64,000 nucleotides of DNA from Mycobacterium sp. UM_CSW (lineage in GTDB: Bacteria; Actinomycetota; Actinomycetes; Mycobacteriales; Mycobacteriaceae): the NCBI RefSeq assembly GCF_000455205.1, contig NZ_AUWQ01000034.1, positions 1-64,000 of the forward strand, given 5' to 3'. The translations under genes and the position numbers were made by a program. This document shows, one piece after another, positions 1 through 64,000 of the stretch. Each line of letters starts with the position of its first letter. Position 1 is the stretch's first letter. The notes beneath the pieces are model-generated. The model worked only from the letters and a program-made list of their open reading frames with translations. It was not told where the DNA came from and did no database searches.

Positions 1-156
1 CGCGCCGCCGCCGAGGCGACCACCCGCGCCACCGCCCACGCGGCCACCCGCGCCACCGCCGAGGCGACCACCCGCACCACCCCCGACACGTCCACCGGCG
101 CCGCCACCCACGAAGCCGCCACCGCCACCACCGATTCGCGCAATGCTGTTAGTCAT
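1..156 (-). CDS. Glycine-rich repeat protein, N-terminal part (runs off the left edge)
   Basis: On the minus strand an ATG at 154-156 opens a frame that stays open to the window edge, giving 52 residues. After a short start (MTNSIARI) it is almost wholly Gly/Ala/Arg/Val/Leu. It is built from alternating 8-residue units GGRVGGGA and GGRLGGGA, encoded by 24-bp DNA repeats. No signal peptide, PE or PPE motif is visible, so it is not a PE-PGRS start. No strong ribosome binding site precedes the ATG. It may be a structural or surface low-complexity protein, but its function cannot be read from this part. Confidence 0.5.
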   Translation of the reverse strand, partial: MTNSIARIGGGGGGFVGGGAGGRVGGGAGGRLGGGAGGRVGGGAGGRLGGGA

Positions 157-452
157 GTGCGGAAGTTAGCGCCGAAACCCCGCACCCACAAGGAACTGAA
201 TGTTAACGATTCAAATCGTTTTGGAAGGTTGAGCGCACCCCGCGACCGCGCCCCCACTCCGCCCAGATGCCGACGGAAGTGGGGTAGCGCACTACGCATG
301 TGCTCCGCGTGACCCCGCGTAATAGTTCTGACACCGCATCGGTGCAACCGAAACGAGCAAATTGTTCGATGGTGTCTCGGTCCGCTCGACGGACCACGAC
401 GTGGACGCCTTGCGGTCGCGCCGTTTGCTTTTCAAATTCCAAGGAGAAACTG

Positions 453-1202
453 ATGGCAAGCCAGACCCACATCGTCCGCAAGCGACTCGCCGAGACGGTC
501 GTGCAAACTCGGCGCCTGGGACGACACATCGAACACGACCCGCGGTCGCGTGACTTCCCGGCCGAGAGGGCGCAGGCCATAGTCTCGGTCGACCATCGCG
601 CGACCGGCTTGCCACTCGACCAGGGCAAGATCGGCTCCTGCACCGCAAATGCATTGTGCGGGGCGCTAAATTCCGCGCCCGACTACACCGGCGCTAAGTC
701 CTACACCGAATCCGATGCGGTCATGCTCTACGAATTGGAAACCAAACTCGAGGGCCAGCCGTATCCGCCCAATGACCCCGGCGGCTCGGGGCTCATGGTG
801 TGCAAGGCCGCCCAACAGCTTGGCTGGATCTCCTCGTACCGGCACGCATTTGGGCTGCAACACGCTTTGACGGCGCTGGTGATCCAGCCGGTGATCACCG
901 GCTTCAACTGGTACACCAGCTTCGACGAGCCCGACCCGGACACCGGCCTGGTCACGATCACTGACGATGCCACCGTGCGCGGCGGCCACGAGGTGGTGGT
1001 CGACGGCATCGACGCCGACAACCAATTGATCTGGTTATGGAATAGCTGGGGGACCAACTTCGGTCGCAGCGGACGGTTCTGCATGTCGTTTGGCACCTGG
1101 GAACAACTACTCGCCGAGAGCGGCGACGTCACTGTCCCGGTCACTGCTTCCCAGACGCCCGCGACATCGCCCAACACCCGGCAAGAACGGGGCAACCAGT
1201 GA
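453..1202 (+). CDS. Papain-like (C1 family) cysteine protease
   Basis: This 249-residue protein has the papain catalytic set in order: a DQGKIGSCTANA motif (oxyanion Gln and nucleophile Cys) near residue 55, a GGHEVVVDGID motif with the catalytic His near residue 180, and a WNSWGTNFG motif with the Asn shortly after. The ATG at 453 is chosen because AAGGAG lies at 441-446; the frame stays open upstream but that stretch looks non-coding. There is no signal peptide or long propeptide, so a cytoplasmic enzyme is likely. The stop overlaps the GTG start of the next gene, which indicates an operon. Bacterial intracellular C1 peptidases of this kind have no well-established substrate. Confidence 0.8.
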   Translation: MASQTHIVRKRLAETVVQTRRLGRHIEHDPRSRDFPAERAQAIVSVDHRATGLPLDQGKIGSCTANALCGALNSAPDYTGAKSYTESDAVMLYELETKLEGQPYPPNDPGGSGLMVCKAAQQLGWISSYRHAFGLQHALTALVIQPVITGFNWYTSFDEPDPDTGLVTITDDATVRGGHEVVVDGIDADNQLIWLWNSWGTNFGRSGRFCMSFGTWEQLLAESGDVTVPVTASQTPATSPNTRQERGNQ

Positions 1203-2041
1203 CGCTCAGCCTGATGCCCCAGACCTTTGATCCCGGTTACGTCGGCGAGCCGTTCCTGACCCTCTGCGATCAGGCGCCGGCGGCGCCGGTGTATCCCTAC
1301 GACGCATTCCGCGTCGAATGGGGCCCGATCTTCCATCGCGGCCGGCTCGACGGTACGGCGCGTCTCCTCTGCATCGGCCAGGATCCGGCCCAGCACGAGG
1401 CGGTGGTCCGCCGGATCCTGGTCGGCACGGCGGGACATCGCGTCCAGGGCTTTCTGGCGAAGCTCGGCCTCGATCGAAGCTATGTGATGGTCAATACCTT
1501 CCTCTACAGCGTCTACGGTCAGAGTGGCGGTAACCAGCATGTCAGCGACCCGCCCATCGTCCAGTACCGCAACCGGTGGCTCTCCGCGCTGCTGGCCCAG
1601 GGGGCGATAGAAGCGGTCGTGGCGTTCGGCTCCCTCGCGGATCAAGCCTGGCGTGACTTTCTTCAGGATCCGGCCAATGCGGCCTACAAGGCACTCGCGT
1701 ATCAGCATGTGCCCCACCCGACCTCGCCGGAGGGCACGGGCGGGACGCCGGCACAGATCGCCGCCGCGACCACGGCCATGCTGGTCCAATGGAACGCGGC
1801 GCTGCAGGTTCTCCGCAGCGCCGTCACCCAGCCCGACGCGGCACGCCAGTTCGTTGCCTATGGCGCCACATTCCTTGCGGCCGAACTGCCGCCCATTCCG
1901 GCATTCGATCTGCCGGCGGGAACGCCGGCCTGGATGCAGGGCGATAGCGGATGGGCGACGCGTACCGGCACGACGGCGGCGCTGAAGCGGCGCACCATTA
2001 CCGTCCAGGTCCCCGACGGCATCGTCCCGGCCACCCCTTAA
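1199..2041 (+). CDS. Uracil-DNA-glycosylase-superfamily protein
   Basis: The 280-residue product has UDG-fold signatures: an LCIGQDPAQHE motif near residue 60 (equivalent to the GxDPG water-activating loop), a VNTFLYSV stretch near residue 100, and an HVPHPTS motif near residue 185 (the HPS leucine-loop region). These suggest a glycosylase fold acting on damaged DNA or a nucleobase-like substrate, but activity is not proven. The GTG start overlaps the protease stop by 4 bp, so the two are probably co-translated. The C-terminal 90 residues are not recognisable. The pairing with a protease and an amidohydrolase is unusual for a repair glycosylase. Confidence 0.65.
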   Translation: MTLSLMPQTFDPGYVGEPFLTLCDQAPAAPVYPYDAFRVEWGPIFHRGRLDGTARLLCIGQDPAQHEAVVRRILVGTAGHRVQGFLAKLGLDRSYVMVNTFLYSVYGQSGGNQHVSDPPIVQYRNRWLSALLAQGAIEAVVAFGSLADQAWRDFLQDPANAAYKALAYQHVPHPTSPEGTGGTPAQIAAATTAMLVQWNAALQVLRSAVTQPDAARQFVAYGATFLAAELPPIPAFDLPAGTPAWMQGDSGWATRTGTTAALKRRTITVQVPDGIVPATP

Positions 2042-2068
2042 GGCGACCCTCCCGGAGGGAGTAGACCC

Positions 2069-3658
2069 ATGAAATTCATCCTGCACGGCTCTGTGGTCAC
2101 AATGAACGCTGCCTTCGATACCTGGCCGAACGGTGCGGTCTACATCGACGGCAACCAGATCGTTTCGGCCGGCGACCGTGGCGCCACGGCGCCCCACGGG
2201 TTCGCCGGAGCCCCGGTCATCGAGACGGGCGGGTTCATTTTCCCGGGACTGATCGAGCTGCACAATCACCTGAGCTACGACGCCTTGCCGATGTGGCAGG
2301 TCCCGAAGCTCTACACGAACCGCGGCCAATGGCAGAACGACAAGGACTATGTCCGCTCGGTGTCCGCCCCGATGACGACAATCGCGAATTCCAAGGACCC
2401 GCACCTGCTTGCGGCGGTCGCGCGCTACGCCGAAACCAAGTGCCTGCTCGGGGGTGTCACCACCAGCGAGGGCATCTCGCTCAAGTCCGACCAGTTGCAG
2501 GCGTACTACCACGGCGCCCTACGGGCGGTCGACGATCCCAACGACGCCGCGTTTCATCGAGCCACGACGCACATTCCCGACGTGGCAGCGTCGCAATGGG
2601 CGCAATTCAAGAAGGAGGTCGACAAGGCCTCCTGTCTGCTGCTCCACCTGAGCGAAGGCCTGGACGACGCAGCGCGCAACGCCTTCCTCGCGCTGAAAAA
2701 TGGCACGCAATGGGCGATCGGTCCGGCACTGGCCGGCATCCATTGCGCCGCGCTCAAACCAGAGGACTTCGCCGTGCTGGCCCAGAACCAGGCGTCGATG
2801 GTGTGGTCGCCATTGAGCAACCTTCTGCTCTACGGCGGCACCGCCAACGTCAAGTCCGCCCGCGCCGCCGGAGTGCCCGTCGCCCTCGGCTCGGACTGGT
2901 CGCCCTCGGGCAGCAAGAGCCTGCTGAACGAGCTCAAGGTTGCCAAGATCGTCAATGAGATCGATCAGATAGGACTCTCCGACCGCGACATTGTCGCGAT
3001 GGCGACGAGCGCACCGGCAGCGATCGTGAAATGGGGCGGTTTGATCGGCAGCATCGAGCCCCCCAAGCGCGCCGACGTCACCGTGATTGCGGCGGCGCCC
3101 TCGGCCGATCCTTATGCGGCCTTGATCGACGCCAAGGAAACCGACGTCGTGCTGGTGCTGGTCGACGGGCGCCCGGTCATCGGAACCAAGGACCTCATGT
3201 CCGGATTCGGCGTCACCGGCGAGGCGTTGGCGCTCGGGACCGATACGCGCGTGGTGGACTATGGGCCGCCTGATCCGAAGGTCCCGCCCATCACTTTTGC
3301 CGACGCCCGGGCCGCATTGACCGACGCGTTGCAGCGGTTGCCGACCCTGCTCGCGGACGAAAACCGCGGGCAGGGTGTCGCCGGGCGAACCCTGACGGCC
3401 GCGGCGAAACCCGAGATGCGCCTGGCACTCGATGAGGAGCACTTGAGCGGGTTTGCCCTCCGTCCCAGCCTGCCCCTTGCCGGGCAGCAGACGGGGCCGG
3501 ACGCGCGGTTGCCGGCGTTGGCGGCAGCGCCACTTCCGCCCAAGTCGCTCAGCCTCGACCCCGTGTGCGTGGCGGTTGACGCCGCGTACGGCGACGGCCT
3601 GCAAGGCCAGCTGAATCTGCCCGCTGAGGTCAAGCTGGCTCTGAAGGCCTACTACTGA
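2069..3658 (+). CDS. Amidohydrolase-family metal-dependent hydrolase
   Basis: A 529-residue protein with the amidohydrolase layout: an N-terminal beta sandwich strand (MKFILHGSVVTMN), the metal-binding motif FPGLIELHNHLSYD near residue 65, a later His in AGIHCAAL near residue 225, and the metal Asp in VALGSDWSPSG near residue 275. This resembles the chlorohydrolase/deaminase branch acting on C-N bonds of cyclic or amide substrates. About 120 C-terminal residues lie beyond the usual domain. A clear GGAGGGAG ribosome site precedes the ATG. It follows the glycosylase-like gene by 27 bp, completing a three-gene cluster. The substrate is unknown. Confidence 0.75.
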   Translation: MKFILHGSVVTMNAAFDTWPNGAVYIDGNQIVSAGDRGATAPHGFAGAPVIETGGFIFPGLIELHNHLSYDALPMWQVPKLYTNRGQWQNDKDYVRSVSAPMTTIANSKDPHLLAAVARYAETKCLLGGVTTSEGISLKSDQLQAYYHGALRAVDDPNDAAFHRATTHIPDVAASQWAQFKKEVDKASCLLLHLSEGLDDAARNAFLALKNGTQWAIGPALAGIHCAALKPEDFAVLAQNQASMVWSPLSNLLLYGGTANVKSARAAGVPVALGSDWSPSGSKSLLNELKVAKIVNEIDQIGLSDRDIVAMATSAPAAIVKWGGLIGSIEPPKRADVTVIAAAPSADPYAALIDAKETDVVLVLVDGRPVIGTKDLMSGFGVTGEALALGTDTRVVDYGPPDPKVPPITFADARAALTDALQRLPTLLADENRGQGVAGRTLTAAAKPEMRLALDEEHLSGFALRPSLPLAGQQTGPDARLPALAAAPLPPKSLSLDPVCVAVDAAYGDGLQGQLNLPAEVKLALKAYY

Positions 3659-3738
3659 CCCACCGTGGCACAGCGCTGAATTGTGACTGAATGTGAAGGC
3701 CACGCGTCGCTTTCACCGGCATCCGATGCGGAAATGGG

Positions 3739-3811
3739 CGCGCCCGAAGGGATTCGAACCCCTAACCTTCTGATCCGTAGTCAGATGCTCTATCCGTTGA
3801 GCTACGGGCGC
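3739..3811 (-). tRNA. tRNA-Arg (anticodon ACG)
   Basis: A full cloverleaf is visible on the minus strand. The acceptor stem GCGCCCG pairs with CGGGCGC, the anticodon arm holds ACG in the loop CTACGGA, and the T loop is TTCGAAT. The discriminator is G. CCA is not encoded (CCC follows). A short open frame across it is only the antisense reading of the tRNA. Confidence 0.95.
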
Positions 3812-3843
3812 CTGTCTTCAGTTGTCTCGCCCCCGAAAGGACG

Positions 3844-3935
3844 TGGCGGAGGCGAGAGGATTTGAACCTCCGGTCCCCTTTGAGGGGGACAACTCATTAG
3901 CAGTGAGCCCCATTCGGCCGCTCTGGCACGCCTCC
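3844..3935 (-). tRNA. tRNA-Ser (anticodon GCT)
   Basis: A type II tRNA on the minus strand with acceptor stem GGAGGCG/CGCCTCC, discriminator G and an encoded CCA at 3844-3846. The anticodon loop TGCTAAT gives GCT. A long variable arm (GTCCCCCTCAAAGGGGAC) forms a perfect hairpin, as expected for serine tRNAs. It lies 32 bp upstream of tRNA-Arg on the same strand, so the two may be co-transcribed. Confidence 0.95.
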
Positions 3936-4024
3936 ATCGGACTTCCTGAGGGTACCCGAACCCTTACAGCCGTCCCTGAACCGCCGGAGGCATAGCGTAC
4001 ACAGCGCCGACATATGCTGTCGAA

Positions 4025-5101
4025 GTGACCGCCCGCCTGCGACCCGAGCTGGCGGGGCTTCCCGTCTACGTTCCCGGCAAGACGGTGCCGGGTTCGATCA
4101 AACTGGCCAGCAACGAAACGGTGCACGGGCCGCTGCCCAGCGTCCGCGCCGCGATCGAACGGGCCACCGACACCATCCACCGCTACCCGGACAGCGCGAA
4201 CCTGCAGCTCAAGGCGGCGCTGGCCAAGCACCTCAGCTCGGCAAGCGCCGCGGACTTCGCGCCGGAGCAGATCGCGGTGAGCTGCGGTTCGGTCAGCCTG
4301 TGCCAGCAGGTCATCCAGATCACCGCCGCCGCGGGCGACGAGGTGGTGATGGGGTGGCACAGCTTCGAGCTGTATCCGCCCATGGTTCAGGTGGCCGGCG
4401 CCGTCGCCGTCAAGGTGCCCTTGACCGACCACACGCACGACCTGTACGCGATGCTTGCCGCGGTCACCGAGCGCACCCGGCTGATCTTCGTGTGCAACCC
4501 CAACAATCCGACGTCGACGGTCGTCGAACCGGACGCGTTGGCCCGTTTCGTCGAGGCCGTGCCGCCGCACATCCTGATCGCCATCGACGAGGCCTACGTC
4601 GAGTACATCCGCGACGGCATGCTGCCCGACAGCCTGCAGCTGGCCCGCACCCACAGCAATGTGGTTGTGCTGCGGACGTTTTCGAAGGCCTATGGGTTGG
4701 CGGGCCTGCGGGTCGGCTACGCCGTCGGGCATCCCGACGTGATCACCGCGCTGGACCAGGTTTATGTGCCGTTCGCGGTGACGAGCATCTCTCAGGCCGC
4801 CGCCATCGCCTCGCTGGACGCCGCCGACGAGCTGCTGGCTCGCACCGACGCCGTGGTCGCCGAGCGTGCCCGCGTCAGCGCCGCGTTGCGGGACGCCGGG
4901 TTCGCCCTGCCACCCTCACAGGCCAACTTCGTCTGGCTGCCCTTGGGGACACGGACACAGGACTTCGTGACGCGGGCGGCCGAGGCGCGCATCGTCGTCC
5001 GCCCGTTCGCGCCGGACGGGGTGCGGGTCACCATCGGGGCGCCGGAGGAAAACGACGCGCTGCTGCGGTTTGCCCGCGACTGGATCAAGGAGAACCAATG
5101 A
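4025..5101 (+). CDS. hisC2: Histidinol-phosphate/aromatic aminotransferase, HisC2 type
   Basis: A PLP fold-type I aminotransferase of 358 residues. Landmarks are the substrate-region start SIKLASNETVHGP, the FVCNPNNPTS motif near residue 158, the AIDEAYVEY motif near residue 190, and the PLP lysine in TFSKAYGLAGLRVGYA near residue 225. The C-terminal Arg lies in IVVRPFAPDGVRVTIG. The length matches Rv3772 (hisC2, also annotated as phenylalanine aminotransferase Pat). It transfers amino groups from glutamate to histidinol-phosphate-like or aromatic keto acids. The GTG start is 90 bp past the divergent tRNA-Ser. Its stop overlaps the next gene (ATGA). Confidence 0.9.
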   Translation: MTARLRPELAGLPVYVPGKTVPGSIKLASNETVHGPLPSVRAAIERATDTIHRYPDSANLQLKAALAKHLSSASAADFAPEQIAVSCGSVSLCQQVIQITAAAGDEVVMGWHSFELYPPMVQVAGAVAVKVPLTDHTHDLYAMLAAVTERTRLIFVCNPNNPTSTVVEPDALARFVEAVPPHILIAIDEAYVEYIRDGMLPDSLQLARTHSNVVVLRTFSKAYGLAGLRVGYAVGHPDVITALDQVYVPFAVTSISQAAAIASLDAADELLARTDAVVAERARVSAALRDAGFALPPSQANFVWLPLGTRTQDFVTRAAEARIVVRPFAPDGVRVTIGAPEENDALLRFARDWIKENQ

Positions 5102-5559
5102 GCCTGGCCCGCAAGAAGTTCACCGAATTCAAGGAACGCGCCGGCGACATCGCCGATGCCGAGCTCGACGACTTCTGGGCGACGCTGGAGCCGGCCGCCG
5201 TCGACGAGATGATGGGCGAGTGGAAGGGCGGCGAGTTCGTCACCGGCCACAAGATGAACGGCCAGTTGGAAAAGGCCGGCTGGTACGGCAAGACCTTCAA
5301 GTCGGCCAGCGACGTGCAGCCACTGGTGTGCCTGGACGCCGACGGGAACAAGTTCTCCAACAAGGAGATGGGCAAGGGCGAGGCCAGCCTGTGGCTGGAG
5401 GAGTTCCGCGGCGAAGTCACCGCGACGATGGTCTATGACGGGCAGCCCGTCCACGACCACTTCAAGAAGATCGACGACGACGCGGTGATGGGCATCATGA
5501 ACGGCAAGGGCGTGCGGGACGCCGGCCGGTACTACTACTTCTACCTCGAGCGGGTGTAG
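5098..5559 (+). CDS. GXWXG/DUF4334-domain protein
   Basis: A 153-residue soluble protein overlapping the hisC2 stop by ATGA. Residues 30-80 carry the GXWXG-type segment (MMGEWKGGEF, then a WYGKTF motif), and residues 90-153 match the DUF4334 pattern ending in a tyrosine-rich YYYFYLERV. Such proteins are small beta-rich folds of unknown role found widely in actinobacteria. The tight overlap suggests co-translation with the aminotransferase. No catalytic residues can be assigned. Confidence 0.75.
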   Translation: MSLARKKFTEFKERAGDIADAELDDFWATLEPAAVDEMMGEWKGGEFVTGHKMNGQLEKAGWYGKTFKSASDVQPLVCLDADGNKFSNKEMGKGEASLWLEEFRGEVTATMVYDGQPVHDHFKKIDDDAVMGIMNGKGVRDAGRYYYFYLERV

Positions 5560-5576
5560 CTCCTACAGCCTCGATC

Positions 5577-5616
5577 GTGCGGCTGGCCGCACGCTCGACG
5601 TTTCGGCGGAAAGCTA
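5577..5616. repeat. Palindromic interspersed repeat between convergent genes
   Basis: GTGCGGC-TG-GCCGCAC at 5577-5592 is a perfect inverted repeat, followed by CTCGA and, about 10 bases on, AAGCTAGC. The same unit occurs inside aftA at 59521-59558. Here it lies between two convergent stop codons, so it could also act as a bidirectional terminator. Confidence 0.6.
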
Positions 5617-6198
5617 GCGCGCCGGGTCGCGGCCCGTGAACGCGATCAGCTGCTCGAGGGCGCCGGCGTCGGCCGGCACGTCGACGGGCTCGTCGAACCC
5701 GGCGCGGCTGCGTTGCTCCGGGCGGATGATCTGGTGCGCCAGGCCCAGCACGTATTCGGCCAACGGCTCCGGGGCGTCGATATCGTGTCCCACGGCCTTG
5801 GCGTAATCCCAGGCGTGAACCAGGAATTCGAGCGACAGGATGCCGCACGCGCCCCTGGCCGGCATCTCGCCCTTGCCGAACGGCACGGTGCCGTCCAGGC
5901 CGTGGCGATGCCACGCATCCAGGGCCGGGCGCGCGGCGGCGACGACCTGCCGCTCCACCGAATCGCTGGCGTCGCGCTCCGGAAGTTCCGCGCCCACCAT
6001 GCCGCCGAGTCCCTTGATCGAGGTCAGCAGGTGGTCGGTCAGCCGTGTCACGTCGAATTCGCGGCATGGCGTCTGCCGGGTCAGGTCGTCGGTCGCGATG
6101 GGATGCAGGACTCGCTGCAAGACCGCCAGCGTGTTCTCGGCGCTGCGCAGCTCGTCGGTGGGTGGCGAATCAGGGCCGGGTCGCAAGTCAGGAGCCAT
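5614..6198 (-). CDS. TIGR03086-family DinB-like metal-binding protein
   Basis: The 194-residue product is a four-helix DinB/maleylpyruvate-isomerase-N-like protein. It has the pattern NTLAVLQRVL...PCREFDVTRLTDHLL (first metal His region) and LEFLVHAWDYAKAVG near residue 130 (second His). In M. tuberculosis the same position holds Rv3773c. The start at 6198 (MAPDLRPG) fits the homologous length; an in-frame ATG upstream at 6234 would overlap the divergent echA21 start. Family members may act in mycothiol-dependent chemistry, but no substrate is known. It is divergent from echA21 with only 23 bp between starts. Confidence 0.8.
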   Translation of the reverse strand: MAPDLRPGPDSPPTDELRSAENTLAVLQRVLHPIATDDLTRQTPCREFDVTRLTDHLLTSIKGLGGMVGAELPERDASDSVERQVVAAARPALDAWHRHGLDGTVPFGKGEMPARGACGILSLEFLVHAWDYAKAVGHDIDAPEPLAEYVLGLAHQIIRPEQRSRAGFDEPVDVPADAGALEQLIAFTGRDPAR

Positions 6199-6221
6199 AT
6201 TTGCCACGCTACGGTCTCGAT

Positions 6222-7046
6222 ATGGGCGAGACATACGAATCCGTCACCATCGAGACCAAAGACAACGTCGCTCAGGTCACGCTGGTCGGCCCCGGCAAGG
6301 GCAACGCCATGGGGCCGGCGTTCTGGTCGGAGATGCCCGAGGTGTTCGCGGCGCTGGACGCCGATCCCGACGTGCGGGCCATCGTGATCACCGGATCGGG
6401 CAAGAACTTCAGCTATGGCCTGGACGTGCCCGCGATGGGCGGTTCGTTCACCCCGCTTTTGTCGGGCGACGCGCTGGCCGGGCCCCGCGCGGTGTTCCAC
6501 CGCGAGATCAAGCGCATGCAGGGCGCGATCAGCGCCGTCGCCGACTGCCGCACCCCCACCATCGCGTCGGTACACGGCTGGTGCATCGGCGGCGGGGTCG
6601 ACCTGATCTCCGCGGTCGACATCCGCTACGCCAGCGCCGACGCCAAGTTCTCGGTGCGGGAGGTCAAGCTGGCGATCGTGGCCGACGTGGGCAGCCTCGC
6701 CCGGCTGCCGCTGATCCTCAATGATGGGCACCTGCGCGAGCTCGCGTTGACCGGCAAAGATATCGACGCGGCCCGGGCCGAAAAGATCGGCCTGGTCAAC
6801 GACGTGTACGACGACGCCGACGCCACGCTGGCGGCCGCCCACGCCACCGCGGCCGAGATCGCCGCCAACCCGCCGCTGACCGTCCACGGCGTCAAGGACG
6901 TCCTCGACCAGCAGCGCATCGCCGCCGTCTCGGACAGCCTGCGGTACGTCGCCGCGTGGAACGCCGCCTTCCTGCCGTCCAAGGACCTGACCGAAGGCAT
7001 CGCCGCGACGTTCGAGAAGCGTCCGCCGCAGTTCACCGGGGAGTAG
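6222..7046 (+). CDS. echA21: Enoyl-CoA hydratase/isomerase (crotonase family) EchA21
   Basis: A 274-residue crotonase-fold enzyme, the same length as M. tuberculosis EchA21. The CoA-binding/oxyanion segments are VITGSGKNFSYGLDV near residue 60 and VHGWCIGGGVDLISAVDIRYA near residue 120. A LPLILNDG stretch follows near residue 165. It lacks an obvious Glu pair of classical hydratases at both positions, so it could be an isomerase such as a delta3,5-delta2,4-dienoyl-CoA isomerase. The ATG at 6222 is used because upstream codons are antisense to the neighbouring gene. The lipE gene follows 7 bp later. Confidence 0.85.
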   Translation: MGETYESVTIETKDNVAQVTLVGPGKGNAMGPAFWSEMPEVFAALDADPDVRAIVITGSGKNFSYGLDVPAMGGSFTPLLSGDALAGPRAVFHREIKRMQGAISAVADCRTPTIASVHGWCIGGGVDLISAVDIRYASADAKFSVREVKLAIVADVGSLARLPLILNDGHLRELALTGKDIDAARAEKIGLVNDVYDDADATLAAAHATAAEIAANPPLTVHGVKDVLDQQRIAAVSDSLRYVAAWNAAFLPSKDLTEGIAATFEKRPPQFTGE

Positions 7047-7053
7047 CGCGCCC

Positions 7054-8310
7054 TTGGCTACGCTCGCTGAGGTGACCACCACCGACGGAAGAATCCGCGT
7101 CCCGGCCGACCTGGACTCCGTGACGGCGATCGGCGCAGAGGATCACTCAGAGATCGACGGCGCGGCGGTCGAACGGATCTGGCAGGCCGCGCGGCACTGG
7201 TATGAGGCCGGCCTGCACCCGGCGATCCAGGTGTGCGTCCGCCAGCACGGGCGCGTCGTGCTCAACCGCGCGATCGGCCACGGCTGGGGCAACGCGCCCA
7301 CCGACCCGCCCGACGCCGAGAAGGTCCCCGTCACCACGGACACACCCTTCTGCGTGTACTCGGCGGCCAAGGGCATCACCGCGACCGTCGTGCACATGCT
7401 CGTCGAGCGGGGCGTCTTCTCGCTGGACGACCGGGTCTGCGAATACCTGCCCACCTTCACCAGCCACGGCAAGGACCGCATCACGATCCGGCACGTGATG
7501 ACCCACAGCGCGGGCCTGCCCTTCCCCACCGGGCCCAGGCCCGACGTCAAGCGCGCCGACGACCACGAGTACGCGCAGCAGAAGCTCGGTGAACTGCGGC
7601 CCCTCTACCGCCCCGGCCTGGTGCACATGTATCACGCGCTGACGTGGGGTCCGCTGATGCGCGAGATCATCTACGCGGCCACCGGCAAGGAGATTCGCGA
7701 AATCCTCGCCACGGAGATCCTCGACCCGCTGGGCTTCCGGTGGACCAACTTCGGCGTCGCCAAGCAAGACGTTCCGCTGGTAGCACCCAGTCACCCCACC
7801 GGCCGCACCCTGCCGCCGGTGATCGCCCAGATCTTCCGCAAGGCGATCGGCGGAACCGTGCACGAGATCATCCCGTACACGAACACCCCGATGTTCCTCA
7901 CCACGATCGTCCCGTCGTCCAACACCATTTCGACCGCCGACGAGCTGTCTCGGTTCGCCGAAATCTGGCGCCGCGGAGGCGAACTCGACGGCGTGCGGGT
8001 GATGAGCCCAGAGACGATGCGGGGCGCGGCCGCCGAATGCCGGCGCTTGCGACCGGATTTCGCGATCGGCCTGATGCCGGCCCGCTGGGGTACCGGATTC
8101 ATCCTGGGAACCAAGCGGTTCGGACCGTTCGGCCGCAACGCGACGGCTGCGTTCGGTCACCTGGGTCTGACGAACGTCGCCGTCTGGGCCGACCCGGAGC
8201 GCGACATGGCCGCTGGCGTGATCAGCAGCGGCAAGCCAGGCCGCGACCCGGAAGTCCGCCGATACACCGCACTGATGGACACCATCGCCGCGGAGATTCG
8301 CACCGGTTGA
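7054..8310 (+). CDS. lipE: Serine beta-lactamase-like hydrolase/esterase LipE
   Basis: A 418-residue serine hydrolase of the class C beta-lactamase/esterase VIII fold. The catalytic SxxK motif is SAAK (in FCVYSAAKGITATVVH, near residue 110). A Tyr-containing motif MYHALTWG near residue 192 supplies the second motif. The start appears to be TTG at 7054, since this gives the usual family length and lies 7 bp after echA21. Homologues (Rv3775) are annotated lipases, and the true ester substrate is unknown. No signal peptide is visible, so it is probably cytoplasmic. Confidence 0.85.
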   Translation: MATLAEVTTTDGRIRVPADLDSVTAIGAEDHSEIDGAAVERIWQAARHWYEAGLHPAIQVCVRQHGRVVLNRAIGHGWGNAPTDPPDAEKVPVTTDTPFCVYSAAKGITATVVHMLVERGVFSLDDRVCEYLPTFTSHGKDRITIRHVMTHSAGLPFPTGPRPDVKRADDHEYAQQKLGELRPLYRPGLVHMYHALTWGPLMREIIYAATGKEIREILATEILDPLGFRWTNFGVAKQDVPLVAPSHPTGRTLPPVIAQIFRKAIGGTVHEIIPYTNTPMFLTTIVPSSNTISTADELSRFAEIWRRGGELDGVRVMSPETMRGAAAECRRLRPDFAIGLMPARWGTGFILGTKRFGPFGRNATAAFGHLGLTNVAVWADPERDMAAGVISSGKPGRDPEVRRYTALMDTIAAEIRTG

Positions 8311-8340
8311 GGCCGCGCGGCGGTGGGAACACTGCCACGC

Positions 8341-8532
8341 ATGGCTACATATCGAGTGCTCAACCCGAAGGGCGAGGTCGTCGCCACCGAGGACATCGAA
8401 AGCGCCGACAAGGCGCACGCGTGGTTCGTCGACAACAAAGTCGAGGGCAACGAACTCGGCTGGCGCATGGAAGTCGAGCACGACGGCGAATGGCACTTCT
8501 TCGACGACAGCGAGGGTGATCGAAGCTACTAG
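8341..8532 (+). CDS. Small conserved acidic protein
   Basis: A 63-residue protein starting MATYRVLNPKGEVVATED. It has alternating hydrophobic strands and a helix (SADKAHAWFVDNK), ending in acidic WHFFDDSEGDRSY. It looks like a small alpha/beta domain of unknown role. An upstream GTG would add six residues; the ATG fits better with the strand start. No characterised family is recognised. Confidence 0.6.
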   Translation: MATYRVLNPKGEVVATEDIESADKAHAWFVDNKVEGNELGWRMEVEHDGEWHFFDDSEGDRSY

Positions 8533-8567
8533 TTTTGCCTTCCGACGGGCGGGGCAACCAACTACGT

Positions 8568-9674
8568 ATGCAATCTGAACGCTTCCGCAAGCTGCTGGAC
8601 GCACCGGGGCCGTTCGCCTCGGTCTACTTCGAGGACTCGCACGACACCCACGACGCCGAGGCCCAACTCGAGCTCAAGTGGCGCGCGGCGCGCGAGGAGC
8701 TCGAGCAGAAGGGCGCCGCCCAAGCGGTGATCGACGAGATCGAAGCCGCCGTCATGGACCTGCGGCCGCCGATCGGCCGCAGCGGGCGCGCGGTTGTCGC
8801 CAGCGCCGACGGCGTGGTGATCAACGAGCATCTGGCGCGGCCCACCGCGACGTCCGTCGTCCGTGTGTCCGAATTACCTTATCTGGTACCGATTCTCGAG
8901 CAGAGCTTCGATCACCCGGACTACGTGTTGGTGGTCGTCGACCACAGCGGCGCCGACATCACCACCCAACTCGGCGGCACGCTGCATTCGGAAACGGTCG
9001 ACGGCGGTGGCCACCCCGTGCACAAGGCCGCCGGCGCCGAGAACGCGGGTTACGGCGACCCGCAGTTGCGCACCGAAGAGGCCGCCCGCAAGAACATGCG
9101 CGCGGTCGCCGACCGCGTCGGCGAACTCGTCGATGACAAGGGCATCGACGTGATCTTCGTCGTCGGCGAGGTGCGGTCGCGCTCGGACCTGCTCGCGGCG
9201 TTGCCGGAACGGTTGCGCGACCGCGCGGTCCCGCTCGAGGTCGGGGCGCGGCACAGCGGTCATGACTTCGGCGAAATCGAGCAGGCCATTGAGGACGAAT
9301 TCGTCAACCGCCAGTTGCGCACGATCGACGCCGCCGCGCAGCGGTTCAGCGCCGAGATCGGCCGCGAATCCGGCCTGGCCGCCGAGGGATTGGGCCCGGT
9401 CTGCTCCGCGCTGCGCCAGGGCGCGGTCGAGACCCTGATCATCGGCGAAATCGGGGACGCCACCGTCGTCGCCGACGAAGGCCTGACGACGGTCGCCCCC
9501 GACGAGAACGTGCTGTCCGAGCAGGGCGCCGCTCCCGACAAAACCTTGCGTGCCGACGAGGCGCTGCCCATGTTCGCGGTTTCGGTCGGGGCGTCGCTGG
9601 TGCGCACCGACGAACGGATCACCCCGGCCGACGGCGTCGGCGCCGTGCTGCGCTACGCGCCGACCCTGCACTGA
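8568..9674 (+). CDS. Rv2629-like protein (peptide-release-factor/Vms1-like fold)
   Basis: A 368-residue protein similar in length and pattern to M. tuberculosis Rv2629. It begins MQSERFRKLLDAPGPFASVYFEDSHD, then shows an actinobacterial Rossmann-like block, a RHSGHDFGEIEQAIEDEF stretch near residue 235 and a C-terminal eL30-like block (GAVETLIIGEIGDATV) near residue 285. This architecture belongs to the archaeal release factor 1/Vms1-related group, suggesting a ribosome or peptidyl-tRNA link, but no GGQ loop is visible. Rv2629 is reported as hypoxia-induced. It ends one base before the left attachment repeat. Confidence 0.7.
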   Translation: MQSERFRKLLDAPGPFASVYFEDSHDTHDAEAQLELKWRAAREELEQKGAAQAVIDEIEAAVMDLRPPIGRSGRAVVASADGVVINEHLARPTATSVVRVSELPYLVPILEQSFDHPDYVLVVVDHSGADITTQLGGTLHSETVDGGGHPVHKAAGAENAGYGDPQLRTEEAARKNMRAVADRVGELVDDKGIDVIFVVGEVRSRSDLLAALPERLRDRAVPLEVGARHSGHDFGEIEQAIEDEFVNRQLRTIDAAAQRFSAEIGRESGLAAEGLGPVCSALRQGAVETLIIGEIGDATVVADEGLTTVAPDENVLSEQGAAPDKTLRADEALPMFAVSVGASLVRTDERITPADGVGAVLRYAPTLH

Positions 9675-9675
9675 T

Positions 9676-9701
9676 TGGCGGTGGCGGAGGGATTTGAACC
9701 C
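9676..9701. repeat. Distal attachment-site copy (26-bp direct repeat)
   Basis: It is identical to 45301-45326 and corresponds to the tRNA-Ser 3' end (CCA, acceptor 3' strand, T arm up to the T loop). The sequence after 9701 has no tRNA-like pairing for a D or anticodon arm, so it is an att duplicate rather than a second tRNA gene. A perfect hairpin (AGGGCGT-GAAA-ACGCCCT) follows at 9719-9736. The stretch 9702-9891 has no gene. Confidence 0.9.
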
Positions 9702-9891
9702 TAGTCAGCCACCTGGTCAGGGCGTGAAAACGCCCTCTAGCTGCTAAAAGACATCACGGTCGTTCACACTAGTTATCTCTGACTGCGCGCGAATTGTGCT
9801 CACGGGCGCGCGCAAGGGGTACAGGGCGGCAGGCATTCCATCAACTTCCTAGGTGCCAGCCCTTGATCTCCTTGCGCGAGGTTGACCCAAA

Positions 9892-10839
9892 ATGAGTAGC
9901 AACATGACCGACTCATTCGAGGTTTGGGATGTCTCCCGATGGGAGGTAGCCGCATACGAGACGGGTGGCCAAGAAGAAAAGCTATGGCTCATCGAGCCCG
10001 ATACCGAGGTGAGGTGGCTTTTCAAACCCCCAACCGTCAAGAACGGATTTCGGCACGGAGAGGATTGGGCGGAAAAAGTCAGCAGCCATCTCGCGCAACT
10101 GATCGGCGTGCCATGTGCCGAAGTGCAGTTCGCAGCCCGCTATCAAGAACAGCGGGGAAGCTTGTCGCGCAACCTGTTGCCCCCAGATTGGGAGATGCAA
10201 TCAGGAGCTTTGCTGCTGGCCGCGGCCGACCCTTCCTATCGGCCCGGGTACATGAAGGTAAGAGGCCGGCCGGGCCACTCACTCGAGCGCATCGCTCTCG
10301 TGCTCGCTGGTGCGGGCGCGCCTCCCAACGCGGTTACGCCGCAAGGTTTCGATGCTTTCGACGTTTTCGCTGGCTACATGCTCTTCGACGCATGGATTGC
10401 CAATCGCGACAGGCACGACGAGAATTGGTCGATCCTCTTGCCACCGCCAGGTTTCGCAAGCGGCCGGCGCCTTTGCGGTAGCTATGACCACGCCGGAGCG
10501 CTCGGATACAACGTTCAAGAAGCCGCCTGTGCTCAACGTCTTTGCGATCACGCAGGCGTCCTAAAATGGACAAGAAAGGGGACTGCACACCGGTTTGAGC
10601 ACTCCATCGAAGCAGGCCCGGTCACGTTAGTGGATCACGCCATCGCGGCTCTAGCCCTGACAAGCGCGTCGGTCCGCCAGTTTTGGTTGGAGCAGTTGGG
10701 GCAAGTGACGCAAGACACAGTGGTGGGCCTACTCGGCAGAGTGCCAAACTTGTCGGATCATTGCCGTAACTTCGCTGGTGAAGTACTACGGACAAATCAG
10801 GGGAGGTTGCTTGATGCTAGTCAGTCACGCTTCCACTGA
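9892..10839 (+). CDS. HipA-like serine/threonine kinase (short form, no N-subdomain)
   Basis: A 315-residue protein with HipA-type kinase motifs. The ATP-binding lysine lies in WLFKPPTVKNG near residue 45. A catalytic loop reads FDAWIANRDRHDENWSIL near residue 168, matching the NxDRHxxN pattern, and the metal-binding Asp is in YDHAGALG near residue 200. It lacks the N-terminal subdomain of full-length HipA, as in HipT. HipA kinases phosphorylate tRNA synthetases or related targets and stop growth. The next gene overlaps its 3' end by 26 bp and looks like the missing N-subdomain joined to a HIRAN-like domain. No HipB-like HTH gene is adjacent upstream. It is the first gene of the element. Confidence 0.75.
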   Translation: MSSNMTDSFEVWDVSRWEVAAYETGGQEEKLWLIEPDTEVRWLFKPPTVKNGFRHGEDWAEKVSSHLAQLIGVPCAEVQFAARYQEQRGSLSRNLLPPDWEMQSGALLLAAADPSYRPGYMKVRGRPGHSLERIALVLAGAGAPPNAVTPQGFDAFDVFAGYMLFDAWIANRDRHDENWSILLPPPGFASGRRLCGSYDHAGALGYNVQEAACAQRLCDHAGVLKWTRKGTAHRFEHSIEAGPVTLVDHAIAALALTSASVRQFWLEQLGQVTQDTVVGLLGRVPNLSDHCRNFAGEVLRTNQGRLLDASQSRFH

Positions 10840-11629
10840 ATCAACCCCCGCCGGGTCTCCCCCGCGCAGCGAGCGCCTGTTAGTCGTCACATGGCAGCAT
10901 CCAGTCGAGCGACGGATCTACCCCGTGGGAATGCTCAAGTTCGACGGGCAGACCTATACGTTTCATTACATTCGCGAGGCTGCCAAAGTCCTTGATTTCC
11001 GGCCGTTCCTTGGCTTTCCAAGGCTGGATGGACGGTACGAGTCTGACAACCTGTTCCCTCTTTTCGCCCAACGTGCGATGGCTCCCCGTCGGCCAGACTT
11101 CCAGCGATGGGTCACGCGCCTGGGCCTGACGGAAGATTCGACACCGTGGGAGCAAATCGCCCGCTCGGAGGGACGCCGGGAAGGTGACCAGATCCAACTG
11201 TTCCCAGTGCCTGTTATCCGGGACGGGCAGATGGATTGCGACTTTCTGGTTCACGGCGTACGTCATGTGTTCGAGCACGAGATTCAAATGGAGCATGCGG
11301 CCGTTCGGGTAACTCGTGATGAGCTCGAGCAGCAACTAGGGAACTTGAGGGTTGGGGACCGACTTGCGCTGCTCGACGAACCTTCGAATCACATCAACCC
11401 GCGTGCAATTCTCACAACGACGACTGGCGGTTTCCCGCTGGGGTGGGTGCCCGACCTACTGGTCGACGAAGTTCATCGCATCCCTCGAGATCAGACACAA
11501 GTCACCCTTCGAGCAGTGAACGGGCCCACTGCGGGTTGGCACCTCCGGCTGTTGGCACACCTGACAGCTCGCGTTCCGGCCGATTTCCAAGTCTTCCAAG
11601 GCGACCGCTGGCAATCCCTAGCAGAGTGA
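10814..11629 (+). CDS. HipS-like N-subdomain plus HIRAN-like domain protein
   Basis: The 271-residue frame begins at an ATG with GGGAGG at 10801-10806; a GTG at 10778 is a weaker alternative. Residues about 20-85 resemble the HipA N-subdomain 1: LVVTW, then VGMLKFDGQTYTFHY, and a DNLFPLFAQRAM end comparable to the 'FxNLLPE' motif. Residues about 165-255 resemble a HIRAN domain, with PSNHINPRAI (normally xxNPxDxxAV) and GWVPDLLVDEV (normally GYVPR). HIRAN domains bind DNA ends or stalled forks. The overlap with the kinase implies translational coupling, so this is a likely inhibitor or target-sensing partner. The domain assignments come from reading motifs by eye. Confidence 0.55.
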   Translation: MLVSHASTESTPAGSPPRSERLLVVTWQHPVERRIYPVGMLKFDGQTYTFHYIREAAKVLDFRPFLGFPRLDGRYESDNLFPLFAQRAMAPRRPDFQRWVTRLGLTEDSTPWEQIARSEGRREGDQIQLFPVPVIRDGQMDCDFLVHGVRHVFEHEIQMEHAAVRVTRDELEQQLGNLRVGDRLALLDEPSNHINPRAILTTTTGGFPLGWVPDLLVDEVHRIPRDQTQVTLRAVNGPTAGWHLRLLAHLTARVPADFQVFQGDRWQSLAE

Positions 11630-12132
11630 CCGCCATCAAGGTCCGTACGCACCAACCCCCTGTCGCAGACAACGACCGGATGGAAAGAATTCCACACCGT
11701 CTCGTCTACTGAGTTGCTGTGAGCCCTGCGCGAGTGGTTCTGTCGGGAGACATGTTCCGGTAACAGGGGAGATCTGGATTCTTGAAGATATGTGGTTGAA
11801 CACTAACCCTTTTGGCCCCGCCCCCATGGAGCCTCGGTCGGCGTCGCGCGCGACATGTCGATGATCACGGTGCGGTCCTCAACGAAACTGAACTGCCTTA
11901 TGCCCAGAAACGCTGCGTGCTTACACGGTCGGCCGCCGGCTTTCCGTACTATTCGCCGCAGTGTGCGCAGGTGGCGGGGACTAGGCCGGAGGAGCACGCT
12001 CCGTGGCGCGCCCAAGTGCGGGCAGGACTGAAGTCGGCGCAGAGGTCCCTATCGGAGAACATCGACCGGATACGGGCGCTCATCGAGGAGGGTCAACGGT
12101 TATGCGAATGAACTGGGAGACCTGCGGACCTC
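11630..12132. other. Intergenic stretch with only a doubtful open frame
   Basis: This 500-bp stretch has no convincing gene. A frame at 11812-12111 (+) would give 99 residues ending in a helical, coiled-coil-like tail (SLSENIDRIRALIEEGQRLCE). The tail could be a relic of an older gene, but the first half is not protein-like and there is no ribosome binding site. Confidence 0.3.
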
Positions 12133-12432
12133 TTAGTCACGAACCCAGAGATCACCCGCGAGTTCCCGCGCCCACGACCAGGCCGCGCTCTTCCTCCGAC
12201 GATAGAGCTTTGTGCGGTGGCGCCTTGAAATCAGCTCCAGGAGACCAACTTTCGTAAGACGCTTCCATGCCGACTGAACCTGCGAAGTCGTCAGTCCTAA
12301 CGATGCGGCAACCTCGCTCATGTTCACCGACCCTTTGGTGTCGAAGATCTCAAGCATGACTTCTAGCTGGTAGTCCTGACCGAAAGCATCGCGCGAACGC
12401 TCCCGAAGCGCATCCACATCGGTCGTCGACAC
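12133..12432 (-). CDS. Small winged-helix/MarR-like DNA-binding protein
   Basis: A 99-residue protein with an HTH core: YQLEVMLEIFDTKGSVNMSEVA is followed by the recognition helix LTTSQVQSAWKRLTKVGLLELI, then a basic wing (RRHRTKLYRRRKSAAW). It is probably a transcription regulator of the element. The upstream region is AT-rich (AATATTCGTAATCAATATC), which could hold its operator. Function beyond DNA binding is not known. Confidence 0.6.
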   Translation of the reverse strand: MSTTDVDALRERSRDAFGQDYQLEVMLEIFDTKGSVNMSEVAASLGLTTSQVQSAWKRLTKVGLLELISRRHRTKLYRRRKSAAWSWARELAGDLWVRD

Positions 12433-12555
12433 GCGATCAAGAATACAAAATATTCGTAATCAATATCTCGTATGATTGTGGACACGCGCAGGGCTACTGA
12501 ACGATTGAGCAGGGGAGTTTCTGACGGCCCGTGATAACGACAAGGTGTACCGGCC

Positions 12556-13011
12556 ATGAACCAGGATGAAGAAGGTCGCGACCAAGTAGGGCGGCCAAAC
12601 CGACATGACCGAGATGCCGCCGCGATTCACGGCACAACAAACTCCGGCTTAATCGACCTCAGCGTTTCCGCTGAGGAAGGGCTTGCACTGCTGAGGTCAC
12701 GCCGCTTCGCCTCTATCGAAGTGCGATACGGTCACGACGTCACCGTTCATCGCGGCGTTCTTCGGTGGATAAGCCAGCACCTATCGGGCCGGAATCCGAT
12801 GGCCAGCAACGATGGGCCCCGGGTATTAGTCCGATTCGCGCTCGGTGAGAACGAGCCGGACGCCAACCAGATGGTGCAGAGCTTCGCCCTTTCGATTGCT
12901 ACGGCTCTGTGCAATGACCCGACCGCCGTCGAAGACGTCCGGATCCTGTCCTTCGACACAAGCGACATTGATCATCACCTTCTGCCAGAACACAGACCCA
13001 AAAGTGTCTGA
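12556..13011 (+). CDS. Hypothetical protein
   Basis: A 151-residue frame with a polar, Asp/Arg-rich N-terminus and an ordered-looking middle (LIDLSVSAEEGLALLRSRRFASIEVRYG) and C-terminal part (PRVLVRFALGENEPDANQMVQSFALSIATAL). No motif is recognised. The ATG follows GTACCGGCC without a good ribosome site. It precedes the next small gene by 57 bp and may share its transcript. Confidence 0.45.
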   Translation: MNQDEEGRDQVGRPNRHDRDAAAIHGTTNSGLIDLSVSAEEGLALLRSRRFASIEVRYGHDVTVHRGVLRWISQHLSGRNPMASNDGPRVLVRFALGENEPDANQMVQSFALSIATALCNDPTAVEDVRILSFDTSDIDHHLLPEHRPKSV

Positions 13012-13068
13012 TTCTTCAGCCGGTAATCGAGCAGTTATCCGATATTCTTGATCGCAAGGAGGACTGCT

Positions 13069-13416
13069 ATGGGAGCGGCTGACGAGCAGGAGCTTGAAGA
13101 AGCGTCCATGTGCTACGCGATCCTCAGCGACTTCCATGAGCTGAGCGAACCCGCCCAAAGGGCAATGTTGGCGGACGTCGGCGTCGATCGGCTGGGAGTA
13201 GCGACCATTCTCTTGCTCCCCCGACCTGAGCGGGAACGCCTACATCTTGCGATCCGTCGTGAACTCGCTATTGGCGAGAAGCATTTTCCCCGTCAGACGA
13301 ACCGGGCGAAGCGGCAGCCGGGTCGCGGTGGCTTCAGTGACGGCGTTGGCGAGAATATCTGCAGCTGGGGTTACATGGGGTACTGGCCGCCAGGCGGCGA
13401 GGCCGTGCCCGGGTAA
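13069..13416 (+). CDS. Hypothetical small protein
   Basis: A 115-residue frame starting at the ATG at 13069, chosen for the strong AAGGAGGA at 13056-13063. The N-terminal half is helical and acidic (EQELEEASMCYAILSDFHELSEPAQRAML). The C-terminal half is Gly/Pro-rich (GRGGFSDGVGENICSWGYMGYWPPGG). No family is recognised. The 281 bp after it hold no gene. Confidence 0.5.
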   Translation: MGAADEQELEEASMCYAILSDFHELSEPAQRAMLADVGVDRLGVATILLLPRPERERLHLAIRRELAIGEKHFPRQTNRAKRQPGRGGFSDGVGENICSWGYMGYWPPGGEAVPG

Positions 13417-13697
13417 CGTCCCGCGCCGCCGACATGTGCGACGACTTAGACGCCGTCGCGACGACGCACATAGCAACGACTAACGCAAAAGTGCGCGCAA
13501 GGTGTGCTCACCAGGGTGTAAGGCGCAGAGTCAGCAAACCGAGAAAACGTAGTTGACCTGCCGTCTCTCGCTGGTCGTTCTTGGCGGCCCTTTTGATACA
13601 ACGTTGGAACACTGATCTGTGGAGTGCTGTGGCCAAGGTTCTTGGTGAATAGCTTGCGGGACGCAATCCCGTCCGTCCGACGTGTCACCATCGCATA

Positions 13698-14291
13698 ATG
13701 ATTCTTGATCTGATCCAAACGGTGGCTGCGGTTTCGGTGCCCATCGTGGTAGCCGTCATTGGCTACAAGCTGAACCACCGACTCAAACTCTACGAAGCCA
13801 GCCAGTGGCGCAACCAAGAGTTGATCAAGGCGCGGTTGCAGTACTTTGGGCAACTCGCGCCGATGTTGAACGATCTGATGTGTTACTTGACTTTCATCGG
13901 CCGATGGAAGGAGCTGACGCCGCCGGATCTGATCGCGATCAAGCGGGACACCGACCGCTTGTTCTACTCGGTCGCTCCGCTGTTCAGCCTGGCCGCCGTC
14001 ACGGCGTATCAGGACTTCCTTGGAGCGTGCTTCACCACGCACACCGGCTGGGGCACCGACGCGCGCATCTGCAGCGGATTTGTGCGACGCCGTGAAGCCT
14101 CGCGAGAGCCGTGGCTTGCCGAGTGGGGACAGCTATTTACCCACCAGGACGGCGACGCCATCCCAGAGAGCAGCATGACCGCGGTGCGCGCCACCTACGA
14201 CAAGCTGCTGGCAACTCTGGTGGAAGATGTCGAACTCCTGCAACCACGCGATCGATATGCCGATAGCAACCTCGTCGCCAACGCTCGCTAA
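13698..14291 (+). CDS. Membrane-anchored hypothetical protein
   Basis: A 197-residue protein with one N-terminal membrane segment (residues 3-24, LIQTVAAVSVPIVVAVIGYKL), followed by a basic, helical cytoplasmic domain with many aromatic residues. It has no known motif. A single N-terminal anchor plus a helical cytosolic domain is a common layout for element-encoded effectors or sensors, but this is inference only. Confidence 0.5.
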   Translation: MILDLIQTVAAVSVPIVVAVIGYKLNHRLKLYEASQWRNQELIKARLQYFGQLAPMLNDLMCYLTFIGRWKELTPPDLIAIKRDTDRLFYSVAPLFSLAAVTAYQDFLGACFTTHTGWGTDARICSGFVRRREASREPWLAEWGQLFTHQDGDAIPESSMTAVRATYDKLLATLVEDVELLQPRDRYADSNLVANAR

Positions 14292-14344
14292 TCGTTCGCC
14301 GAACATGTTGCCGCTTCATGGCTTCAGGAGAATCCCGGCTCTGG

Positions 14345-15073
14345 CTACATAAACTTGCGCCGGCGTTTGAATGCCGCAACATCGGCAGCAGTGAGCAAGA
14401 ACCACTCGCCGTTTCGGCGCCGGTCGCTAAAGCGCTGGTGCCAGTAGCGCTCGATGCCTGCAGGGTCATCAGTAGCGAATGAGTGGACTAACTCGACCCG
14501 CTCCGGGAGCTGCAACCCAACCTCGTACTCCCGCCGACCGACATGGCTGGCATGCCCGACCTTGCAGTACTTACCCGACCTGATCATGTACACGTAGCCG
14601 TGCCCGTCGTCAGGCGCTATCGGTGTGACCGCTTCATCGTCGACCAGTTCATCGGTAAGGATCTCAAGAACGTCGGCGAAGCCCTTTGTGGACTGTACGA
14701 ACGCTCGGAGACGCGCAACCTGGTTCGCCTTCTTTCCCAGCCGATTGGCAAAAACCTTCTCGCTAGGAAACTCTGGATTGTTGTGCCGTTCCATCCTGAG
14801 GTGAGCATCAGTCGGGAATCGGCCAAGTTTGCGCGTAACTATGGCCATCTGAAGGAGGAGACCGTCGTCATCAACCTTCCTGGCGTTCATCGCATTTGGT
14901 GAGAAGCCAGCCTCAGCTACAGCTTCACTCCATGTGACCCAGTACCGGCCGCGCCATGAACTGTCCGAGATGCCGGTCTCGGCCACGAAACGTTGGCGGC
15001 CGGGAGGCTTGCCGCCGCTAGCAGCCGCGAGCTCCCGGATCCTGATGAGGATCAGGTCTTTGTCGACAGCCAT
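14345..15073 (-). CDS. GIY-YIG-fold nuclease-like protein (T5orf172/MUG113 type)
   Basis: A 242-residue protein. The C-terminal 100 residues match the T5orf172/MUG113 branch of the GIY-YIG superfamily: GYVYMIRSGKYCKVGHA (the GIY and YIG strands), then a GRREYEVGL helix, and ERYWHQRFSDRRRNGEWF near the end, where family members carry catalytic Arg and Glu. The N-terminal 140 residues carry two repeated helical units, each like a homing-nuclease DNA-binding repeat (GGKPPGRQRFVAETG and LGRFPTDAHLRMERH). It probably binds and cuts DNA. It lies 17 bp after the AbrB-like gene on the same strand. Confidence 0.7.
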   Translation of the reverse strand: MAVDKDLILIRIRELAAASGGKPPGRQRFVAETGISDSSWRGRYWVTWSEAVAEAGFSPNAMNARKVDDDGLLLQMAIVTRKLGRFPTDAHLRMERHNNPEFPSEKVFANRLGKKANQVARLRAFVQSTKGFADVLEILTDELVDDEAVTPIAPDDGHGYVYMIRSGKYCKVGHASHVGRREYEVGLQLPERVELVHSFATDDPAGIERYWHQRFSDRRRNGEWFLLTAADVAAFKRRRKFM

Positions 15074-15090
15074 GGCGGTGATTGTAGGGA

Positions 15091-15348
15091 TCAGCCGCGA
15101 TCTTGCGGTGACTCATCCGTAGTTGTTTCTGCCCGCTGTTCGCGCATCGTGCGCTCCGCATCTTCGCCACGACGTAGCTGACGAAGGACCACCGATTCGA
15201 GAACAACCTTCATCACTTCTGGGTCGTCGTCTGAGAGGCGGAACATCACGTAGTCGCCCTTATCCCATCCAAGGCTGTCCATCAGACGCTTTGGCAGGGC
15301 CACTTGGCGACTGTCGCTGATCTTTGACGGCCCTTCCAGCGCGTCCAT
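15091..15348 (-). CDS. AbrB/MazE-type DNA-binding protein
   Basis: An 85-residue protein with the SpoVT-AbrB swapped-hairpin pattern at its start: ISDSRQVALPKRLMDSLGW, then KGDYVMFRLSDDD, followed by an acidic helical tail. Such proteins are antitoxins or global repressors. The start at 15348 is chosen because upstream codons lack family similarity. An imperfect palindrome (ACAAATA...TACTTGT, 15352-15372) sits just upstream and is a likely operator. The GIY-YIG gene follows, so the pair could act like an antitoxin and nuclease. Confidence 0.7.
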   Translation of the reverse strand: MDALEGPSKISDSRQVALPKRLMDSLGWDKGDYVMFRLSDDDPEVMKVVLESVVLRQLRRGEDAERTMREQRAETTTDESPQDRG

Positions 15349-15351
15349 CCT

Positions 15352-15372
15352 ACAAATATTACAAATACTTGT
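15352..15372 (-). promoter_or_regulatory. Candidate operator of the AbrB-like gene
   Basis: An AT-rich imperfect inverted repeat (arms ACAAATA and TACTTGT, six of seven pairs) ends 3 bp before the start codon of the AbrB-like gene. Its position suits autoregulation. This is inferred from position and symmetry only. Confidence 0.4.
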
Positions 15373-15455
15373 ACCCTGGGTGAGGCGTGAAGGAAATCTA
15401 GAGGGAACTGACAGCCATGGGCCCGCGTTCACTACTTGTCAAGGCGACACGCCGA

Positions 15456-15575
15456 CTGGGAGGATGGTGGAGTTCGCCTTCGGCGATGGACTTTGAAATC
15501 CTTAAAAGCGCAGGTCAGGGCTTGTTTTTGGAGGCGCAGTGCAGTTAACTGGGTGCAGTGGAACAAATGAATACC
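15456..15575 (+). repeat. Leader-type repeat R2, copy A
   Basis: About 120 bp that recur in inverted orientation at 25177-25298, with roughly three quarters of bases identical by eye. Conserved blocks include GGATGGTGGAGTTC, AAAAGCGCAGGTC, CTTGTTTTT, GTTAACTGGG and CAGTGGAACAA. Both copies end at a GTG that opens a frame beginning Met-Glu-Gln. Confidence 0.65.
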
Positions 15576-15854
15576 GGCACTATGAACGAGCCCGAACCGT
15601 CACCAACGCCGGGCGGTCGCTCACCGCTACGCTTTCCGACCCACCTACGGAGCGTTGATATGTCAATTGACGAAACAGGCTCGGTTCCTGAGACGTACGC
15701 TCCCGTGCGCTACGTTCCATCCGGCGCCGAGTCGGACTTGACGGTAACTTCCGTCGATGAACTCGTTGTGTATCGAGGCCCCACACCCCAATCATCGGGT
15801 TGGCTTCTGTCAGCCCTCAAGCGGGTCGATGACGCAAAGATGGACAGGGTCTAG
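15558..15854 (+). CDS. Hypothetical protein behind repeat R2
   Basis: A 98-residue frame that begins with GTG at the end of repeat R2 (or at an ATG three codons later). The product is polar and Pro/Ser-rich (MNEPEPSPTPGGRSPLRF) with a more ordered C-terminal part (SDLTVTSVDELVVYRG). No family is recognised and there is no ribosome site. It converges with the SIR2-like gene, with stops 3 bp apart. Confidence 0.35.
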   Translation: MEQMNTGTMNEPEPSPTPGGRSPLRFPTHLRSVDMSIDETGSVPETYAPVRYVPSGAESDLTVTSVDELVVYRGPTPQSSGWLLSALKRVDDAKMDRV

Positions 15855-15856
15855 GC

Positions 15857-17494
15857 TCAGTCGACCCAAGGCTCTGGTGTCAAGATCTTTTCACCTAGTT
15901 TCGATATCTCTTTTACCCACGGGGTCGCGTTCGCCCGAAGGTAATTGAGACATTCATCTGACGTCGCTGCGCCAGATTCATGCAATAGGATCTCCAAGGC
16001 TCCGACTGGTAAGCCTAGCCAAGGCTCACCGTCAAGAAAGACCGGCACAGTTAAGCAGTGCGTCCAACGACGATCTGCGCTGCCGGGTGTCTTATTGATG
16101 ACTGTTCCCCTACTTGAGAAAGCCATGACCGCGTTCTGCTTGCTGAGTGGCCGAATTAGCGTCGTATGCGGCCAAGCGTCAGGCCTCCACGTGCTTTGCG
16201 ATGAACACCAGCGTCTCATGGTCCGATCATCTGGCTCACAGCGCGCCCAGACCTCGACCTTGCAGTGATCAAATTGCGGCAAGGCTTCGAACTTGACAGC
16301 CAAGTGCCTGCAGGCAGTCTCAATGTTGCCTCGCATCCCTGGTTCGTCGCTCTCACGCACGGTAGACCAAGCAACGGCCCATTGCCTAATTCTTGCGCGG
16401 TATTCAACATAGGCTGTACCAGGATTTATCCTCGATGATACGTTTACACCTAACTCTTGTAGAAATTGAAAGACTTGGCCGTAGAAATCTGGCCTCAATA
16501 TCGACACCCCGAATATGAATCCTCGACGCGCGGCCATCTCAACGAATGGCATCCAGTACTTTTCGGCGATATTTTTGTCCGAAAGGTACTTGAACTCAGA
16601 CTCCGAGGGCATCAACGCGTACCGAGGCTCGTTGTTGGATCTCGTTCCGTCTCTCAAACGAGCGACTATGTTGTTGTCTCGTAGCGAAGCGCCGATCGTT
16701 AGCAGACCACCTGATTGAACTCTATTGGTCAGATATGTCCGGAAGTCGCCAGTCTCCCAGTCTATGTAGTCGACTTCAGAGAATACGATCTTTCCCTCGA
16801 TGGGGTTGTGCCCTGCTGCCGCATATCCGCTGGGCGCTCGAAGCAACCCATGTATGTGAACCACGGGAATATCGCCCTCGTCAAGGTCACCGGCCTCAGG
16901 TGGAGATTCTGCGAACAGCACGAGCCGAAGCCTCTCGGTAGACATAATGGAGAATAAGGGCTCATGCAGTGCTGCTTCCTCGAATGCATTGTCGTAGTTT
17001 GTGGTCACAATATGTACATCAACTCCTGCACGACGCAACAGGATCGCAAGTTCGAGCATTTTGCCGACCAGGGTCGGCCCTACCGTAATATCGCCGAATC
17101 TATCACGCTTGTAGAGGCTTTTCCGAAGTCGCTCATTTCGGGTGGATAGCATTTTCGCATGGATAGTGCTGCGAGCGGGCCTTCCGGATAGTGATGCACG
17201 CGCCTCGTCGAAAAGCAGCGAATCGATAACTGACGCAGCGGGTACTTGGAAAAGTTGATTTACGAGCTCTGCACAGATGGTTTCGACTGGGCTATCAGGC
17301 CCAAAATTTGCTGAAATTGTGTCCTTTAGAAGATCTGAAACCAGAGCTGACCACGTCGGTAGGTTAAGATCGAGTGAGGCGCCTGCCCCAACAAAGAAAG
17401 TAAGACGGTTGCAGGCAGCGAGCTTGACCACGGCCTCTCTCGTAAGTTGGTCGTCAAAGAACCCAACGTTGGGGTCACGCACTAAACCGGTCAT
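15857..17494 (-). CDS. SIR2-like NAD-binding protein with C-terminal GAF-like region
   Basis: A 545-residue protein. The N-terminal 310 residues carry SIR2 motifs: FFVGAGASLDLNLPTW near residue 35, HIVTTNYDNAFEEA near residue 160, a catalytic-type VVHIHGLLRAPSG near residue 215 and TIGASLRDNNIVARL near residue 265. Bacterial SIR2-like defence proteins degrade NAD when triggered. The last 150 residues end in HCLTVPVFLDGEPWLG-LPVGALEI, resembling a GAF sensor core, though this is tentative. It lies 284 bp downstream of the Gabija-like pair on the same strand, so it may extend that defence locus or be separate. Confidence 0.7.
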   Translation of the reverse strand: MTGLVRDPNVGFFDDQLTREAVVKLAACNRLTFFVGAGASLDLNLPTWSALVSDLLKDTISANFGPDSPVETICAELVNQLFQVPAASVIDSLLFDEARASLSGRPARSTIHAKMLSTRNERLRKSLYKRDRFGDITVGPTLVGKMLELAILLRRAGVDVHIVTTNYDNAFEEAALHEPLFSIMSTERLRLVLFAESPPEAGDLDEGDIPVVHIHGLLRAPSGYAAAGHNPIEGKIVFSEVDYIDWETGDFRTYLTNRVQSGGLLTIGASLRDNNIVARLRDGTRSNNEPRYALMPSESEFKYLSDKNIAEKYWMPFVEMAARRGFIFGVSILRPDFYGQVFQFLQELGVNVSSRINPGTAYVEYRARIRQWAVAWSTVRESDEPGMRGNIETACRHLAVKFEALPQFDHCKVEVWARCEPDDRTMRRWCSSQSTWRPDAWPHTTLIRPLSKQNAVMAFSSRGTVINKTPGSADRRWTHCLTVPVFLDGEPWLGLPVGALEILLHESGAATSDECLNYLRANATPWVKEISKLGEKILTPEPWVD

Positions 17495-17778
17495 TTCGCC
17501 TCATCGTCTCCGTATCGAGCAGCCGTGTCAAACGAACTGTCGCTCGGCAACTGTAGTCATCCGGGCGCTCGGAGCCACGCGGATCAGGTCGGTTGTGCTC
17601 GGCTGGAAAGCATACTCGGGGACGCACGGGTGAGCCGCTTAGCGGCACCTGCACTGTCGAAATGCCGCTGCGAGTTCAACCGATAGAAATTGCCACGAGC
17701 ATGGAGAGGCGTGTCTCGATTGCGCGGGCGAAGGCAGCTTGCTCCTGGACATCTTGCTGTTGCTGTATACCGCGAGTA

Positions 17779-19488
17779 CTACGGGCTCGCTAGTGGGGGT
17801 GCCCTTTTGGGCCGCACAATGATGACTTTGTGGCGCGCGCGAGTAATCCCTACACGAAGCAGTCTTCGGCTCGACATATGCGGTGGTTCCTCGCGTCCAT
17901 CAAACAGGACTCCTTTGTACTGAGCTTCAACGATGAGGACTCCGTCAAATTCCTTGCCTTTGGACTTGTGGATATTCATCAATACGCAGCCCTGCGGTTC
18001 ACGTAGCTCTGTGACCAGTCGTCCTTGATCGAGCGCTCGACGCACCAGTTCGACGGCGTTGTCGTAGCCGCCAGAGCGATCCCATTGTTCAGAAAGTCGT
18101 CCACCGATTTCGTCCGTTGCGCCAAACAATCTGATAAACCGCGCTGCTTGGACGATCTCCTTAAGCGCATCAGCTCCTGCGAGTATGTCTCGGGCAGTCT
18201 TCCAGTCAGCAGCGGGATCGCCGCCGTACGCCGACATGGCTGGGTACTGCTCAACGAGATGCTTCGCGGCCTTTAGACGGACAGTGCCGCCACCGGTCAG
18301 CGAATCGGCATTCGCGCGGTAGCTATCTCTTGCCCTGACGGCACTAGCTATCGGCGTGTTGTTGATCGCGTTCTTGACGTCATAGAAGTTCGCGACCGCA
18401 TTCAATGTCTGGGCCACCGCACGCCCCGCATCGTGTAAGGGCCATTCGAGGATGGATGCGACGATCTGAGCTGCCGCGGCCGAGAGTTCCACGTCCCATA
18501 AGACATCATGGGCAACGGGCTTGAGTTCGGATCCGTTGTAGGTTCGCGCAGTCGACAACCAATCGGAAACGTCGGAGACCAATCCATTCGCGCGGGCAAG
18601 CACGGCAATGCTAGGGCGTTGTATGCCTTGCTTCCGGAGCCGTGAATACAGCCAACGAACAGCGGCGTGGGCTGTCGATTCCAGTGCTCTTGGGTATACG
18701 GATATCACCTGGACATCGTCTGTTTCGGGTAGTGCGCGGTTGCGCAGGACCGCATCTGCGAACTGAAGAATCCCGGCGTCGGGGCTTCGATGGTTTTCCC
18801 CAACCAAGTCAAACTCCGCCGGCTTGAGCACCTCCCTGACCTGATTGAGTCGGTTCGGGTCAACGTTATCGTCGTACTCAAAGATTCGCTGGTCCGCGTC
18901 GGCCAAGATGATTACGGTGCTTCGGACAGCAAGTGCCTGGACGAGTTCCCATTGCGAATCGCTCGTGTCTTGGAACTCATCCAGAATGATAACGGGGAAT
19001 CTGTCGGCGACTAGTTCAGCGACTTTCGCCACGTCGCCTATCAAACGGGCTGCGCCGCTTGCGAAGTGGTCGAAGACGTAGATGCTTTCCTCGGTCGCGA
19101 GCCGATCGCGTTCGGTGTTCCAGTCTCCCTCAAACCCCGCCTTGGCCACCTTCTCGCGATCCGGGAACAGGATTCGCGCTGGCCTGCCGGTAAGAAGGCG
19201 ACCATGAGCACGGAGAATGCCCATACAGAATGCGTGGTACGTCTGGACCGAGATTCGATCGCGCTCAGGCGCGGAGAGGACGTCGCGACACCGCAGCACC
19301 ACCTGTCGGACAGCAGCACGCGAGAAGCTTAGGAACAAGACATCTTGTTCAGGCTCGAGAGACGACAGCAAGCGCTTGGCTTTGAGTAGTGCAAGGGTGG
19401 TCTTGCCAGAGCCAGGGCCACCAAGCACCATGACGCGGCCGTCTTGCTCGTAGGCGTCCTTTGCCTTGCCAGCCAGCTTGAAAGTCAT
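17779..19488 (-). CDS. UvrD-like helicase, GajB-like (Gabija)
   Basis: A 569-residue SF1 helicase. Walker A is GGPGSGKTT near residue 25, motif Ia LFLSFSRAAVRQ near residue 55, Walker B IILDEFQDTSDSQWE near residue 170, and motif III LADADQRIFEYDD near residue 195. C-terminal motifs are MNIHKSKGKEFDGVL near residue 515 and VGITRARHKVIIV near residue 550. It overlaps the stop of the upstream OLD nuclease gene by 4 bp. A two-gene OLD nuclease plus UvrD helicase operon is the Gabija antiphage arrangement, in which GajB responds to exposed DNA ends. Confidence 0.8.
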   Translation of the reverse strand: MTFKLAGKAKDAYEQDGRVMVLGGPGSGKTTLALLKAKRLLSSLEPEQDVLFLSFSRAAVRQVVLRCRDVLSAPERDRISVQTYHAFCMGILRAHGRLLTGRPARILFPDREKVAKAGFEGDWNTERDRLATEESIYVFDHFASGAARLIGDVAKVAELVADRFPVIILDEFQDTSDSQWELVQALAVRSTVIILADADQRIFEYDDNVDPNRLNQVREVLKPAEFDLVGENHRSPDAGILQFADAVLRNRALPETDDVQVISVYPRALESTAHAAVRWLYSRLRKQGIQRPSIAVLARANGLVSDVSDWLSTARTYNGSELKPVAHDVLWDVELSAAAAQIVASILEWPLHDAGRAVAQTLNAVANFYDVKNAINNTPIASAVRARDSYRANADSLTGGGTVRLKAAKHLVEQYPAMSAYGGDPAADWKTARDILAGADALKEIVQAARFIRLFGATDEIGGRLSEQWDRSGGYDNAVELVRRALDQGRLVTELREPQGCVLMNIHKSKGKEFDGVLIVEAQYKGVLFDGREEPPHMSSRRLLRVGITRARHKVIIVRPKRAPPLASP

Positions 19489-21326
19489 TCGCCCTCTGTT
19501 GATTCCGACGCTGACTCAGGTTCGATTGGCTCCTCCGGCTCAGCACGCAATTCATCATCGATCGTGATCAGAATCGTGATGAGTTCCGGCGGCAGGTCCG
19601 CCTCGGTCTCGCACTGTTCTATGAGCACCGCGGCGTAGGCAAAGGCCTCACCCTTGCGCGCTTTCAGAACTTTGAACGCGAGCGCAGGAACATCATCGTC
19701 CGACATGGCCGGGTTGTACGGATGAGCGGCTGGGTAGTCCCCTCTCGCTGATACGGCGTCGAGGAACTTACGGAGTATTTCGACTGGGATGCCCCTGACG
19801 AGGACGTGCTCGATTCCGGACTCTGCCGACTCCCAGAAATGATCAAAAGCTGCGCGGTTGGCCATCACGTCTGCCGAAGGAGCGGTGTTCGGCTTGTCGC
19901 ATGCGCCGTAGGACTTCTTGCCAAGTGCCGTGAAGATTGGGCCGAACCGGTCGACGTCGCCATCACCGGAACAAGCAAACATCGAGACACCAGCAAAGTC
20001 GAGATGGGTGTATCCAGCTCTGACACGCTCCAGGACCGACGAAATAGCAGGGAACACAACAGCTTCCGTCGATCCCTCAACGACAAGTACACCGCGAGCA
20101 AGAATCGCCTCTGCGAACTGGCGACGATTTGTTAGGTAGGTCTTGCGCTTGATTTTGGTCAGGTCGATCGGCGCTCCCGCAAGCTTCGTTCCGTCACGGT
20201 GGAGCATGACGATGCTCTCAGGTTCGAACTGCTCGATGACTGGAGCCGAGTGCGATGTGACGATCGACTGCCCCATTTGTTGGAGGACGTATCGAGTAAC
20301 ACGTCGCTGCGTATGCGGGGGCAGCGCGATCTCGGGCTCCTCCATCGCGAAGATCACCGACTGAGACCCCTTCAGGTCAGCGATGATGGTCAAGAGTGCG
20401 AAGACCAACAGATTGATCGAGCCTGTGCCCTGCCGCACGTAGGGAACAAGGTGCTCACTGGGCTGCGTGGCCACAAAAAGGCGGACGACTTCACGCAGAT
20501 GTTGCCTCGTCAGATCGGAAGCGAAGAAGGCCGCAGAGTGCTCGCCTGGTGCAAGATTGACGAAAGCGCCAAGCCTCTTCCTGAGGAGTTCACGCACTGT
20601 CTCAAGTTGGGGCACGTCCCCGATCGCTGGCTCGAGCGTCGACAGATGATTGAGCGTGTCCTTCCACATCTCCGCTGAGCCTTCGCCACCCAACTGAAGA
20701 ATGGTGTCCAGGAGGGACCCGCGCTGGAGACTGAGCGCACGTGATCCCGTACGCAGTGCTCGCAGGTATACGTAGCCCGCGAGCCGTTTATGTGTGCGGC
20801 GGAAGACGGCTCTGCCACCGCCGAGTGATGCAATCTGATCTACGTCAAGCTCATCCTGTACCGGCTCGGGATGGCAAAAGAAGGTTTCACCAACGAAGTC
20901 GTCTTCCTCCTTGTCATACCGACCAATGAAACAGACTGGAAGGCCCCACTCCACGCTCTCGGCGTCCGCAAGCTCCGAACCGCCGGCTTCCTCGTCAATG
21001 AAGGAGTCAGTCTTGTTGTCCCAGAGGCGTAAATGTTGATCACCGAAACGACGACGCTCTTCACTCGTCAGATCGGTGAGGACGAGATCGATCCGTACAT
21101 CGAGCGGGCTGTCGTCTTCATCCAAGTACTTGCCGTGATAGAAGTCGTGCTCATCGATAACCGGCCTGCGGTAGAGGCGTTCTGGCCCAAGTACAAGATC
21201 CATAGCTTCGCAGATGGTGGACTTGCCGACGTTATTGCCACCGACCAGGAGCGTATGGGGTTGAAAGGACACGCGGCCATCTTCGATCCCGCGAAAATTC
21301 TGGATGTGCAGATAGCAGGCCTTCAT
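19485..21326 (-). CDS. OLD-family ATPase/TOPRIM nuclease, GajA-like (Gabija)
   Basis: A 613-residue protein with an N-terminal ABC-type ATPase: FRGIEDGRVSF, Walker A GGNNVGKST near residue 32, and Walker B VIFAMEEPEIALPPHTQ near residue 325. The D/H-loop region is SIVTSHSAPVIEQF. The C-terminal TOPRIM region starts with ARGVLVVEGSTEAVVFPA near residue 410, giving the metal Glu; an Asp follows in YGACDKPN. Gabija GajA nicks DNA when nucleotides are depleted. It overlaps the helicase gene by ATGA and has a long AT-rich upstream region with a tandem repeat. Confidence 0.8.
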   Translation of the reverse strand: MKACYLHIQNFRGIEDGRVSFQPHTLLVGGNNVGKSTICEAMDLVLGPERLYRRPVIDEHDFYHGKYLDEDDSPLDVRIDLVLTDLTSEERRRFGDQHLRLWDNKTDSFIDEEAGGSELADAESVEWGLPVCFIGRYDKEEDDFVGETFFCHPEPVQDELDVDQIASLGGGRAVFRRTHKRLAGYVYLRALRTGSRALSLQRGSLLDTILQLGGEGSAEMWKDTLNHLSTLEPAIGDVPQLETVRELLRKRLGAFVNLAPGEHSAAFFASDLTRQHLREVVRLFVATQPSEHLVPYVRQGTGSINLLVFALLTIIADLKGSQSVIFAMEEPEIALPPHTQRRVTRYVLQQMGQSIVTSHSAPVIEQFEPESIVMLHRDGTKLAGAPIDLTKIKRKTYLTNRRQFAEAILARGVLVVEGSTEAVVFPAISSVLERVRAGYTHLDFAGVSMFACSGDGDVDRFGPIFTALGKKSYGACDKPNTAPSADVMANRAAFDHFWESAESGIEHVLVRGIPVEILRKFLDAVSARGDYPAAHPYNPAMSDDDVPALAFKVLKARKGEAFAYAAVLIEQCETEADLPPELITILITIDDELRAEPEEPIEPESASESTEGE

Positions 21327-21486
21327 TCGCGTGACCTCGGCTCACGCATGACATCACCGGGGCCGAATGGGCAGATGAGGGTCACCGCGACCACTCCTCG
21401 TGCGCGAGCGGCGCGTCGTTCAGCTGGTCACGGCGGCTACACCAGTCCGGCAAGTAGTTGTCGATTAAGGCCACAGGCAGGGCTCC

Positions 21487-21522
21487 GTATTCGTTATTGA
21501 TAATGTATTCGTTATTGATAAT
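21487..21522 (-). repeat. 18-bp perfect tandem repeat upstream of the Gabija-like operon
   Basis: GTATTCGTTATTGATAAT occurs twice in a row. On the minus strand a perfect TATAAT box lies just upstream of it (complement of 21531-21536), 160-200 bp before the gajA-like start. Two adjacent identical sites downstream of a -10 box suggest a repressor operator in the leader. The rest of 21327-21734 has no gene. Confidence 0.5.
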
Positions 21523-21734
21523 CGTTCTCGATTATAGCATTTGCGCAGGTCAGAGAACGTTTTTACGAATAGCGAGCCGTCCCTCACTCACACAACAGGA
21601 GCGTAAATGAGGAGAGTGAAAACGCGATGCAAATCGCCGCTCTCGCGATGTCACGCGAGTCGCGACGGAGCATCACGTGCCACGCAGTGCGTCACCACAT
21701 ATCGAGCGGTGGCGTCGACACCACCTCTGCGGTA

Positions 21735-22397
21735 TCAGGATCCGGTAGCTTGCGAACGTCGGAACTCCTGCACCTGACGCACAGCGTCGTTGACTCTGAG
21801 GTGGCCCCTAATGACCCGCATGATGATGGTGTCGCGGGTGGGATCGATCCGGCCGAAACTGATGCGGAGCTCCGCGTCGGCCGCAGTCAACCCGGCGCGC
21901 GACAACTGCGCTGCAACATCCGGGTGCTCGCCGCCAGTCAGCCGGATCCAGTCGACCATGTCGTCCAGCCACGTTGCGACCCATCGTTTGAGCAGACGCT
22001 CTGCGTGGTGACATTCCTCAGGCGCGTAGCGACCGCGCCGAGTGCGGCGAGGATCGATCGCATGCTGATAGATGGCGCTTTCGATTTCACCTGGCGCGTG
22101 GCGTGTGGATGAACCTGGACGGCTTTGTCGCTGGGCCTTTCTCAGTGCGTCCCCGAGTCCTCCATCGTCAGCCAAAATCGGATGATTGATGTCGGCCGAA
22201 ACGCCGTACGCCTGAGCATCAATACGGCGCGAAGGAGTGCCTGCGAACTTGCGCCGCAAGCGATTGGCGACGTTCTCGTCTATCGTGCTGCTAGCCGACT
22301 TGACGAACTCGCCAAGCGCATTAAATTCGGCTAGGACTTGCCTGGCAGTGAGCCCCAGTTCTTTCGCTAGCTCGTGAACGCGAATATCCATATCCAC
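21735..22397 (-). CDS. IF-2 N-terminal-domain protein
   Basis: A 220-residue protein. Its first 50 residues match the IF2_N module: [18 protein letters not shown], then [22 protein letters not shown]. In translation factor IF-2 this module precedes the GTPase, which is absent here. A central basic linker is followed by a helical C-terminal domain with conserved Trp/Arg ([21 protein letters not shown]). Free-standing IF2_N proteins occur on actinobacterial accessory DNA, probably as DNA- or RNA-binding modules. A short helical gene is divergent, 195 bp away. Confidence 0.7.
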
Positions 22398-22592
22398 AGG
22401 CTATGTGGCGGGGCCGACACATCGGGGTATCTCAGGCCGCCACGCCTGCAGCCGGGCATCGCGCAGGGTGCATGCAACCGTTGGACTCGGGCGCTCGCGC
22501 TGCACACGGTAGGTACACCACCACTGATCGGGATAAGAATCGCATCCTCTCCACGTACCGTAGCGACGGTGAAGGCCCGCAGATCGCCGTGG

Positions 22593-22868
22593 ATGGACGA
22601 CAAGGCAGCACGTCTGCTGTCTTGTCTCGCTGAGTACGAACTGACCCTGCCGGAAGACGTGGCCCGCCAGCTGATATCCGACCGCCTCGACGGAATTGCC
22701 AAACGCATGCGGATCGGCCGCCAGGCGGCGCGCTCCTACGTCACCAACGACGTGATTCAATCGCTCGCGGACGAGGTCGTTGGTTCCAGATCCGGCACTG
22801 ATGATGAAGCCAGCAATGTCGTTTCGCTGTCGGACAGGCGCCGGAGTCGCCGGAGCAATCGCCGCTAG
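22593..22868 (+). CDS. Small helical, possibly HTH, protein
   Basis: A 91-residue frame from ATG at 22593; a GTG at 22569 is an alternative. The middle (ARQLISDRLDGIAKRMRIGR, then QAARSYVTNDVIQSLADEV) looks like paired helices of an HTH. The tail is strongly basic (RRRSRRSNRR). It is divergent from the IF-2N protein gene. Role unknown; nucleic-acid binding is plausible from the tail. Confidence 0.5.
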   Translation: MDDKAARLLSCLAEYELTLPEDVARQLISDRLDGIAKRMRIGRQAARSYVTNDVIQSLADEVVGSRSGTDDEASNVVSLSDRRRSRRSNRR

Positions 22869-22974
22869 CGACTTTGCGATCGGACGGCGCTGACAACTTC
22901 CCAGAGAATCTCGGTCTGCACTTAGTACATTCCTCTTACTATCTGCAATGACAACAGCAAAGGAGTGATTCAAG

Positions 22975-23166
22975 ATGCCGAGTACTACGGGGTGGTTCAT
23001 GCTCAGGAAGGCAACCGACGGCCAGTATTACTTCAATCTTGAAGCAGAGAACGACAAAGTAATCGCGACGAGCGAGCTATATCGAGACAAGTCTGGGGCA
23101 CTTAACGGCATTGAGGCAGTCAGACGAGTCGCTCCAACTGCGCGATTACTCGACATGACGGAGTAG
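22975..23166 (+). CDS. DUF1508/YegP-like small protein
   Basis: A 63-residue protein made of one YegP-type unit: WFMLRKATDGQYYFNLEAENDKVI, then SELYRDKSGALNGIEAVRRVA. The FxLxAxNGxVIxxSExY pattern with the following GIxSV-type helix is diagnostic of DUF1508. AAGGAG precedes the ATG by 8 bp. The fold is a small beta-beta-alpha domain of unknown function, usually found as tandem copies, so this is a single-copy form. Confidence 0.75.
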   Translation: MPSTTGWFMLRKATDGQYYFNLEAENDKVIATSELYRDKSGALNGIEAVRRVAPTARLLDMTE

Positions 23167-23226
23167 CGGTCATCGCTGACTAGGTGGGTTACAGTGGCCG
23201 CAGGGCCGGTTGCGGAACTGGAACTT

Positions 23227-24336
23227 CTAGAGATACGCCCCGATATTCGTCACTGGCGCGATGCCGGTAGCGATTTGCTTTGTCGCGTCACGATGCTCGA
23301 TCAGCTCGGCAAGCGTCTTCGGTTCTGACACTCGGGCGTGGTTCTCGGGGAGCCAGCGGTTCGCCTCGGCAGCTGGAAATCGCGTGAATTCGACCTGCGC
23401 CAGGCAACGGCCCGGCCGGACCACTGCCGGGTGAAGCCGGTCCAGCCGTTCATTGGTCGTGAGCAGGATGAGGGTGTTCGAGCCCTGGCCCAAGATCCCG
23501 TCAGAGAGGTTGAGCAGTCGCCCCAGCGCGGCGCCGGCTTCTCTGCGCGCCGAAACACGTAAGAACTCGTCGCTGTCTTCAGCGATGAGGAGACGCCATC
23601 GCGCAGTGTTGGAGTCCTGCAACTCATCGGAGCTGGTCTTGGCGATCACTTCAAGCAGATAGCCAGTATCAAAGAACAGCCTTTCGGGATCGGCCACGTA
23701 ATCGATTGAGCACCAGTCCTTCCATTCGCGGCTCAACGCGCGGAGTGCTGTCGTCTTCCCGGTGCCCGGTTCGCCGTGCCAGAGGATGAGCTTGCCGTAG
23801 CCGTGGGGTCGTACGGTCGTGAATAGATCGTTGAGAGGCTCGGCGACTGCGCCAGGATAGTTCCGACGAATGTCTGCCCAGGACGGTACCCGGATACTCT
23901 TGAGGCTCGGTGATGCGCCGCGGGCGCCCGAATGCCAGACTGTTACTCCCACAGTGTCTTTCGGCGGCGCTGCCTCGGGTATCCGTGACGTGATCTGGTT
24001 AGCGATGGCGGTCGCGTGGTTATGATCGGAAGCGCTGACATAGACCTCGAGCCGTTGCTCCGTGGCGTATTCGAGAAAAACAGTTTCCGCATCTCCCGAA
24101 AAGAGCAGGACCTCGGTGCCGCGACTCGAAACTCGGCGGCTCACCTGGAGATGCTCGGGAACAAGAGCCAAGACATCGAGAGTCGCACTGGTGCGTATGA
24201 TGCGCCGAGCGACATACGGTTGCGAACCGTCGAGTTGGGACTGGTTGAAGGCGGCGTACACAACCGACTCCGGCTTAACCCGGTAGTCCGTCAGGATGAG
24301 TTGCGAAATGTGTGACGGGAGTTTTCGAGTGGACAT
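23227..24336 (-). CDS. AAA ATPase (DUF5925-type)
   Basis: An approximately 369-residue protein from the ATG at 24336; an upstream ATG at 24390 would overlap the preceding gene. The C-terminal half is an AAA module: Walker A WHGEPGTGKTTALRAL near residue 180, Walker B WRLLIAEDSDEF near residue 240, sensor 1 LILLTTNERLDRLHP near residue 285, and an Arg-finger region VVRPGRCLAQVEF. The N-terminal half matches the DUF5925 actinobacterial type in outline (SRRVSSRGTEVLLFSGDAETVFLEYAT). Such ATPases remodel unknown partners. It follows the small Cys-rich gene by 10 bp. Confidence 0.7.
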   Translation of the reverse strand: MSTRKLPSHISQLILTDYRVKPESVVYAAFNQSQLDGSQPYVARRIIRTSATLDVLALVPEHLQVSRRVSSRGTEVLLFSGDAETVFLEYATEQRLEVYVSASDHNHATAIANQITSRIPEAAPPKDTVGVTVWHSGARGASPSLKSIRVPSWADIRRNYPGAVAEPLNDLFTTVRPHGYGKLILWHGEPGTGKTTALRALSREWKDWCSIDYVADPERLFFDTGYLLEVIAKTSSDELQDSNTARWRLLIAEDSDEFLRVSARREAGAALGRLLNLSDGILGQGSNTLILLTTNERLDRLHPAVVRPGRCLAQVEFTRFPAAEANRWLPENHARVSEPKTLAELIEHRDATKQIATGIAPVTNIGAYL

Positions 24337-24346
24337 AGGCGGCGTC

Positions 24347-24616
24347 TCAGTCGATTGGCCGGGCGTGGACAACGACGACATTTCTTTCAAAACAGTCTTC
24401 GCAAACTGACTGGGTCTGCGGCCATAACACGGTTAGCCACATGGCATTTTGGCAGATCAGGTACACGCAGCCGCAACTTGCGCTGGCGACGTACGTGGCT
24501 GCGTGCGGGACCGGATAGCTACAGTCGCACTCGACGTGGGGCGTGAAGTCCAGATCAGCGATGACCAGATCGCTGCGTGACACGGTCGATCGAAAGGTGC
24601 GATTTCGTATCGTCAT
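24347..24616 (-). CDS. Small cysteine-rich protein
   Basis: An 89-residue protein with paired cysteines (HVECDCSYPV, SASCGCVYLICQ, then CEDCFER), which suggests a zinc-binding ribbon. The start at 24616 is supported by GAGGAG 6 bp before it. It lies directly upstream of the AAA ATPase gene and is probably co-transcribed, perhaps as its partner. No family is recognised. Confidence 0.55.
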   Translation of the reverse strand: MTIRNRTFRSTVSRSDLVIADLDFTPHVECDCSYPVPHAATYVASASCGCVYLICQNAMWLTVLWPQTQSVCEDCFERNVVVVHARPID

Positions 24617-24625
24617 TGGTGACTC

Positions 24626-24797
24626 CTCAGTCGAATTGCCCATTCTGACTTGGGAATTGATCGCGATTTCGATTAATTCCGTCGTCCGGCCAGGCCGAGG
24701 ACCTTACATCCGATTCGGACGGTCAATCAACGGTATTTGGCAACGAGAGTATTTGTTAGCACAGCCTTCAATTACTTTGATGCACCGACGAATTCAC
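24626..24797. repeat. Imperfect direct repeat R1, copy 1
   Basis: About 170 bp, repeated at 25294-25463. Shared blocks include CGTCCGGCCAGGC, ACATCCGATTCGGACGG, TCAATCAACGGTA, ATATTTGTTAGC-like and AGCCTTCAATTAC. It lies upstream of the cysteine-rich gene on the minus strand and may carry its promoter. Confidence 0.75.
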
Positions 24798-24886
24798 GTA
24801 CGTGCACTTTCGATCAGGGCAAGAGGGATGCTCCGCGTGACGGTGGTTTCACCAGCCGTTCGCCTGTAATGCCCGGCGTACAGTCA

Positions 24887-25057
24887 CTACTCGTGTGTAC
24901 TTGGAACCAGGTTCTTCGCAGCGTCCAGGGGAACAGACGCGCCCTCAGAGGATCGAACTTTCACGATTCCTTTGGTCCCGTACTTACGAATTCGTTTGAT
25001 GTGCGCGACCTCACCCGAGTTGTAGCCCGATTCTTGCGTGAAGAGTTCGTCACCCAT
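24887..25057 (-). CDS. Hypothetical small basic protein
   Basis: A 56-residue frame (MGDELFTQESGYNSGEVAHI...) with a mixed beta-strand pattern and many Lys/Arg. The frame stays open up to 25195, where a GTG at the end of repeat R2 copy B could start a 102-residue form. No family is recognised. Confidence 0.4.
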   Translation of the reverse strand: MGDELFTQESGYNSGEVAHIKRIRKYGTKGIVKVRSSEGASVPLDAAKNLVPSTHE

Positions 25058-25176
25058 GGTGGATTCCCGGGAAGATACGAGCAACACGAGCGACCGCCAA
25101 AGTCGGCAGGTTCGCTTGGGGGGCGGTAGATCCAATGCGTGCCCGGTTTGGGGACGCCGATCGGTAGTCTGGTTGA

Positions 25177-25298
25177 CGGTATGAAATTGTTCCACTGTGC
25201 CCCAGTTAACAACGTTGCTCCTTTAAAAACAAGGCCCGACCTGCGCTTTTGGGAGTCTTAAGAGGCATCACCGAGGGTGAACTCCACCATCCTCTCAG
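25177..25298 (-). repeat. Leader-type repeat R2, copy B
   Basis: Inverted copy of 15456-15575. On the minus strand it starts directly beside R1 copy 2 and ends at the GTG of the 102-residue frame. Whether it is a promoter, a small RNA or a former gene start cannot be told. Confidence 0.65.
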
Positions 25299-25463
25299 TC
25301 GAATACTCATCTGCGACTTGGGGATTGACCGCGATTGCGATCAATCCCGCCGTCCGGCCAGGCTGAGGACCCTACATCCGATTCGGACGGTCAATCAACG
25401 GTACGGCGACGAGAATATTTGTTAGCGCAGCCTTCAATTACCTTGACGCACTGACAAATTCAC
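25294..25463. repeat. Imperfect direct repeat R1, copy 2
   Basis: Second copy of the 24626-24797 sequence in the same orientation, roughly 85% identical by eye. Its right end coincides with the stop codon of the ACR3 gene. The duplication encloses the 24887-25195 frame and R2 copy B. Confidence 0.75.
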
Positions 25464-26590
25464 CCGACGGAAATTGTGGCTGTACCTGACGGCCACGTCA
25501 GCCGCCGGTGCAGCCACAAGGCCACGTAGACGAGGCCGAGCAGCACGGGTACCTCGATGAGGGGGCCGACAACCCCCGCCAAGGCTTGGCCGGAGGTGGC
25601 TCCAAACACGCCGATGGCGACGGCGATTGCTAGCTCGAAGTCGTTGCTCGCAGCGGAGAACGCGAGGGCCGCCGTCCGGGCGTAGGTAAGGTGTAGCCAT
25701 CGGCCGGCGGCAAACCCACCGACCCACATCACGGCGAAGTAGACGAGCAGCGGCAGTGCGATCCGGGCAACATTCAGCGGTTGGGATGTGATCGTTTTGC
25801 CTTGCAGCGCAAAGAGAACGACCACAGTGAACAGCAGCCCATACAACGCGATAGGCGCTATGCGTGGCAGCAGCTTGCTCTCGTACCACTCTTGGCCGCG
25901 GGCGCGTTCGCCGAGGGTTCTAGTGAGGTATCCGGCGAGCAGTGGGATGCCCAGGAAGACCACGACAGTGACGGCGATGGCGGCGAAGGAGACGTGCAGG
26001 CTCTGGGTCGGTAGGTGCAGCCACGCGGGCAGCACGTTGAGGTAGAAGACGCCCAGGCCGGCGTAGGCCAGCACTTGGAAAATAGCGTTGAGCGCGACGA
26101 GTACGGCGGCCATTTCGCGGTCGCCGCACGCGAGGTCGGTCCAGATCAGCACCATGGCGATGCAGCGGGCGAGCCCGACCAGGATCACGCCGGTACGGTA
26201 GGCGGGCAGGTCGGGCAGCAGCAGCCAGGCGAGTGCGAACATGATGGCCGGGCCGATGATCCAGTTGAAAATCAGCGATACGGCGATCATGCGGCGGTCG
26301 GCGGTGATTCTGCCGATTTCCTTGTAGCGGACTTTGGCGAGGACCGGATACATCATCAACAGCAGCCCGATGGCGATCGGCAGGCTCGTGCCATGGATCG
26401 ACACGGCATTGAGCCAGTCGGACAGTGCCGGGATCAGGCGGCCCAGCAGCAGCCCGGCTGCCATGGCTAGGCCGATCCATAAGGGCAGGAATCGGTCGAC
26501 AGTGGACAACCGGGCCGCGGCGTGGGTGTCGTCCGACGTCGGTGCGCTGGTGGTGCTTGGGTTGTGGGTCATTTGTTCGATCCCATTCAC
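25460..26590 (-). CDS. arsB: ACR3-type arsenite efflux permease
   Basis: A 376-residue permease with ten predicted hydrophobic segments. The ACR3 signature Cys lies in VGLARCIAMVLIW near residue 145, and a second conserved block reads FSAASNDFELAIAVAI near residue 315, followed by VGPLIEVPVL. ACR3 exports arsenite driven by the proton gradient in the cytoplasmic membrane. The first 30 residues are polar and could be shortened to an ATG at 26572. ArsR1 lies 28 bp upstream on the same strand, so the pair is an arsR-arsB operon. Confidence 0.9.
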   Translation of the reverse strand: MNGIEQMTHNPSTTSAPTSDDTHAAARLSTVDRFLPLWIGLAMAAGLLLGRLIPALSDWLNAVSIHGTSLPIAIGLLLMMYPVLAKVRYKEIGRITADRRMIAVSLIFNWIIGPAIMFALAWLLLPDLPAYRTGVILVGLARCIAMVLIWTDLACGDREMAAVLVALNAIFQVLAYAGLGVFYLNVLPAWLHLPTQSLHVSFAAIAVTVVVFLGIPLLAGYLTRTLGERARGQEWYESKLLPRIAPIALYGLLFTVVVLFALQGKTITSQPLNVARIALPLLVYFAVMWVGGFAAGRWLHLTYARTAALAFSAASNDFELAIAVAIGVFGATSGQALAGVVGPLIEVPVLLGLVYVALWLHRRLTWPSGTATISVG

Positions 26591-26618
26591 TTGGTTGCGC
26601 TGGTCGCGGGGACGGTAT

Positions 26619-26993
26619 TCATACGCGGGTCGCTGAGCTGAGTGCTTCGGGTTCCAAGAGTTGCGAGAGTTGCTGCAGCACAGCCTGGTTCACTCGGTAG
26701 TACACCCATGAGGCGCGGCGTTCGCTGTCGAGTAAACCAGCGGTGCGGAGCACCTTGAGGTGATGCGAGATGGTGGGCTGGGTCAGTTCGATCCCTGCTG
26801 ACAAGTCGCAGACGCAGGCTTCGCCCCCGTGGTGGCTGGCCACGATGCTGAGCAGGCGCAAACGGACCGGGTCCGATAGCGCCTTGAGCTTGGTCGCCAA
26901 CTGGATGGCCGCTTCAGCCGAGAGCGGCTCCCGCACCAACGGGACGAAGGCGCACCCCGACGCGTCGGTCACCGGCAGGCGCGACTTCGACAT
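26619..26993 (-). CDS. arsR: ArsR-family arsenic repressor (ArsR1)
   Basis: A 124-residue winged-HTH protein. LKALSDPVRLRLLSIVA is the usual ArsR opening, EACVCDLSAGIELTQPTISHHLKVL the metal motif plus recognition helix, and the wing follows in SERRASWVYYRVN. The CVC motif matches As(III)-binding ArsR/SmtB members. It probably represses its own operon with ACR3 until arsenite binds. The region 27003-27060 upstream holds no clear perfect palindrome. Confidence 0.85.
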   Translation of the reverse strand: MSKSRLPVTDASGCAFVPLVREPLSAEAAIQLATKLKALSDPVRLRLLSIVASHHGGEACVCDLSAGIELTQPTISHHLKVLRTAGLLDSERRASWVYYRVNQAVLQQLSQLLEPEALSSATRV

Positions 26994-27110
26994 GCGTCGA
27001 TATTGACGGGCATCGAATCCATATTCAAGCGAACAATGTATGAACCTGCGAAATTGGCGGAGTCGGCGGGCGGGATGACGTCGGTTCCCGCCCGCCAGTT
27101 GTCGTCGCGG

Positions 27111-27584
27111 TTAGCAGCAGGAGGTCGCCTTCTCCGCGTCGGTGTCAGCCGGCGATCCGCCGCAGCAGACAGTGCCTTCGGTGTCGTCATCGGTGTGCTG
27201 GGGGCTTGAGCCGAACGTGTCAGAGTCGGCCAGCACCGTGTAGACCTCCCACTTCTCGCCAGCTGGCCCGGTTACCCAGACCTTGTCTTGAGTGGCGAAG
27301 CAACAGGTCGTTCCGATCTCCTCGTCGGTAAACAGGCCTTCGCCCTGCAGCCGGGCGATTTCTTCGTGCACCGTCTCGCTTGACTGGACCTCCACGCCCA
27401 GGTGGTTGAGGGTGCCGCCCTGACCGGGGTTCTCGAGGAGCACCAACTTCAGGGGCGGGTCAGCGATAGCGAAGTTGGCGTAGCCGGGCTTGCGCTTGGC
27501 CGGCTCGGTGTTGAACAGCTTGGAGTAGAACGTGATTGCCTCGTCGAGGTTGTCGACGTTGAGGGCGAGTTGCGCGCGGGACAT
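27111..27584 (-). CDS. arsI: ArsI/CadI-type glyoxalase-fold (VOC) protein
   Basis: A 157-residue VOC-fold protein. Paired beta-alpha-beta units begin with QLALNVDNLDEAITFYSKLF and LNHLGVEVQSSETVHEEI. The ArsI signature cysteines lie in GTTCCFATQDKVWVTGP near residue 100, and a Cys-rich tail (CCGG, CC at the end) follows. ArsI cleaves the C-As bond of trivalent organoarsenicals, whereas M. tuberculosis CadI (Rv2641) is metal-induced. It is divergent from arsR2, with a shared operator between them. Confidence 0.85.
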   Translation of the reverse strand: MSRAQLALNVDNLDEAITFYSKLFNTEPAKRKPGYANFAIADPPLKLVLLENPGQGGTLNHLGVEVQSSETVHEEIARLQGEGLFTDEEIGTTCCFATQDKVWVTGPAGEKWEVYTVLADSDTFGSSPQHTDDDTEGTVCCGGSPADTDAEKATSCC

Positions 27585-27608
27585 GAGAGCGGACCTCCAG
27601 ACCTGTGA

Positions 27609-27664
27609 GACATATATCGAAATAGTCGAACACCCGTCAGCATGCCACCTTTTCGATATATGTC
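27609..27664. promoter_or_regulatory. Divergent ArsR operator (14-bp perfect inverted repeat)
   Basis: GACATATATCGAAA at 27609-27622 is the exact inverse complement of 27651-27664. The arms lie 28 bp apart between the divergent arsI and arsR2 genes, beginning 25 bp before each start codon (24 bp for arsR2). Their AT-rich centre fits ArsR/SmtB sites. One arm per promoter, both bound by the same repressor, is the likely arrangement. Confidence 0.7.
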
Positions 27665-27688
27665 AAACTTGTGTGGCAGAATGATCCC

Positions 27689-28048
27689 ATGCCCAAGACA
27701 CTGCCCCTGGTCGATATCGCAGCGCCGGCATGCTGCGCGCCGCTGGCCGCCGGGCCGATGAGCGATCACGACGCTCTGCAGGTCGCCTTACGCCTCAAAG
27801 CACTCGCTGACCCAGCGCGCGTCAAGATCATGTCGCTGCTGTTCAACTCAGCGGCCGCCGAAGAGACCACCGGAGAACTTGCCGCGGTCCTGCGCCTATC
27901 GGAATCAACCGTAAGCCACCACCTCGGCCAACTTCGCAAGGCCGGCTTGGTGGAGTCAGACCGCCGTGGCATGAGCGTTTATCACCGTCCGCACGGGGAT
28001 GCCATGGCCGCTCTCTGCGCGATCCTCGACCCCAACTGCTGCAGCTGA
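27689..28048 (+). CDS. arsR: ArsR/CmtR-like metal-sensing repressor (ArsR2)
   Basis: A 119-residue winged-HTH protein from ATG at 27689. The opening carries a Cys pair (APACCAPL), the core is LKALADPARVKIMSLLF with STVSHHLGQLRKAGLV, and the C-terminus ends DPNCCS. N- and C-terminal cysteine pairs suggest a different metal site from ArsR1, comparable to Rv2642. It is divergent from arsI and most likely controls both. Confidence 0.85.
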   Translation: MPKTLPLVDIAAPACCAPLAAGPMSDHDALQVALRLKALADPARVKIMSLLFNSAAAEETTGELAAVLRLSESTVSHHLGQLRKAGLVESDRRGMSVYHRPHGDAMAALCAILDPNCCS

Positions 28049-28174
28049 TTTCACGTCGTGCCCAGCAAGTCAATCAACGCCCGAGGCCTGTGTCGCGGAC
28101 GGATGCCGTCTTACACGTGAGCGACAAACACCGGCACCAACCGAATCCGCGTTAGGGTCTTGACCTTCTTCGGA

Positions 28175-28196
28175 TAACTCAGTAGTAATTGAGTTA
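28175..28196 (+). promoter_or_regulatory. Palindrome abutting the ArsR-ArsC start
   Basis: TAACTCA-N8-TGAGTTA (perfect 7-bp arms) ends exactly one base before the ATG of the fusion gene. There is no ribosome binding site, so the message is probably leaderless and the palindrome overlaps the transcription start. This would be the binding site of the fusion's own HTH domain. Confidence 0.6.
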
Positions 28197-28901
28197 ATGG
28201 CTATTGAGCTATCTCCTGATGCAGTGCGACGGGTGCAGATCCACGCCGCTTTGGCCGATCCGGGCCGGCTGGTGATCGTCGATCGGCTGCTGCTCGCCGA
28301 CGCATCGCCGTCGGAGCTGCAATCCGCGCTGTCGATGTCGTCGAGTCTGATTGCCCACCATCTGGGGGTGCTTGAAGGTGCGGGCATCGTGCGTCGGGTT
28401 CGATCCGAAGGAGACCGCCGCCGTAGCTATCTGCAGCTGATCCCCGAGTCGCTGGATCTGCTGGTGCCCTCGGCCGAATGGCGTGCCGAGCGGGTGGTGT
28501 TTGTCTGCACCCACAATTCGGCGCGCAGCCAGTTGGCGGTGGCGGTGTGGAATCGGCGCAGCTCGCTGCCGGCCACCTCGGCCGGGACCCATCCCGCGGC
28601 TGAGGTACACCCGAAGGCAGTGGCCGCCGCAGCGCGCCGCAAGCTGCCGATGCACCCGCACACCCCGCGCCATCTCGACGACGTCGTCAAGCCCACCGAC
28701 GTGGTCATCGCCGTCTGCGATAACGCCCACGAAGAACTGCCCGCCGACGGTCGGCGCCTGCATTGGTCCATCCCCGACCCGGTGCGCACCGGCGGCAGTG
28801 ATGCCTTTGACCGGGCCCTTGATGAGCTGACCGTGCGTATTGATCACCTGGCCCCCACGCTCGAACCAGCTAGCACCCGAGCCAACCTCGCCGAGCAGTA
28901 G
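28197..28901 (+). CDS. arsC: ArsR-ArsC fusion (HTH repressor plus arsenate reductase)
   Basis: A 234-residue two-domain protein. Residues 1-95 are an ArsR-type winged HTH ([32 protein letters not shown]). Residues 100-225 are a low-molecular-weight-phosphatase-fold arsenate reductase with the P-loop [10 protein letters not shown] (CX5R) near residue 102 and the acid motif IPDPVRTGG near residue 196. It reduces arsenate to arsenite, which ACR3 exports. The fusion would let the enzyme bind its own promoter. PstS follows 31 bp later in the same direction. Confidence 0.9.
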
Positions 28902-28932
28902 CGCATTGCATCTACCAACGGAGGTAACAACC

Positions 28933-30033
28933 ATGCGCAGTTCACTGAAGTTGTCCGTGGCCGCAGTGGTCTTGCTCGCAGCCACCGGGCTGGTTTTTGC
29001 CGCATGCGCCAAAGAAAAAGACCTCCCCTCGTACGCCAGTGGGGCGAAAGTGCAGTGCGGTGGCAAACAAACGTTGAAGGCCAGCGGCTCGACCGCCCAG
29101 GCCAATGCGATGACACGGTTCGTCAACGCTTACCAAAAAGCCTGCCCCGGCCAGACACTCAACTACACATCGAATGGCTCGGGTGCCGGGGTGAGCGAAT
29201 TCCTCGCGGGCCAGACCGATTTCGGCGGCTCCGACTCGCCGCTCGCCGGAGACGAGTACGCCAAGGCCAAGGAGCGGTGCGGCTCGGATGCCTGGAATCT
29301 GCCCGTGGTGTTCGGCCCGTTAGCGATCACCTACAACCTACAAGCCGTTGACCGGCTGGTGCTCGATGCCTCAACGTTGGCCAAGATCTTCAATGGCCAG
29401 ATCACCCGCTGGGACGACCCGGCGATTAAGGCACTCAACGGCGAGGAGATGCCCTCAGAACCCATCCACGTGGTGTACCGCAGCGACGCTTCAGGCACCA
29501 CCGACAACTTCCAGCTCTACCTCGACGCCGCCGCCGGCGGCATGTGGGGCAAGGGAGCAGGCAAGGCGTTCAACGGCGGGACCGGCCAAGGCGCCTCAGG
29601 CAACGAGGGCACGTCCGCCATGGTGAAGAACACCGAGGGCGCGATCAGCTACAACGAATACTCGTTCGCCCAACAGCAGCGGCTATTCGCCGCCCGAATC
29701 GTGACCTCGGCCGGGCCGAATCCGGTGGCCATTAACAAGGACACGGTCGGCAAGGCCATCACCAGCGCCACCATCGCCGGTCAGGGCAACAACCTGGTGT
29801 TGAACATCTCGTCGTTCTACAAGCCCACCCAGACCGACACCTACCCGATCATGCTGGCGAGCTACGAACTGGTCTGCTCGAAATACGGTGACCCGCAAAC
29901 CGCGACGGCCGTGCGGGCATTTCTGCAATCCACTCTTGGGCCGGGCCAGGCCGACCTGGAAGACTACGGATACTTCCCGTTGCCAGACCAATTTCAGCCG
30001 AAGGTGCTCAGCGCCGCCAACGCCATCAGCTAA
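28933..30033 (+). CDS. pstS: Phosphate-binding lipoprotein PstS
   Basis: A 366-residue lipoprotein. A signal peptide with the lipobox LVFAAC ends near residue 24. Phosphate-contact motifs are [20 protein letters not shown], and the [11 protein letters not shown] loop near residue 175. GGAGG precedes the ATG at 28933. It captures phosphate outside the membrane, but no pstC, pstA or pstB gene follows. Within an arsenic island such PstS copies may favour phosphate over arsenate or bind arsenate; the sequence cannot decide. Confidence 0.85.
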
Positions 30034-30104
30034 CACGTCACAATTGCCCGGCGCATCGCTGCGCCGCAACCGTGCCGCCCGACATATCAGGAGCCAAACC
30101 CCTT

Positions 30105-31559
30105 ATGACCGTTCGTCATATCGTCGCCGTCGGTGGCAGCGACGCTGGCATCAGCGCGGCGCTGCGCGCCCGTGAACTCGACCCCACCACAGAGGTCACC
30201 GTGGTCGTCGCCGACGCCTATCCCAACTTCTCCATCTGCGGCATCCCCTACTACGTCTCCGGGGAAGTCACCCACTGGACCAACTTGGCCCATCGCACCG
30301 CCGCCGACCTGGCCGCCACCGGCATGCGAGTATTTACCGACACGCGCGCCACCGGCATCAACGTCGAGGACCACACCCTCGACGTCCTCGATCCCACCGG
30401 TGCCCCAGAGCAGCTGTCCTACGACGCGCTGATCGTGGGCACCGGCGCCATCAGTGTCCGCCCGCCCATCGCGGGGATTAGTGGCCCTGACGCGCTGGGC
30501 ACCGTCGACGGCGTGCACCTGCTGCACTCCATGGGCGACACCTTCGCCGTCATGGACTCCTTGCAGCAACGCGACCCGGCCACCGCGGTGATCGTCGGTG
30601 CCGGCTACATCGGTCTAGAGATGGCCGAAGCCCTGACCACCCGCGGCATCCGCGTCACCCAGATCGAAGCGCTGCCCGAAGTCCTGCCCACCGTCGACCC
30701 CGAACTCGGGACCCTCGTGCACGCGGAACTCGAACGCAATGGTGTGGAAGTCCTCACCAACACCGCCGTTTCCGCCATCACCCGCACCGACACCGGCGCA
30801 CTAAGCGTCATCGCCACACATGACGGCCAAACCATCTCGCGCACAGTCGATTTCGTCCTCGTCGTGGTCGGCGTACGACCCGACACCGAACTCGCCGCCG
30901 ACGCCGGCGCCGAACTCGGCGTTAAGGGTGCCGTTGTCGTCGACGAAGCCATGCGCACGAACCTGCCCGATATCTTCGCGGCTGGTGACTGCGTGCACAC
31001 CCACCACCGACTCCTCGGGATCACCTGGCTGCCGCTGGGCACCACCGCCCACAAGCAAGGTCGCGTCGCCGGGGAAAACGCACTTGGAGGACAGGCCCAC
31101 TTCGCAGGCAGTTTGGGCACCCAGGTTGTCAAGGTCTTCGACGTAGTCGCGGCCCGGACGGGTCTCCGCGAGCACGAAGCGCTCGCCGCCAATCGCGGCT
31201 GGACTCCCGTGAGCAGCCAATCAAGCCCCGACGACCACAAGGCCTACTACCCAGGCGCAACTCCGGTCCATATCCGCATCACCGGCGACCTACACAGCGG
31301 TCGGCTCCTCGGTGCGCAACTTGTCGGCCACCGCAGCGCCGAAATCGCCAAACGCGTCGACACCTATGCCACCGCCCTCTACCACGAGATGACCGTCGGC
31401 GGCCTGAGCGAACTCGACTTGTCCTACACCCCACCACTCGGATCTCCTTGGGACGCCATCCAAATGGCAGCTCAAACATGGGCACGCCACCACCAGCCCG
31501 CCACAGCAACAGCGGCCTCACAACCGGGAACACGGCGGAATCTTGCTGCGCCCAATTAG
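30105..31559 (+). CDS. FAD/NAD(P)H oxidoreductase, CoA-disulfide-reductase type
   Basis: A 484-residue flavoprotein. The N-terminal FAD motif is AVGGSDAGISAALRA, and the redox cysteine lies in PNFSICGIPYYVSG near residue 40, as in CoA-disulfide reductases and NADH oxidases. An NAD motif VIVGAGYIGLEMAE lies near residue 165 and an FAD-binding DIFAAGDCVHTHH near residue 290. The dimerisation domain is C-terminal. It could keep thiols reduced during arsenic stress. It lies 71 bp after pstS. The real substrate is not known. Confidence 0.8.
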   Translation: MTVRHIVAVGGSDAGISAALRARELDPTTEVTVVVADAYPNFSICGIPYYVSGEVTHWTNLAHRTAADLAATGMRVFTDTRATGINVEDHTLDVLDPTGAPEQLSYDALIVGTGAISVRPPIAGISGPDALGTVDGVHLLHSMGDTFAVMDSLQQRDPATAVIVGAGYIGLEMAEALTTRGIRVTQIEALPEVLPTVDPELGTLVHAELERNGVEVLTNTAVSAITRTDTGALSVIATHDGQTISRTVDFVLVVVGVRPDTELAADAGAELGVKGAVVVDEAMRTNLPDIFAAGDCVHTHHRLLGITWLPLGTTAHKQGRVAGENALGGQAHFAGSLGTQVVKVFDVVAARTGLREHEALAANRGWTPVSSQSSPDDHKAYYPGATPVHIRITGDLHSGRLLGAQLVGHRSAEIAKRVDTYATALYHEMTVGGLSELDLSYTPPLGSPWDAIQMAAQTWARHHQPATATAASQPGTRRNLAAPN

Positions 31560-31794
31560 GTGAAATGCGCGCCAATCACCATAAGAAGGAACACGCTAAG
31601 CGTGGCCTGCGGGCGGACGTCGAGGGTAGGTGTGACCGAACGCCTCGGGGTTGGCGGGCGGATCAGCCTTAGTTCTCCGGTCGACTGGTAGCGGGGGCAG
31701 CCGCGCAGATGCGACCGCAGAGGAAATTCATGATCGGCGAGGACTCAACGTGGCAAAATCTCGACAGAACCTAAAAAATTGAAGTGGAGGTTAG

Positions 31795-32346
31795 ATGGTG
31801 ACTCGACGAGACCCAGAATACGCGGGCGACCCGGCACATACGCCAAAAGAAGTCGAGCGGAAATTTCTAATTAATCCCAAGCAGGTTCCCGCCGATTTGC
31901 GCGACAGAGTTGAGCGCGAGTTGGCGCTGAAGCAGGGCTATATCGCGGTCGCAGCGGATGGTTCAGAGCTGCGAATACGGAGCACGAATGCTGAAGGATT
32001 TGAACTAACTGTAAAGTCAAGCGGCGATATGGTTCGGGGCGAGTCGAACATTGAAATTACTCCAGAGATGTTCGCAGCTCTATGGCCTAAGACTGAAGGC
32101 GCACGAGTCGAAAAGACACGCCTGCAGATACCATATGGACCACAGACGATAGAGGTTGATATCTATGACGGAGAGCTCGAGGGTCTAGTTGTCGCCGAAG
32201 TAGAATTTCATGGTAACGAAGAGTTAGGTGTGAGCCCAGAGCGACATGCGGAAGATTTTGTACCACCTGATTGGTTTGATAAAGAAGTCACATTTGACAA
32301 GGCTTATAAAAACAAAAATTTGGCAACCAGAGGTCTGCCCAGTTGA
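31795..32346 (+). CDS. CYTH-domain protein (triphosphate tunnel fold)
   Basis: A 183-residue protein with the CYTH signature EVERKFL (ExExK) near residue 20. Following strands bear basic residues (ELRIRSTN, FELTVKSS) and the acidic EVDIYDGELEGLVVAEVEF near residue 120. These proteins bind or cleave triphosphate substrates such as inorganic triphosphate, ATP or thiamine triphosphate. The gene is visibly more AT-rich than its neighbours. GTGGAGG lies upstream. The dGTPase-like gene lies about 0.85 kb downstream. No partner domain is fused. Confidence 0.75.
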   Translation: MVTRRDPEYAGDPAHTPKEVERKFLINPKQVPADLRDRVERELALKQGYIAVAADGSELRIRSTNAEGFELTVKSSGDMVRGESNIEITPEMFAALWPKTEGARVEKTRLQIPYGPQTIEVDIYDGELEGLVVAEVEFHGNEELGVSPERHAEDFVPPDWFDKEVTFDKAYKNKNLATRGLPS

Positions 32347-32925
32347 GTGGCCGACCGGGCTGCTTTCGGCGCGCGAGTGGGAATTCCTCAGCGGCTAGCC
32401 GCGTGTACGTCCTGCCGCTTCAACGCCGTCACCCTTGGATGTCAAGACGCCCAGGGATCGATGTCATCGGCTGCGGCGTCGACCGACATGAGACGGCAGG
32501 CCTCCAAGATGAAGTCCAAGACCAAGCGAGCCCCCAGCAGTGGCATACACATCCAACATCCGCCAAGAACTTGCCGCCTGAGGTGACCCGAGGGGTCGAC
32601 GCTGTCGGTCTAGGCCGGTAATCTCACGCGTGTAAGTAGCCAACAGGGTACAGGGCGTCTACGGCCCCTCAGGCTGGCAACTCGGGGTCGCCACCAACCC
32701 GGACGCTTGAGCCCTGCGACTGCAGACACACCGATCCTGGGATGGGAGACGTCGGTGAGGAGCGACACGCCGTGCGCTTGGGGGAAAACGTGCAGAGCCG
32801 CGCATCTTGTCTGACACAATGGCACGCATACGAAGCGCCGCTCTCCGCAGGGCGTTGTAACTTCCACCATATGCGCGCGAAGAGGACGAGGAGATAATTA
32901 ATTAGAAAGGCAAAGAATACAAGCG
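32347..32925. other. Non-coding GC-rich gap between AT-rich genes
   Basis: No convincing gene is seen in this 580-bp stretch. Several frames are open but have no start signals and no protein-like pattern. It is G+C-rich, unlike the genes on either side, so it may be an older chromosomal or plasmid fragment between two acquired pieces. Confidence 0.4.
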
Positions 32926-32970
32926 TTGAGAGAGAAATTTATCCATTCATATATAGGCAAAGGAGCGTAC

Positions 32971-33186
32971 GTGTCAATTCTTGAGTTGTCCCCGTCCGAG
33001 GGCACCAAGCGCATGCAGCAGATCGAGGACACCATAGTTTCATCCGTGACAGAAGCACCCATGTCGATGGATCAACTATATCATAAAACGACTGACCTTA
33101 CCGAATGCTCAGAGGACGACTTTTATCTCGTCCTCTCCAGGATCGACTACAGCGTCGATGACGAGAATATAGTACATCTTAAGTAA
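32971..33186 (+). CDS. Small winged-helix-like protein A (flanks dGTPase)
   Basis: A 71-residue protein starting at GTG 32971, chosen for AAAGGAG 7 bp upstream. It has two helices (KRMQQIEDTIVSSVTEAPMS, then MDQLYHKTTD) and an end reading DFYLVLSRIDYSVDDENIV. The layout and the VDxENxV ending resemble the small protein at 34778-35059 on the other side of the dGTPase-like gene. It stops 5 bp before the dGTPase start. It may be a small regulator. Confidence 0.55.
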   Translation: MSILELSPSEGTKRMQQIEDTIVSSVTEAPMSMDQLYHKTTDLTECSEDDFYLVLSRIDYSVDDENIVHLK

Positions 33187-33191
33187 GCAAC

Positions 33192-34709
33192 GTGGCAACC
33201 AAGCCATCGCTTGAATCGCGCGTGCATGCCATTATTCCGAATGATCCGGATCAGGCGGCAAAACGCTCGACGCGTCCGTATGCAAAGCCTAAAAGCGGCG
33301 GTGATGCGCGATCCGAGGGCCAGCGCGACCGAGATAGGGTGCTGTATTCGACAGCATGGCGCCGATTAGGTGGAGTTACTCAGGTTGTAACTCCATTTAG
33401 TGAGTTGCCGCTGCTACACAACCGGCTAACACACTCCGAGAAAGTCGCACAAGTTGCACGGAGCATCGCGGAGGCGAAGATCCTCAGCGCTAACGAGACG
33501 ACACAAAAACTGGTGCAGAAACTTGGCGGATTTGACCTGGACGTGTGTGAGGCGGCCGCGCTTGCGCATGACCTTGGTCATCCCCCGTTTGGGCACATTG
33601 GTGAAAAAATCCTCGATGATGTCGCACGGAATAAAGAAATCCTGGACTTAGACGACGGCTTCGAAGGCAATGCCCAGAGCCTGCGGATTCTAGTTATCGG
33701 CAAGATTAGAAGCAACAAATACGAAGGAAATAACCCTACGTATGCCACCATAGCCGCGGTATCTAAATATCCCTGGAAGCGGGCAGGTAAACGGGCGGAT
33801 CACGACGAAATAATAGATACCGATTCGGAATATCGTAAGCACTGGAAGAAATTCAGTGCTTACGACCCGCAATACGAGCTCCTGACGCAGGCAAGAGAGT
33901 TCCTTCCGCCTTGCATCAGCGAGAAGGAAATACAGTCACTCGAAGCTTCCGTGATGGATGTCGCCGATGACATCACATATGCGGTCCATGACCTCGAAGA
34001 CTTCTACTTGGCCGGGATTCTCGACGTCTCGTGGATACGCGAAGATCTGGAAAAGTACATACGAGGAGAGCAAAAGACTGGTGATGTTTTCTTCGAACTC
34101 GCGAGCCGCCTAGGCGTGGATTATTCCGGCTGGTTCAATGACGATGAAATGATCCGTGCTGCAGAGTGGGCAGAGCGGGAACTGAAGTCTGGATTCAACC
34201 GTCGGCAGGTTAACTACAGTGAGGTGGAAGCGCAAGCACGCAAACGCGGCTCTGACTTCATCGACACGTTTATAAATGCGATTGAAGTGCGTGATGAGCC
34301 CTTCTGGACGGGCGGACCGTATGTCGGGCTTGACGAGCGCAACTGGCACCGCGTTCAAATCCTCAAAGAGATTACACGATCGTATGTTGTGCAGCGCCCA
34401 GACATTGCGCTTCTTCAACGGGGGCAACAGGAGGTGCTCGAAAAATTCGTGAAGCTGCTGTACGAATGGAGCGAAAACGATCGAGCTCGCCTTCCTGCGC
34501 GGCTGAAGCGTGAGATTGAAATCGCGGAAGAACAGCTTGATGGAGGTTCGACAATTGGTTATGGAAAAGACCAGCATGCACCAAGAGGCAAGAATAAGAA
34601 TCGCGCCATTCTCGACTACATATGTACTCTGACTGATTTGGAATGCCTGCAAATATACTACAAATTAAGCGGCATCCAGGTACATCGACCAGGTATGGTT
34701 AGCTTCTGA
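33192..34709 (+). CDS. dGTPase-like HD-domain triphosphohydrolase
   Basis: A 505-residue protein with the dGTPase pattern. YSTAWRRLGGVTQVV near residue 52 is followed by NRLTHSEKVAQVARSIA (first metal His), AALAHDLGHPPFGHIGEK near residue 120 (HD pair), and VMDVADDITYAVHDLED near residue 255 (fourth ligand). Such enzymes split dNTPs into nucleoside and triphosphate, and dGTPases can block phages by draining dNTPs. The segment between the HD and last Asp is longer than usual and lysine-rich. The gene is AT-richer than the chromosome. The start is GTG. Confidence 0.85.
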   Translation: MATKPSLESRVHAIIPNDPDQAAKRSTRPYAKPKSGGDARSEGQRDRDRVLYSTAWRRLGGVTQVVTPFSELPLLHNRLTHSEKVAQVARSIAEAKILSANETTQKLVQKLGGFDLDVCEAAALAHDLGHPPFGHIGEKILDDVARNKEILDLDDGFEGNAQSLRILVIGKIRSNKYEGNNPTYATIAAVSKYPWKRAGKRADHDEIIDTDSEYRKHWKKFSAYDPQYELLTQAREFLPPCISEKEIQSLEASVMDVADDITYAVHDLEDFYLAGILDVSWIREDLEKYIRGEQKTGDVFFELASRLGVDYSGWFNDDEMIRAAEWAERELKSGFNRRQVNYSEVEAQARKRGSDFIDTFINAIEVRDEPFWTGGPYVGLDERNWHRVQILKEITRSYVVQRPDIALLQRGQQEVLEKFVKLLYEWSENDRARLPARLKREIEIAEEQLDGGSTIGYGKDQHAPRGKNKNRAILDYICTLTDLECLQIYYKLSGIQVHRPGMVSF

Positions 34710-34777
34710 GGCAACGGTACTTTCGTGTTTCACCAATAACCAGCGCTGTAATCGCAAGTACTCCATAGCCAAGGTCC

Positions 34778-35059
34778 CTAGGGGTAAATAGCAAAGACGT
34801 CGTTCTCGTCCACAGTGTGCTTCACATGGGTCAATGCCAGATCCACTTCCGCAGGTTTGAATTGGCTCTCGTTCTCGAGCTCCGCATGAAGATCATCGCG
34901 GCTGATGGGACCCTTATCCTGGAGTAATCTCCTCACAGCTAGCACAATAGACTGAAGTCGCAAGATGCCATCGACAGGGCGCATCTCATAAATGGTCATG
35001 GTTGGGGTTGCCATTTCTCCTTCACCTGCTTCTTCGATTGTTTTCGGATTCTGCTCCAT
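34778..35059 (-). CDS. Small winged-helix-like protein B (flanks dGTPase)
   Basis: A 93-residue frame; a shorter start at 35014 is possible. Its C-terminal 60 residues share the layout of the small protein at 32971-33186: LRLQSIVLAVRRLLQDKGPIS, DDLHAELE, and LTHVKHTVDENDVFAIYP. It is convergent with the dGTPase-like gene, so the two paralogues bracket that gene. The following 35060-35511 has no gene that I can support. Confidence 0.5.
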   Translation of the reverse strand: MEQNPKTIEEAGEGEMATPTMTIYEMRPVDGILRLQSIVLAVRRLLQDKGPISRDDLHAELENESQFKPAEVDLALTHVKHTVDENDVFAIYP

Positions 35060-35511
35060 ATATTCAAATCGCTATACTGTTTTCTCAATTTATCTGGCAT
35101 TAATTATCAGGTTTAATCGGTGTGAAAGATAGGGTGAAAAATACAACGCCACGCCGAAGTACGCCACGCGTGCCGCGACGGTGCGGGTAGCGAGGGGCAA
35201 TCACCTTTGACCCACACAGGCCAACCGTAATGGAGACCACCGACATTGGGACTGCCTCGACGCATCGTTGACATGTGTGTTCGCTGGGCTATGCCTCTAC
35301 GCACGCCGTACTCGCTGTGCCGCTTTCACGTCGCCTTTCGTGTACTCGCCCTGGCACAGAACGAGCCCTCCCCAGCTGAGGCGACGACCCGATTGACGAC
35401 CTACCGCGCTCCCGACTCCGAACTCGCCTGGGTGCTCCCATCATCACCGCACGTCCGCGCCAGATCAGTGCATGACCTGGCGATACATCGACAGCCGAGC
35501 CGGGCCTTTGC

Positions 35512-36030
35512 TCAGCTCATTTGGGATCCGGCAGCGAATAGCTGCCGTACGCGCCGAGTGAGCTCCCAATACTCGGGGATGGTCAGTTCCGTGATCAACG
35601 ACATGATGTGATCGATCTTGTTCACATCAGCCGGCTTCTGACTATTGGCGTCGACCGCAAGCCGATGCAATAGATCGGCGAAATACGCAATTGCGTTGTA
35701 CTCCGGCCGCTTTCGGAACGTTTCGACCGAGTCATAGCCGAGCCGCTTCGCCGCGACCTCGCGTAGGACAGAGGGTCTCGCACCGCGACGTCCTATTTCA
35801 AGGCCGAACAAGATGCCGATAGCCGTGCCCTGCGCGCCCTCGGCATACGACGTGAAAGCGTGTCGAAGCATCCGCTCGATGTCGTCAGCGCTGCCAGCCC
35901 CCATCGTCGCCGTCGCGAGCTTGGACAGCTCGGGCAGTTCATCGATGCGCTCCCGCAGCCGGTGCAGGCCGGTCTTGCGAACGATCTTCAGCTCATTGAT
36001 GAGTGCTCCGCGTCGCTCTTGTTCCGGCAT
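35512..36030 (-). CDS. Hypothetical helical protein
   Basis: A 172-residue, mostly helical protein (ELKIVRKTGLHRLRERIDELPELSKL, then DDIERMLRHAFTSYAEGAQG and GYDSVETFRKRPEYNAIAYFADLL). The N-terminus is Arg/Glu-rich. Its charge pattern suggests a cytoplasmic regulator or accessory protein. No family is recognised. It is divergent from the small operon leading to the mobility genes, 125 bp apart. Confidence 0.55.
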   Translation of the reverse strand: MPEQERRGALINELKIVRKTGLHRLRERIDELPELSKLATATMGAGSADDIERMLRHAFTSYAEGAQGTAIGILFGLEIGRRGARPSVLREVAAKRLGYDSVETFRKRPEYNAIAYFADLLHRLAVDANSQKPADVNKIDHIMSLITELTIPEYWELTRRVRQLFAAGSQMS

Positions 36031-36155
36031 AACCCGATTCTGCCCTGATATCTACCATTCTACGCCCAGAAAATGCGACATCAGCGGGAGGACCATGGAT
36101 GACGAGGGGATATCGCATTCACTGATGGCCCGAAGTTGACCAGAAAGGACTCACA

Positions 36156-36524
36156 ATGACGTACGAACTGGAGCCGATGAAGCAGCGCAGGCCAGAGTTA
36201 CCCCCCGCACTACCGCCGTTCTCAAAGGAAGCGCGACAGGTGGCGCAGATGGACCGCCAGTCCATCGTCCGTGCCCGCGAGGACTTCAACCGGGTGCGGG
36301 AGCACCTACACCAGCTCGAGCTCAGTCGGCTAGCTGAGAATGCCGAGGCGGACATGCGTGAGGAGTGCACCATCCATGCCATGCGTAACGCACGGGAGGT
36401 TGATGACGCCGCGCGACACTTCGAAGGCGGCCGCGAAGGCCTCGCCATGACCATCCGGGAAATGCAGGCGGCCTACAACACCGGCGAGATCGCACACATC
36501 GCGATGCGGGGATGTCACCGGTAA
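36156..36524 (+). CDS. Hypothetical coiled-coil protein
   Basis: A 122-residue protein with a long charged helix (REDFNRVREHLHQLELSRLAENAEADMREE) and Pro-rich start (RPELPPALPPFSK). GAAAGGA precedes the ATG. It begins a run of small genes leading to the coupling ATPase; the next start overlaps its stop (TAATG). Role unknown. Confidence 0.55.
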   Translation: MTYELEPMKQRRPELPPALPPFSKEARQVAQMDRQSIVRAREDFNRVREHLHQLELSRLAENAEADMREECTIHAMRNAREVDDAARHFEGGREGLAMTIREMQAAYNTGEIAHIAMRGCHR

Positions 36525-36775
36525 TGGCTGCGCTTCCCTGCTTCGAGGATCTGTGGAACGGCGTGACCTGCCTGGCGGCCGCACCTCCACCGGTTGACCC
36601 GCTGATCGAGCGCCTGCGCCAGATCAGCCAACAGCTCGTCGAGGAAAAGCGGGCGATGGACCGTCGTGCCCAGCAGGTGATCCGTGCGATGCAAGCCGTC
36701 GCGTCGGCCGCCGGACAGGACGGGTCGACGGTTCAAGACGATACGAGCGTCGAGCGGTGGGTCGTGACCGAATGA
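36524..36775 (+). CDS. Hypothetical small helical protein
   Basis: An 83-residue protein whose ATG overlaps the previous stop. An amphipathic helix runs LIERLRQISQQLVEEKRAMDRRAQQVI, followed by an acidic tail. The tight coupling implies joint function with the coiled-coil protein before it. No family is recognised. Confidence 0.5.
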   Translation: MAALPCFEDLWNGVTCLAAAPPPVDPLIERLRQISQQLVEEKRAMDRRAQQVIRAMQAVASAAGQDGSTVQDDTSVERWVVTE

Positions 36776-36830
36776 TTCCCTACTGCGCAGCCAGTCGAAA
36801 TGAAGCGGTTCCGAATCATCGGGGTGGACC

Positions 36831-37040
36831 GTGAATAGCTCGGGACCGGGTCACTTCGTCGACCGGCTCATCGGCTGGTGCTTCAGCATCCTGGCCGCAG
36901 CGATCGCGCTCTACTGCGCAGTCAAGCTGCTCGCGGACATCTTGCCGGCGCTGGTTGTTGTGGTCGGCGCGCTCACGCTCATCAGCCTGGTCGTCGGGGC
37001 GGGAATCGTTGTGTTCCGCACAATACGAAACCGTTGGTGA
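36831..37040 (+). CDS. Small two-helix membrane protein
   Basis: A 69-residue protein from GTG, with two hydrophobic segments (residues 16-36, IGWCFSILAAAIALYCAVKLL, and 40-62). Ends are short and polar. Small membrane proteins of this type sit in many mobile-element transfer operons. Its role is unknown. Confidence 0.55.
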   Translation: MNSSGPGHFVDRLIGWCFSILAAAIALYCAVKLLADILPALVVVVGALTLISLVVGAGIVVFRTIRNRW

Positions 37041-37103
37041 TTTCATGACATTTCGTATCAAGAACGTCTGTTCCTTTCGGTGTTGTGTTATGTACCAAAG
37101 TCA

Positions 37104-37163
37104 TTGAGCGTTGCATCGAAGCAACGCATAGTAGGAATGTGCGCCCGTTGATTTGATTCAACG
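37104..37163 (+). promoter_or_regulatory. Mobility-operon promoter with two operator palindromes
   Basis: A -35 box TTGAGC (37104-37109), a 17-bp spacer and -10 CATAGT (37127-37132) form a plausible promoter. The perfect palindrome GCGTTGC-ATCGAA-GCAACGC (37108-37127) fills the spacer. A second, CGTTGA-TTTGAT-TCAACG (37146-37163), lies just past the expected start. Both share the half-site and 6-bp spacer of the palindrome before the XRE gene. An oriT role is an alternative reading. Confidence 0.65.
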
Positions 37164-37210
37164 CTAAGCGCCATTCACCAACTCACCGAATTTACAAAGG
37201 GAGGATAGCC

Positions 37211-37468
37211 ATGTCTAAAACAGGACGATCAAACCAACGCCGCGGACCACGCGGCACACGAAAAGCGCAGCGACGCACTGTCGTTCTCGGGGTCAGACGG
37301 AAGCCTCCCGATCTGCCCAAGCTCAGTCGGGCAGTCATCGCCATAGCCATGCGCGAGGCCGAAGCAGACGCTGAGGTCAAAGCGGCCATAGCCGACTGGG
37401 CGCCGGACGAACTACAAGACGAAGACAATCCTTCAAAAGGATCAGACGTGGAGGTCGGTCATGACTGA
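37211..37468 (+). CDS. Small basic protein preceding the coupling ATPase
   Basis: An 85-residue protein with a very basic first third (RSNQRRGPRGTRKAQRRT), then a helix (KLSRAVIAIAMREAEADAEV) and an acidic tail. GGGAGG lies 8 bp before the ATG. It overlaps the start of the ATPase gene by 8 bp. A DNA- or ATPase-binding accessory role is plausible but not shown. Confidence 0.6.
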   Translation: MSKTGRSNQRRGPRGTRKAQRRTVVLGVRRKPPDLPKLSRAVIAIAMREAEADAEVKAAIADWAPDELQDEDNPSKGSDVEVGHD

Positions 37469-39662
37469 CCAACTAGACGTTCCGCTCACCGCCGACTCGC
37501 TATTCTGGCAGCAGTTCTTCTTTCAGCAGCCGTTCCAGGAAGCGAAAGCCGTTGGTCTGCTCAGGCATTGGGCGGCTCAAGACCATGCACCCCAACTCAT
37601 CCTTGAGGCTCGTTCGGATGTCACCGGTGTTGAGTACTTAGTTGGCAGCCAACTGCGGCACGCACAACAGGTACGCCGGTCAGTCGAGGACCTCGTTGAG
37701 GGCTCGATCGTGACGAGTTACGAACCGGGCGATCGAGAGCAGATCAGCACTGCGCGTCGGCTGCAACTGACCACCACCACGCGACCGCTTGAACCATCAG
37801 ACCCGGTGGCGGCGGGCCGGTCAATCCTCCACGCCCTCACCGCAGTTCAGCGCGGCGAGCGCATGGTCATTCAAATCGTGCTCGGTCCGCGCTACCAGCC
37901 ATTGCTCGGTCCCCCAGCGCCAAACCGCGCCGATCAACCGGTTCTTTCGAAGGTGCTCCACGGCGTCCTCCCCGAGCAACGACCTGATTCCCGGCAGGCG
38001 TTGGCCCACAAGCTGGGCCAACACGGCTTCCGAGCGGCACTGCGGATTGGCGTCGATGCTGCCACGGCTGACCGGCGTCGTACGTTACTGCTTGGCCTGG
38101 CGGCGGCAATCCGGACTGCGGAAGCACCAGGCGTGCACCTAAAGCTCAGACCTGAGAAGCCGCGGGAAATCAACGCCCCACGTTCAACGTGGTCGATGTT
38201 CACTCGCTCGCAGCATCTGACAGTGACGGAGGTTGCGCGACTCACCGGTTGGCCCGTGTCCGATCGCGATGAGCCGTTTCCGGGCCAGCCACCACGGCAT
38301 CCGAAACCTGTGCGACCGAGCGGGGCCGTGCAAACGGGTGAACGCGTTGTGGCAACAGCCAATGCGCCAGGCGCTGAAGGCCCAGTCGGCTACAGCGTCA
38401 CTGATGCACTCCGGCACACGTGGGTGATCGGTCCCAACGGTGTTGGCAAATCGACGCTCCTGCTCAACCTGATCGTCCAAGACCTTGAGGCCGGTCGGCC
38501 GATTGTCGTCGTCGAGCCAAAGGATTTGGTCCGCGACATCTTGGCCCGCGTCCCCGAGCACCGCAAGGAAGACATCGTGCTTGTCGACCCCTTTGACGTG
38601 GCGCCAGTCGGCATCAACCCGCTCGACAGCCGCTACCGTGATGGACGCCAACCTGAGGTCGTTGCCGACGCGCTGTTTGGCACCTTTAAGGCAATCCATG
38701 GCGACAGCCTCGGTCCGCGTAGTGCCGACATTCTTCGCAATTCGCTCGACGTGCTCGCGCGGCGCGACGACGCGTCGCTGGTGATGCTGCCGCTGCTGCT
38801 GACTAATCCCGGCTTTCGCCGCTCGCTCACGCAGCACACCATGCGCGACGACCCCTATGCGGCCGGGCCCTTTTGGCAATGGTTCGACAGCCTTTCGCCG
38901 GAAGCCATCGCGACGACCGTCGCACCGCTGAGCAACAAGCTGCGACCGCTCCTGACCAAACAGCTCCGCGCGGTGCTGGCTCAGCGTTCACCGAAGTTCA
39001 ACATCCGCCAAGTCCTGACCGAGAACAAGGTGCTACTGGTGCCGCTGCAAAAGGGCGTCATCGGCCCCGAAAGCGCGCAACTCTTGGGGGCACTAGTCGT
39101 AGCCGAACTCTGGCAAGCCATCCGCGAACGAGCCGGAACATCGGAAGGGACCCGCACGCCGCTCATGGTCTATATCGACGAAGTCCAGGATTACCTGCGC
39201 CTGCCAACCGACCTTGGTGATGCACTCGCCACGGCTCGCGGCCTTGGCGCCGGCTTCCACCTGGCGCACCAGTACGAGAAGCAGCTGCCGCCGGCCATGC
39301 TGGATGCCTTCCGCAACAACGCCCGTTCCCGCATCTGCTTTCAGCTGCGGCCCGGCGATGCCAAGGAGATGGTGGCCGGTCAATCGGTGCTGAGCGTCGA
39401 GGACTTCGGCATGCTGCCCGCGTACCACGTCTACGCGAGCCTGGTACGCGACAACGCCGTGCAGCCGTGGGCTTCCGGTATCACCAGCGCACCGCCGCCC
39501 AAAACCAGCGACCCGGACGAGATCCGGCGACTGAGCCGGGAGCGCTATGGCCAACCACTCGATGACATCGAAACCGGCTTCTCCGAACTCCTCAGTGGTG
39601 CAGCCAAAGCGGAGAAATCAGATGAGATGGGCGGACCGAAACGGCGACGGAGGCAGGCATGA
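37461..39662 (+). CDS. VirD4/HerA-like DNA-transfer ATPase
   Basis: A 733-residue ATPase. Walker A is IGPNGVGKSTLLLNL near residue 322, followed by RPIVVVEPKDLVRDIL. Walker B is MVYIDEVQDYLRL near residue 570. A later block (NARSRICFQLRPGDA) matches the TraD/TraM-recognition C-terminal fold. The N-terminal 280 residues are a separate domain without membrane helices. This family couples DNA to a transfer pore or pumps DNA. It overlaps genes on both sides (ATGACTGA and ATGA). Confidence 0.8.
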   Translation: MTDQLDVPLTADSLFWQQFFFQQPFQEAKAVGLLRHWAAQDHAPQLILEARSDVTGVEYLVGSQLRHAQQVRRSVEDLVEGSIVTSYEPGDREQISTARRLQLTTTTRPLEPSDPVAAGRSILHALTAVQRGERMVIQIVLGPRYQPLLGPPAPNRADQPVLSKVLHGVLPEQRPDSRQALAHKLGQHGFRAALRIGVDAATADRRRTLLLGLAAAIRTAEAPGVHLKLRPEKPREINAPRSTWSMFTRSQHLTVTEVARLTGWPVSDRDEPFPGQPPRHPKPVRPSGAVQTGERVVATANAPGAEGPVGYSVTDALRHTWVIGPNGVGKSTLLLNLIVQDLEAGRPIVVVEPKDLVRDILARVPEHRKEDIVLVDPFDVAPVGINPLDSRYRDGRQPEVVADALFGTFKAIHGDSLGPRSADILRNSLDVLARRDDASLVMLPLLLTNPGFRRSLTQHTMRDDPYAAGPFWQWFDSLSPEAIATTVAPLSNKLRPLLTKQLRAVLAQRSPKFNIRQVLTENKVLLVPLQKGVIGPESAQLLGALVVAELWQAIRERAGTSEGTRTPLMVYIDEVQDYLRLPTDLGDALATARGLGAGFHLAHQYEKQLPPAMLDAFRNNARSRICFQLRPGDAKEMVAGQSVLSVEDFGMLPAYHVYASLVRDNAVQPWASGITSAPPPKTSDPDEIRRLSRERYGQPLDDIETGFSELLSGAAKAEKSDEMGGPKRRRRQA

Positions 39663-40636
39663 GACGAGAAGACAACCACGATCATGCCGGTCCAATCGGT
39701 GATCCGATCCGCTTGAGTAACAAACCGCCCCTGACCTCAATAAATGACAAGTCAGGGTTGGCGAATGATGGTGCCCATACGGGCACCACACCCCCGAAGC
39801 AGACGAAGAAGCGCCGGACCCAGTCCCACGACATTGAGGCATTGCGGGAACGACTGAGCGAACGCGACCTAGCAATACTGCGATCCGTTGCAGAGCACCA
39901 ATTCCTAACTGTTCGCCAAATCGAAGCCTTCTACTTCGCCGATCACCCATCGGCAACTGGTGGACGACTGGCCCGGCGAGCATTGGCGCGGATGCGTAAT
40001 CTGCGCCTCCTCGGTGCCACCAACCGGCGGGTTGGTGGCGTCCGCAGCGGGTCCGCGGGCATGGTGCACTACATCGATGTTGTGGGCGATCAGCTGCTCG
40101 ACGGGCGGTCAGGCAGGGGGTCGCGCCGCTTCTTCAACTGGTCGCAACGATTCGTGCACCACCGCCTGGCGATCGCTGACACTCATCTGGCGCTGATCGA
40201 GGCTGATCGGCAAGCGCAGCTTGAACTCGTTGAGTGCTTGGTCGAGCCAGCATCCTGGCGCCGGTTTGTTGGCCTCGGCGGTGCTCGCCTCGCCCTGAAG
40301 GCCGATCTTTACATCGAGATCGCGACCACGCCGGGTAGCGACTTCGTCAATCCTTGGTTTGTCGAATTGGATCTCGGGACAGAGAGCATCGCGACGGTGC
40401 TGAAGAAATGCCGCGACTACGAGGCCTACCGCCGGACGGGAACTGAGCAAGCTGACGGCAGCGGCTTTCCGCTCGTCGCGTGGAGCATGACCCATCCCGA
40501 CCCGACCAAGGCCGAGCGGCGGCGGCTTGCCCTCCGTGATGCCATCGACAACGACCGCAATCTGCCCGCTGCACTATTCCGCATCATCGCGCCAGACAAG
40601 CTGATCCCGTTGCTAACGCGTGGAGGCGCCGTATGA
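39659..40636 (+). CDS. Replication-relaxation family protein
   Basis: A 325-residue protein. After a disordered start (residues 1-55) comes the replication-relaxation winged-helix motif SERDLAILRSVAEHQFLTVRQIEAFYF near residue 62, with RRALARMRNLRLL following. The rest is a mixed alpha/beta domain with FVELDLGTESIATVLKKCRDY. Members sit near transfer ATPases in actinobacterial elements and are thought to help replication or relaxation of plasmid DNA. Overlaps with both neighbours mark one operon. Confidence 0.75.
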   Translation: MRREDNHDHAGPIGDPIRLSNKPPLTSINDKSGLANDGAHTGTTPPKQTKKRRTQSHDIEALRERLSERDLAILRSVAEHQFLTVRQIEAFYFADHPSATGGRLARRALARMRNLRLLGATNRRVGGVRSGSAGMVHYIDVVGDQLLDGRSGRGSRRFFNWSQRFVHHRLAIADTHLALIEADRQAQLELVECLVEPASWRRFVGLGGARLALKADLYIEIATTPGSDFVNPWFVELDLGTESIATVLKKCRDYEAYRRTGTEQADGSGFPLVAWSMTHPDPTKAERRRLALRDAIDNDRNLPAALFRIIAPDKLIPLLTRGGAV

Positions 40637-41661
40637 GTGCCTTCCCCCCAACACAAGTCCCTCGCCGCGAGCTGCTGGTGGGTGACGCCCTCGACCGCCT
40701 CCGCGAGCTTCCGGACAGCTCAATCGACATGGCGCTGACCAGTCCGCCGTATTTCCGGCTGCGCAACTACGGGGAGGACGGGCAGATAGGGCTTGAACAA
40801 CATGTCGATCAGTGGGCCGATCGGCTCGCAGCGATCAGCGCCGAGATTCACCGCGTGCTGGTGCCCACGGGCACCTTCTGGCTCAACCTTGGCGACACTT
40901 ATGCGACGCACCCCTCACAAGGAGCCGACCGCAAAAGTCTGCTGATGGCCCCGGAGCGGCTCGCGTTGCGGCTGCAGCGAGCTGGTTGGACTGTCCGCAA
41001 CAAGGTGGTGTGGGCCAAGACCAATCCAATGCCGACCAGCATCAAGGACCGGCTCAACTGCACCTATGAGTTCGTCTATGTCTTCGCGAAACAGCCCAGC
41101 TATTTCTTCGACCTTGACGCGGTTCGCCAACCGCACCGCTCGTCCCTGAGGAAGCCGTACGTCGCTGAGCGGCGCGACGCTGAACTATGGCGCGGACCGA
41201 ATAGCGACACCGCTACCGGCCTCGACGCCATCAAAGCCGCTGGCCGCGTCGGGCATCCACTAGGCAAGAACCCGGGCGACGTCTGGCTGCTTCCCAGCAG
41301 TAGCTTCCGCGGTGCCCATCACGCGACCTTCCCAGTTCGGTTGGCCAGCCGAGCGATTCAGGCTGGCTGTCCCGAGGCCCGCTGCACCCGATGCCGGCTG
41401 CCGTGGCGACGACGAGTCATCCGCGCCATCGGCGGAACCGCTATCCGAGCAGCGCTGGTACCAACGTGCGAGTGCCGTACTACGAGCGAGCCTGGTCTTG
41501 TGCTTGACCCGTTCATTGGCAGCGGCACTACCGCCATCGCCGCCGAGGAGCTTGCACGCGATTGGCTAGGCATCGAGCTCAATCCAGACTTCGCCGCCAT
41601 GGCAGAGCGTCGGATTCTCGACGCGCGAGGGCGTCGACAGCCGGAAGAAAAAGCAGCATGA
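40633..41661 (+). CDS. Site-specific DNA methyltransferase (orphan, beta class)
   Basis: A 342-residue amino-methyltransferase. The catalytic motif TSPPYFRLRNYG lies near residue 36 and the AdoMet motif LDPFIGSGTTAIAAEELARDW near residue 290, so the order is beta-class (N4-cytosine or N6-adenine). Two CxxC pairs (CTRC, then CEC) near residues 255 and 278 may bind zinc. No restriction endonuclease gene is nearby. It overlaps the upstream gene by ATGA. It could protect element DNA from host restriction. Confidence 0.85.
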   Translation: MSAFPPTQVPRRELLVGDALDRLRELPDSSIDMALTSPPYFRLRNYGEDGQIGLEQHVDQWADRLAAISAEIHRVLVPTGTFWLNLGDTYATHPSQGADRKSLLMAPERLALRLQRAGWTVRNKVVWAKTNPMPTSIKDRLNCTYEFVYVFAKQPSYFFDLDAVRQPHRSSLRKPYVAERRDAELWRGPNSDTATGLDAIKAAGRVGHPLGKNPGDVWLLPSSSFRGAHHATFPVRLASRAIQAGCPEARCTRCRLPWRRRVIRAIGGTAIRAALVPTCECRTTSEPGLVLDPFIGSGTTAIAAEELARDWLGIELNPDFAAMAERRILDARGRRQPEEKAA

Positions 41662-41747
41662 CAAGCCACAGGCCTCATCGGTGTCATGCGGTCGTTCCCG
41701 TAAGCGCACCACGCGCTTACCGGCCGCACAGCACCGAGGAGGTCGCT

Positions 41748-42101
41748 ATGTCCACACCCGATGAGTCAGCCAAAGGCGTGAAGACCCTTGGCATCCGGCT
41801 CCAACCCGATGTACATGCGCAATTGAGCTTCATTGCTCAACTGCGTGAGGGCACTATCACCGACGAGATCCAGATCGCCATCACCGGGCACATCGCTCGG
41901 TCGAAGGAAGATCCGGAACTCCGAGGCCGCGCCGACGCGGCACGCGCTGAAATCGAGCGTGAAGCCGCCGCAAGGCAGAAGGCCATCGCCAGCCTGTTCA
42001 CGACGGAACCACCTGGATCTAGCGGTGATTCCGACGACACGGCAGGACAGTCACGGCCGGCACGTCGCGGTCAGAAAGGTGATAGCCCGCCGGAGAACTG
42101 A
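41748..42101 (+). CDS. Ribbon-helix-helix-like protein
   Basis: A 117-residue protein from ATG with GAGGAGG upstream. Its start KTLGIRLQPDVHAQLSFIAQLREGTITDEIQIAITGHI follows the ribbon-helix-helix layout: a beta strand, then two helices. The C-terminal part is charged and disordered. RHH proteins next to transfer ATPases often act at oriT or as operon repressors. The call comes from pattern only. Confidence 0.6.
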   Translation: MSTPDESAKGVKTLGIRLQPDVHAQLSFIAQLREGTITDEIQIAITGHIARSKEDPELRGRADAARAEIEREAAARQKAIASLFTTEPPGSSGDSDDTAGQSRPARRGQKGDSPPEN

Positions 42102-42319
42102 TCGGCCTGAACCGAATCAGCACCCCTCCGGAATCCGGGCCGGGGAGCAGATCGAGCCCGATGCTCACTGCTCCCCGGTCCGCACAACCACAAGCCGATA
42201 GCCGTAAGGGGCATCGTGGACTGTTTCACAACGAGCGCAACTGCCCGGTCACCCATAGACGCGAGAGAAGGAAATCCTGTCCTTTGCAACAAATTTCGCG
42301 TCCAGGCGACGCGGCATTC

Positions 42320-42350
42320 CGTTGCCCCGATGCAACGAAAATTATAAAAT
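42320..42350 (+). promoter_or_regulatory. XRE promoter with operator palindrome
   Basis: CGTTGC-CCCGAT-GCAACG (42320-42337) is a perfect palindrome with the same arms as the site at 37109-37126. TATAAA (42343-42348) forms the -10 element, so the operator covers the -35 region. The ATG lies at 42361, giving a leader of only a few bases. Autoregulation by the XRE protein is likely. Confidence 0.65.
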
Positions 42351-42360
42351 AGAATAGTAA

Positions 42361-42771
42361 ATGCAAAGAGAGACAACGGAAATGAAGCCACAGCAGATAA
42401 CACGGCTTGCAATACTCATCACTTCAAAGCGAGTGGCTGCTGGTCTTAGTACCAGCGAAGTCGCCCGCCGCGCACACGTCGACAAAGCGACCGTATCCCG
42501 CATCGAGCATGGACAAATCTTGAGCCCGAAAGCCAAAAGCCTGCAAGCCATCGGCCACGTGTTGGGCATCCCCGCGAGCGAGCTGTTCGCGATTGCCCCA
42601 TGGGTGACGCCCCAAGAACTGCCGACCATCCGCCCATACCTGCGTACTAAATACCGAGAGTTACCTCCCGCCGCAGTGCAAGAAATTGAGACCTACTTCA
42701 ACGACGTCGCGCGCAAGCATGGAATCAGCTTCGATCCCAACGATGGCCCGCTCGACGGCGAAGACGAATAA
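42361..42771 (+). CDS. XRE-family HTH repressor
   Basis: A 136-residue protein with a Cro/CI-type HTH in residues 12-68: ILITSKRVAAGLSTSEVARR, AHVDKATVSRIEHGQILSPK. The following acidic C-terminal part lacks a peptidase domain. It has no ribosome site and a short leader. It is paired with an ImmA/IrrE protease gene 54 bp downstream, as in ICEBs1 ImmR/ImmA, where the protease cuts the repressor after DNA damage. It is the best candidate to bind the CGTTGM palindromes. Confidence 0.85.
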   Translation: MQRETTEMKPQQITRLAILITSKRVAAGLSTSEVARRAHVDKATVSRIEHGQILSPKAKSLQAIGHVLGIPASELFAIAPWVTPQELPTIRPYLRTKYRELPPAAVQEIETYFNDVARKHGISFDPNDGPLDGEDE

Positions 42772-42825
42772 CGATATAGCGCAACGTAATTACCCCGCAC
42801 CACATAGCGGAAAGGAGGTGGGATC

Positions 42826-43461
42826 ATGTCGCATCAAACTAATCAACGACGCTCGGCCAACGTACTCGGCGCACTTCGAGCCATCATCCCAAACCGGGAC
42901 AACATCACCTACGCCGAGGCCCTGCGAATCGCCGAACTCCAAGCCAACAAGCTTCTCAACCTGAGCAGGATCACTGAACCTTCTGTGCCATCAGAGGTCA
43001 TCACGACACTGCCAAATGTGAAGATCGAATTAATCAAGAGCGTCGCCTCGGGCGCCAGCTTCTGGGACAAGCAGCGGCGGACGTGGGTAATCCACTTGTC
43101 GCGGTCCGACTCACGCTGCCGCTGCCGTTTCACTCTGGCTCATGAGTTCAAGCACATCATCGACCACGGCAGCCGGCGCATGCTCTATCGCGGTAGCCGA
43201 AGAACGAGCGCTGAGACCCAGGCAGAGCGCGTTGCCGACTACTTCGCCGGTTGCCTGCTCGTTCCGCGCCGGTTACTCACGCGTGCCTGGCACAACGGAG
43301 TACACAAGACCTGCGACCTCGCAAAGCTGTTCTGTGTCAGCGAGCAGGCAATTAGTGTGCGGCTTCGCCAAACACGGCTGGTTCAGAGAACACCATGCCC
43401 GCCCGTCGCGGACAGCACTAACACACCGGAGCCGGAAACATCGCCAGAGGAGACAGCATAG
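42826..43461 (+). CDS. ImmA/IrrE-family metallopeptidase
   Basis: A 211-residue protein with a zinc motif HEXXH in LAHEFKHIIDHGS near residue 105, and a downstream Glu in AERVADYFAGCLLVPR near residue 138 that completes the site. The motif is in the order typical of IrrE/ImmA. AAAGGAGGTG precedes the ATG. It shares one base with the integrase gene start. It likely cleaves the XRE repressor and so switches on the element. Confidence 0.85.
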   Translation: MSHQTNQRRSANVLGALRAIIPNRDNITYAEALRIAELQANKLLNLSRITEPSVPSEVITTLPNVKIELIKSVASGASFWDKQRRTWVIHLSRSDSRCRCRFTLAHEFKHIIDHGSRRMLYRGSRRTSAETQAERVADYFAGCLLVPRRLLTRAWHNGVHKTCDLAKLFCVSEQAISVRLRQTRLVQRTPCPPVADSTNTPEPETSPEETA

Positions 43462-45371
43462 TGAGCGGTCCTGATGTCGTAAACGTTGACAATGCGGTCC
43501 TCGATAACGGCGAGGCTCAGGGCGTCAAACGCGCCATCATCTACCTCCGTGTCTCCACTGCGCGCCAAGCATCGAAAGATGGTGAAGCCGAAGGCTATTC
43601 CATCCCGGCCCAGCGCACAGCTTGCATCAAGAAGGCCGGTGAGCTCGGGTCTGTTGCGGTCGAGGAGTATGTGGATGCTGGCGCGTCGGCTCGCTCGGCA
43701 GATCGGGACGGGTTGCAAGCGATGCTGGCACGTCTGGCGGACGGCTCCTTGCCATCCGTGGACTACGTCATCGTGCACAAGCTGGACCGCCTCGCTCGTG
43801 ACCGTGCCGACGACGTTGCCATCCTGCTGGGCATCCGTAAGGCCGGTGCGACCCTGGTCTCCGTCTCGGAGCAAATCGACGAAACCCCTGCTGGGACACT
43901 GATGCACGGCATTGTGGCGTCATTTGCCGAGTTCTACTCAAAGAATCTGTCTACAGAGGCTCGTAAAGGGCTTGAGGAGAAGGTCCGACGCGGAGGGACG
44001 CCCGGCTGGGCGCCAATCGGGTACCTCAATACAACGCAGCGGATCGATGGGAAGGAGATCAAGAGCGTCGTAATCGACGAGGATCGCGCACCGCACGTCC
44101 AGTGGGCTTTTGCTCGGTACGCCACCGGAGAGTGGAGCATTTCAGCTCTGCGCGATGCCTTGGAAGAACGAGGACTCAAGACCAAAGACACGACCAAATA
44201 TGCCGGCCAGCCTTTGAGCCACGCCCAGGTCCACCGCATGCTCACCCAGCCGTACTACCGCGGGCAGATCCGCTTCAAGGGTCTTCTCTTCGACGGCAAG
44301 CATCCGACATTAGTAGATGAGATCACCTGGCAGAAAGTGCAAGAAGTCCTTGCTTGCCGGCGCATCGCCGGAGACCGCTCCTGGCGGCATACGCACTACC
44401 TCAAAGGCAGTCTGCTCTGCGCACGTTGTGGCGGGAAGATCGGCTATGGCTGGTCCAAAGGCAAGGGCGGCCAGTACGAATATTTCTTTTGCCTAGGACG
44501 GCACACGGGCCGCACAGACTGCGACCTGCCCTATCTGCCGGTGAAGGCCATCGAGAAGAAGATTGCGGCCATTTGGTCTGGTATTCGCTTCGCCAGCACC
44601 GACCTCGACGGCATCAGGAACCGGGTGACCGAGGACTTCGATCTCATGCTTGCCGAGCAGGAAAGGCTCGCTGCAGAACAGCGGCGCCGACTCATCCAAC
44701 TGGAACGCCAGAAGAAGAAACTCATTGACGCGTACATGGCGGATGCTATGCCGGTGGAGGACCTCAGACAGCGGCAGACTGCCGTGGCGGCTGAAATCGC
44801 TGATGCCAGACGGTTGATCGCGGCATCAGATATACAGAGGGGCATAATCCTAAAGCGACTCGACGGCGTCTTAGCGCTACTTCGAAAGGCCAGAACGACC
44901 TACGACAAGGCCGTACCGCAAGAGCGGCAACTCCTAAACACTGCAATGTTCGAGCGGTTCGAGGTAGACAGCCGCGATGACGGCCCAACACGCAACGGCT
45001 GGACACCGCAGGAACCTCTCGTTGAGAAAGCAGAACTCACCGAGGTGGTGGATGCGGTCCTCGGCTACCACCCCGACGTTGCCTTGTGTGGGGTCGGCAC
45101 ACCGACGAACGGGACCACCTTAACGACCACGTTGGGCGGCCTGGGACAGTTCAGACGACGGGACCTGGCCGGTATCGTTCGGACGCCGCCGGGACGCCCC
45201 AATCGCGCCAAGATCGCCCAGAATCGTCGAAATAATCGGCGGGATCATGCAAGAACCCCCGTCGAACTTACGTTCGTCGGGGGTTCCAACGTGACTCATC
45301 TGGCGGTGGCGGAGGGATTTGAACCCCCGGACGGTTTTAGCCGTCTCTCGCTTTCAAGGCGAGTGCATTAG
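43461..45371 (+). CDS. int: Large serine integrase
   Basis: A 636-residue recombinase. The catalytic serine lies in IIYLRVSTARQ near residue 33, with the resolvase DRLARDRAD helix near residue 112. A recombinase domain starts at TPGWAPIGYLN near residue 180, a zinc ribbon (LLCARCGGKIGY, FFCLGR) near residue 320, and a coiled coil near residues 390-470. The GTG start abuts the protease stop. The last 14 codons lie beyond the att core in tRNA-Ser, antisense to it; the core supplies the nine before them. Excision would end the frame at a TAG right after the core. Confidence 0.9.
   Translation: MSGPDVVNVDNAVLDNGEAQGVKRAIIYLRVSTARQASKDGEAEGYSIPAQRTACIKKAGELGSVAVEEYVDAGASARSADRDGLQAMLARLADGSLPSVDYVIVHKLDRLARDRADDVAILLGIRKAGATLVSVSEQIDETPAGTLMHGIVASFAEFYSKNLSTEARKGLEEKVRRGGTPGWAPIGYLNTTQRIDGKEIKSVVIDEDRAPHVQWAFARYATGEWSISALRDALEERGLKTKDTTKYAGQPLSHAQVHRMLTQPYYRGQIRFKGLLFDGKHPTLVDEITWQKVQEVLACRRIAGDRSWRHTHYLKGSLLCARCGGKIGYGWSKGKGGQYEYFFCLGRHTGRTDCDLPYLPVKAIEKKIAAIWSGIRFASTDLDGIRNRVTEDFDLMLAEQERLAAEQRRRLIQLERQKKKLIDAYMADAMPVEDLRQRQTAVAAEIADARRLIAASDIQRGIILKRLDGVLALLRKARTTYDKAVPQERQLLNTAMFERFEVDSRDDGPTRNGWTPQEPLVEKAELTEVVDAVLGYHPDVALCGVGTPTNGTTLTTTLGGLGQFRRRDLAGIVRTPPGRPNRAKIAQNRRNNRRDHARTPVELTFVGGSNVTHLAVAEGFEPPDGFSRLSLSRRVH
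45301..45326. repeat. tRNA-proximal attachment-site copy (26-bp direct repeat)
   Basis: Identical to 9676-9701. It is the tRNA-Ser 3' end from the encoded CCA to the T loop. The junction preserves the tRNA. Confidence 0.9.
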
Positions 45372-45390
45372 GCCGCTCTGCCACGCCACC
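45301..45390 (-). tRNA. serT: tRNA-Ser (anticodon TGA), integration target
   Basis: A type II tRNA on the minus strand with acceptor stem GGTGGCG/CGCCACC, discriminator G and encoded CCA. The anticodon arm CTCGC-CTTGAAA-GCGAG gives TGA, and the variable arm is long (GACGG..CCGTC). The element is inserted at its 3' end and the tRNA is intact. Confidence 0.95.
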
Positions 45391-45427
45391 GCCCATAAGG
45401 GTAACGGGGACTAGTAACGTCGCCGTC

Positions 45428-46396
45428 ATGCGCGCGATTGTCGCCGAATCCCCCGACCAACTGTCCTGGCAAGAGGTGCCCGATGTCACCGCCGGCCCGG
45501 GCGAGGTGCTGATCAAGGTCACCGCGGCCGGCGTCAACCGCGCCGACGTGCTGCAGGCGGCCGGCAAGTACCCGCCCCCGCCGGGGGCCAGCGAGATCAT
45601 CGGCATGGAGGTGTCCGGCGTCGTCGCCGACGCCGGCTCGGGTGTGACGGAATGGCCGGTCGGACAAGAGGTTTGCGCGCTGCTGGCGGGCGGCGGCTAC
45701 GCCGAATACGTCGCCGTGCCCGCCGGCCAGGTGATGCCCGTCCCCGACGGGGTGGACCTGGTCGACGCCGCGGGGTTGCCGGAGGTGGCGTGCACGGTGT
45801 GGTCGAACCTGGTGATGGTCGCGCACCTGGGCAAGGGGCAGCTGCTGCTGATGCATGGCGGAGCCAGCGGCATCGGCACCCACGCGATCCAGGTCGCGCG
45901 GGCGCTGGGGGCCCGGGTGGCCGTCACCGCCGGGTCGGCGGAGAAGCTGGAGTTCTGCCGGCAGCTGGGCGCCGAGATCACCATCAACTACCGCGACGAG
46001 GACTTCGTCGCGCGCCTGCAGGAAAACGGCGGAGCTGACGTAATTTTCGACATCATGGGCGCCGCGTACCTGGACCGCAACATCGACGCGCTGGCCACCG
46101 ACGGCCAGCTGGTCATCATCGGCATGCAGGGCGGCATCAAGGGCGAGCTCAACATCGGCAAGCTGCTGGCCAAGCGGGCGCGGGTGATCGGCACCACGCT
46201 GCGGGCCCGGCCGGTGACCGGACCGAACAGCAAGACCGAGATCGTGCAGGCGGTGACGGCGTCGGTGTGGCCGATGATCGCCGAGGGCAAGGTCCGGGAG
46301 ATCATCGGCGCGCGCATGCCCATCCAGCAGGCCGGTGAGGCGCACCAGCAGTTGGTGGCGGGCAAGGTGACCGGAAAGATCGTGCTGACCGTCTAG
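45428..46396 (+). CDS. NAD(P)H quinone oxidoreductase, zinc-free MDR family
   Basis: A 322-residue medium-chain reductase equivalent to Rv3777. The N-terminal GroES-like domain starts MRAIVAESPDQLSWQEVP. The NADPH motif lies in LLMHGGASGIGTHAIQVARALG near residue 145. It lacks the catalytic zinc Cys/His set, so it is a quinone reductase of the zeta-crystallin group. It starts 37 bp past the tRNA and is the first host gene after the element. Confidence 0.85.
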   Translation: MRAIVAESPDQLSWQEVPDVTAGPGEVLIKVTAAGVNRADVLQAAGKYPPPPGASEIIGMEVSGVVADAGSGVTEWPVGQEVCALLAGGGYAEYVAVPAGQVMPVPDGVDLVDAAGLPEVACTVWSNLVMVAHLGKGQLLLMHGGASGIGTHAIQVARALGARVAVTAGSAEKLEFCRQLGAEITINYRDEDFVARLQENGGADVIFDIMGAAYLDRNIDALATDGQLVIIGMQGGIKGELNIGKLLAKRARVIGTTLRARPVTGPNSKTEIVQAVTASVWPMIAEGKVREIIGARMPIQQAGEAHQQLVAGKVTGKIVLTV

Positions 46397-46510
46397 TCAC
46401 GGCATTGCGAGTGAGTCCAGGGCGTCGCGTGTGCGCTCACGGCGACGACACGCCGACGAGGGCCGCGCAGTGTGCACACGGAAAAGCCGTGAGTGCACAC
46501 GAAAAGCCGC
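46397..46510. repeat. Short GC-rich repeat between convergent genes
   Basis: GTGCACACGGAAAAGCC (46472-46488) is repeated with one base missing at 46493-46508, with GTGAGT-type spacers. Such short interspersed units are common in mycobacteria. It may help terminate the convergent genes. Confidence 0.45.
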
Positions 46511-47707
46511 TCAGCCCAGCGACGCCAGCGCCCGCACCAGCTGGTCAACCTCGGCCGTCGTCGAGTAATGCGCCAGGCCGACGGTGACGGCGCCGCCGAC
46601 GTCGTTGACCCCCAGCACGTCCAGCGCGCGGGAGCTCTCGTTGGTGACGGCGAGAATGCCGTTGTCCGCCAAGCGTTGCACCACCCGCTCGGCGGGGACG
46701 TCCTGCAACGCGAAGCTGACGACCGGGATCTGCGACTCGGGCCGGCCGATCACCATCACCAGCGGCAGCGACCGCAACGACACCATCAGGTAGTCGAACA
46801 CCCGGTTCAGGTACGCGGTGGCCGACTGCGTCGAAACGGACAGGCGTTCGCGCCGGCTGCCGCGGGCCGACTCGTCGAGCGACGCGAGGTACTCGATGCT
46901 GGCGACCAACCCGGCCAGCAGGCCGAACTGATGGGCGCCGACCTCGAGGCGCGCCGGGCCGACGGCCTGGGGGTCGGACGAGACGGCGCTGAACGAGTTG
47001 ATCAGCGCTGGGTCGCGAAAGACCATCGCGCCGATCGGGGGACCGCCCCAAGCCAGGGCGTTGACCGCGACGACGTCGGCATCGGTCTCCTTGACGTCGA
47101 GCAGTCGGTACGGCGCCGCGGCGGAATGGTCGACCACCACCAGCCCGCCCACTTCGTGCACCAGCTTGGTCATCGCCCGCAGATCGGTGACCGTGCCCAG
47201 CGTCGCCGACGCCGACGCGACGGCGACCAGCCGCGTCGACTTCCCGATCAGGCTCTCCCACTGCCAGGTCGGCAGCTCACCGGTCTCGATGTCGATCTCG
47301 GCCCATTTCACCTTGGCGCCGTAGCGGTGTGCCGCGCGCAGCCAGGGCGCGATGTTGGCCTCGTCGTCCAGCCGGCTGACGATCACCTCGTAGCCTAGGC
47401 CGGCCCGCGACGACGACGCCTCGGCCAATGACGACAGCAGGATGGCGCGATCGGCGCCCAGCACGACACCCGCCGGGTCCGCGTTGAACAGGTCGGCGAC
47501 GGCCGCTCGCGCGGCCTCCAGCACGGCGGCGCTGCGCCGTGCCGACGGGTGCGCCCCCACCATGGTGGCGGCGGACCGGCGGAACGCCGTCGACACCGTC
47601 GTCGCCACGGAATCCGGGATGAGCATGCCGACCGGCGCGTCGAAGTGCACCCACCCGTCACCCAGCGACGGATGCAGTCCGCGCACCCGGGCGACGTCGT
47701 AAGCCAT
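46511..47707 (-). CDS. Class V PLP aminotransferase/cysteine-desulfurase-like (Rv3778c type)
   Basis: A 398-residue PLP enzyme, the same length as Rv3778c. [18 protein letters not shown] and [15 protein letters not shown] lie in the first third. An [21 protein letters not shown] motif near residue 190 holds the cofactor Asp, and the expected PLP-lysine position reads [14 protein letters not shown] near residue 220. That site has no lysine, so activity may differ from true desulfurases. The start at 47707 is used because upstream codons add no homology. Confidence 0.75.
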
Positions 47708-47829
47708 GACAGCCACCTTAAGGCTTCCGCAATTTCGCGAAAATTGTGACGGTAGCGGGTGCCCCCTCGGCGATCCAAGCCGCATGGTGGCTTGGCGAGC
47801 CGAGTCACCCGGGCGGCCATACTAGTCCA

Positions 47830-49800
47830 GTGGGACTGTGGACCGGAACGCTGATCGCACTGTTCTTGCTGATCGCGCCGGGTGTGATAGTCGCGCGCAT
47901 CACGCAGCTGACATGGCCGGTGGCCATCGCGGTTGGTCCTGCGCTGACGTACGGCGTTGTGGCGCTGGCGATTATCCCGCTCGGTGCGCTCGGCATCCCG
48001 TGGAACGGATGGACCGCGCTCGCCGCGCTGGCGGTGGTGTGTGTGGTGGCGACGGGTTTGCAGCTGGCGCTCGCCCGCTACCGCGACCCCGAGGCCGAGG
48101 CTCGCGGCGTCAGCCGATGGCCCGCGGTGACGGTGGCCGCCGGTGTGCTGTTGGGCGCGGCGCTGATCATGTGGGCCGGCTATCGCGGCCTCACGCACTG
48201 GCAGTCCATCCCCAGCACCTGGGACGCCGTCTGGCACGCCAACGAGGTGCGCTTCATGCTCGACACCGGTCAGGCGTCCTCGACCCACATGGGCGAACTC
48301 CGCAACGTCGAGACCCACCAACCGCTCTACTACCCGTCGGTGTTCCACGCGCTGACCGCGGTCTACTGTCAGCTCACCGGCGCGGCGCCCACCACCGGCT
48401 ACACCCTGAACTCGCTGGCCGCGTCGGTCTGGCTGTTTCCCTCCAGCGCGGCCACCCTCACCTGGTTCCTGCTGCGCCCCATCAGCAGCCAGTGGCGCGC
48501 CGCAAGCGTGTCCGCCACCGCCGCCGCGCTGTCGGCGTCGTTCACCTCGGTGCCCTACGTCGAGTTCGGCGTCGCGGCGATGCCCAACCTGGCCGCGTAC
48601 GGCGTCGCGATCCCGACGTTCGTGCTGATCGCCTCGACGCTGCGGCACCGCGACCGCATCCCGGCGGCCGTGCTGGCGCTGGTGGGCGTCCTTTCGGTGC
48701 ACCTGACCGGGGGGTTCATCGTCATCCTCTTCCTGCTGGCCTGGTGGCTGCTGGACGCGCTGTGGCATCCGGTGCGCGGCCGTCTCACCGACGCGCTGAC
48801 CCTGGCCGCCGTGGCCGTGCCCACCGCGGCGATCCTGGCGCCGCAATTCCTCGGCGTGCTGCGGCAGGCCGACATCATCGCCGGGCACGCGTTCCCCAGC
48901 TTCAAGAGCGTGAAGCAAGGGGTGATCGACGCGCTGCTGCTGCACACCCGCCACCTCAACGACTTCCCGACCCAATACAGCCTGGTGTTTCTGGCGTTCA
49001 TCGGCATGGCGATACTGCTGTACAAGAGGATCTGGTGGCCACCCGCCGTCTGGGTGGTGCTGACCGTGGCGACGATCTATTCCGGGGCGCCGTTTCGCAA
49101 TCCGCTCGGCCGCGCGATCGAGGTGTTCAGCCAGTTCTTCTACAACGACCCGCGCCGGCTCTCGGCGGTGGTGACGATGCTGGTGACGCCGATGGCGGGC
49201 ATCGCGCTGTTCGCGATCGTCGTGGGCTTCGTCGCCCTCGCCAAGCGGCTCACCGAGCGGTTCACCCGCCTGCCCTCCCCGGTCTGGACCGCGGCGACGG
49301 CGTTCCTGCTGGTGGCGGCCGTCCTGGTCGCCGGCCGGCAATATCTCTACCGGCACCTGGTGTTGTTCGGCGACAAGTACGACTCGGTGATCATCGACCA
49401 GCGAGACCTGATGGCGATGGCGTATCTGGCCAAGCTGCCCGGCGCCCGCAACACCCTGATCGGCAACTCCAACGTCGACGGCACCGCGTGGATGTACGCG
49501 GTGGCCGACCTCCACCCGCTGTGGACCCACTACGACTTCCCACAGCAGACGGGTCCGGGCTACTACCGCTACATCTTCTGGATTGCGGCACGCAGGGGTG
49601 AATCCGATCCCAAGGTGGTCGAGGCGATTAAAGCGCTCAATATCAGGTACATCCTGACTAGCGCGCCCAACGTCAGAGGGTTTGCCACACCCGAAGGACT
49701 AGTGTCTCTGGATAAGTCGAAGTCGTGGACGATGATCTACGACAATGGCGGGGCTCGAATCTTCGAATGGCGCGACGACAGCGCGGCGCCGCCCCCGTAG
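47830..49800 (+). CDS. Rv3779-like membrane glycosyltransferase (arabinogalactan GalN)
   Basis: A membrane protein of about 656 residues from GTG 47830, with more than ten hydrophobic segments and a GT-C-like layout. A periplasmic loop near residue 110 carries WDAVWHANEVRF, a possible acidic catalytic motif. The soluble C-terminal part follows. The M. tuberculosis homologue, Rv3779, is reported to transfer galactosamine to arabinogalactan from a polyprenyl-phosphate donor. It precedes bpa by 12 bp. The start is uncertain by about ten residues. Confidence 0.8.
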   Translation: MGLWTGTLIALFLLIAPGVIVARITQLTWPVAIAVGPALTYGVVALAIIPLGALGIPWNGWTALAALAVVCVVATGLQLALARYRDPEAEARGVSRWPAVTVAAGVLLGAALIMWAGYRGLTHWQSIPSTWDAVWHANEVRFMLDTGQASSTHMGELRNVETHQPLYYPSVFHALTAVYCQLTGAAPTTGYTLNSLAASVWLFPSSAATLTWFLLRPISSQWRAASVSATAAALSASFTSVPYVEFGVAAMPNLAAYGVAIPTFVLIASTLRHRDRIPAAVLALVGVLSVHLTGGFIVILFLLAWWLLDALWHPVRGRLTDALTLAAVAVPTAAILAPQFLGVLRQADIIAGHAFPSFKSVKQGVIDALLLHTRHLNDFPTQYSLVFLAFIGMAILLYKRIWWPPAVWVVLTVATIYSGAPFRNPLGRAIEVFSQFFYNDPRRLSAVVTMLVTPMAGIALFAIVVGFVALAKRLTERFTRLPSPVWTAATAFLLVAAVLVAGRQYLYRHLVLFGDKYDSVIIDQRDLMAMAYLAKLPGARNTLIGNSNVDGTAWMYAVADLHPLWTHYDFPQQTGPGYYRYIFWIAARRGESDPKVVEAIKALNIRYILTSAPNVRGFATPEGLVSLDKSKSWTMIYDNGGARIFEWRDDSAAPPP

Positions 49801-49812
49801 ACGCATAAGAGG

Positions 49813-50358
49813 ATGGTGAACGGATTGACTAACGGCAACGACGGCGCGGACGCCGACGGCATCGAGGTGATCGGCGGCGTCGACCCGCGGATCATGGCGC
49901 TCCACGACGCCGACAGTGACGCTGACTCCGACGAGCGCTCCCTCACCGACCTCGTCGAGCAGCCCGCCAAGGTGATGCGGATCGGCACGATGATCAAACA
50001 GCTGCTGGAGGAGGTGCGCGCCGCGCCGCTGGACGAGGCCAGCCGCAACCGGCTACGCGACATCCACGCCACCAGCATCCGCGAGCTCGAAGACGGCCTG
50101 GCGCCGGAACTGCGTGAGGAGCTCGACCGGCTCACCCTGCCGTTCAACGAGGACGCCGCGCCGTCCGACGCCGAGTTGCGCATCGCGCAAGCGCAGCTGG
50201 TCGGGTGGCTGGAAGGGCTGTTCCACGGCATCCAGACCGCGCTGTTCGCCCAGCAGATGGCCGCCCGCGCGCAACTGGAGCAGATGCGCCAGGGGGCGCT
50301 CCCGCCGGGTATCAGGTCGGGCCACGGCCCGGGTTCGGGCACCGGCCAATACCTGTAA
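49813..50358 (+). CDS. bpa: Bacterial proteasome activator Bpa/PafE
   Basis: A 181-residue protein nearly identical in its core to Rv3780. The acidic N-terminus is followed by the conserved helix bundle (KVMRIGTMIKQLLEEVRAA, then RLRDIHATSIRELEDGL). The C-terminus ends GQYL, the motif that docks into proteasome alpha-ring pockets and opens the gate. Bpa is an ATP-independent ring for degrading unfolded proteins. It lies 4 bp upstream of wzt. Confidence 0.95.
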   Translation: MVNGLTNGNDGADADGIEVIGGVDPRIMALHDADSDADSDERSLTDLVEQPAKVMRIGTMIKQLLEEVRAAPLDEASRNRLRDIHATSIRELEDGLAPELREELDRLTLPFNEDAAPSDAELRIAQAQLVGWLEGLFHGIQTALFAQQMAARAQLEQMRQGALPPGIRSGHGPGSGTGQYL

Positions 50359-50362
50359 GCAC

Positions 50363-51172
50363 ATGACGCTGCCGGGGCCGGGTCCGCATATCGAGACGCG
50401 CGACGCGTGGGTGGAATTTCCCATCTTCGACGCCAAATCGCGGTCGCTGAAGAAGGCGTTCCTGGGCAAGGCGGGCGGCACGATCGGTCGTAACAGTTCC
50501 AACGTTGTCGTCGTCGAGGCGTTGCGCGACATCACGATGAAGCTCGAGCTCGGTGACCGGGTCGGTCTCGTCGGCCACAATGGCGCCGGGAAATCGACTC
50601 TGCTCCGCCTACTTTCGGGCATCTACGAGCCCACCCGCGGCTGGGCGAAGGTCACCGGCCGGGTCGCGCCGGTGTTCGACCTCGGGGTCGGCATGGACCC
50701 GGAGATCTCGGGCTACGAGAACATCATCATCCGCGGCCTGTTCCTCGGGCAGACCCGAAAGCAGATGATGTCCAAGGTCGACGAGATCGCCGAGTTCACC
50801 GAGCTCGGCGACTACCTATCGATGCCGCTGCGCACCTACTCCACCGGGATGCGGGTCCGCCTGGCGATGGGCGTGGTCACCAGCATCGACCCCGAGATCC
50901 TGCTACTCGACGAGGGCATCGGTGCGGTGGACGCCGACTTCCTGAAGAAGGCCCAGACCCGGCTGCAGCGCCTGGTCGAGCGCTCCGGAATCCTGGTGTT
51001 CGCAAGCCATTCCAACGAGTTCCTGGCCCGGCTGTGCAAGACGGCGATGTGGATCGACCACGGCGTCATCCGCATGTCGGGCGGCATCGAGGACGTGGTG
51101 CGCGCGTACGAGGGCGAGGACGCGGCCCGGCACGTGCGCGAGGTGCTGGCCGAAACCGCCGGGCAGCCATGA
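50363..51172 (+). CDS. wzt: Wzt-type ABC transporter ATPase for galactan
   Basis: A 269-residue ATPase. Walker A is GLVGHNGAGKSTLLRLL near residue 72, followed by VFDLGVGMDPEISGYENI. The ABC signature lies in YSTGMRVRLAMG near residue 158 and Walker B in ILLLDEGIGAVD near residue 178. It matches Rv3781 (RfbE). With Wzm it flips lipid-linked galactan precursor across the membrane. Its stop overlaps glfT1 by ATGA. Confidence 0.9.
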   Translation: MTLPGPGPHIETRDAWVEFPIFDAKSRSLKKAFLGKAGGTIGRNSSNVVVVEALRDITMKLELGDRVGLVGHNGAGKSTLLRLLSGIYEPTRGWAKVTGRVAPVFDLGVGMDPEISGYENIIIRGLFLGQTRKQMMSKVDEIAEFTELGDYLSMPLRTYSTGMRVRLAMGVVTSIDPEILLLDEGIGAVDADFLKKAQTRLQRLVERSGILVFASHSNEFLARLCKTAMWIDHGVIRMSGGIEDVVRAYEGEDAARHVREVLAETAGQP

Positions 51173-52095
51173 GCGACAGTGTCTTCGCCGTCGTGGTCAC
51201 CCACCGGCGCCCCGACGAGCTCGCCAAATCGCTGGACGCGCTCAGTAGCCAGACCCGGCTGCCCGATCACCTGATCGTGGTCGACAATGATTTTTCCGGC
51301 GAAGGCGCCACGTCCGGCCGCGTCCGGGATCTGGTTGCCGGCCAACCCATTTCGACGACCTACCTGAGCTCGCGCCGAAACCTCGGCGGCGCGGGCGGTT
51401 TTGCGCTGGGCATGCTGCACGCGTTGGCGCAGGGCGCCGACTGGGTGTGGCTCGCCGACGACGACGGCCGGCCCCAGGACTCGCACGTGCTGGCGACGCT
51501 GCTGGCCTGCGCCGAGAAGTACGGCCTGGCCGAGGTGTCGCCGATGGTGTGCAACATGGAAGATCCGGAGCGGCTGGCGTTCCCGCTGCGGCGCGGCCTG
51601 GTATGGCGCAGGCGCACAAGCGAATTGCGCACCGAGGAAGGGCAGGATCTGCTGCGCGGGATCGCGTCGTTGTTCAACGGGGCGCTGTTCAAGGCGTCGA
51701 CGCTGGAGTCGATCGGCGTGCCGGACCTGCGGCTGTTCGTGCGCGGCGACGAGGTGGAGATGCACCGCCGGCTGGTTCGCTCCGGCCTGCCGTTCGGCAC
51801 CTGCCTGGACGCGGTCTACCTGCATCCGTGCGGATCGGACGAGTTCAAGCCGATCCTGGGCGGCCGGATGCACACGCAGTATCCCGACGACGCCACCAAG
51901 CGGTTCTTCACCTACCGCAACCGCGGCTACCTGATGGCGCAGCCGGGCCTGCGCAAGCTGCTGTTCCAGGAGTGGGTCCGATTCGGCTGGTTCTTCCTGG
52001 TGACCCGCCGCGACCCCAAGGGCCTGTTCGACTGGATTCGGTTGCGCCGCTTGGGGCGTCGCGAGCGCTTCGGCAAGCCGGGAGGGACCGCGTGA
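51169..52095 (+). CDS. glfT1: Galactofuranosyltransferase GlfT1
   Basis: A 308-residue GT2-family transferase. VVVTHRRPDELAKSLDAL opens the nucleotide domain, and WLADDDGRPQD near residue 95 holds the DxD-type motif. A later DEVEMHRRL near residue 185 supplies a candidate base, and the C-terminal part is basic. It matches Rv3782, which adds the first two galactofuranose residues to the linker unit on decaprenyl pyrophosphate. It overlaps both wzt and wzm, so the three are one translation unit. Confidence 0.95.
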   Translation: MSDSVFAVVVTHRRPDELAKSLDALSSQTRLPDHLIVVDNDFSGEGATSGRVRDLVAGQPISTTYLSSRRNLGGAGGFALGMLHALAQGADWVWLADDDGRPQDSHVLATLLACAEKYGLAEVSPMVCNMEDPERLAFPLRRGLVWRRRTSELRTEEGQDLLRGIASLFNGALFKASTLESIGVPDLRLFVRGDEVEMHRRLVRSGLPFGTCLDAVYLHPCGSDEFKPILGGRMHTQYPDDATKRFFTYRNRGYLMAQPGLRKLLFQEWVRFGWFFLVTRRDPKGLFDWIRLRRLGRRERFGKPGGTA

Positions 52096-52922
52096 CCTTC
52101 ATTGACGCCGCCGCGCAGTCGCGGACCTTCACCCGCGCCCGCAACGACCTGGTCGACGGCTTCCGTCGCCACGAGCTGTGGCTGCACCTGGGCTGGCAGG
52201 ACATCAAACAGCGCTACCGCCGCTCGGTGCTGGGACCGTTCTGGATCACCATCGCCACCGGGACGACGGCGGTCGCGATGGGTGGCCTGTATTCGAAGCT
52301 GTTCCACCTTGACCTGGCGGTCCACCTGCCCTACGTCACGCTCGGGCTGATCATCTGGAACCTGATCAACGCATCGATCCTGGAGGGCGCCGACGTGTTC
52401 GTCGCCAACGAGGGGCTGATCAAGCAGCTGCCCACGCCGCTCTCCGTGCACGTCTACCGGCTGGTGTGGCGGCAGATGCTGTTGTTCGCACACAACATCG
52501 TGATTTACGTCGTCGTCGCCATCATCTTTCCCAAGCCGTGGTCGTGGGCCGACCTGTCGGTCATCCCGGCTTTGGCGCTGATCGTGCTCAATTCCATTTG
52601 GGTGTCACTGTGTTTCGGCATCCTGGCCACCCGCTACCGCGACATCGGTCCGTTGTTGTTCTCGGTCGTGCAGTTGCTGTTCTTCATGACGCCGATCATC
52701 TGGAACGACGACACGTTGCGGCAGCAGGGCGCCGGACACTGGGCAAGCATCGTCGAACTCAACCCGCTGCTGCATTACCTCGACATCGTTCGCGCCCCGC
52801 TGCTGGGCGCCCACCAGGAACTGCGCCACTGGGTGGTTGTGTTGGCGCTGACGGTCATCGGCTGGCTGCTGGCAGCCTTCGGAATGCGGCAGTACCGCGC
52901 CCGGGTGCCGTACTGGGTTTAG
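52092..52922 (+). CDS. wzm: Wzm-type ABC transporter permease for galactan
   Basis: A 276-residue ABC-2 permease with six hydrophobic segments and a short N-terminal amphipathic helix. HLGWQDIKQRYRRSVLGPFW near residue 33 is the typical start of this family. NEGLIKQLPTPL and LATRYRDIGPLL are conserved cytoplasmic loops. It pairs with Wzt for export of lipid-linked galactan (Rv3783). The GTG start overlaps the glfT1 stop. Confidence 0.9.
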   Translation: MTFIDAAAQSRTFTRARNDLVDGFRRHELWLHLGWQDIKQRYRRSVLGPFWITIATGTTAVAMGGLYSKLFHLDLAVHLPYVTLGLIIWNLINASILEGADVFVANEGLIKQLPTPLSVHVYRLVWRQMLLFAHNIVIYVVVAIIFPKPWSWADLSVIPALALIVLNSIWVSLCFGILATRYRDIGPLLFSVVQLLFFMTPIIWNDDTLRQQGAGHWASIVELNPLLHYLDIVRAPLLGAHQELRHWVVVLALTVIGWLLAAFGMRQYRARVPYWV

Positions 52923-52966
52923 TCTTTTTGCGATCGGTAGGCACCCGGTCGACGTTTGATGGCGGC

Positions 52967-53296
52967 ATGAACACCAACGCTCACCGCATCAGGCGCGCAG
53001 CCGCCGGCACCCTGGTGTCGGGTGGTGCCGCGCTCGCCGCCCTTGGGCTCACCACGGGGACGGCGCACGCCTTCACCTATCCGAAATCGATATGCAACCA
53101 CCACGCGTGCAGCTATATCTGGTGCCCTGACATGCCCTTGCCGCAGCCCAGCGGCGGGACGCCGGATTGGGACATGAACGCGTGCCACCACTTCATGTTC
53201 GGCATCATGAGCCCGAATTCCCAACCCTGGGTCAGCAACGGCGGAGTCAACCGGCAGGTGGCCCCGATGCTCATCGAGGGCGACCCAGGTCCGTAA
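52967..53296 (+). CDS. Small secreted protein
   Basis: A 109-residue protein with a clear signal peptide (RRAAAGTLVSGGAALAALGL) and cleavage after GTAHA near residue 34. The mature 75 residues carry four cysteines (SICNHHACSYIWCP, then NACHH), fit for disulfides, and end in a Pro-rich tail. Similar small secreted proteins occur across mycobacteria with unknown roles. Confidence 0.75.
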   Translation: MNTNAHRIRRAAAGTLVSGGAALAALGLTTGTAHAFTYPKSICNHHACSYIWCPDMPLPQPSGGTPDWDMNACHHFMFGIMSPNSQPWVSNGGVNRQVAPMLIEGDPGP

Positions 53297-53356
53297 CCCC
53301 TTTTTCGCTGTTTGGTCGGACCCGGGCGGATACAGCGACCGACGCAGGCTGGGGAA

Positions 53357-53461
53357 GTGATCATCGACGCGGCGCGCGCAGATGTGGCCTGTGCGTGGGA
53401 GTTCGCGGCCATCGTTGAGTTGGATGCCAGAGGCGCGCCGGACGACGACGCCGATCGGTAG
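53357..53461 (+). pseudogene. 13E12-family (DUF222) gene remnant, 5' fragment
   Basis: A 34-residue frame (IIDAARADVACAWEFAAIVE then LDARGAPDDDADR) resembles the N-terminal helix of 13E12/DUF222 proteins, which typically read 'AARAExRAxARRLAAIAELxAxR'. It then stops. The C-terminal part of the same family lies at 54494-54912, so the two are halves of one lost gene. Confidence 0.5.
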
Positions 53462-54448
53462 CTAACGTGTGCCGTCTAGTCGCCTGATTTCCGCTTCGAC
53501 ACGCACAAGGTAAGCGTCAACCTCGTCCTGGTTGTATCCACGATTTCCAGAGGGCGGCTTGCTGAACGCAAAGTTGTGGACGTCGGCTGCAGTGGGATAA
53601 CCAATGCTTGGATTGAGCAGCCTCGTCTGGACGCGGTCAAGAAAAGCGTCAACCTCGTCTTGGTTATATCCGCGTCTTCCCAGGGGCGGCTTGCTAAATG
53701 CCACGCTGCGAACAGCGGAAGCCGTTAACCCGCCAAGCGCAGCGTTAGCCATGAACTCGGGTGCGCCCGCGGGCATGCTCGTACTGCGATTGGGCAAGGA
53801 GTCGTTGGGTGCTCGAATCGTCGGAGCGGCACGCGCACCGTCCTTTTCGCGGCGCCGAATCCAGACGTACGCCACCGAGAGGCCGGCCATAACGGTCCCG
53901 CCGATTAAGGGCCACTTTGCCCCGGTTGACGTAAAGGCTTCGTCGCCACGCACCCGAACATCGACCGACGAGCCGACTTGATAACCATAGCGGTCTCCGT
54001 GGATCTTGCCGGTGTGCGACTCTCCGCCGACGTTCCATTTGCCGACGCAATGTTCCCATTTTCGGATGAAGCTCTTACTCCGATTGTGAACTGTGCAGTC
54101 GATGACTCTCGCCGTCGTGGGTGTGCCGACACGATACCCGTAGACGTCGTGCGCGCCGAGTCCGAATAAGTACAGCGACGCCGCCCCGCTGATGGCCACA
54201 AGTAATAGTTCCCAGGATTTGAGCCGCCGTCGTTTGGGGCGCGGCGCAGCGTGGCTCGGTTGAGACTCAATTCCAGATGAGGCGCCGAAGCCCTGCGCGC
54301 GACTCCACCTCGGTCCGGTCGCCTGCCGCTTACCGGAGATATATGGCGGCTGCTGAACTGTGTGATCCTCGCCAGCGGCCACCGACTCAACCTGCTGACG
54401 TTCCAGATCGGTGATGCGCTCCTCGGGATCGTCCGCGTCCACAGGCAT
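53462..54448 (-). CDS. Membrane protein with two DivIVA-type motifs
   Basis: A 328-residue protein. Two hydrophobic segments (near 78-102 and 178-198) surround a beta-rich loop with [12 protein letters not shown] and a second Cys. The C-terminal 75 residues carry the motif [21 protein letters not shown] twice (the second ends [11 protein letters not shown]), which is the DivIVA membrane-curvature start. Paired motifs are unusual. The start at 54448 is chosen since codons upstream are antisense to the 13E12 relic. It may anchor or sense poles; this is inference. Confidence 0.7.
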
Positions 54449-54493
54449 ATGGTCGCACCGGCAGGCCGGGGCTGGGAAGAAATCGCAGGCACC

Positions 54494-54912
54494 GCCATCG
54501 GTCCTTGTGGGGCTGAAGTGTTCTTTAGCCGATCCGTCCCACCACCTGCTCAAAAACTTCTATGCCGGTGCAGTCGGGTGGCGGGATAGTCATGAGCCCG
54601 ACGGCATCGTGGTGTGTACGCCCCCGTCGGGGCGAGAGTAAGCCACCAAACCCGTTGGCACGCTGCTGTTTCCGGCCCTCGCCGTCCCAACGGGAGCACT
54701 AATTGCTGCCGAAGAGTGCAGCGCCGGAGGGAGAACACCGCGGACCCATGATGCCCACCCGGCGACGAACCCGCGCCCAGGAGCGCGCCGCGAGGAACAG
54801 CTGGGAGCGCGGCGTGAACGAGGCGCATCGCCGCCAGCTACGAGCTACGGCCCTTCTGACGCGCCAAGAATCTTCCAAGAATCCGTCGAGGCGCCGACCC
54901 GACGCTGCACTC
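54494..54912 (+). pseudogene. 13E12-family (DUF222/HNH) gene remnant, 3' part
   Basis: In succession the + strand reads [32 protein letters not shown], a stop, then GTLLFPALAVPTGAL, a frameshift, and PMMPTRRRTRAQERAA. These blocks are the HNH and tail of 13E12 proteins. At least one in-frame stop and one frameshift break the frame. The last codons run into the pterin-synthase-like gene. The upstream half is at 53357-53461. Confidence 0.75.
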
Positions 54913-55452
54913 ATGAATCACATCGCTTTCGACGACGACGTGTACGTCGCCACCATCCATCGCGCCGACACACCGATCGGCCGGGCGGCGCGGTTCCACA
55001 TGCGCAAGCTGTTCCACGAGTTCCCGTGCTGCCATCGCTCGTGGGCCAATCGGGGCAAGCGTTTCTTCCTGCACGGCTACGAGCGGGCCTTCGAAATCGA
55101 ATTCGCTTGCGCCGAGACCGAGCCCGGCACCGGCCTGGTGGTGGACGGCAGCGCGATCGCCGAAGTCCGGTCGGCACTGCGATACCAGTTCGACCACACC
55201 ACCCTGATCGCACGAGACGACCCGCAGCGCGACCTGTTCGAACTGCTGGCCGAGCGGGGCGTCATCGACCTGCGAATCATGGAGAACACCGGCATGGAGG
55301 GCTCGGCGGCCTGGGTGTTCGAGACCGCCGAACGGATCGTTGCGCTGGCGACCGGCGGCCGGGTGTGGGTGTCACGGATCGAGGCGCGGGAAAGCCGCAA
55401 CAACGTGGTCACCCTCACGGCAGGACCGATACGGGCCGCAGGCTGGGCGTGA
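54913..55452 (+). CDS. 6-pyruvoyl-tetrahydropterin/QueD-like synthase
   Basis: A 179-residue protein of the PTPS fold. RFHMRKLFHEFPCCHRSWANRG gives a His/Cys-rich start near residue 24, EFACAETEPGTGLVVDGSAIAEV near residue 65 has the family's D-F-x-x-(L/I) region, and YQFDHTTLI near residue 93 is the diagnostic FDHxxL motif. A Glu in IMENTGMEGSA near residue 125 fits the substrate site. Three zinc His are not all obvious. The ATG is right after the 13E12 relic. The substrate may be a pterin or queuosine precursor. Confidence 0.65.
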   Translation: MNHIAFDDDVYVATIHRADTPIGRAARFHMRKLFHEFPCCHRSWANRGKRFFLHGYERAFEIEFACAETEPGTGLVVDGSAIAEVRSALRYQFDHTTLIARDDPQRDLFELLAERGVIDLRIMENTGMEGSAAWVFETAERIVALATGGRVWVSRIEARESRNNVVTLTAGPIRAAGWA

Positions 55453-55623
55453 CCGCGCGAAATGAGCGCCCACCAGCAAACGAGGATAGATTCGCCGCAC
55501 TACTGGGTATGTGTACAACAACCAAGTTTCCCTGCGCGTAAGGTGGCGGCTGCCCTGGTGGTGGTGCAACACTGTAGCGCTACAGGTCAGCAAGTGACGG
55601 CAGACAGGATCGGGTCGACTGAC

Positions 55624-56103
55624 GTGAGCAAAAAAGCCAAGTCGGCGGCGGATGAGGCGCGGGAAAACCTCGCCGCGGAGCTGGACCGCCTCAAGCAGCG
55701 GCGTGATCGCCTCGAGGTCGAGGTCAAAAACGACCGCGGCATGGTCGGCGACCACGGAGACGCGGCCGAGGCGATACAACGCGCGGACGAGCTCGTCGTG
55801 CTCGGCGACCGGATCAACGAACTGGACCGCCGCTTGCGCAGCGGACCGTCGCCCGCGGACGACTCCGAAACGCTGCCCGGCGGCACCGAGGTCACGCTGC
55901 GGTTCCCCGACGGTGAAGTCGTCACCATGCACGTGATTTCCATCGTCGAAGAGACCCCCATCGGCCGCGAGGCCGAGACCTTGACCGCCCGCAGCCCGTT
56001 GGGGCAGGCCCTGGCGGGCCGCAAAGCCGGCGACACGGTGACTTACACGACGCCGCAAGGGGAAAACCAGGTCGAGCTCATCGCGGTGAAGCTGCCCCGT
56101 TAG
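55624..56103 (+). CDS. GreA-like RNA polymerase secondary-channel protein (Rv3788 type)
   Basis: A 159-residue protein highly similar to Rv3788. Residues 10-75 form a coiled coil with RLEVEVKNDRGMVGDHGDAAEA and residues 85-159 the FKBP-like Gre C-domain (GGTEVTLRFPDGEVVTMHV, PLGQALAGRKAGDTVTY). The tip has the sequence NDRGMVGDHGDA, so acidic residues differ from GreA. The M. tuberculosis protein is reported to bind RNA polymerase and inhibit rather than cleave. GTG start at 55624. Confidence 0.85.
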   Translation: MSKKAKSAADEARENLAAELDRLKQRRDRLEVEVKNDRGMVGDHGDAAEAIQRADELVVLGDRINELDRRLRSGPSPADDSETLPGGTEVTLRFPDGEVVTMHVISIVEETPIGREAETLTARSPLGQALAGRKAGDTVTYTTPQGENQVELIAVKLPR

Positions 56104-56142
56104 CCCGCTGCGGGTGGCGCCGGCCCCGATAGACTCGCCGCA

Positions 56143-56571
56143 ATGATCCCGCCGGACCCTGAAGCCGCCCCTGCGCGCCCACACGTGGGTTTGACGACGC
56201 AGGTGATGCGCTTCGTCGCTACCGGCGGTATGGCCGCAATCGTCGACTTCGGCCTCTACCTGGTGCTCTACAAGCTGGTGGGACTGCAGGTCGACCTGTC
56301 CAAGGCGACGAGCTTCATCATCGGCACCATCACCGCCTACCTGATCAACCGCCGATGGACGTTTCAGGCGGCGCCCAGCACCGCGCGATTCGTCGCGGTC
56401 ATGGTCCTCTACGCGATCACGTTCTCGGTGCAGGTCGGCCTCAACCACCTCTGCCTGTCGCTTTTGCACTATCGCAGCTCGGCGATACCCGTCGCGTTCG
56501 TGATCGCGCAGGGCACGGCCACGGTGATCAACTTCATCGTGCAGCGAGCCGTTATCTTCCGCCTCCGCTGA
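56143..56571 (+). CDS. GtrA-family membrane protein (Rv3789 type)
   Basis: A 142-residue protein with four hydrophobic segments, the GtrA pattern [20 protein letters not shown] near residue 25 and NRRWTFQA near residue 75. It matches Rv3789, proposed to flip decaprenylphosphoryl-arabinose or to recruit AftA. The dprE1 gene follows 89 bp later, in line with a role in arabinan donor supply. Confidence 0.85.
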
Positions 56572-56659
56572 CCGACCTGGCCAGATCGGATGGTCCGCCT
56601 CCTCAGCGGGACGCAAGCGTCCCGCATCGTCGCCGAACCAGGCGGTACCCTCTTTGACG

Positions 56660-58024
56660 ATGTTCACCACCAAGCGGCTCGCGGGCTGGGGGCGTACCGC
56701 GCCCTCTTTGGCGACGGTGCTTTCCACGCCGGACCCGGAGGAGATCGCGAAAGCCGTGGCCAACACGGCCGACGCCGGCGGGCGCGGCGTGATCGCCCGC
56801 GGGCTGGGCCGTTCCTACGGCGACAACGCGCAAAATGGCGGCGGCCTGGTGATCGACATGACCGAGCTGAACACCATTCACTCGATCAGCGCCGACACCA
56901 AGCTGGCCGACCTCGACGCCGGGGTCAACCTCGACCAGTTGATGAAGGCCGCGCTGCCGTTCGGCCTGTGGGTGCCGGTGCTGCCCGGCACCCGGCAGGT
57001 CACCATCGGCGGCGCGATCGCCTGCGACATCCACGGCAAGAACCATCACAGCGCGGGCAGCTTCGGCAACCACGTGCGCAGCCTGGACCTGCTGACCGCC
57101 GACGGCCAGGTCCGCCACCTCACTGGAACCGGTGAGGACTCCGAGCTGTTCTGGGCCACGGTCGGAGGCAACGGTCTAACCGGGATCATCCTGCGGGCCA
57201 CCATCGAGATGACGCCGACGGAGACCGCTTATTTCATCGCCGACGGCGACGTCACCGCCAGCCTGGACGAAACCATCGCATTTCACAGCGACGGCAGCGA
57301 GGCCGACTACACCTATTCCAGCGCCTGGTTCGACTCGATCAGCGCGCCGCCGAAACTCGGCCGCGCGGCGATTTCGCGCGGCTCGCTGGCCAAGCTCGAC
57401 CAGTTGCCGCCAAAGCTCCGGCGCAATCCGCTGAAATTCGATGCGCCGCAACTGCTTACGTTTCCCGACGCATTCCCGAACGGATTGGCCAACAAATACA
57501 CGTTCGGGCCGATCGGCGAGTTGTGGTACCGCAAGTCCGGGAGCTACCGCGGCAAGGTGCAGAACCTGACGCAGTTCTACCACCCTCTGGACATGTTCGG
57601 CGAATGGAACCGGGCGTACGGTCCTGCTGGCTTCACTCAGTACCAATTCGTCGTGCCCACCACCGCCGTGGAGGAGTTCAAGCGCATCATCCGGGACATC
57701 CAGAAGTCCGGGCACTATTCATTTCTCAATGTGTTCAAGCTGTTCGGACCGGGCAATCAGGCCCCGCTGAGCTTCCCCATTCCCGGCTGGAACGTGTGCG
57801 TCGACTTTCCCATCAAGCCAGGGCTCAACGAGTTCCTCAACGAACTCGACCGTAGAGTGCTGGAATTCGGCGGCCGCGTCTATACGGCCAAGGATTCGCG
57901 CACCACCGCCGAAACCTTCCACGCGATGTATCCGCGCATCGACGAGTGGATCGCTTTGCGCCGCAAGGTCGATCCCCTGCGGGTGTTCGCCTCCGACATG
58001 GCCCGACGCTTGGAGTTGCTGTAG
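56660..58024 (+). CDS. dprE1: Decaprenylphosphoryl-ribose 2'-oxidase DprE1
   Basis: A 454-residue VAO-type flavoenzyme. [16 protein letters not shown] near residue 45 and [21 protein letters not shown] near residue 110 bind FAD. The covalent benzothiazinone target Cys is present in [12 protein letters not shown] near residue 380 (Cys387 in M. tuberculosis). It oxidises DPR at C2' in the first of the two epimerisation steps. A TTG two codons earlier is also possible. It is the first gene of the dprE1-dprE2-aftA-embC run. Confidence 0.95.
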
Positions 58025-58035
58025 ATGGTGCGCCA

Positions 58036-58818
58036 ATGGTTCTAGATGCCGTGGGAAATCCGCAGACCATCCTGCTGCTCGGTGGCACCTCCGAGATCGG
58101 GCTCGCCATCTGCGAACGCTACCTGCAGAACGCACACGCGCGAATCGTGTTGGCGGACTTACCCGACCATCCGCGCAAGGCTGACGCCGTCGCGGCGATG
58201 ACGGCGGCCGGCGCCAAGTCTGTCGAATGGATCGACTTCGACGGCACCAAAAGCGACACCCATCCCACGGTAATCGACCGGGCCTTCGCCGAAGGCGATG
58301 TGGACGTCGCAATCGTCGCATTCGGCGTACTAGGGGATGCCGAAGAGTTGTGGCAGAACCAGCGCAAGGCGGTGCTGGCCGCCGAGATCAACTACACCGC
58401 AGCCGTTTCCGTCGGTGTGCTGTTGGGCCAGAAGATGCGTGCCCAGGGCTTCGGCCAGATCATTGCAATGAGCAGCGCGGCAGGTGAGCGGGTGCGGCGG
58501 TCCAACTTCGTGTACGGCTCCACCAAGGCCGGCCTCGATGGCTTCTACCTGGGCCTCGGGGAAGCACTGCGCGAGTTCGGCGTTCGGGTTCTGGTGATCA
58601 GGCCCGGGCAGGTTCGCACGTCAACGACGATCGCGCACTGGAAGGCGACTGGCGCCAAGGAGGCCCCGCTCACCGTCGACAAGGAGTACGTCGCCAACCT
58701 CGCGGTGACCGCGGCGGCACAAGGTAAGGAATTGGTTTGGGCACCAGCAGCATTCCGTTACGTGATGATGGTGTTGCGACACGTCCCGCGGAGGATCTTC
58801 CGCAAGCTGCCAATCTGA
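58036..58818 (+). CDS. dprE2: Decaprenylphosphoryl-2-keto-pentose reductase DprE2
   Basis: A 260-residue short-chain dehydrogenase. The NAD motif is [17 protein letters not shown] near residue 12, and the catalytic Ser/Tyr/Lys set is in [23 protein letters not shown] near residue 145 (YxxxK as YGSTK). It reduces DPX to DPA, the arabinose donor. The ATG lies 11 bp after the dprE1 stop, and aftA follows 2 bp later. Confidence 0.95.
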
Positions 58819-58820
58819 CG

Positions 58821-60767
58821 ATGCGCAACGCGCTGGCCAGCCTCGGCCAGATGGCCGCCGCGGTGGCTGTCGCCGTCGCCGTGGCGGTGCCGTCGCTGAT
58901 CGCGATCGCCGGCGTGCAATGGCCGGCCTATCCGTCGTCGAACCAGCTGCACGCGCTGACCACCGTCGGGCAGGTCGGCTGCCTGGCCGGCCTGGTCGCC
59001 GTCGGCTGGCTGTGGCGGCGTTCCACGCGTCCGCGAAACCGACGGTTCGCACAGGTGGGCGGGCTGGTGTTCGTCTCCGCCTTCACGGTCGTAACACTGG
59101 GCATGCCCCTGGGTGCCACCAAGCTGTATCTGTTCGGCATCTCGGTGGACCAGCAGTTCCGCACCGAATACCTCACGCGGCTCGCTGACAGCCCGGCCCT
59201 GCACGACATGACCTACGTCGGGCTGCCGACGTTCTATCCGCCGGGCTGGTTCTGGATCGGCGGCCGCGTCGCGGCGCTCACCGGGACGCCGGCCTGGGAA
59301 ATGTACAAGCCGTGGGCCATCACCTCGATCACCATCGCGGTCGCGGTCGCACTGGTGCTGTGGTGGCGGATGATCCGCTTCGAGTACGCGCTGATCGTCA
59401 CCACCGCCACCGCCGCGGTGACGCTGGCCTACGGCTCGCCGGAGCCCTACGCCGCGATGATCACGGTGCTGTTGCCGCCCGTCCTCGTGTTGACGTGGTC
59501 GGGCTTGCGCGCCGGCGAGCGTGCGGCTGGCCGCACACTCGAGCCCGAGCGTGAAGCTAGCCGCACGCCCGGCAGCGCACCGACGGCGCAGGGCTGGGCC
59601 GCGGTCGTCGGCGCCGGGCTGTTCCTCGGCTGGGCGGCCACCTGGTACACGCTGCTGTTCGGGTTCAGCGCGTTCACGGTGTTCCTCATGGCGATGCTGC
59701 TGGCCGGCGCGCGCTGGCGGCGGGGCGGCTTCGGCGCCGCGCTCGACCCGCTGCGCCGGCTGGCCGTGATCGCCGCCATCGCGGCGGCCATCGCCAGCAT
59801 CACCTGGCTACCTTTCCTGGTGCGCGTGGCGAGCAGCCCGGTCAGCAACAGCGGCAGCGCCTTCCACTATCTGCCGGCCGACGGCGCCGTGCTGACCTTC
59901 CCGATGCTGCAGTTCTCGCTGCTTGGCGCGGTCTGCCTGCTGGGCGCCCTGTGGCTGGTGGTGCGTGCGCGGTCGTCGGTGCGGGCGGGCGCGCTGGCCA
60001 TCGGCGTGCTGGCCGTCTACCTGTGGTCGCTGCTGTCGATGCTGACCACGCTGGCCCGCACCACGCTGCTGTCGTTCCGGCTGCAGCCCACGCTGACCGT
60101 GCTGCTGGTCGCGGCCGGGGCGTTCGGCTTCGTGGAGGCCGTCAACGCGCTTGCCCCACGCAGTCGCGCGATCGCCCCGGTCGCGGGCGCCCTCGGCCTG
60201 GCCGCCGCGATCGCCTTCAGCCAGGACATCCCCGACGTGCTGCGGCCGGACCTGACCATCGCCTACACGGACACCGACGGCTACGGCCAGCGCGGCGACC
60301 GCCGCCCGCCGAGCTCCGAGAAGTTCTACCCGGCCATCGACGCCGCCATCCTCAAGGTGACCGGCAAGCCGCGCGACCAGATCGTGGTGATGACCGCCGA
60401 CTACAGCTTCCTGTCCTATTACCCCTACTGGGGGTTCCAGGGGCTGACGTCGCATTACGCCAATCCGCTGGCGCAGTTCGACCTGCGGGCCACCCAGATC
60501 GAGAAGTGGTCCAAGCTCAAGACCCCCGACGAGTTCATCCACGCGCTGGACACGTCGCCGTGGCCGCCGCCGACCGTGTTTCTCATGCGCCGCGGCGCGA
60601 ACAGCAACTACACGTTGCGGTTGGCCCAGGACGTGTACCCGAACCAGCCCAACGTGCGCCGCTACACCGTGGACTTGCCGGCGGCCCTGTTCGCCGATCC
60701 GCGTTTCGCCGTCGACACCGTTGGGCCCTTCGTGCTGGCCGTCCGCAAGCCGGCGGGCAACAGCTGA
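58821..60767 (+). CDS. aftA: Arabinofuranosyltransferase AftA
   Basis: A 648-residue GT-C membrane enzyme with about eleven hydrophobic segments. [11 protein letters not shown] near residue 115 lies in the first loop with acidic residues, and the soluble C-terminal part (from about 480) holds the substrate face. It primes arabinan on galactan using DPA. An extra unit at residues 234-246 ([13 protein letters not shown]) is encoded by the palindromic repeat at 59521-59558. It shares one base with embC. Confidence 0.9.
59521..59558. repeat. Palindromic repeat inserted in frame in aftA
   Basis: GTGCGGC-TG-GCCGCAC followed by ACTCGAG and GAAGCTAGC. Same unit as at 5577-5616. It adds about 13 residues to an AftA loop without breaking the frame. 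Confidence 0.7.
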
Positions 60768-63700
60768 TGCCCACCGAAACCACGGCTGACTTGGCCGCAC
60801 AACTACCATCAACCCCCGTGGACGATGCGGGAGGTAACCACCGGATCGCCCGGCTCGTTGCTACCGTCGCCGGTCTGCTGGGCGCCCTGCTGGCGATCGC
60901 CACCCCGGTGCTGCCGGTCAACCAGACCACCGCCCAACTGAACTGGCCGCAGAACGGCACGTTCGAGAGCGTCGACGCGCCGCTGATCGGTTACGTGGCA
61001 ACCGATTTGAACGTCAGCGTGCCGTGTCAGGCCGCCGCCGGGCTGGCCGGCCCGCAGAACGCCGGCAAGACGGTGCTGCTGTCGACCGTGCCCAAACAGG
61101 CGCCCAAGGCCGTCGACCGCGGGCTGCTGATCCAGCGCGCCAACGACTATCTGGTGCTGGTGGTGCGCAACGTCGCGGTGGTCACAGCCCCGTTGAATCA
61201 GGTGCTCAGCCCCGCCTGCCAGCGGCTGACGTTCACCGCACACGCCGACCGCGTCACCGCCGAGTTCGTCGGCCTGACCCAGGGGCCCAACACCGAGCAT
61301 CCCGGCGCGCCGCTGCGCGGTGAGAAAAGCGGTTACGACTTCCGGCCACAGATCGTCGGCGTGTTCACCGACCTCACCGGGCCGGCGCCGCCGGGCCTGA
61401 GCTTCTCGGCCACCATCGACACCCGCTACAGCAGCAGCCCCACCCAGCTGAAGATGGCGGCGATGATCCTCGGGGTGGTGCTGACCGCCGCCGCCCTGGT
61501 GGCGCTGCATGTCCTGGACACCGCCGACGGCACCCGGCACCGACGCTTCCTGCCGGCCCGATGGTGGTCGATCGGCGGCCTGGACGCGCTGGTCATCGCG
61601 GTGCTGACGTGGTGGCATTTCGTCGGCGCCAACACCTCCGACGACGGCTACATCCTGACCATGGCGCGGGTGTCCGAGCACGCCGGCTACATGGCCAACT
61701 ACTACCGCTGGTTGGGCACGCCCGAGGCCCCGTTCGGCTGGTACTACGACCTGCTGGCGGTGTGGGCCCATGTCAGCACCACCAGCATCTGGATGCGGTT
61801 GCCCACCCTGGCGATGGCGCTGACGTGCTGGTGGGCGATCAGCCGCGAGGTCATGCCCCGCCTGGGCCACGCCGTGAAGACCAACCGCGCGGCGGCGTGG
61901 ACGGCCGCGGGGCTGTTCCTGGCAACCTGGTTGCCGTTGGACAACGGGCTTCGCCCCGAACCGATCATCGCCTTGGGCATCCTGCTCACCTGGTGCTCGG
62001 TGGAACGGGCGGTGGCCACCAACCGGCTGCTGCCGGTGGCGATCGCGTGCATCATCGGCGCGTTGACCTTGTTCTCCGGTCCGACCGGCATCGCCTCGAT
62101 CGGTGCGCTGCTGGTCGCGATCGGTCCGCTGCGCACCATCATCCACCGGCGATCCAGACAGTTCGGGGTGCTGCCGCTGGTGGCGCCCCTGCTGGCCGCG
62201 GCCACCGTCACCGTGATCCTGATCTTCCGTGACCAGACTCTGGCCGGCGAAATGCAGGCGACCGCGCTCAAGCGCGCGCTCGGACCCAGCCTGAGCTGGT
62301 TCGACGAACACCTCCGCTACGAGCGGCTGTTCATGGCCAGCCCCGACGGGTCGGTCGCCCGCCGGTTCGCCGTGCTGGCTCTGGTGTTGGCGCTGGCGAT
62401 CACGGTCGCAATGTCGTTGCGCAAGGGCCGGATTCCCGGCACGGCCGCCGGGCCGAGCCGCCGCATCGTCGGGATCACCATCATCTCGTTCGTCGCGATG
62501 ATGTTCACCCCCACCAAATGGACCCACCACTTCGGGGTGTTCGCCGGGCTGGCCGGGCCGCTGGGCGCGCTGGCCGCGGTCGCCGTGACCTCCGTCGCCA
62601 TGCGGTCCCGGCGCAACCGCACCGTATACGCCGCCGTCGTGGTGTTCCTGCTGGCACTGTCGTTCGCCAGCGTCAACGGCTGGTGGTACGTGTCGAACTT
62701 CGGTGTGCCGTGGTCGAATTCGTTCCCCGCGTGGCACTACGCCTTCGCCACGGCCCTACTCGGGCTGACGCTGTTGGTGCTGCTCCTGGCCTCGTGGTTC
62801 CACTTCGTCAACCCGGATAACGGGCCACCCAGGACCCGCTACGGCGCACGGGTGGCCGGAATCGTCCAGTCCCCCTTGGCAATTGCGGCGTGGATCCTGG
62901 TGGTGTTCGAGGTCGCATCGCTGACGCTGGCGATGACCGACCAGTACCCGGCGTGGTCGGTCGGTCGCTCCAACCTCGAGGCGCTGACCGGGAAGTCCTG
63001 CGGGCTGGCCGAGGATGTGCTCGTCGAGCCGGACCCCAACGCCGGCATGCTGACGCCGGTTACCGGCCCGGCCGCCGACGCGCTGGGCGCGGGCCTCTCG
63101 GAGGCCTTCACCCCCAACGGCATTCCCGCCGACGTGCGCGCCGACCCGGTGATGGAACGTCCCGGTGACCGCAGCTTCATCAACGAGGACAGGTCGACCA
63201 CCGGCGCCGAGCCCGGCACCGAGGGCGGCACCAACCCGGCACCCGGGATCAACGGTTCGGTCGCCCAGCTGCCCTATAACCTCGACCCGGCCCGCACCCC
63301 GGTCCTCGGCAGCTGGCGCGCGGGCATCCAGGTTCCGGCCCACCTGCGCTCGGGCTGGTACCGGCTGCCCGCCCGCGACAAGGCGCGACCGCTGCTGGTG
63401 GTCAGCGCGGCGGGCCGCTTCGACCCCCGCGAGGTCCAGGTGCAGTGGGCCACCGACGACGAAGCGGCCGGCGGGCACCCCGGTGGCTCGTTCCAGTTGT
63501 CGGACGTCGGCGCCTCCCCCGCCTGGCGCAACCTGCGGCTGCCGCTGTCGGCCATCCCGGGCGCCGCCACCCAGATCCGCCTGGTCGCCGACGACGAAGA
63601 CCTGGCGCCGCAGCACTGGATCGCGCTGACGCCCCCGCGGATTCCGCAGCTGCGCACGCTGCAGGACGTCGTCGGGTCCAAAGACCCGGTGTTCCTGGAT

Positions 63701-64000
63701 TGGCTTGTCGGACTGGCGTTTCCGTGTCAGCGCCCGTTCGGCCACCAAAACGGCGTCGACGAGACGCCGAAGTGGCGCATCCTGCCGGACCGCTTCGGCG
63801 CCGAGGCCAACTCACCGGTGATGGACAACAACGGCGGCGGCCCGCTGGGCGTCACCGAATTGCTGGTGAAGGCGACCACGATGGCGACCTATCTGAAGGA
63901 CGACTGGTCGCGCGACTGGGGCTCGCTGCAACGGTTGACGCCCTTCTATCCCGACGCCCAGCCCGCCCAGCTGCAGCTCGGAATCGCGACGCGCAGCGGC
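60767..64000 (+). CDS. embC: Arabinosyltransferase EmbC, 5' part (runs off the right edge)
   Basis: 1078 codons of a GT-C arabinosyltransferase, stopping at the window edge; EmbC proteins are about 1094 residues, so only the last few are missing. The first loop carries the catalytic DDGY motif (NTSDDGYILTMARV) near residue 291, and a later TPTKWTHHFG near residue 582 is the proline-motif region. Many hydrophobic segments follow, then a periplasmic C-terminal domain. EmbC extends arabinan in lipoarabinomannan. It overlaps the aftA stop by TGATG. Confidence 0.95.
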   Translation, partial: MPTETTADLAAQLPSTPVDDAGGNHRIARLVATVAGLLGALLAIATPVLPVNQTTAQLNWPQNGTFESVDAPLIGYVATDLNVSVPCQAAAGLAGPQNAGKTVLLSTVPKQAPKAVDRGLLIQRANDYLVLVVRNVAVVTAPLNQVLSPACQRLTFTAHADRVTAEFVGLTQGPNTEHPGAPLRGEKSGYDFRPQIVGVFTDLTGPAPPGLSFSATIDTRYSSSPTQLKMAAMILGVVLTAAALVALHVLDTADGTRHRRFLPARWWSIGGLDALVIAVLTWWHFVGANTSDDGYILTMARVSEHAGYMANYYRWLGTPEAPFGWYYDLLAVWAHVSTTSIWMRLPTLAMALTCWWAISREVMPRLGHAVKTNRAAAWTAAGLFLATWLPLDNGLRPEPIIALGILLTWCSVERAVATNRLLPVAIACIIGALTLFSGPTGIASIGALLVAIGPLRTIIHRRSRQFGVLPLVAPLLAAATVTVILIFRDQTLAGEMQATALKRALGPSLSWFDEHLRYERLFMASPDGSVARRFAVLALVLALAITVAMSLRKGRIPGTAAGPSRRIVGITIISFVAMMFTPTKWTHHFGVFAGLAGPLGALAAVAVTSVAMRSRRNRTVYAAVVVFLLALSFASVNGWWYVSNFGVPWSNSFPAWHYAFATALLGLTLLVLLLASWFHFVNPDNGPPRTRYGARVAGIVQSPLAIAAWILVVFEVASLTLAMTDQYPAWSVGRSNLEALTGKSCGLAEDVLVEPDPNAGMLTPVTGPAADALGAGLSEAFTPNGIPADVRADPVMERPGDRSFINEDRSTTGAEPGTEGGTNPAPGINGSVAQLPYNLDPARTPVLGSWRAGIQVPAHLRSGWYRLPARDKARPLLVVSAAGRFDPREVQVQWATDDEAAGGHPGGSFQLSDVGASPAWRNLRLPLSAIPGAATQIRLVADDEDLAPQHWIALTPPRIPQLRTLQDVVGSKDPVFLDWLVGLAFPCQRPFGHQNGVDETPKWRILPDRFGAEANSPVMDNNGGGPLGVTELLVKATTMATYLKDDWSRDWGSLQRLTPFYPDAQPAQLQLGIATRSG

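Follow-up and report, generated by a model that had tools for sequence, protein, structure and literature searches.

A family of small winged-helix proteins, predicted as such from sequence and models, is conserved with one clade of dGTPases in bacteria and archaea. The pair is found in the window, the 64,000-nucleotide stretch of contig NZ_AUWQ01000034.1 from Mycobacterium sp. UM_CSW analyzed here. The best explanation, to which we give slightly better than even chances, is a mobile two-component antiviral module combining a dGTPase effector and a winged-helix regulatory subunit. Its antiviral function, the direct contact between its components, the direction of control, and the trigger are what we infer.

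All four genes reported for this region in a preliminary description are present, with matching coordinates. They are a CYTH gene (31795–32346, forward strand; Pfam CYTH, 35.6 bits for a cut-off of 23.2), an ORF for the 71-aa small winged-helix protein 1 (wHTH-1; 32971–33186, forward), a dGTP triphosphohydrolase gene with an HD domain (GTG 33192 to 34709, forward), and the gene of the 93-aa small winged-helix protein 2 (wHTH-2; 35059–34778, reverse), convergent with the dGTPase gene. The best start of wHTH-1 is GTG 32971, preceded by AGGAG at 5 nt, the alternative being TTG 32926. The dGTPase start lies 5 nt downstream of the wHTH-1 stop. The four genes had been regarded as one AT-rich island. 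The low G+C content holds, its unity does not: it is split into two patches, the CYTH gene on the one hand and the wHTH-1/dGTPase/wHTH-2 block (about 32.85–35.15 kb, G+C 0.45–0.58) on the other, with a G+C of 0.60–0.65 over about 32.35–32.85 kb between them. The four genes therefore do not look like one unit.

CYTH had also been counted as a member, in a four-gene system in which it would cleave the triphosphate released by the dGTPase. Adjacency in a single window and the CYTH domain match speak for such a system, which we find scarcely credible. A tblastn search with CYTH (E ≤ 1; 207 loci minus the five copies of the window stretch) retrieved two loci only, L206 and L207, both included because of their CYTH gene, and thus none at the other dGTPase loci. 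CYTH lies in its own low-G+C patch and is separated from the module by about 600 bp, most of it G+C-rich. In the two plasmid records inspected out of 26, its neighbors are NUDIX, CHAD, and AAA genes or unrelated ones, and no dGTPase is annotated. On these grounds CYTH was rejected as a partner; the gene is a bystander. Lack of conservation next to the dGTPase concerns CYTH only, the small winged-helix partner being conserved.

An anti-phage dGTPase of Shewanella putrefaciens (SpdGTPase) was reportedly described by Tal et al. 2022. The window enzyme, also a dGTPase of the HD type, shares its catalytic residues and matches the PADLOC dGTPase model (258.8 bits, no cut-off shown). It reaches the cut-off of TIGR01353 (225.5 bits for 152.35), and a PDB search returned 17 sequences, all dGTP/dNTP triphosphohydrolases. 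The catalytic HD/HE residues are kept, H81, H126-D127, H135, E138, and D259-D260 being invariant in alignment A2. The HD metal site and HE dyad are spaced as in CloA, with steps of 9 and 12 residues in both enzymes (CloA residues H117-D118, H126, and E129, as named in the sections consulted of PMC12265719). Judging from its sequence, the enzyme should hydrolyze dGTP, and it probably deprives viruses of a precursor for DNA synthesis. It scored 201 bits against the NCBIfam anti-phage dGTPase NF041026, below the cut-off of 400. Fold and presumed chemistry are those of the housekeeping-type actinomycete Dgt (NF002829), but its score of 205.3 bits is below that equivalog cut-off of 385, and it is a second copy in a genome with a Dgt elsewhere. 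An ordinary metabolic dGTPase hitch-hiking on a mobile element beside a chance small neighbor is hard to reconcile with this second Dgt. That reading, very improbable in our view, could draw on the dGTPases of related type that many genomes within the order and class carry on the chromosome, but the window enzyme is patchy (found in 2 of 198 genomes from its genus, E 1e-40), defense genes neighbor such pairs at several unrelated loci, and the pairing goes far beyond shuffled labels, as detailed below.

The two small proteins align pairwise at 22% over 68 aa (E 1e-5), with a Smith–Waterman score of 63 that none of 5000 shuffles equaled (top shuffle, 52). AlphaFold2 models both as H-H-H-E-E (mean pLDDT 83.5 and 84.7), in which they are predicted winged helices. 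Their paralogy, proposed in the preliminary description, is supported by the alignment, the shuffle test, and the common predicted fold; the shared helix layout also stands, and the VDxENxV-like endings are similar (SVDDENIV/TVDENDVF) rather than identical. Matches to PDB folds are weak (best E 0.048 and 0.08) and include BlaI, MecI, BrxR, and CapW. In the family libraries, neither protein reached a cut-off, the best matches being Sec20 (13.2 bits) and WH_Rok (12.5 bits).

The profile of the small-protein family, with seeds initially chosen by eye from lists of upstream ORFs, matches ORFs adjoining or fused to the dGTPase at 22 of the 162 distinct dGTPase loci that remained once five near-identical pairs among 167 rows had been merged at 99% identity. 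This ratio is no prevalence estimate, because several searches used alignments of partner-bearing dGTPases. The next match among the 14,996 ORFs of dGTPase loci has an E value of 0.075. The L195 partner, absent from the training set, was recovered at E 2.3e-8. In a leave-one-out analysis, helped by close relatives such as L042 from Martelella mediterranea and L043 from Sinorhizobium americanum (pN/pS about 0.25 for this pair), 16/22 seeds stay below E 0.05 (14,996 ORFs); those that fail are wHTH-1 (P0002), L032, L060, L050, L196, and the L061 fusion. With itself in training, wHTH-1 scores 40.0 bits (E 2.6e-10), and when omitted it is not recovered (E 150, or E 360 with both window sequences omitted). 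It is therefore tied to the family through wHTH-2, fold, and place. wHTH-2 matches the profile lacking both window sequences at E 6.1e-4 (14,996 ORFs). None of seven members scanned reached a Pfam cut-off; the nearest is the L056 member, just under the cut-off of the winged helix WH_Rok (24.9 bits for 27.6, E 2.2e-5). None of eight scanned against PHROGs had a match below E 0.09. Members are about 60–93 aa long and easily overlooked: one is a "hypothetical protein" in the Salinigranum record and another is unlisted in the Salinirubellus record. Occurrence of the family away from dGTPases is barely sampled by our loci, which were fetched for their dGTPase. A tblastn search of 72,556 plasmids with two members gave no convincing match, a weak search as it missed even the three haloarchaeal members on plasmids.

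The partner gene lies directly upstream of the dGTPase gene in 20 cases, including the window, is convergent in one, and is fused to it in one. A possible dGTPase start is found −4 to +24 nt from the partner stop in 15 of the 18 measurable upstream cases. At L195 the gene is convergent, as is wHTH-2, so co-translation is not universal. At L061, a locus from the window's genus, a single 551-aa frame joins the domain to the N terminus of the dGTPase. Hosts belong to Actinomycetota, Spirochaetota, Pseudomonadota, Acidobacteriota, and haloarchaea, and members also occur on viral contigs. The 21 partner loci that could be placed on a dGTPase tree all fall in one clade; L050 was omitted as its dGTPase is broken. 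The partner trait needs 3 changes on this tree versus 17.6 for shuffled labels, with 0/500 shuffles as low. This tree was built quickly, with SH-aLRT as the sole support measure and midpoint rooting, from 60 rows thinned from 157 by retaining every positive row and removing others more than 60% identical to a retained row. The same clade also contains chromosomal dGTPases of the Micromonospora/Brevibacterium type without partner, and L197 and L015 have none either. SpdGTPase is treated as a single protein in the part consulted of PMC12265719, whereas the window clade has a conserved winged-helix partner; SpdGTPase is outside the tree sampled, in which the named gammaproteobacterial row (Enterovibrio, L045) belongs to another branch. 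A second, unrelated family of small genes is found ahead of another dGTPase lineage (5 loci).

The module is carried by a 35.6-kb integrative element (9676–45326) bounded by 26-bp perfect direct repeats (9676–9701 and 45301–45326), the right copy being the 3′ end of tRNA-Ser(tga) (45301–45390). The element encodes a serine recombinase (43461–45371), a Replic_Relax protein (39659–40636), and a TrwB-like ATPase (37461–39662), and G+C is lowered over much of 10–45 kb. Gabija and SIR2 genes are within this same element. Defense genes adjoin the partner–dGTPase pair in 6 of 16 relatives inspected: Hma in L043, PglX in L199, RT-nitrilase in L195, a type IIG R-M in L196, SAVED in L198, and a CBASS cyclase in L095. 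The neighbors scanned at L054 and L056 gave no PADLOC match. At seven control loci without partner, 1/10 proteins had PADLOC matches (a helicase, up to 46 bits); the control proteins are few and hand-picked by size, as are the 20 neighbors from 14 loci on the positive side. This mobile and defense context makes antiviral dGTP depletion the likeliest role. The nucleotide-depletion defense suggested earlier is retained in this form, without the four-gene set that included CYTH.

Both wHTH genes are preceded by the same cis-element. Copy 1 (32851–32902, forward), upstream of wHTH-1, has the pattern GGCGTTGTA-NN-TT-N-CACC-N-TAT, 20 nt, GATAATTAAT. Copy 2 (35099–35150, reverse), upstream of wHTH-2, is identical to it at 18/22 plus 10/10 positions, with the 20-nt spacing preserved. 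Across the 6.39-Mb genome, the 18-nt core is matched exactly at two sites only; allowing up to 2 mismatches adds 3 sites, and the backward control pattern has 4. A sigma-70 consensus scan was uninformative, as it gave 1 promoter-like site versus 2.4 expected. The common element suggests that the two genes are under shared, perhaps self-made, transcriptional control. Because the two 22-nt elements lie close to the edges of the AT-rich block and point inward, they could still be transposon ends. However, their distance of 20 nt to GATAATTAAT is equal in both, the exact core is absent from 57 other genomes of the genus, and none of 54 viral stretches bearing it has a dGTPase (tblastn, E 1e-3).

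This element bears on the role of the winged helix. If the protein were an operon transcription factor only, never contacting the dGTPase, its fold, the weak PDB matches to BlaI, MecI, BrxR, and CapW, and the element common to both promoter regions would follow. We consider this distinctly unlikely: domain and enzyme form one fusion protein in L061, some members, the two of the window included (pI 4.2 and 4.6), are strongly acidic, and adjacency to one dGTPase clade recurs over five phyla. Net charges from −14 to +9 across the family do not support DNA binding, in one shared way, as the conserved role of the winged helix. Less improbable, albeit still unlikely, is a toxin–antitoxin form in which the winged helix is a labile antitoxin and autorepressor that decays upon shut-off of host transcription by a phage, freeing the dGTPase. 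As in type II toxin–antitoxin loci, a small gene precedes a larger one and is coupled to it, here directly upstream of the enzyme gene, and the two paralogs have one common, equally spaced cis-element. Sensing of transcription shut-off has been hypothesized for defense dGTPases, according to the portion consulted of PMC12409349. Against this form, the L061 fusion leaves no separately degraded antitoxin at that locus, and SpdGTPase, though not placed in the tree, hydrolyzes dGTP alone in vitro, as stated in the consulted text of PMC12265719.

In the preferred two-component module, the dGTPase would lower dGTP during infection. The winged-helix protein, made just ahead of the enzyme as a dedicated regulatory subunit, would either restrain it or activate it upon infection, through contact with the enzyme. 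The winged-helix gene is duplicated in the window, both copies being transcribed inward from the ends of the unit.

CapW is a WYL protein. The window-type proteins resemble BrxR and CapW in having a winged-helix domain linked to a defense gene, with weak fold matches, but at about 70 aa they are too short to include a ligand-binding domain, WYL or other, and one family member is fused to its effector. Clover, which pairs the CloA dGTPase with the CloB nucleotidyltransferase, is likewise a two-gene module of a defense dGTPase and a dedicated regulator, and its nucleotidyltransferase active-site mutants are toxic, so a defense dGTPase can need a dedicated inhibitor (sections consulted of PMC12265719). 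As far as that text goes, Clover differs in its nucleotidyltransferase, where the partner family described here consists of winged helices of about 60–93 aa whose gene immediately precedes the dGTPase gene, converges with it, or is fused to it. No CloB-like nucleotidyltransferase was matched by Pfam at E ≤ 1 in P0001, P0002, P0004, or the products of 35512–36030 and 36156–36524. The avcID system also joins a nucleotide-pool effector to a small regulator, but, in the excerpt consulted of PMC10511110, these are a deoxycytidylate deaminase and an RNA antitoxin instead of a dGTPase and a protein partner.

This kind of dGTPase effector is already known; its winged-helix partner appears undescribed, no description of one having been found in the literature searched. 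We give a little less than even chances to the fuller proposal that this 70-residue subunit of the dGTPase, whether separate, doubled, or fused, is the phage-responsive switch of an undescribed bacterial and archaeal antiviral system. If true, a clade of mobile dGTPases would thereby have its first known regulator. The unrelated small-gene family ahead of another dGTPase lineage hints that enzymes of this sort may generally have a small switch of their own. The winged-helix partner makes a good candidate for the switch still missing for antiviral enzymes of this kind, and its conservation in bacteria and archaea, once as a fusion, opens the question of that switch to experiment.

The dGTPase gene (33192–34709) encodes a protein that passes TIGR01353 and keeps its metal and catalytic residues, in agreement with the preliminary description of a dGTPase-like HD enzyme. 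A second Dgt-like gene elsewhere in the genome, with 45% identity to it over residues 27–285, presumably encodes the housekeeping Dgt. The wHTH-1 gene (71 aa; 32971–33186, + strand) begins with GTG at 32971, with AGGAG 5 nt ahead of this start, and stops 5 nt before the dGTPase gene; wHTH-2 (93 aa; 34778–35059) is encoded on the opposite strand and ends 68 nt past the dGTPase end. Judged from their sequences, these two small proteins, already suspected to be related, are paralogues, and AlphaFold2 models both as winged helices (mean pLDDT 83.5 and 84.7). Most of the PDB fold matches listed for them are winged-helix domains, with weak scores (best E values of 0.048 and 0.08). The match of one relative, L056, to the winged-helix family WH_Rok of Pfam (E = 2.2e-5, slightly below the cut-off) is a third line of evidence for this fold.

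Upstream of wHTH-1 and wHTH-2, we identified two copies of a cis-element (32851–32902, + strand, and 35150–35099, − strand) with the layout GGCGTTGTA-NN-TT-N-CACC-N-TAT, a 20-nt spacer, and GATAATTAAT. In the window, GATAATTAAT occurs only at these copies (0.00 expected). The 18-nt core has exactly two exact copies in the genome, is absent from 57 other genomes of the genus, and was not found at the other dGTPase loci compared. As spacing and letters of the element are kept while the two proteins are down to 22% identity, it points to a putative common regulator or promoter; alternatively, the two copies may bound a small mobile unit as its terminal inverted repeats.

Loci chosen by their dGTPase were gathered within the window's own phylum, class, order, and genus and in three other phyla; GTDB contigs, plasmids, and IMG/VR contigs supplied more. 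Inspection of the upstream DNA revealed a winged-helix-type ORF of about 60–90 aa recurring ahead of the dGTPase. We searched a profile of 22 such partner sequences, including wHTH-1, wHTH-2, and the fusion described below, against the 14,996 ORFs of these loci. Matches below E = 1e-7 all adjoin a dGTPase or, in one case, are fused to it, and the next best match has an E value of 0.075. The partner is present at 22 of 162 distinct loci (167 rows merged at 99% identity), in 20 of these, the window counted, as a separate upstream gene on the same strand. At L061, the partner domain is fused to the dGTPase N terminus. At L195, absent from the profile seeds and recovered at E = 2.3e-8, the partner is convergent at the dGTPase 3′ end, like wHTH-2 in the window. 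When seeds were left out in turn, 16 of the 22 kept E < 0.05 among the 14,996 ORFs and six failed, including wHTH-1 (E = 150); wHTH-2 was recovered at E = 2.8e-4, and at 6.1e-4 with both window proteins left out. The membership of wHTH-1 therefore rests on its paralogue, fold, and position and not on its own score. Two plasmid searches, which were weak and missed the known haloarchaeal members too, gave no convincing partner match.

The partner marks one dGTPase clade. A tree was built from 60 dGTPases, 21 of them with partner (the broken enzyme of L050 was left out); on it, the trait requires three gains or losses versus 17.6 with shuffled labels, and none of 500 shuffles was as low. All 21 partner-bearing enzymes fall among 28 rows grouped at support 92 (27 of these at 96); the seven others comprise L197, L015, and five chromosomal enzymes of Micromonospora/Brevibacterium type. 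Similarly, the top 19 rows of the dGTPase profile ranking (at least 414 bits) all have a partner, and the only partner-bearing rows below are the fused L061, the truncated L055 and L006, the broken L050, and L062, which is a cut window copy. Bacterial hosts are Actinomycetota, the phylum of the window, a Spirochaetia MAG (L032), Martelella (L042), Sinorhizobium (L043), an Acidobacteria MAG (L050), and a genome of the latter phylum (L198). The partner was also found on haloarchaeal plasmids (L093, L095, and L097) and at 5 of 33 IMG/VR loci. This form of the locus is rare: it occurs in at least 6 of 296 genomes of the phylum, 2 of 198 of the genus, and 5 of 325 of the class, and in at least 1 of 398, 2 of 199, and 1 of 120 in the phyla of Martelella, L050, and L032, respectively. 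These lower bounds each include the centre genome of the search and cover the upstream DNA of at most 30 score-passing loci per search. In the order search (397 genomes), none of the 29 loci listed besides that of the window has the partner; a genome carrying the fusion (G344) was matched there as well. The Salinirubellus salinus plasmid carries the region twice (L095 and L194), the dGTPase of the second copy being annotated as two ORFs. The L061 fusion, from a genome of the same genus, is flanked by 300-bp direct repeats (6741–7040 and 9272–9571, 98% identical), likely an insertion scar, which overlap copies of a DsbA-like gene (likeness judged by eye).

In 15 of the 18 measurable upstream cases (20 in total), the distance from the partner stop to a possible dGTPase start is −4 to +24 nt; L042 and L134 have only overlapping TTG starts (by 40, and 14 to 29 nt), and the gap is 37 nt in L132. 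In pairwise comparisons of partner genes, pN is well below pS (0.22 vs. 0.88 for L042/L043; 0.33 vs. 0.66 for L131/L140). Near the pair lie Hma in L043 (HmaB, 975 bits; HmaC, 693.8 bits), PglX in L199 (1735 bits), an RT-nitrilase in L195 (832 bits), a type IIG restriction-methylase in L196 (2064 bits), a SAVED-domain protein in L198, a phage-type integrase in L131, and, about 2.3 kb from the dGTPase, an annotated CBASS cyclase in L095. The neighbours scanned gave no PADLOC match in L054 and L056 and, in L060, only a helicase-type one. Altogether, 6 of 16 relatives (14 scanned and two by annotation, five further ones being outside this count) have a defence gene near the pair. Among 10 control neighbours from seven partner-less loci, one protein had helicase-type matches; both sets were hand-picked by size.

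In the window (contig C34; genome size 6.39 Mb, with dense genome sampling of the genus, order, and class), the module is carried by an integrative element (9676–45326) of reduced G+C over much of its length. It is bounded by a perfect 26-bp direct repeat (9676–9701 and 45301–45326) corresponding to the 3′ end of a tRNA-Ser gene. Its right side encodes a serine recombinase, a Replic_Relax protein, and a TrwB-like ATPase, and its cargo includes Gabija (GajA, 734.6 bits; GajB, 626.7 bits), a SIR2-domain protein, a T5orf172 protein, and a HipA-like protein scoring slightly below the cut-off. The recombinase ORF (43461–45390 region) crosses the att repeat and ends inside the tRNA-Ser gene; its last codons are thus host DNA that excision could alter. 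The element also contains direct repeats (110 and 59 nt; 85–88% identical; 666–668 nt apart) at 24626–24797 and 25294–25463.

The gene with a CYTH domain ahead of the module (31795–32346, + strand) had been proposed to cleave the triphosphate released by the dGTPase. It is parted from the module by a G+C-rich gap, no relatives were found at the other dGTPase loci compared, and its neighbours differ in two CYTH records inspected. We therefore consider this role unsupported and rejected the gene as a member; the expected conservation of neighbours with the dGTPase held for the winged-helix partner and failed for CYTH. On a Paracoccus marcusii plasmid (L206), a CYTH relative belongs to a run of CHAD, AAA ATPase, CYTH, NUDIX, and CYTH genes, which may form a separate set for processing phosphate or nucleotides.

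Alongside the observed pairing, fold prediction, fusion, coupling, and setting, we propose that upon phage infection the dGTPase would reduce dGTP, the winged-helix protein silencing or triggering it by contact. The L061 fusion argues for such contact, and Clover shows that a defence dGTPase can require a dedicated inhibitor (PMC12265719). The fusion also makes a pure transcription factor less likely; the net charge of the partners, from −14 to +9, argues against plain DNA binding as their common function and is compatible with it in single members. The nearest rival is an antitoxin form, in which the winged-helix protein would be the antitoxin of the dGTPase.

The anti-phage dGTPase effector kind is already known: the PADLOC model matches the window enzyme, which scores below the cut-off of the NCBIfam one. 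A winged-helix partner of a dGTPase was not found in the open-licence papers searched. Neither wHTH-1 nor wHTH-2 passed any cut-off of the Pfam, NCBIfam, PADLOC, or PHROGs libraries, nor did further members in PHROGs (six) or Pfam (seven). All-against-all comparison of upstream ORFs identified a distinct family of about 62 residues (...ELRTLQ...GTWTL...) directly upstream of a separate dGTPase lineage, in one genome of the Pseudomonadota search and four viral contigs (L102, L130, L133, L145, and L146). Small dedicated partners may therefore be widespread among mobile dGTPases. The ORF ahead of Enterovibrio-type dGTPases (L045–L049 and L118) is about 200 aa long and encodes a putative 5′-nucleotidase resembling YfbR.
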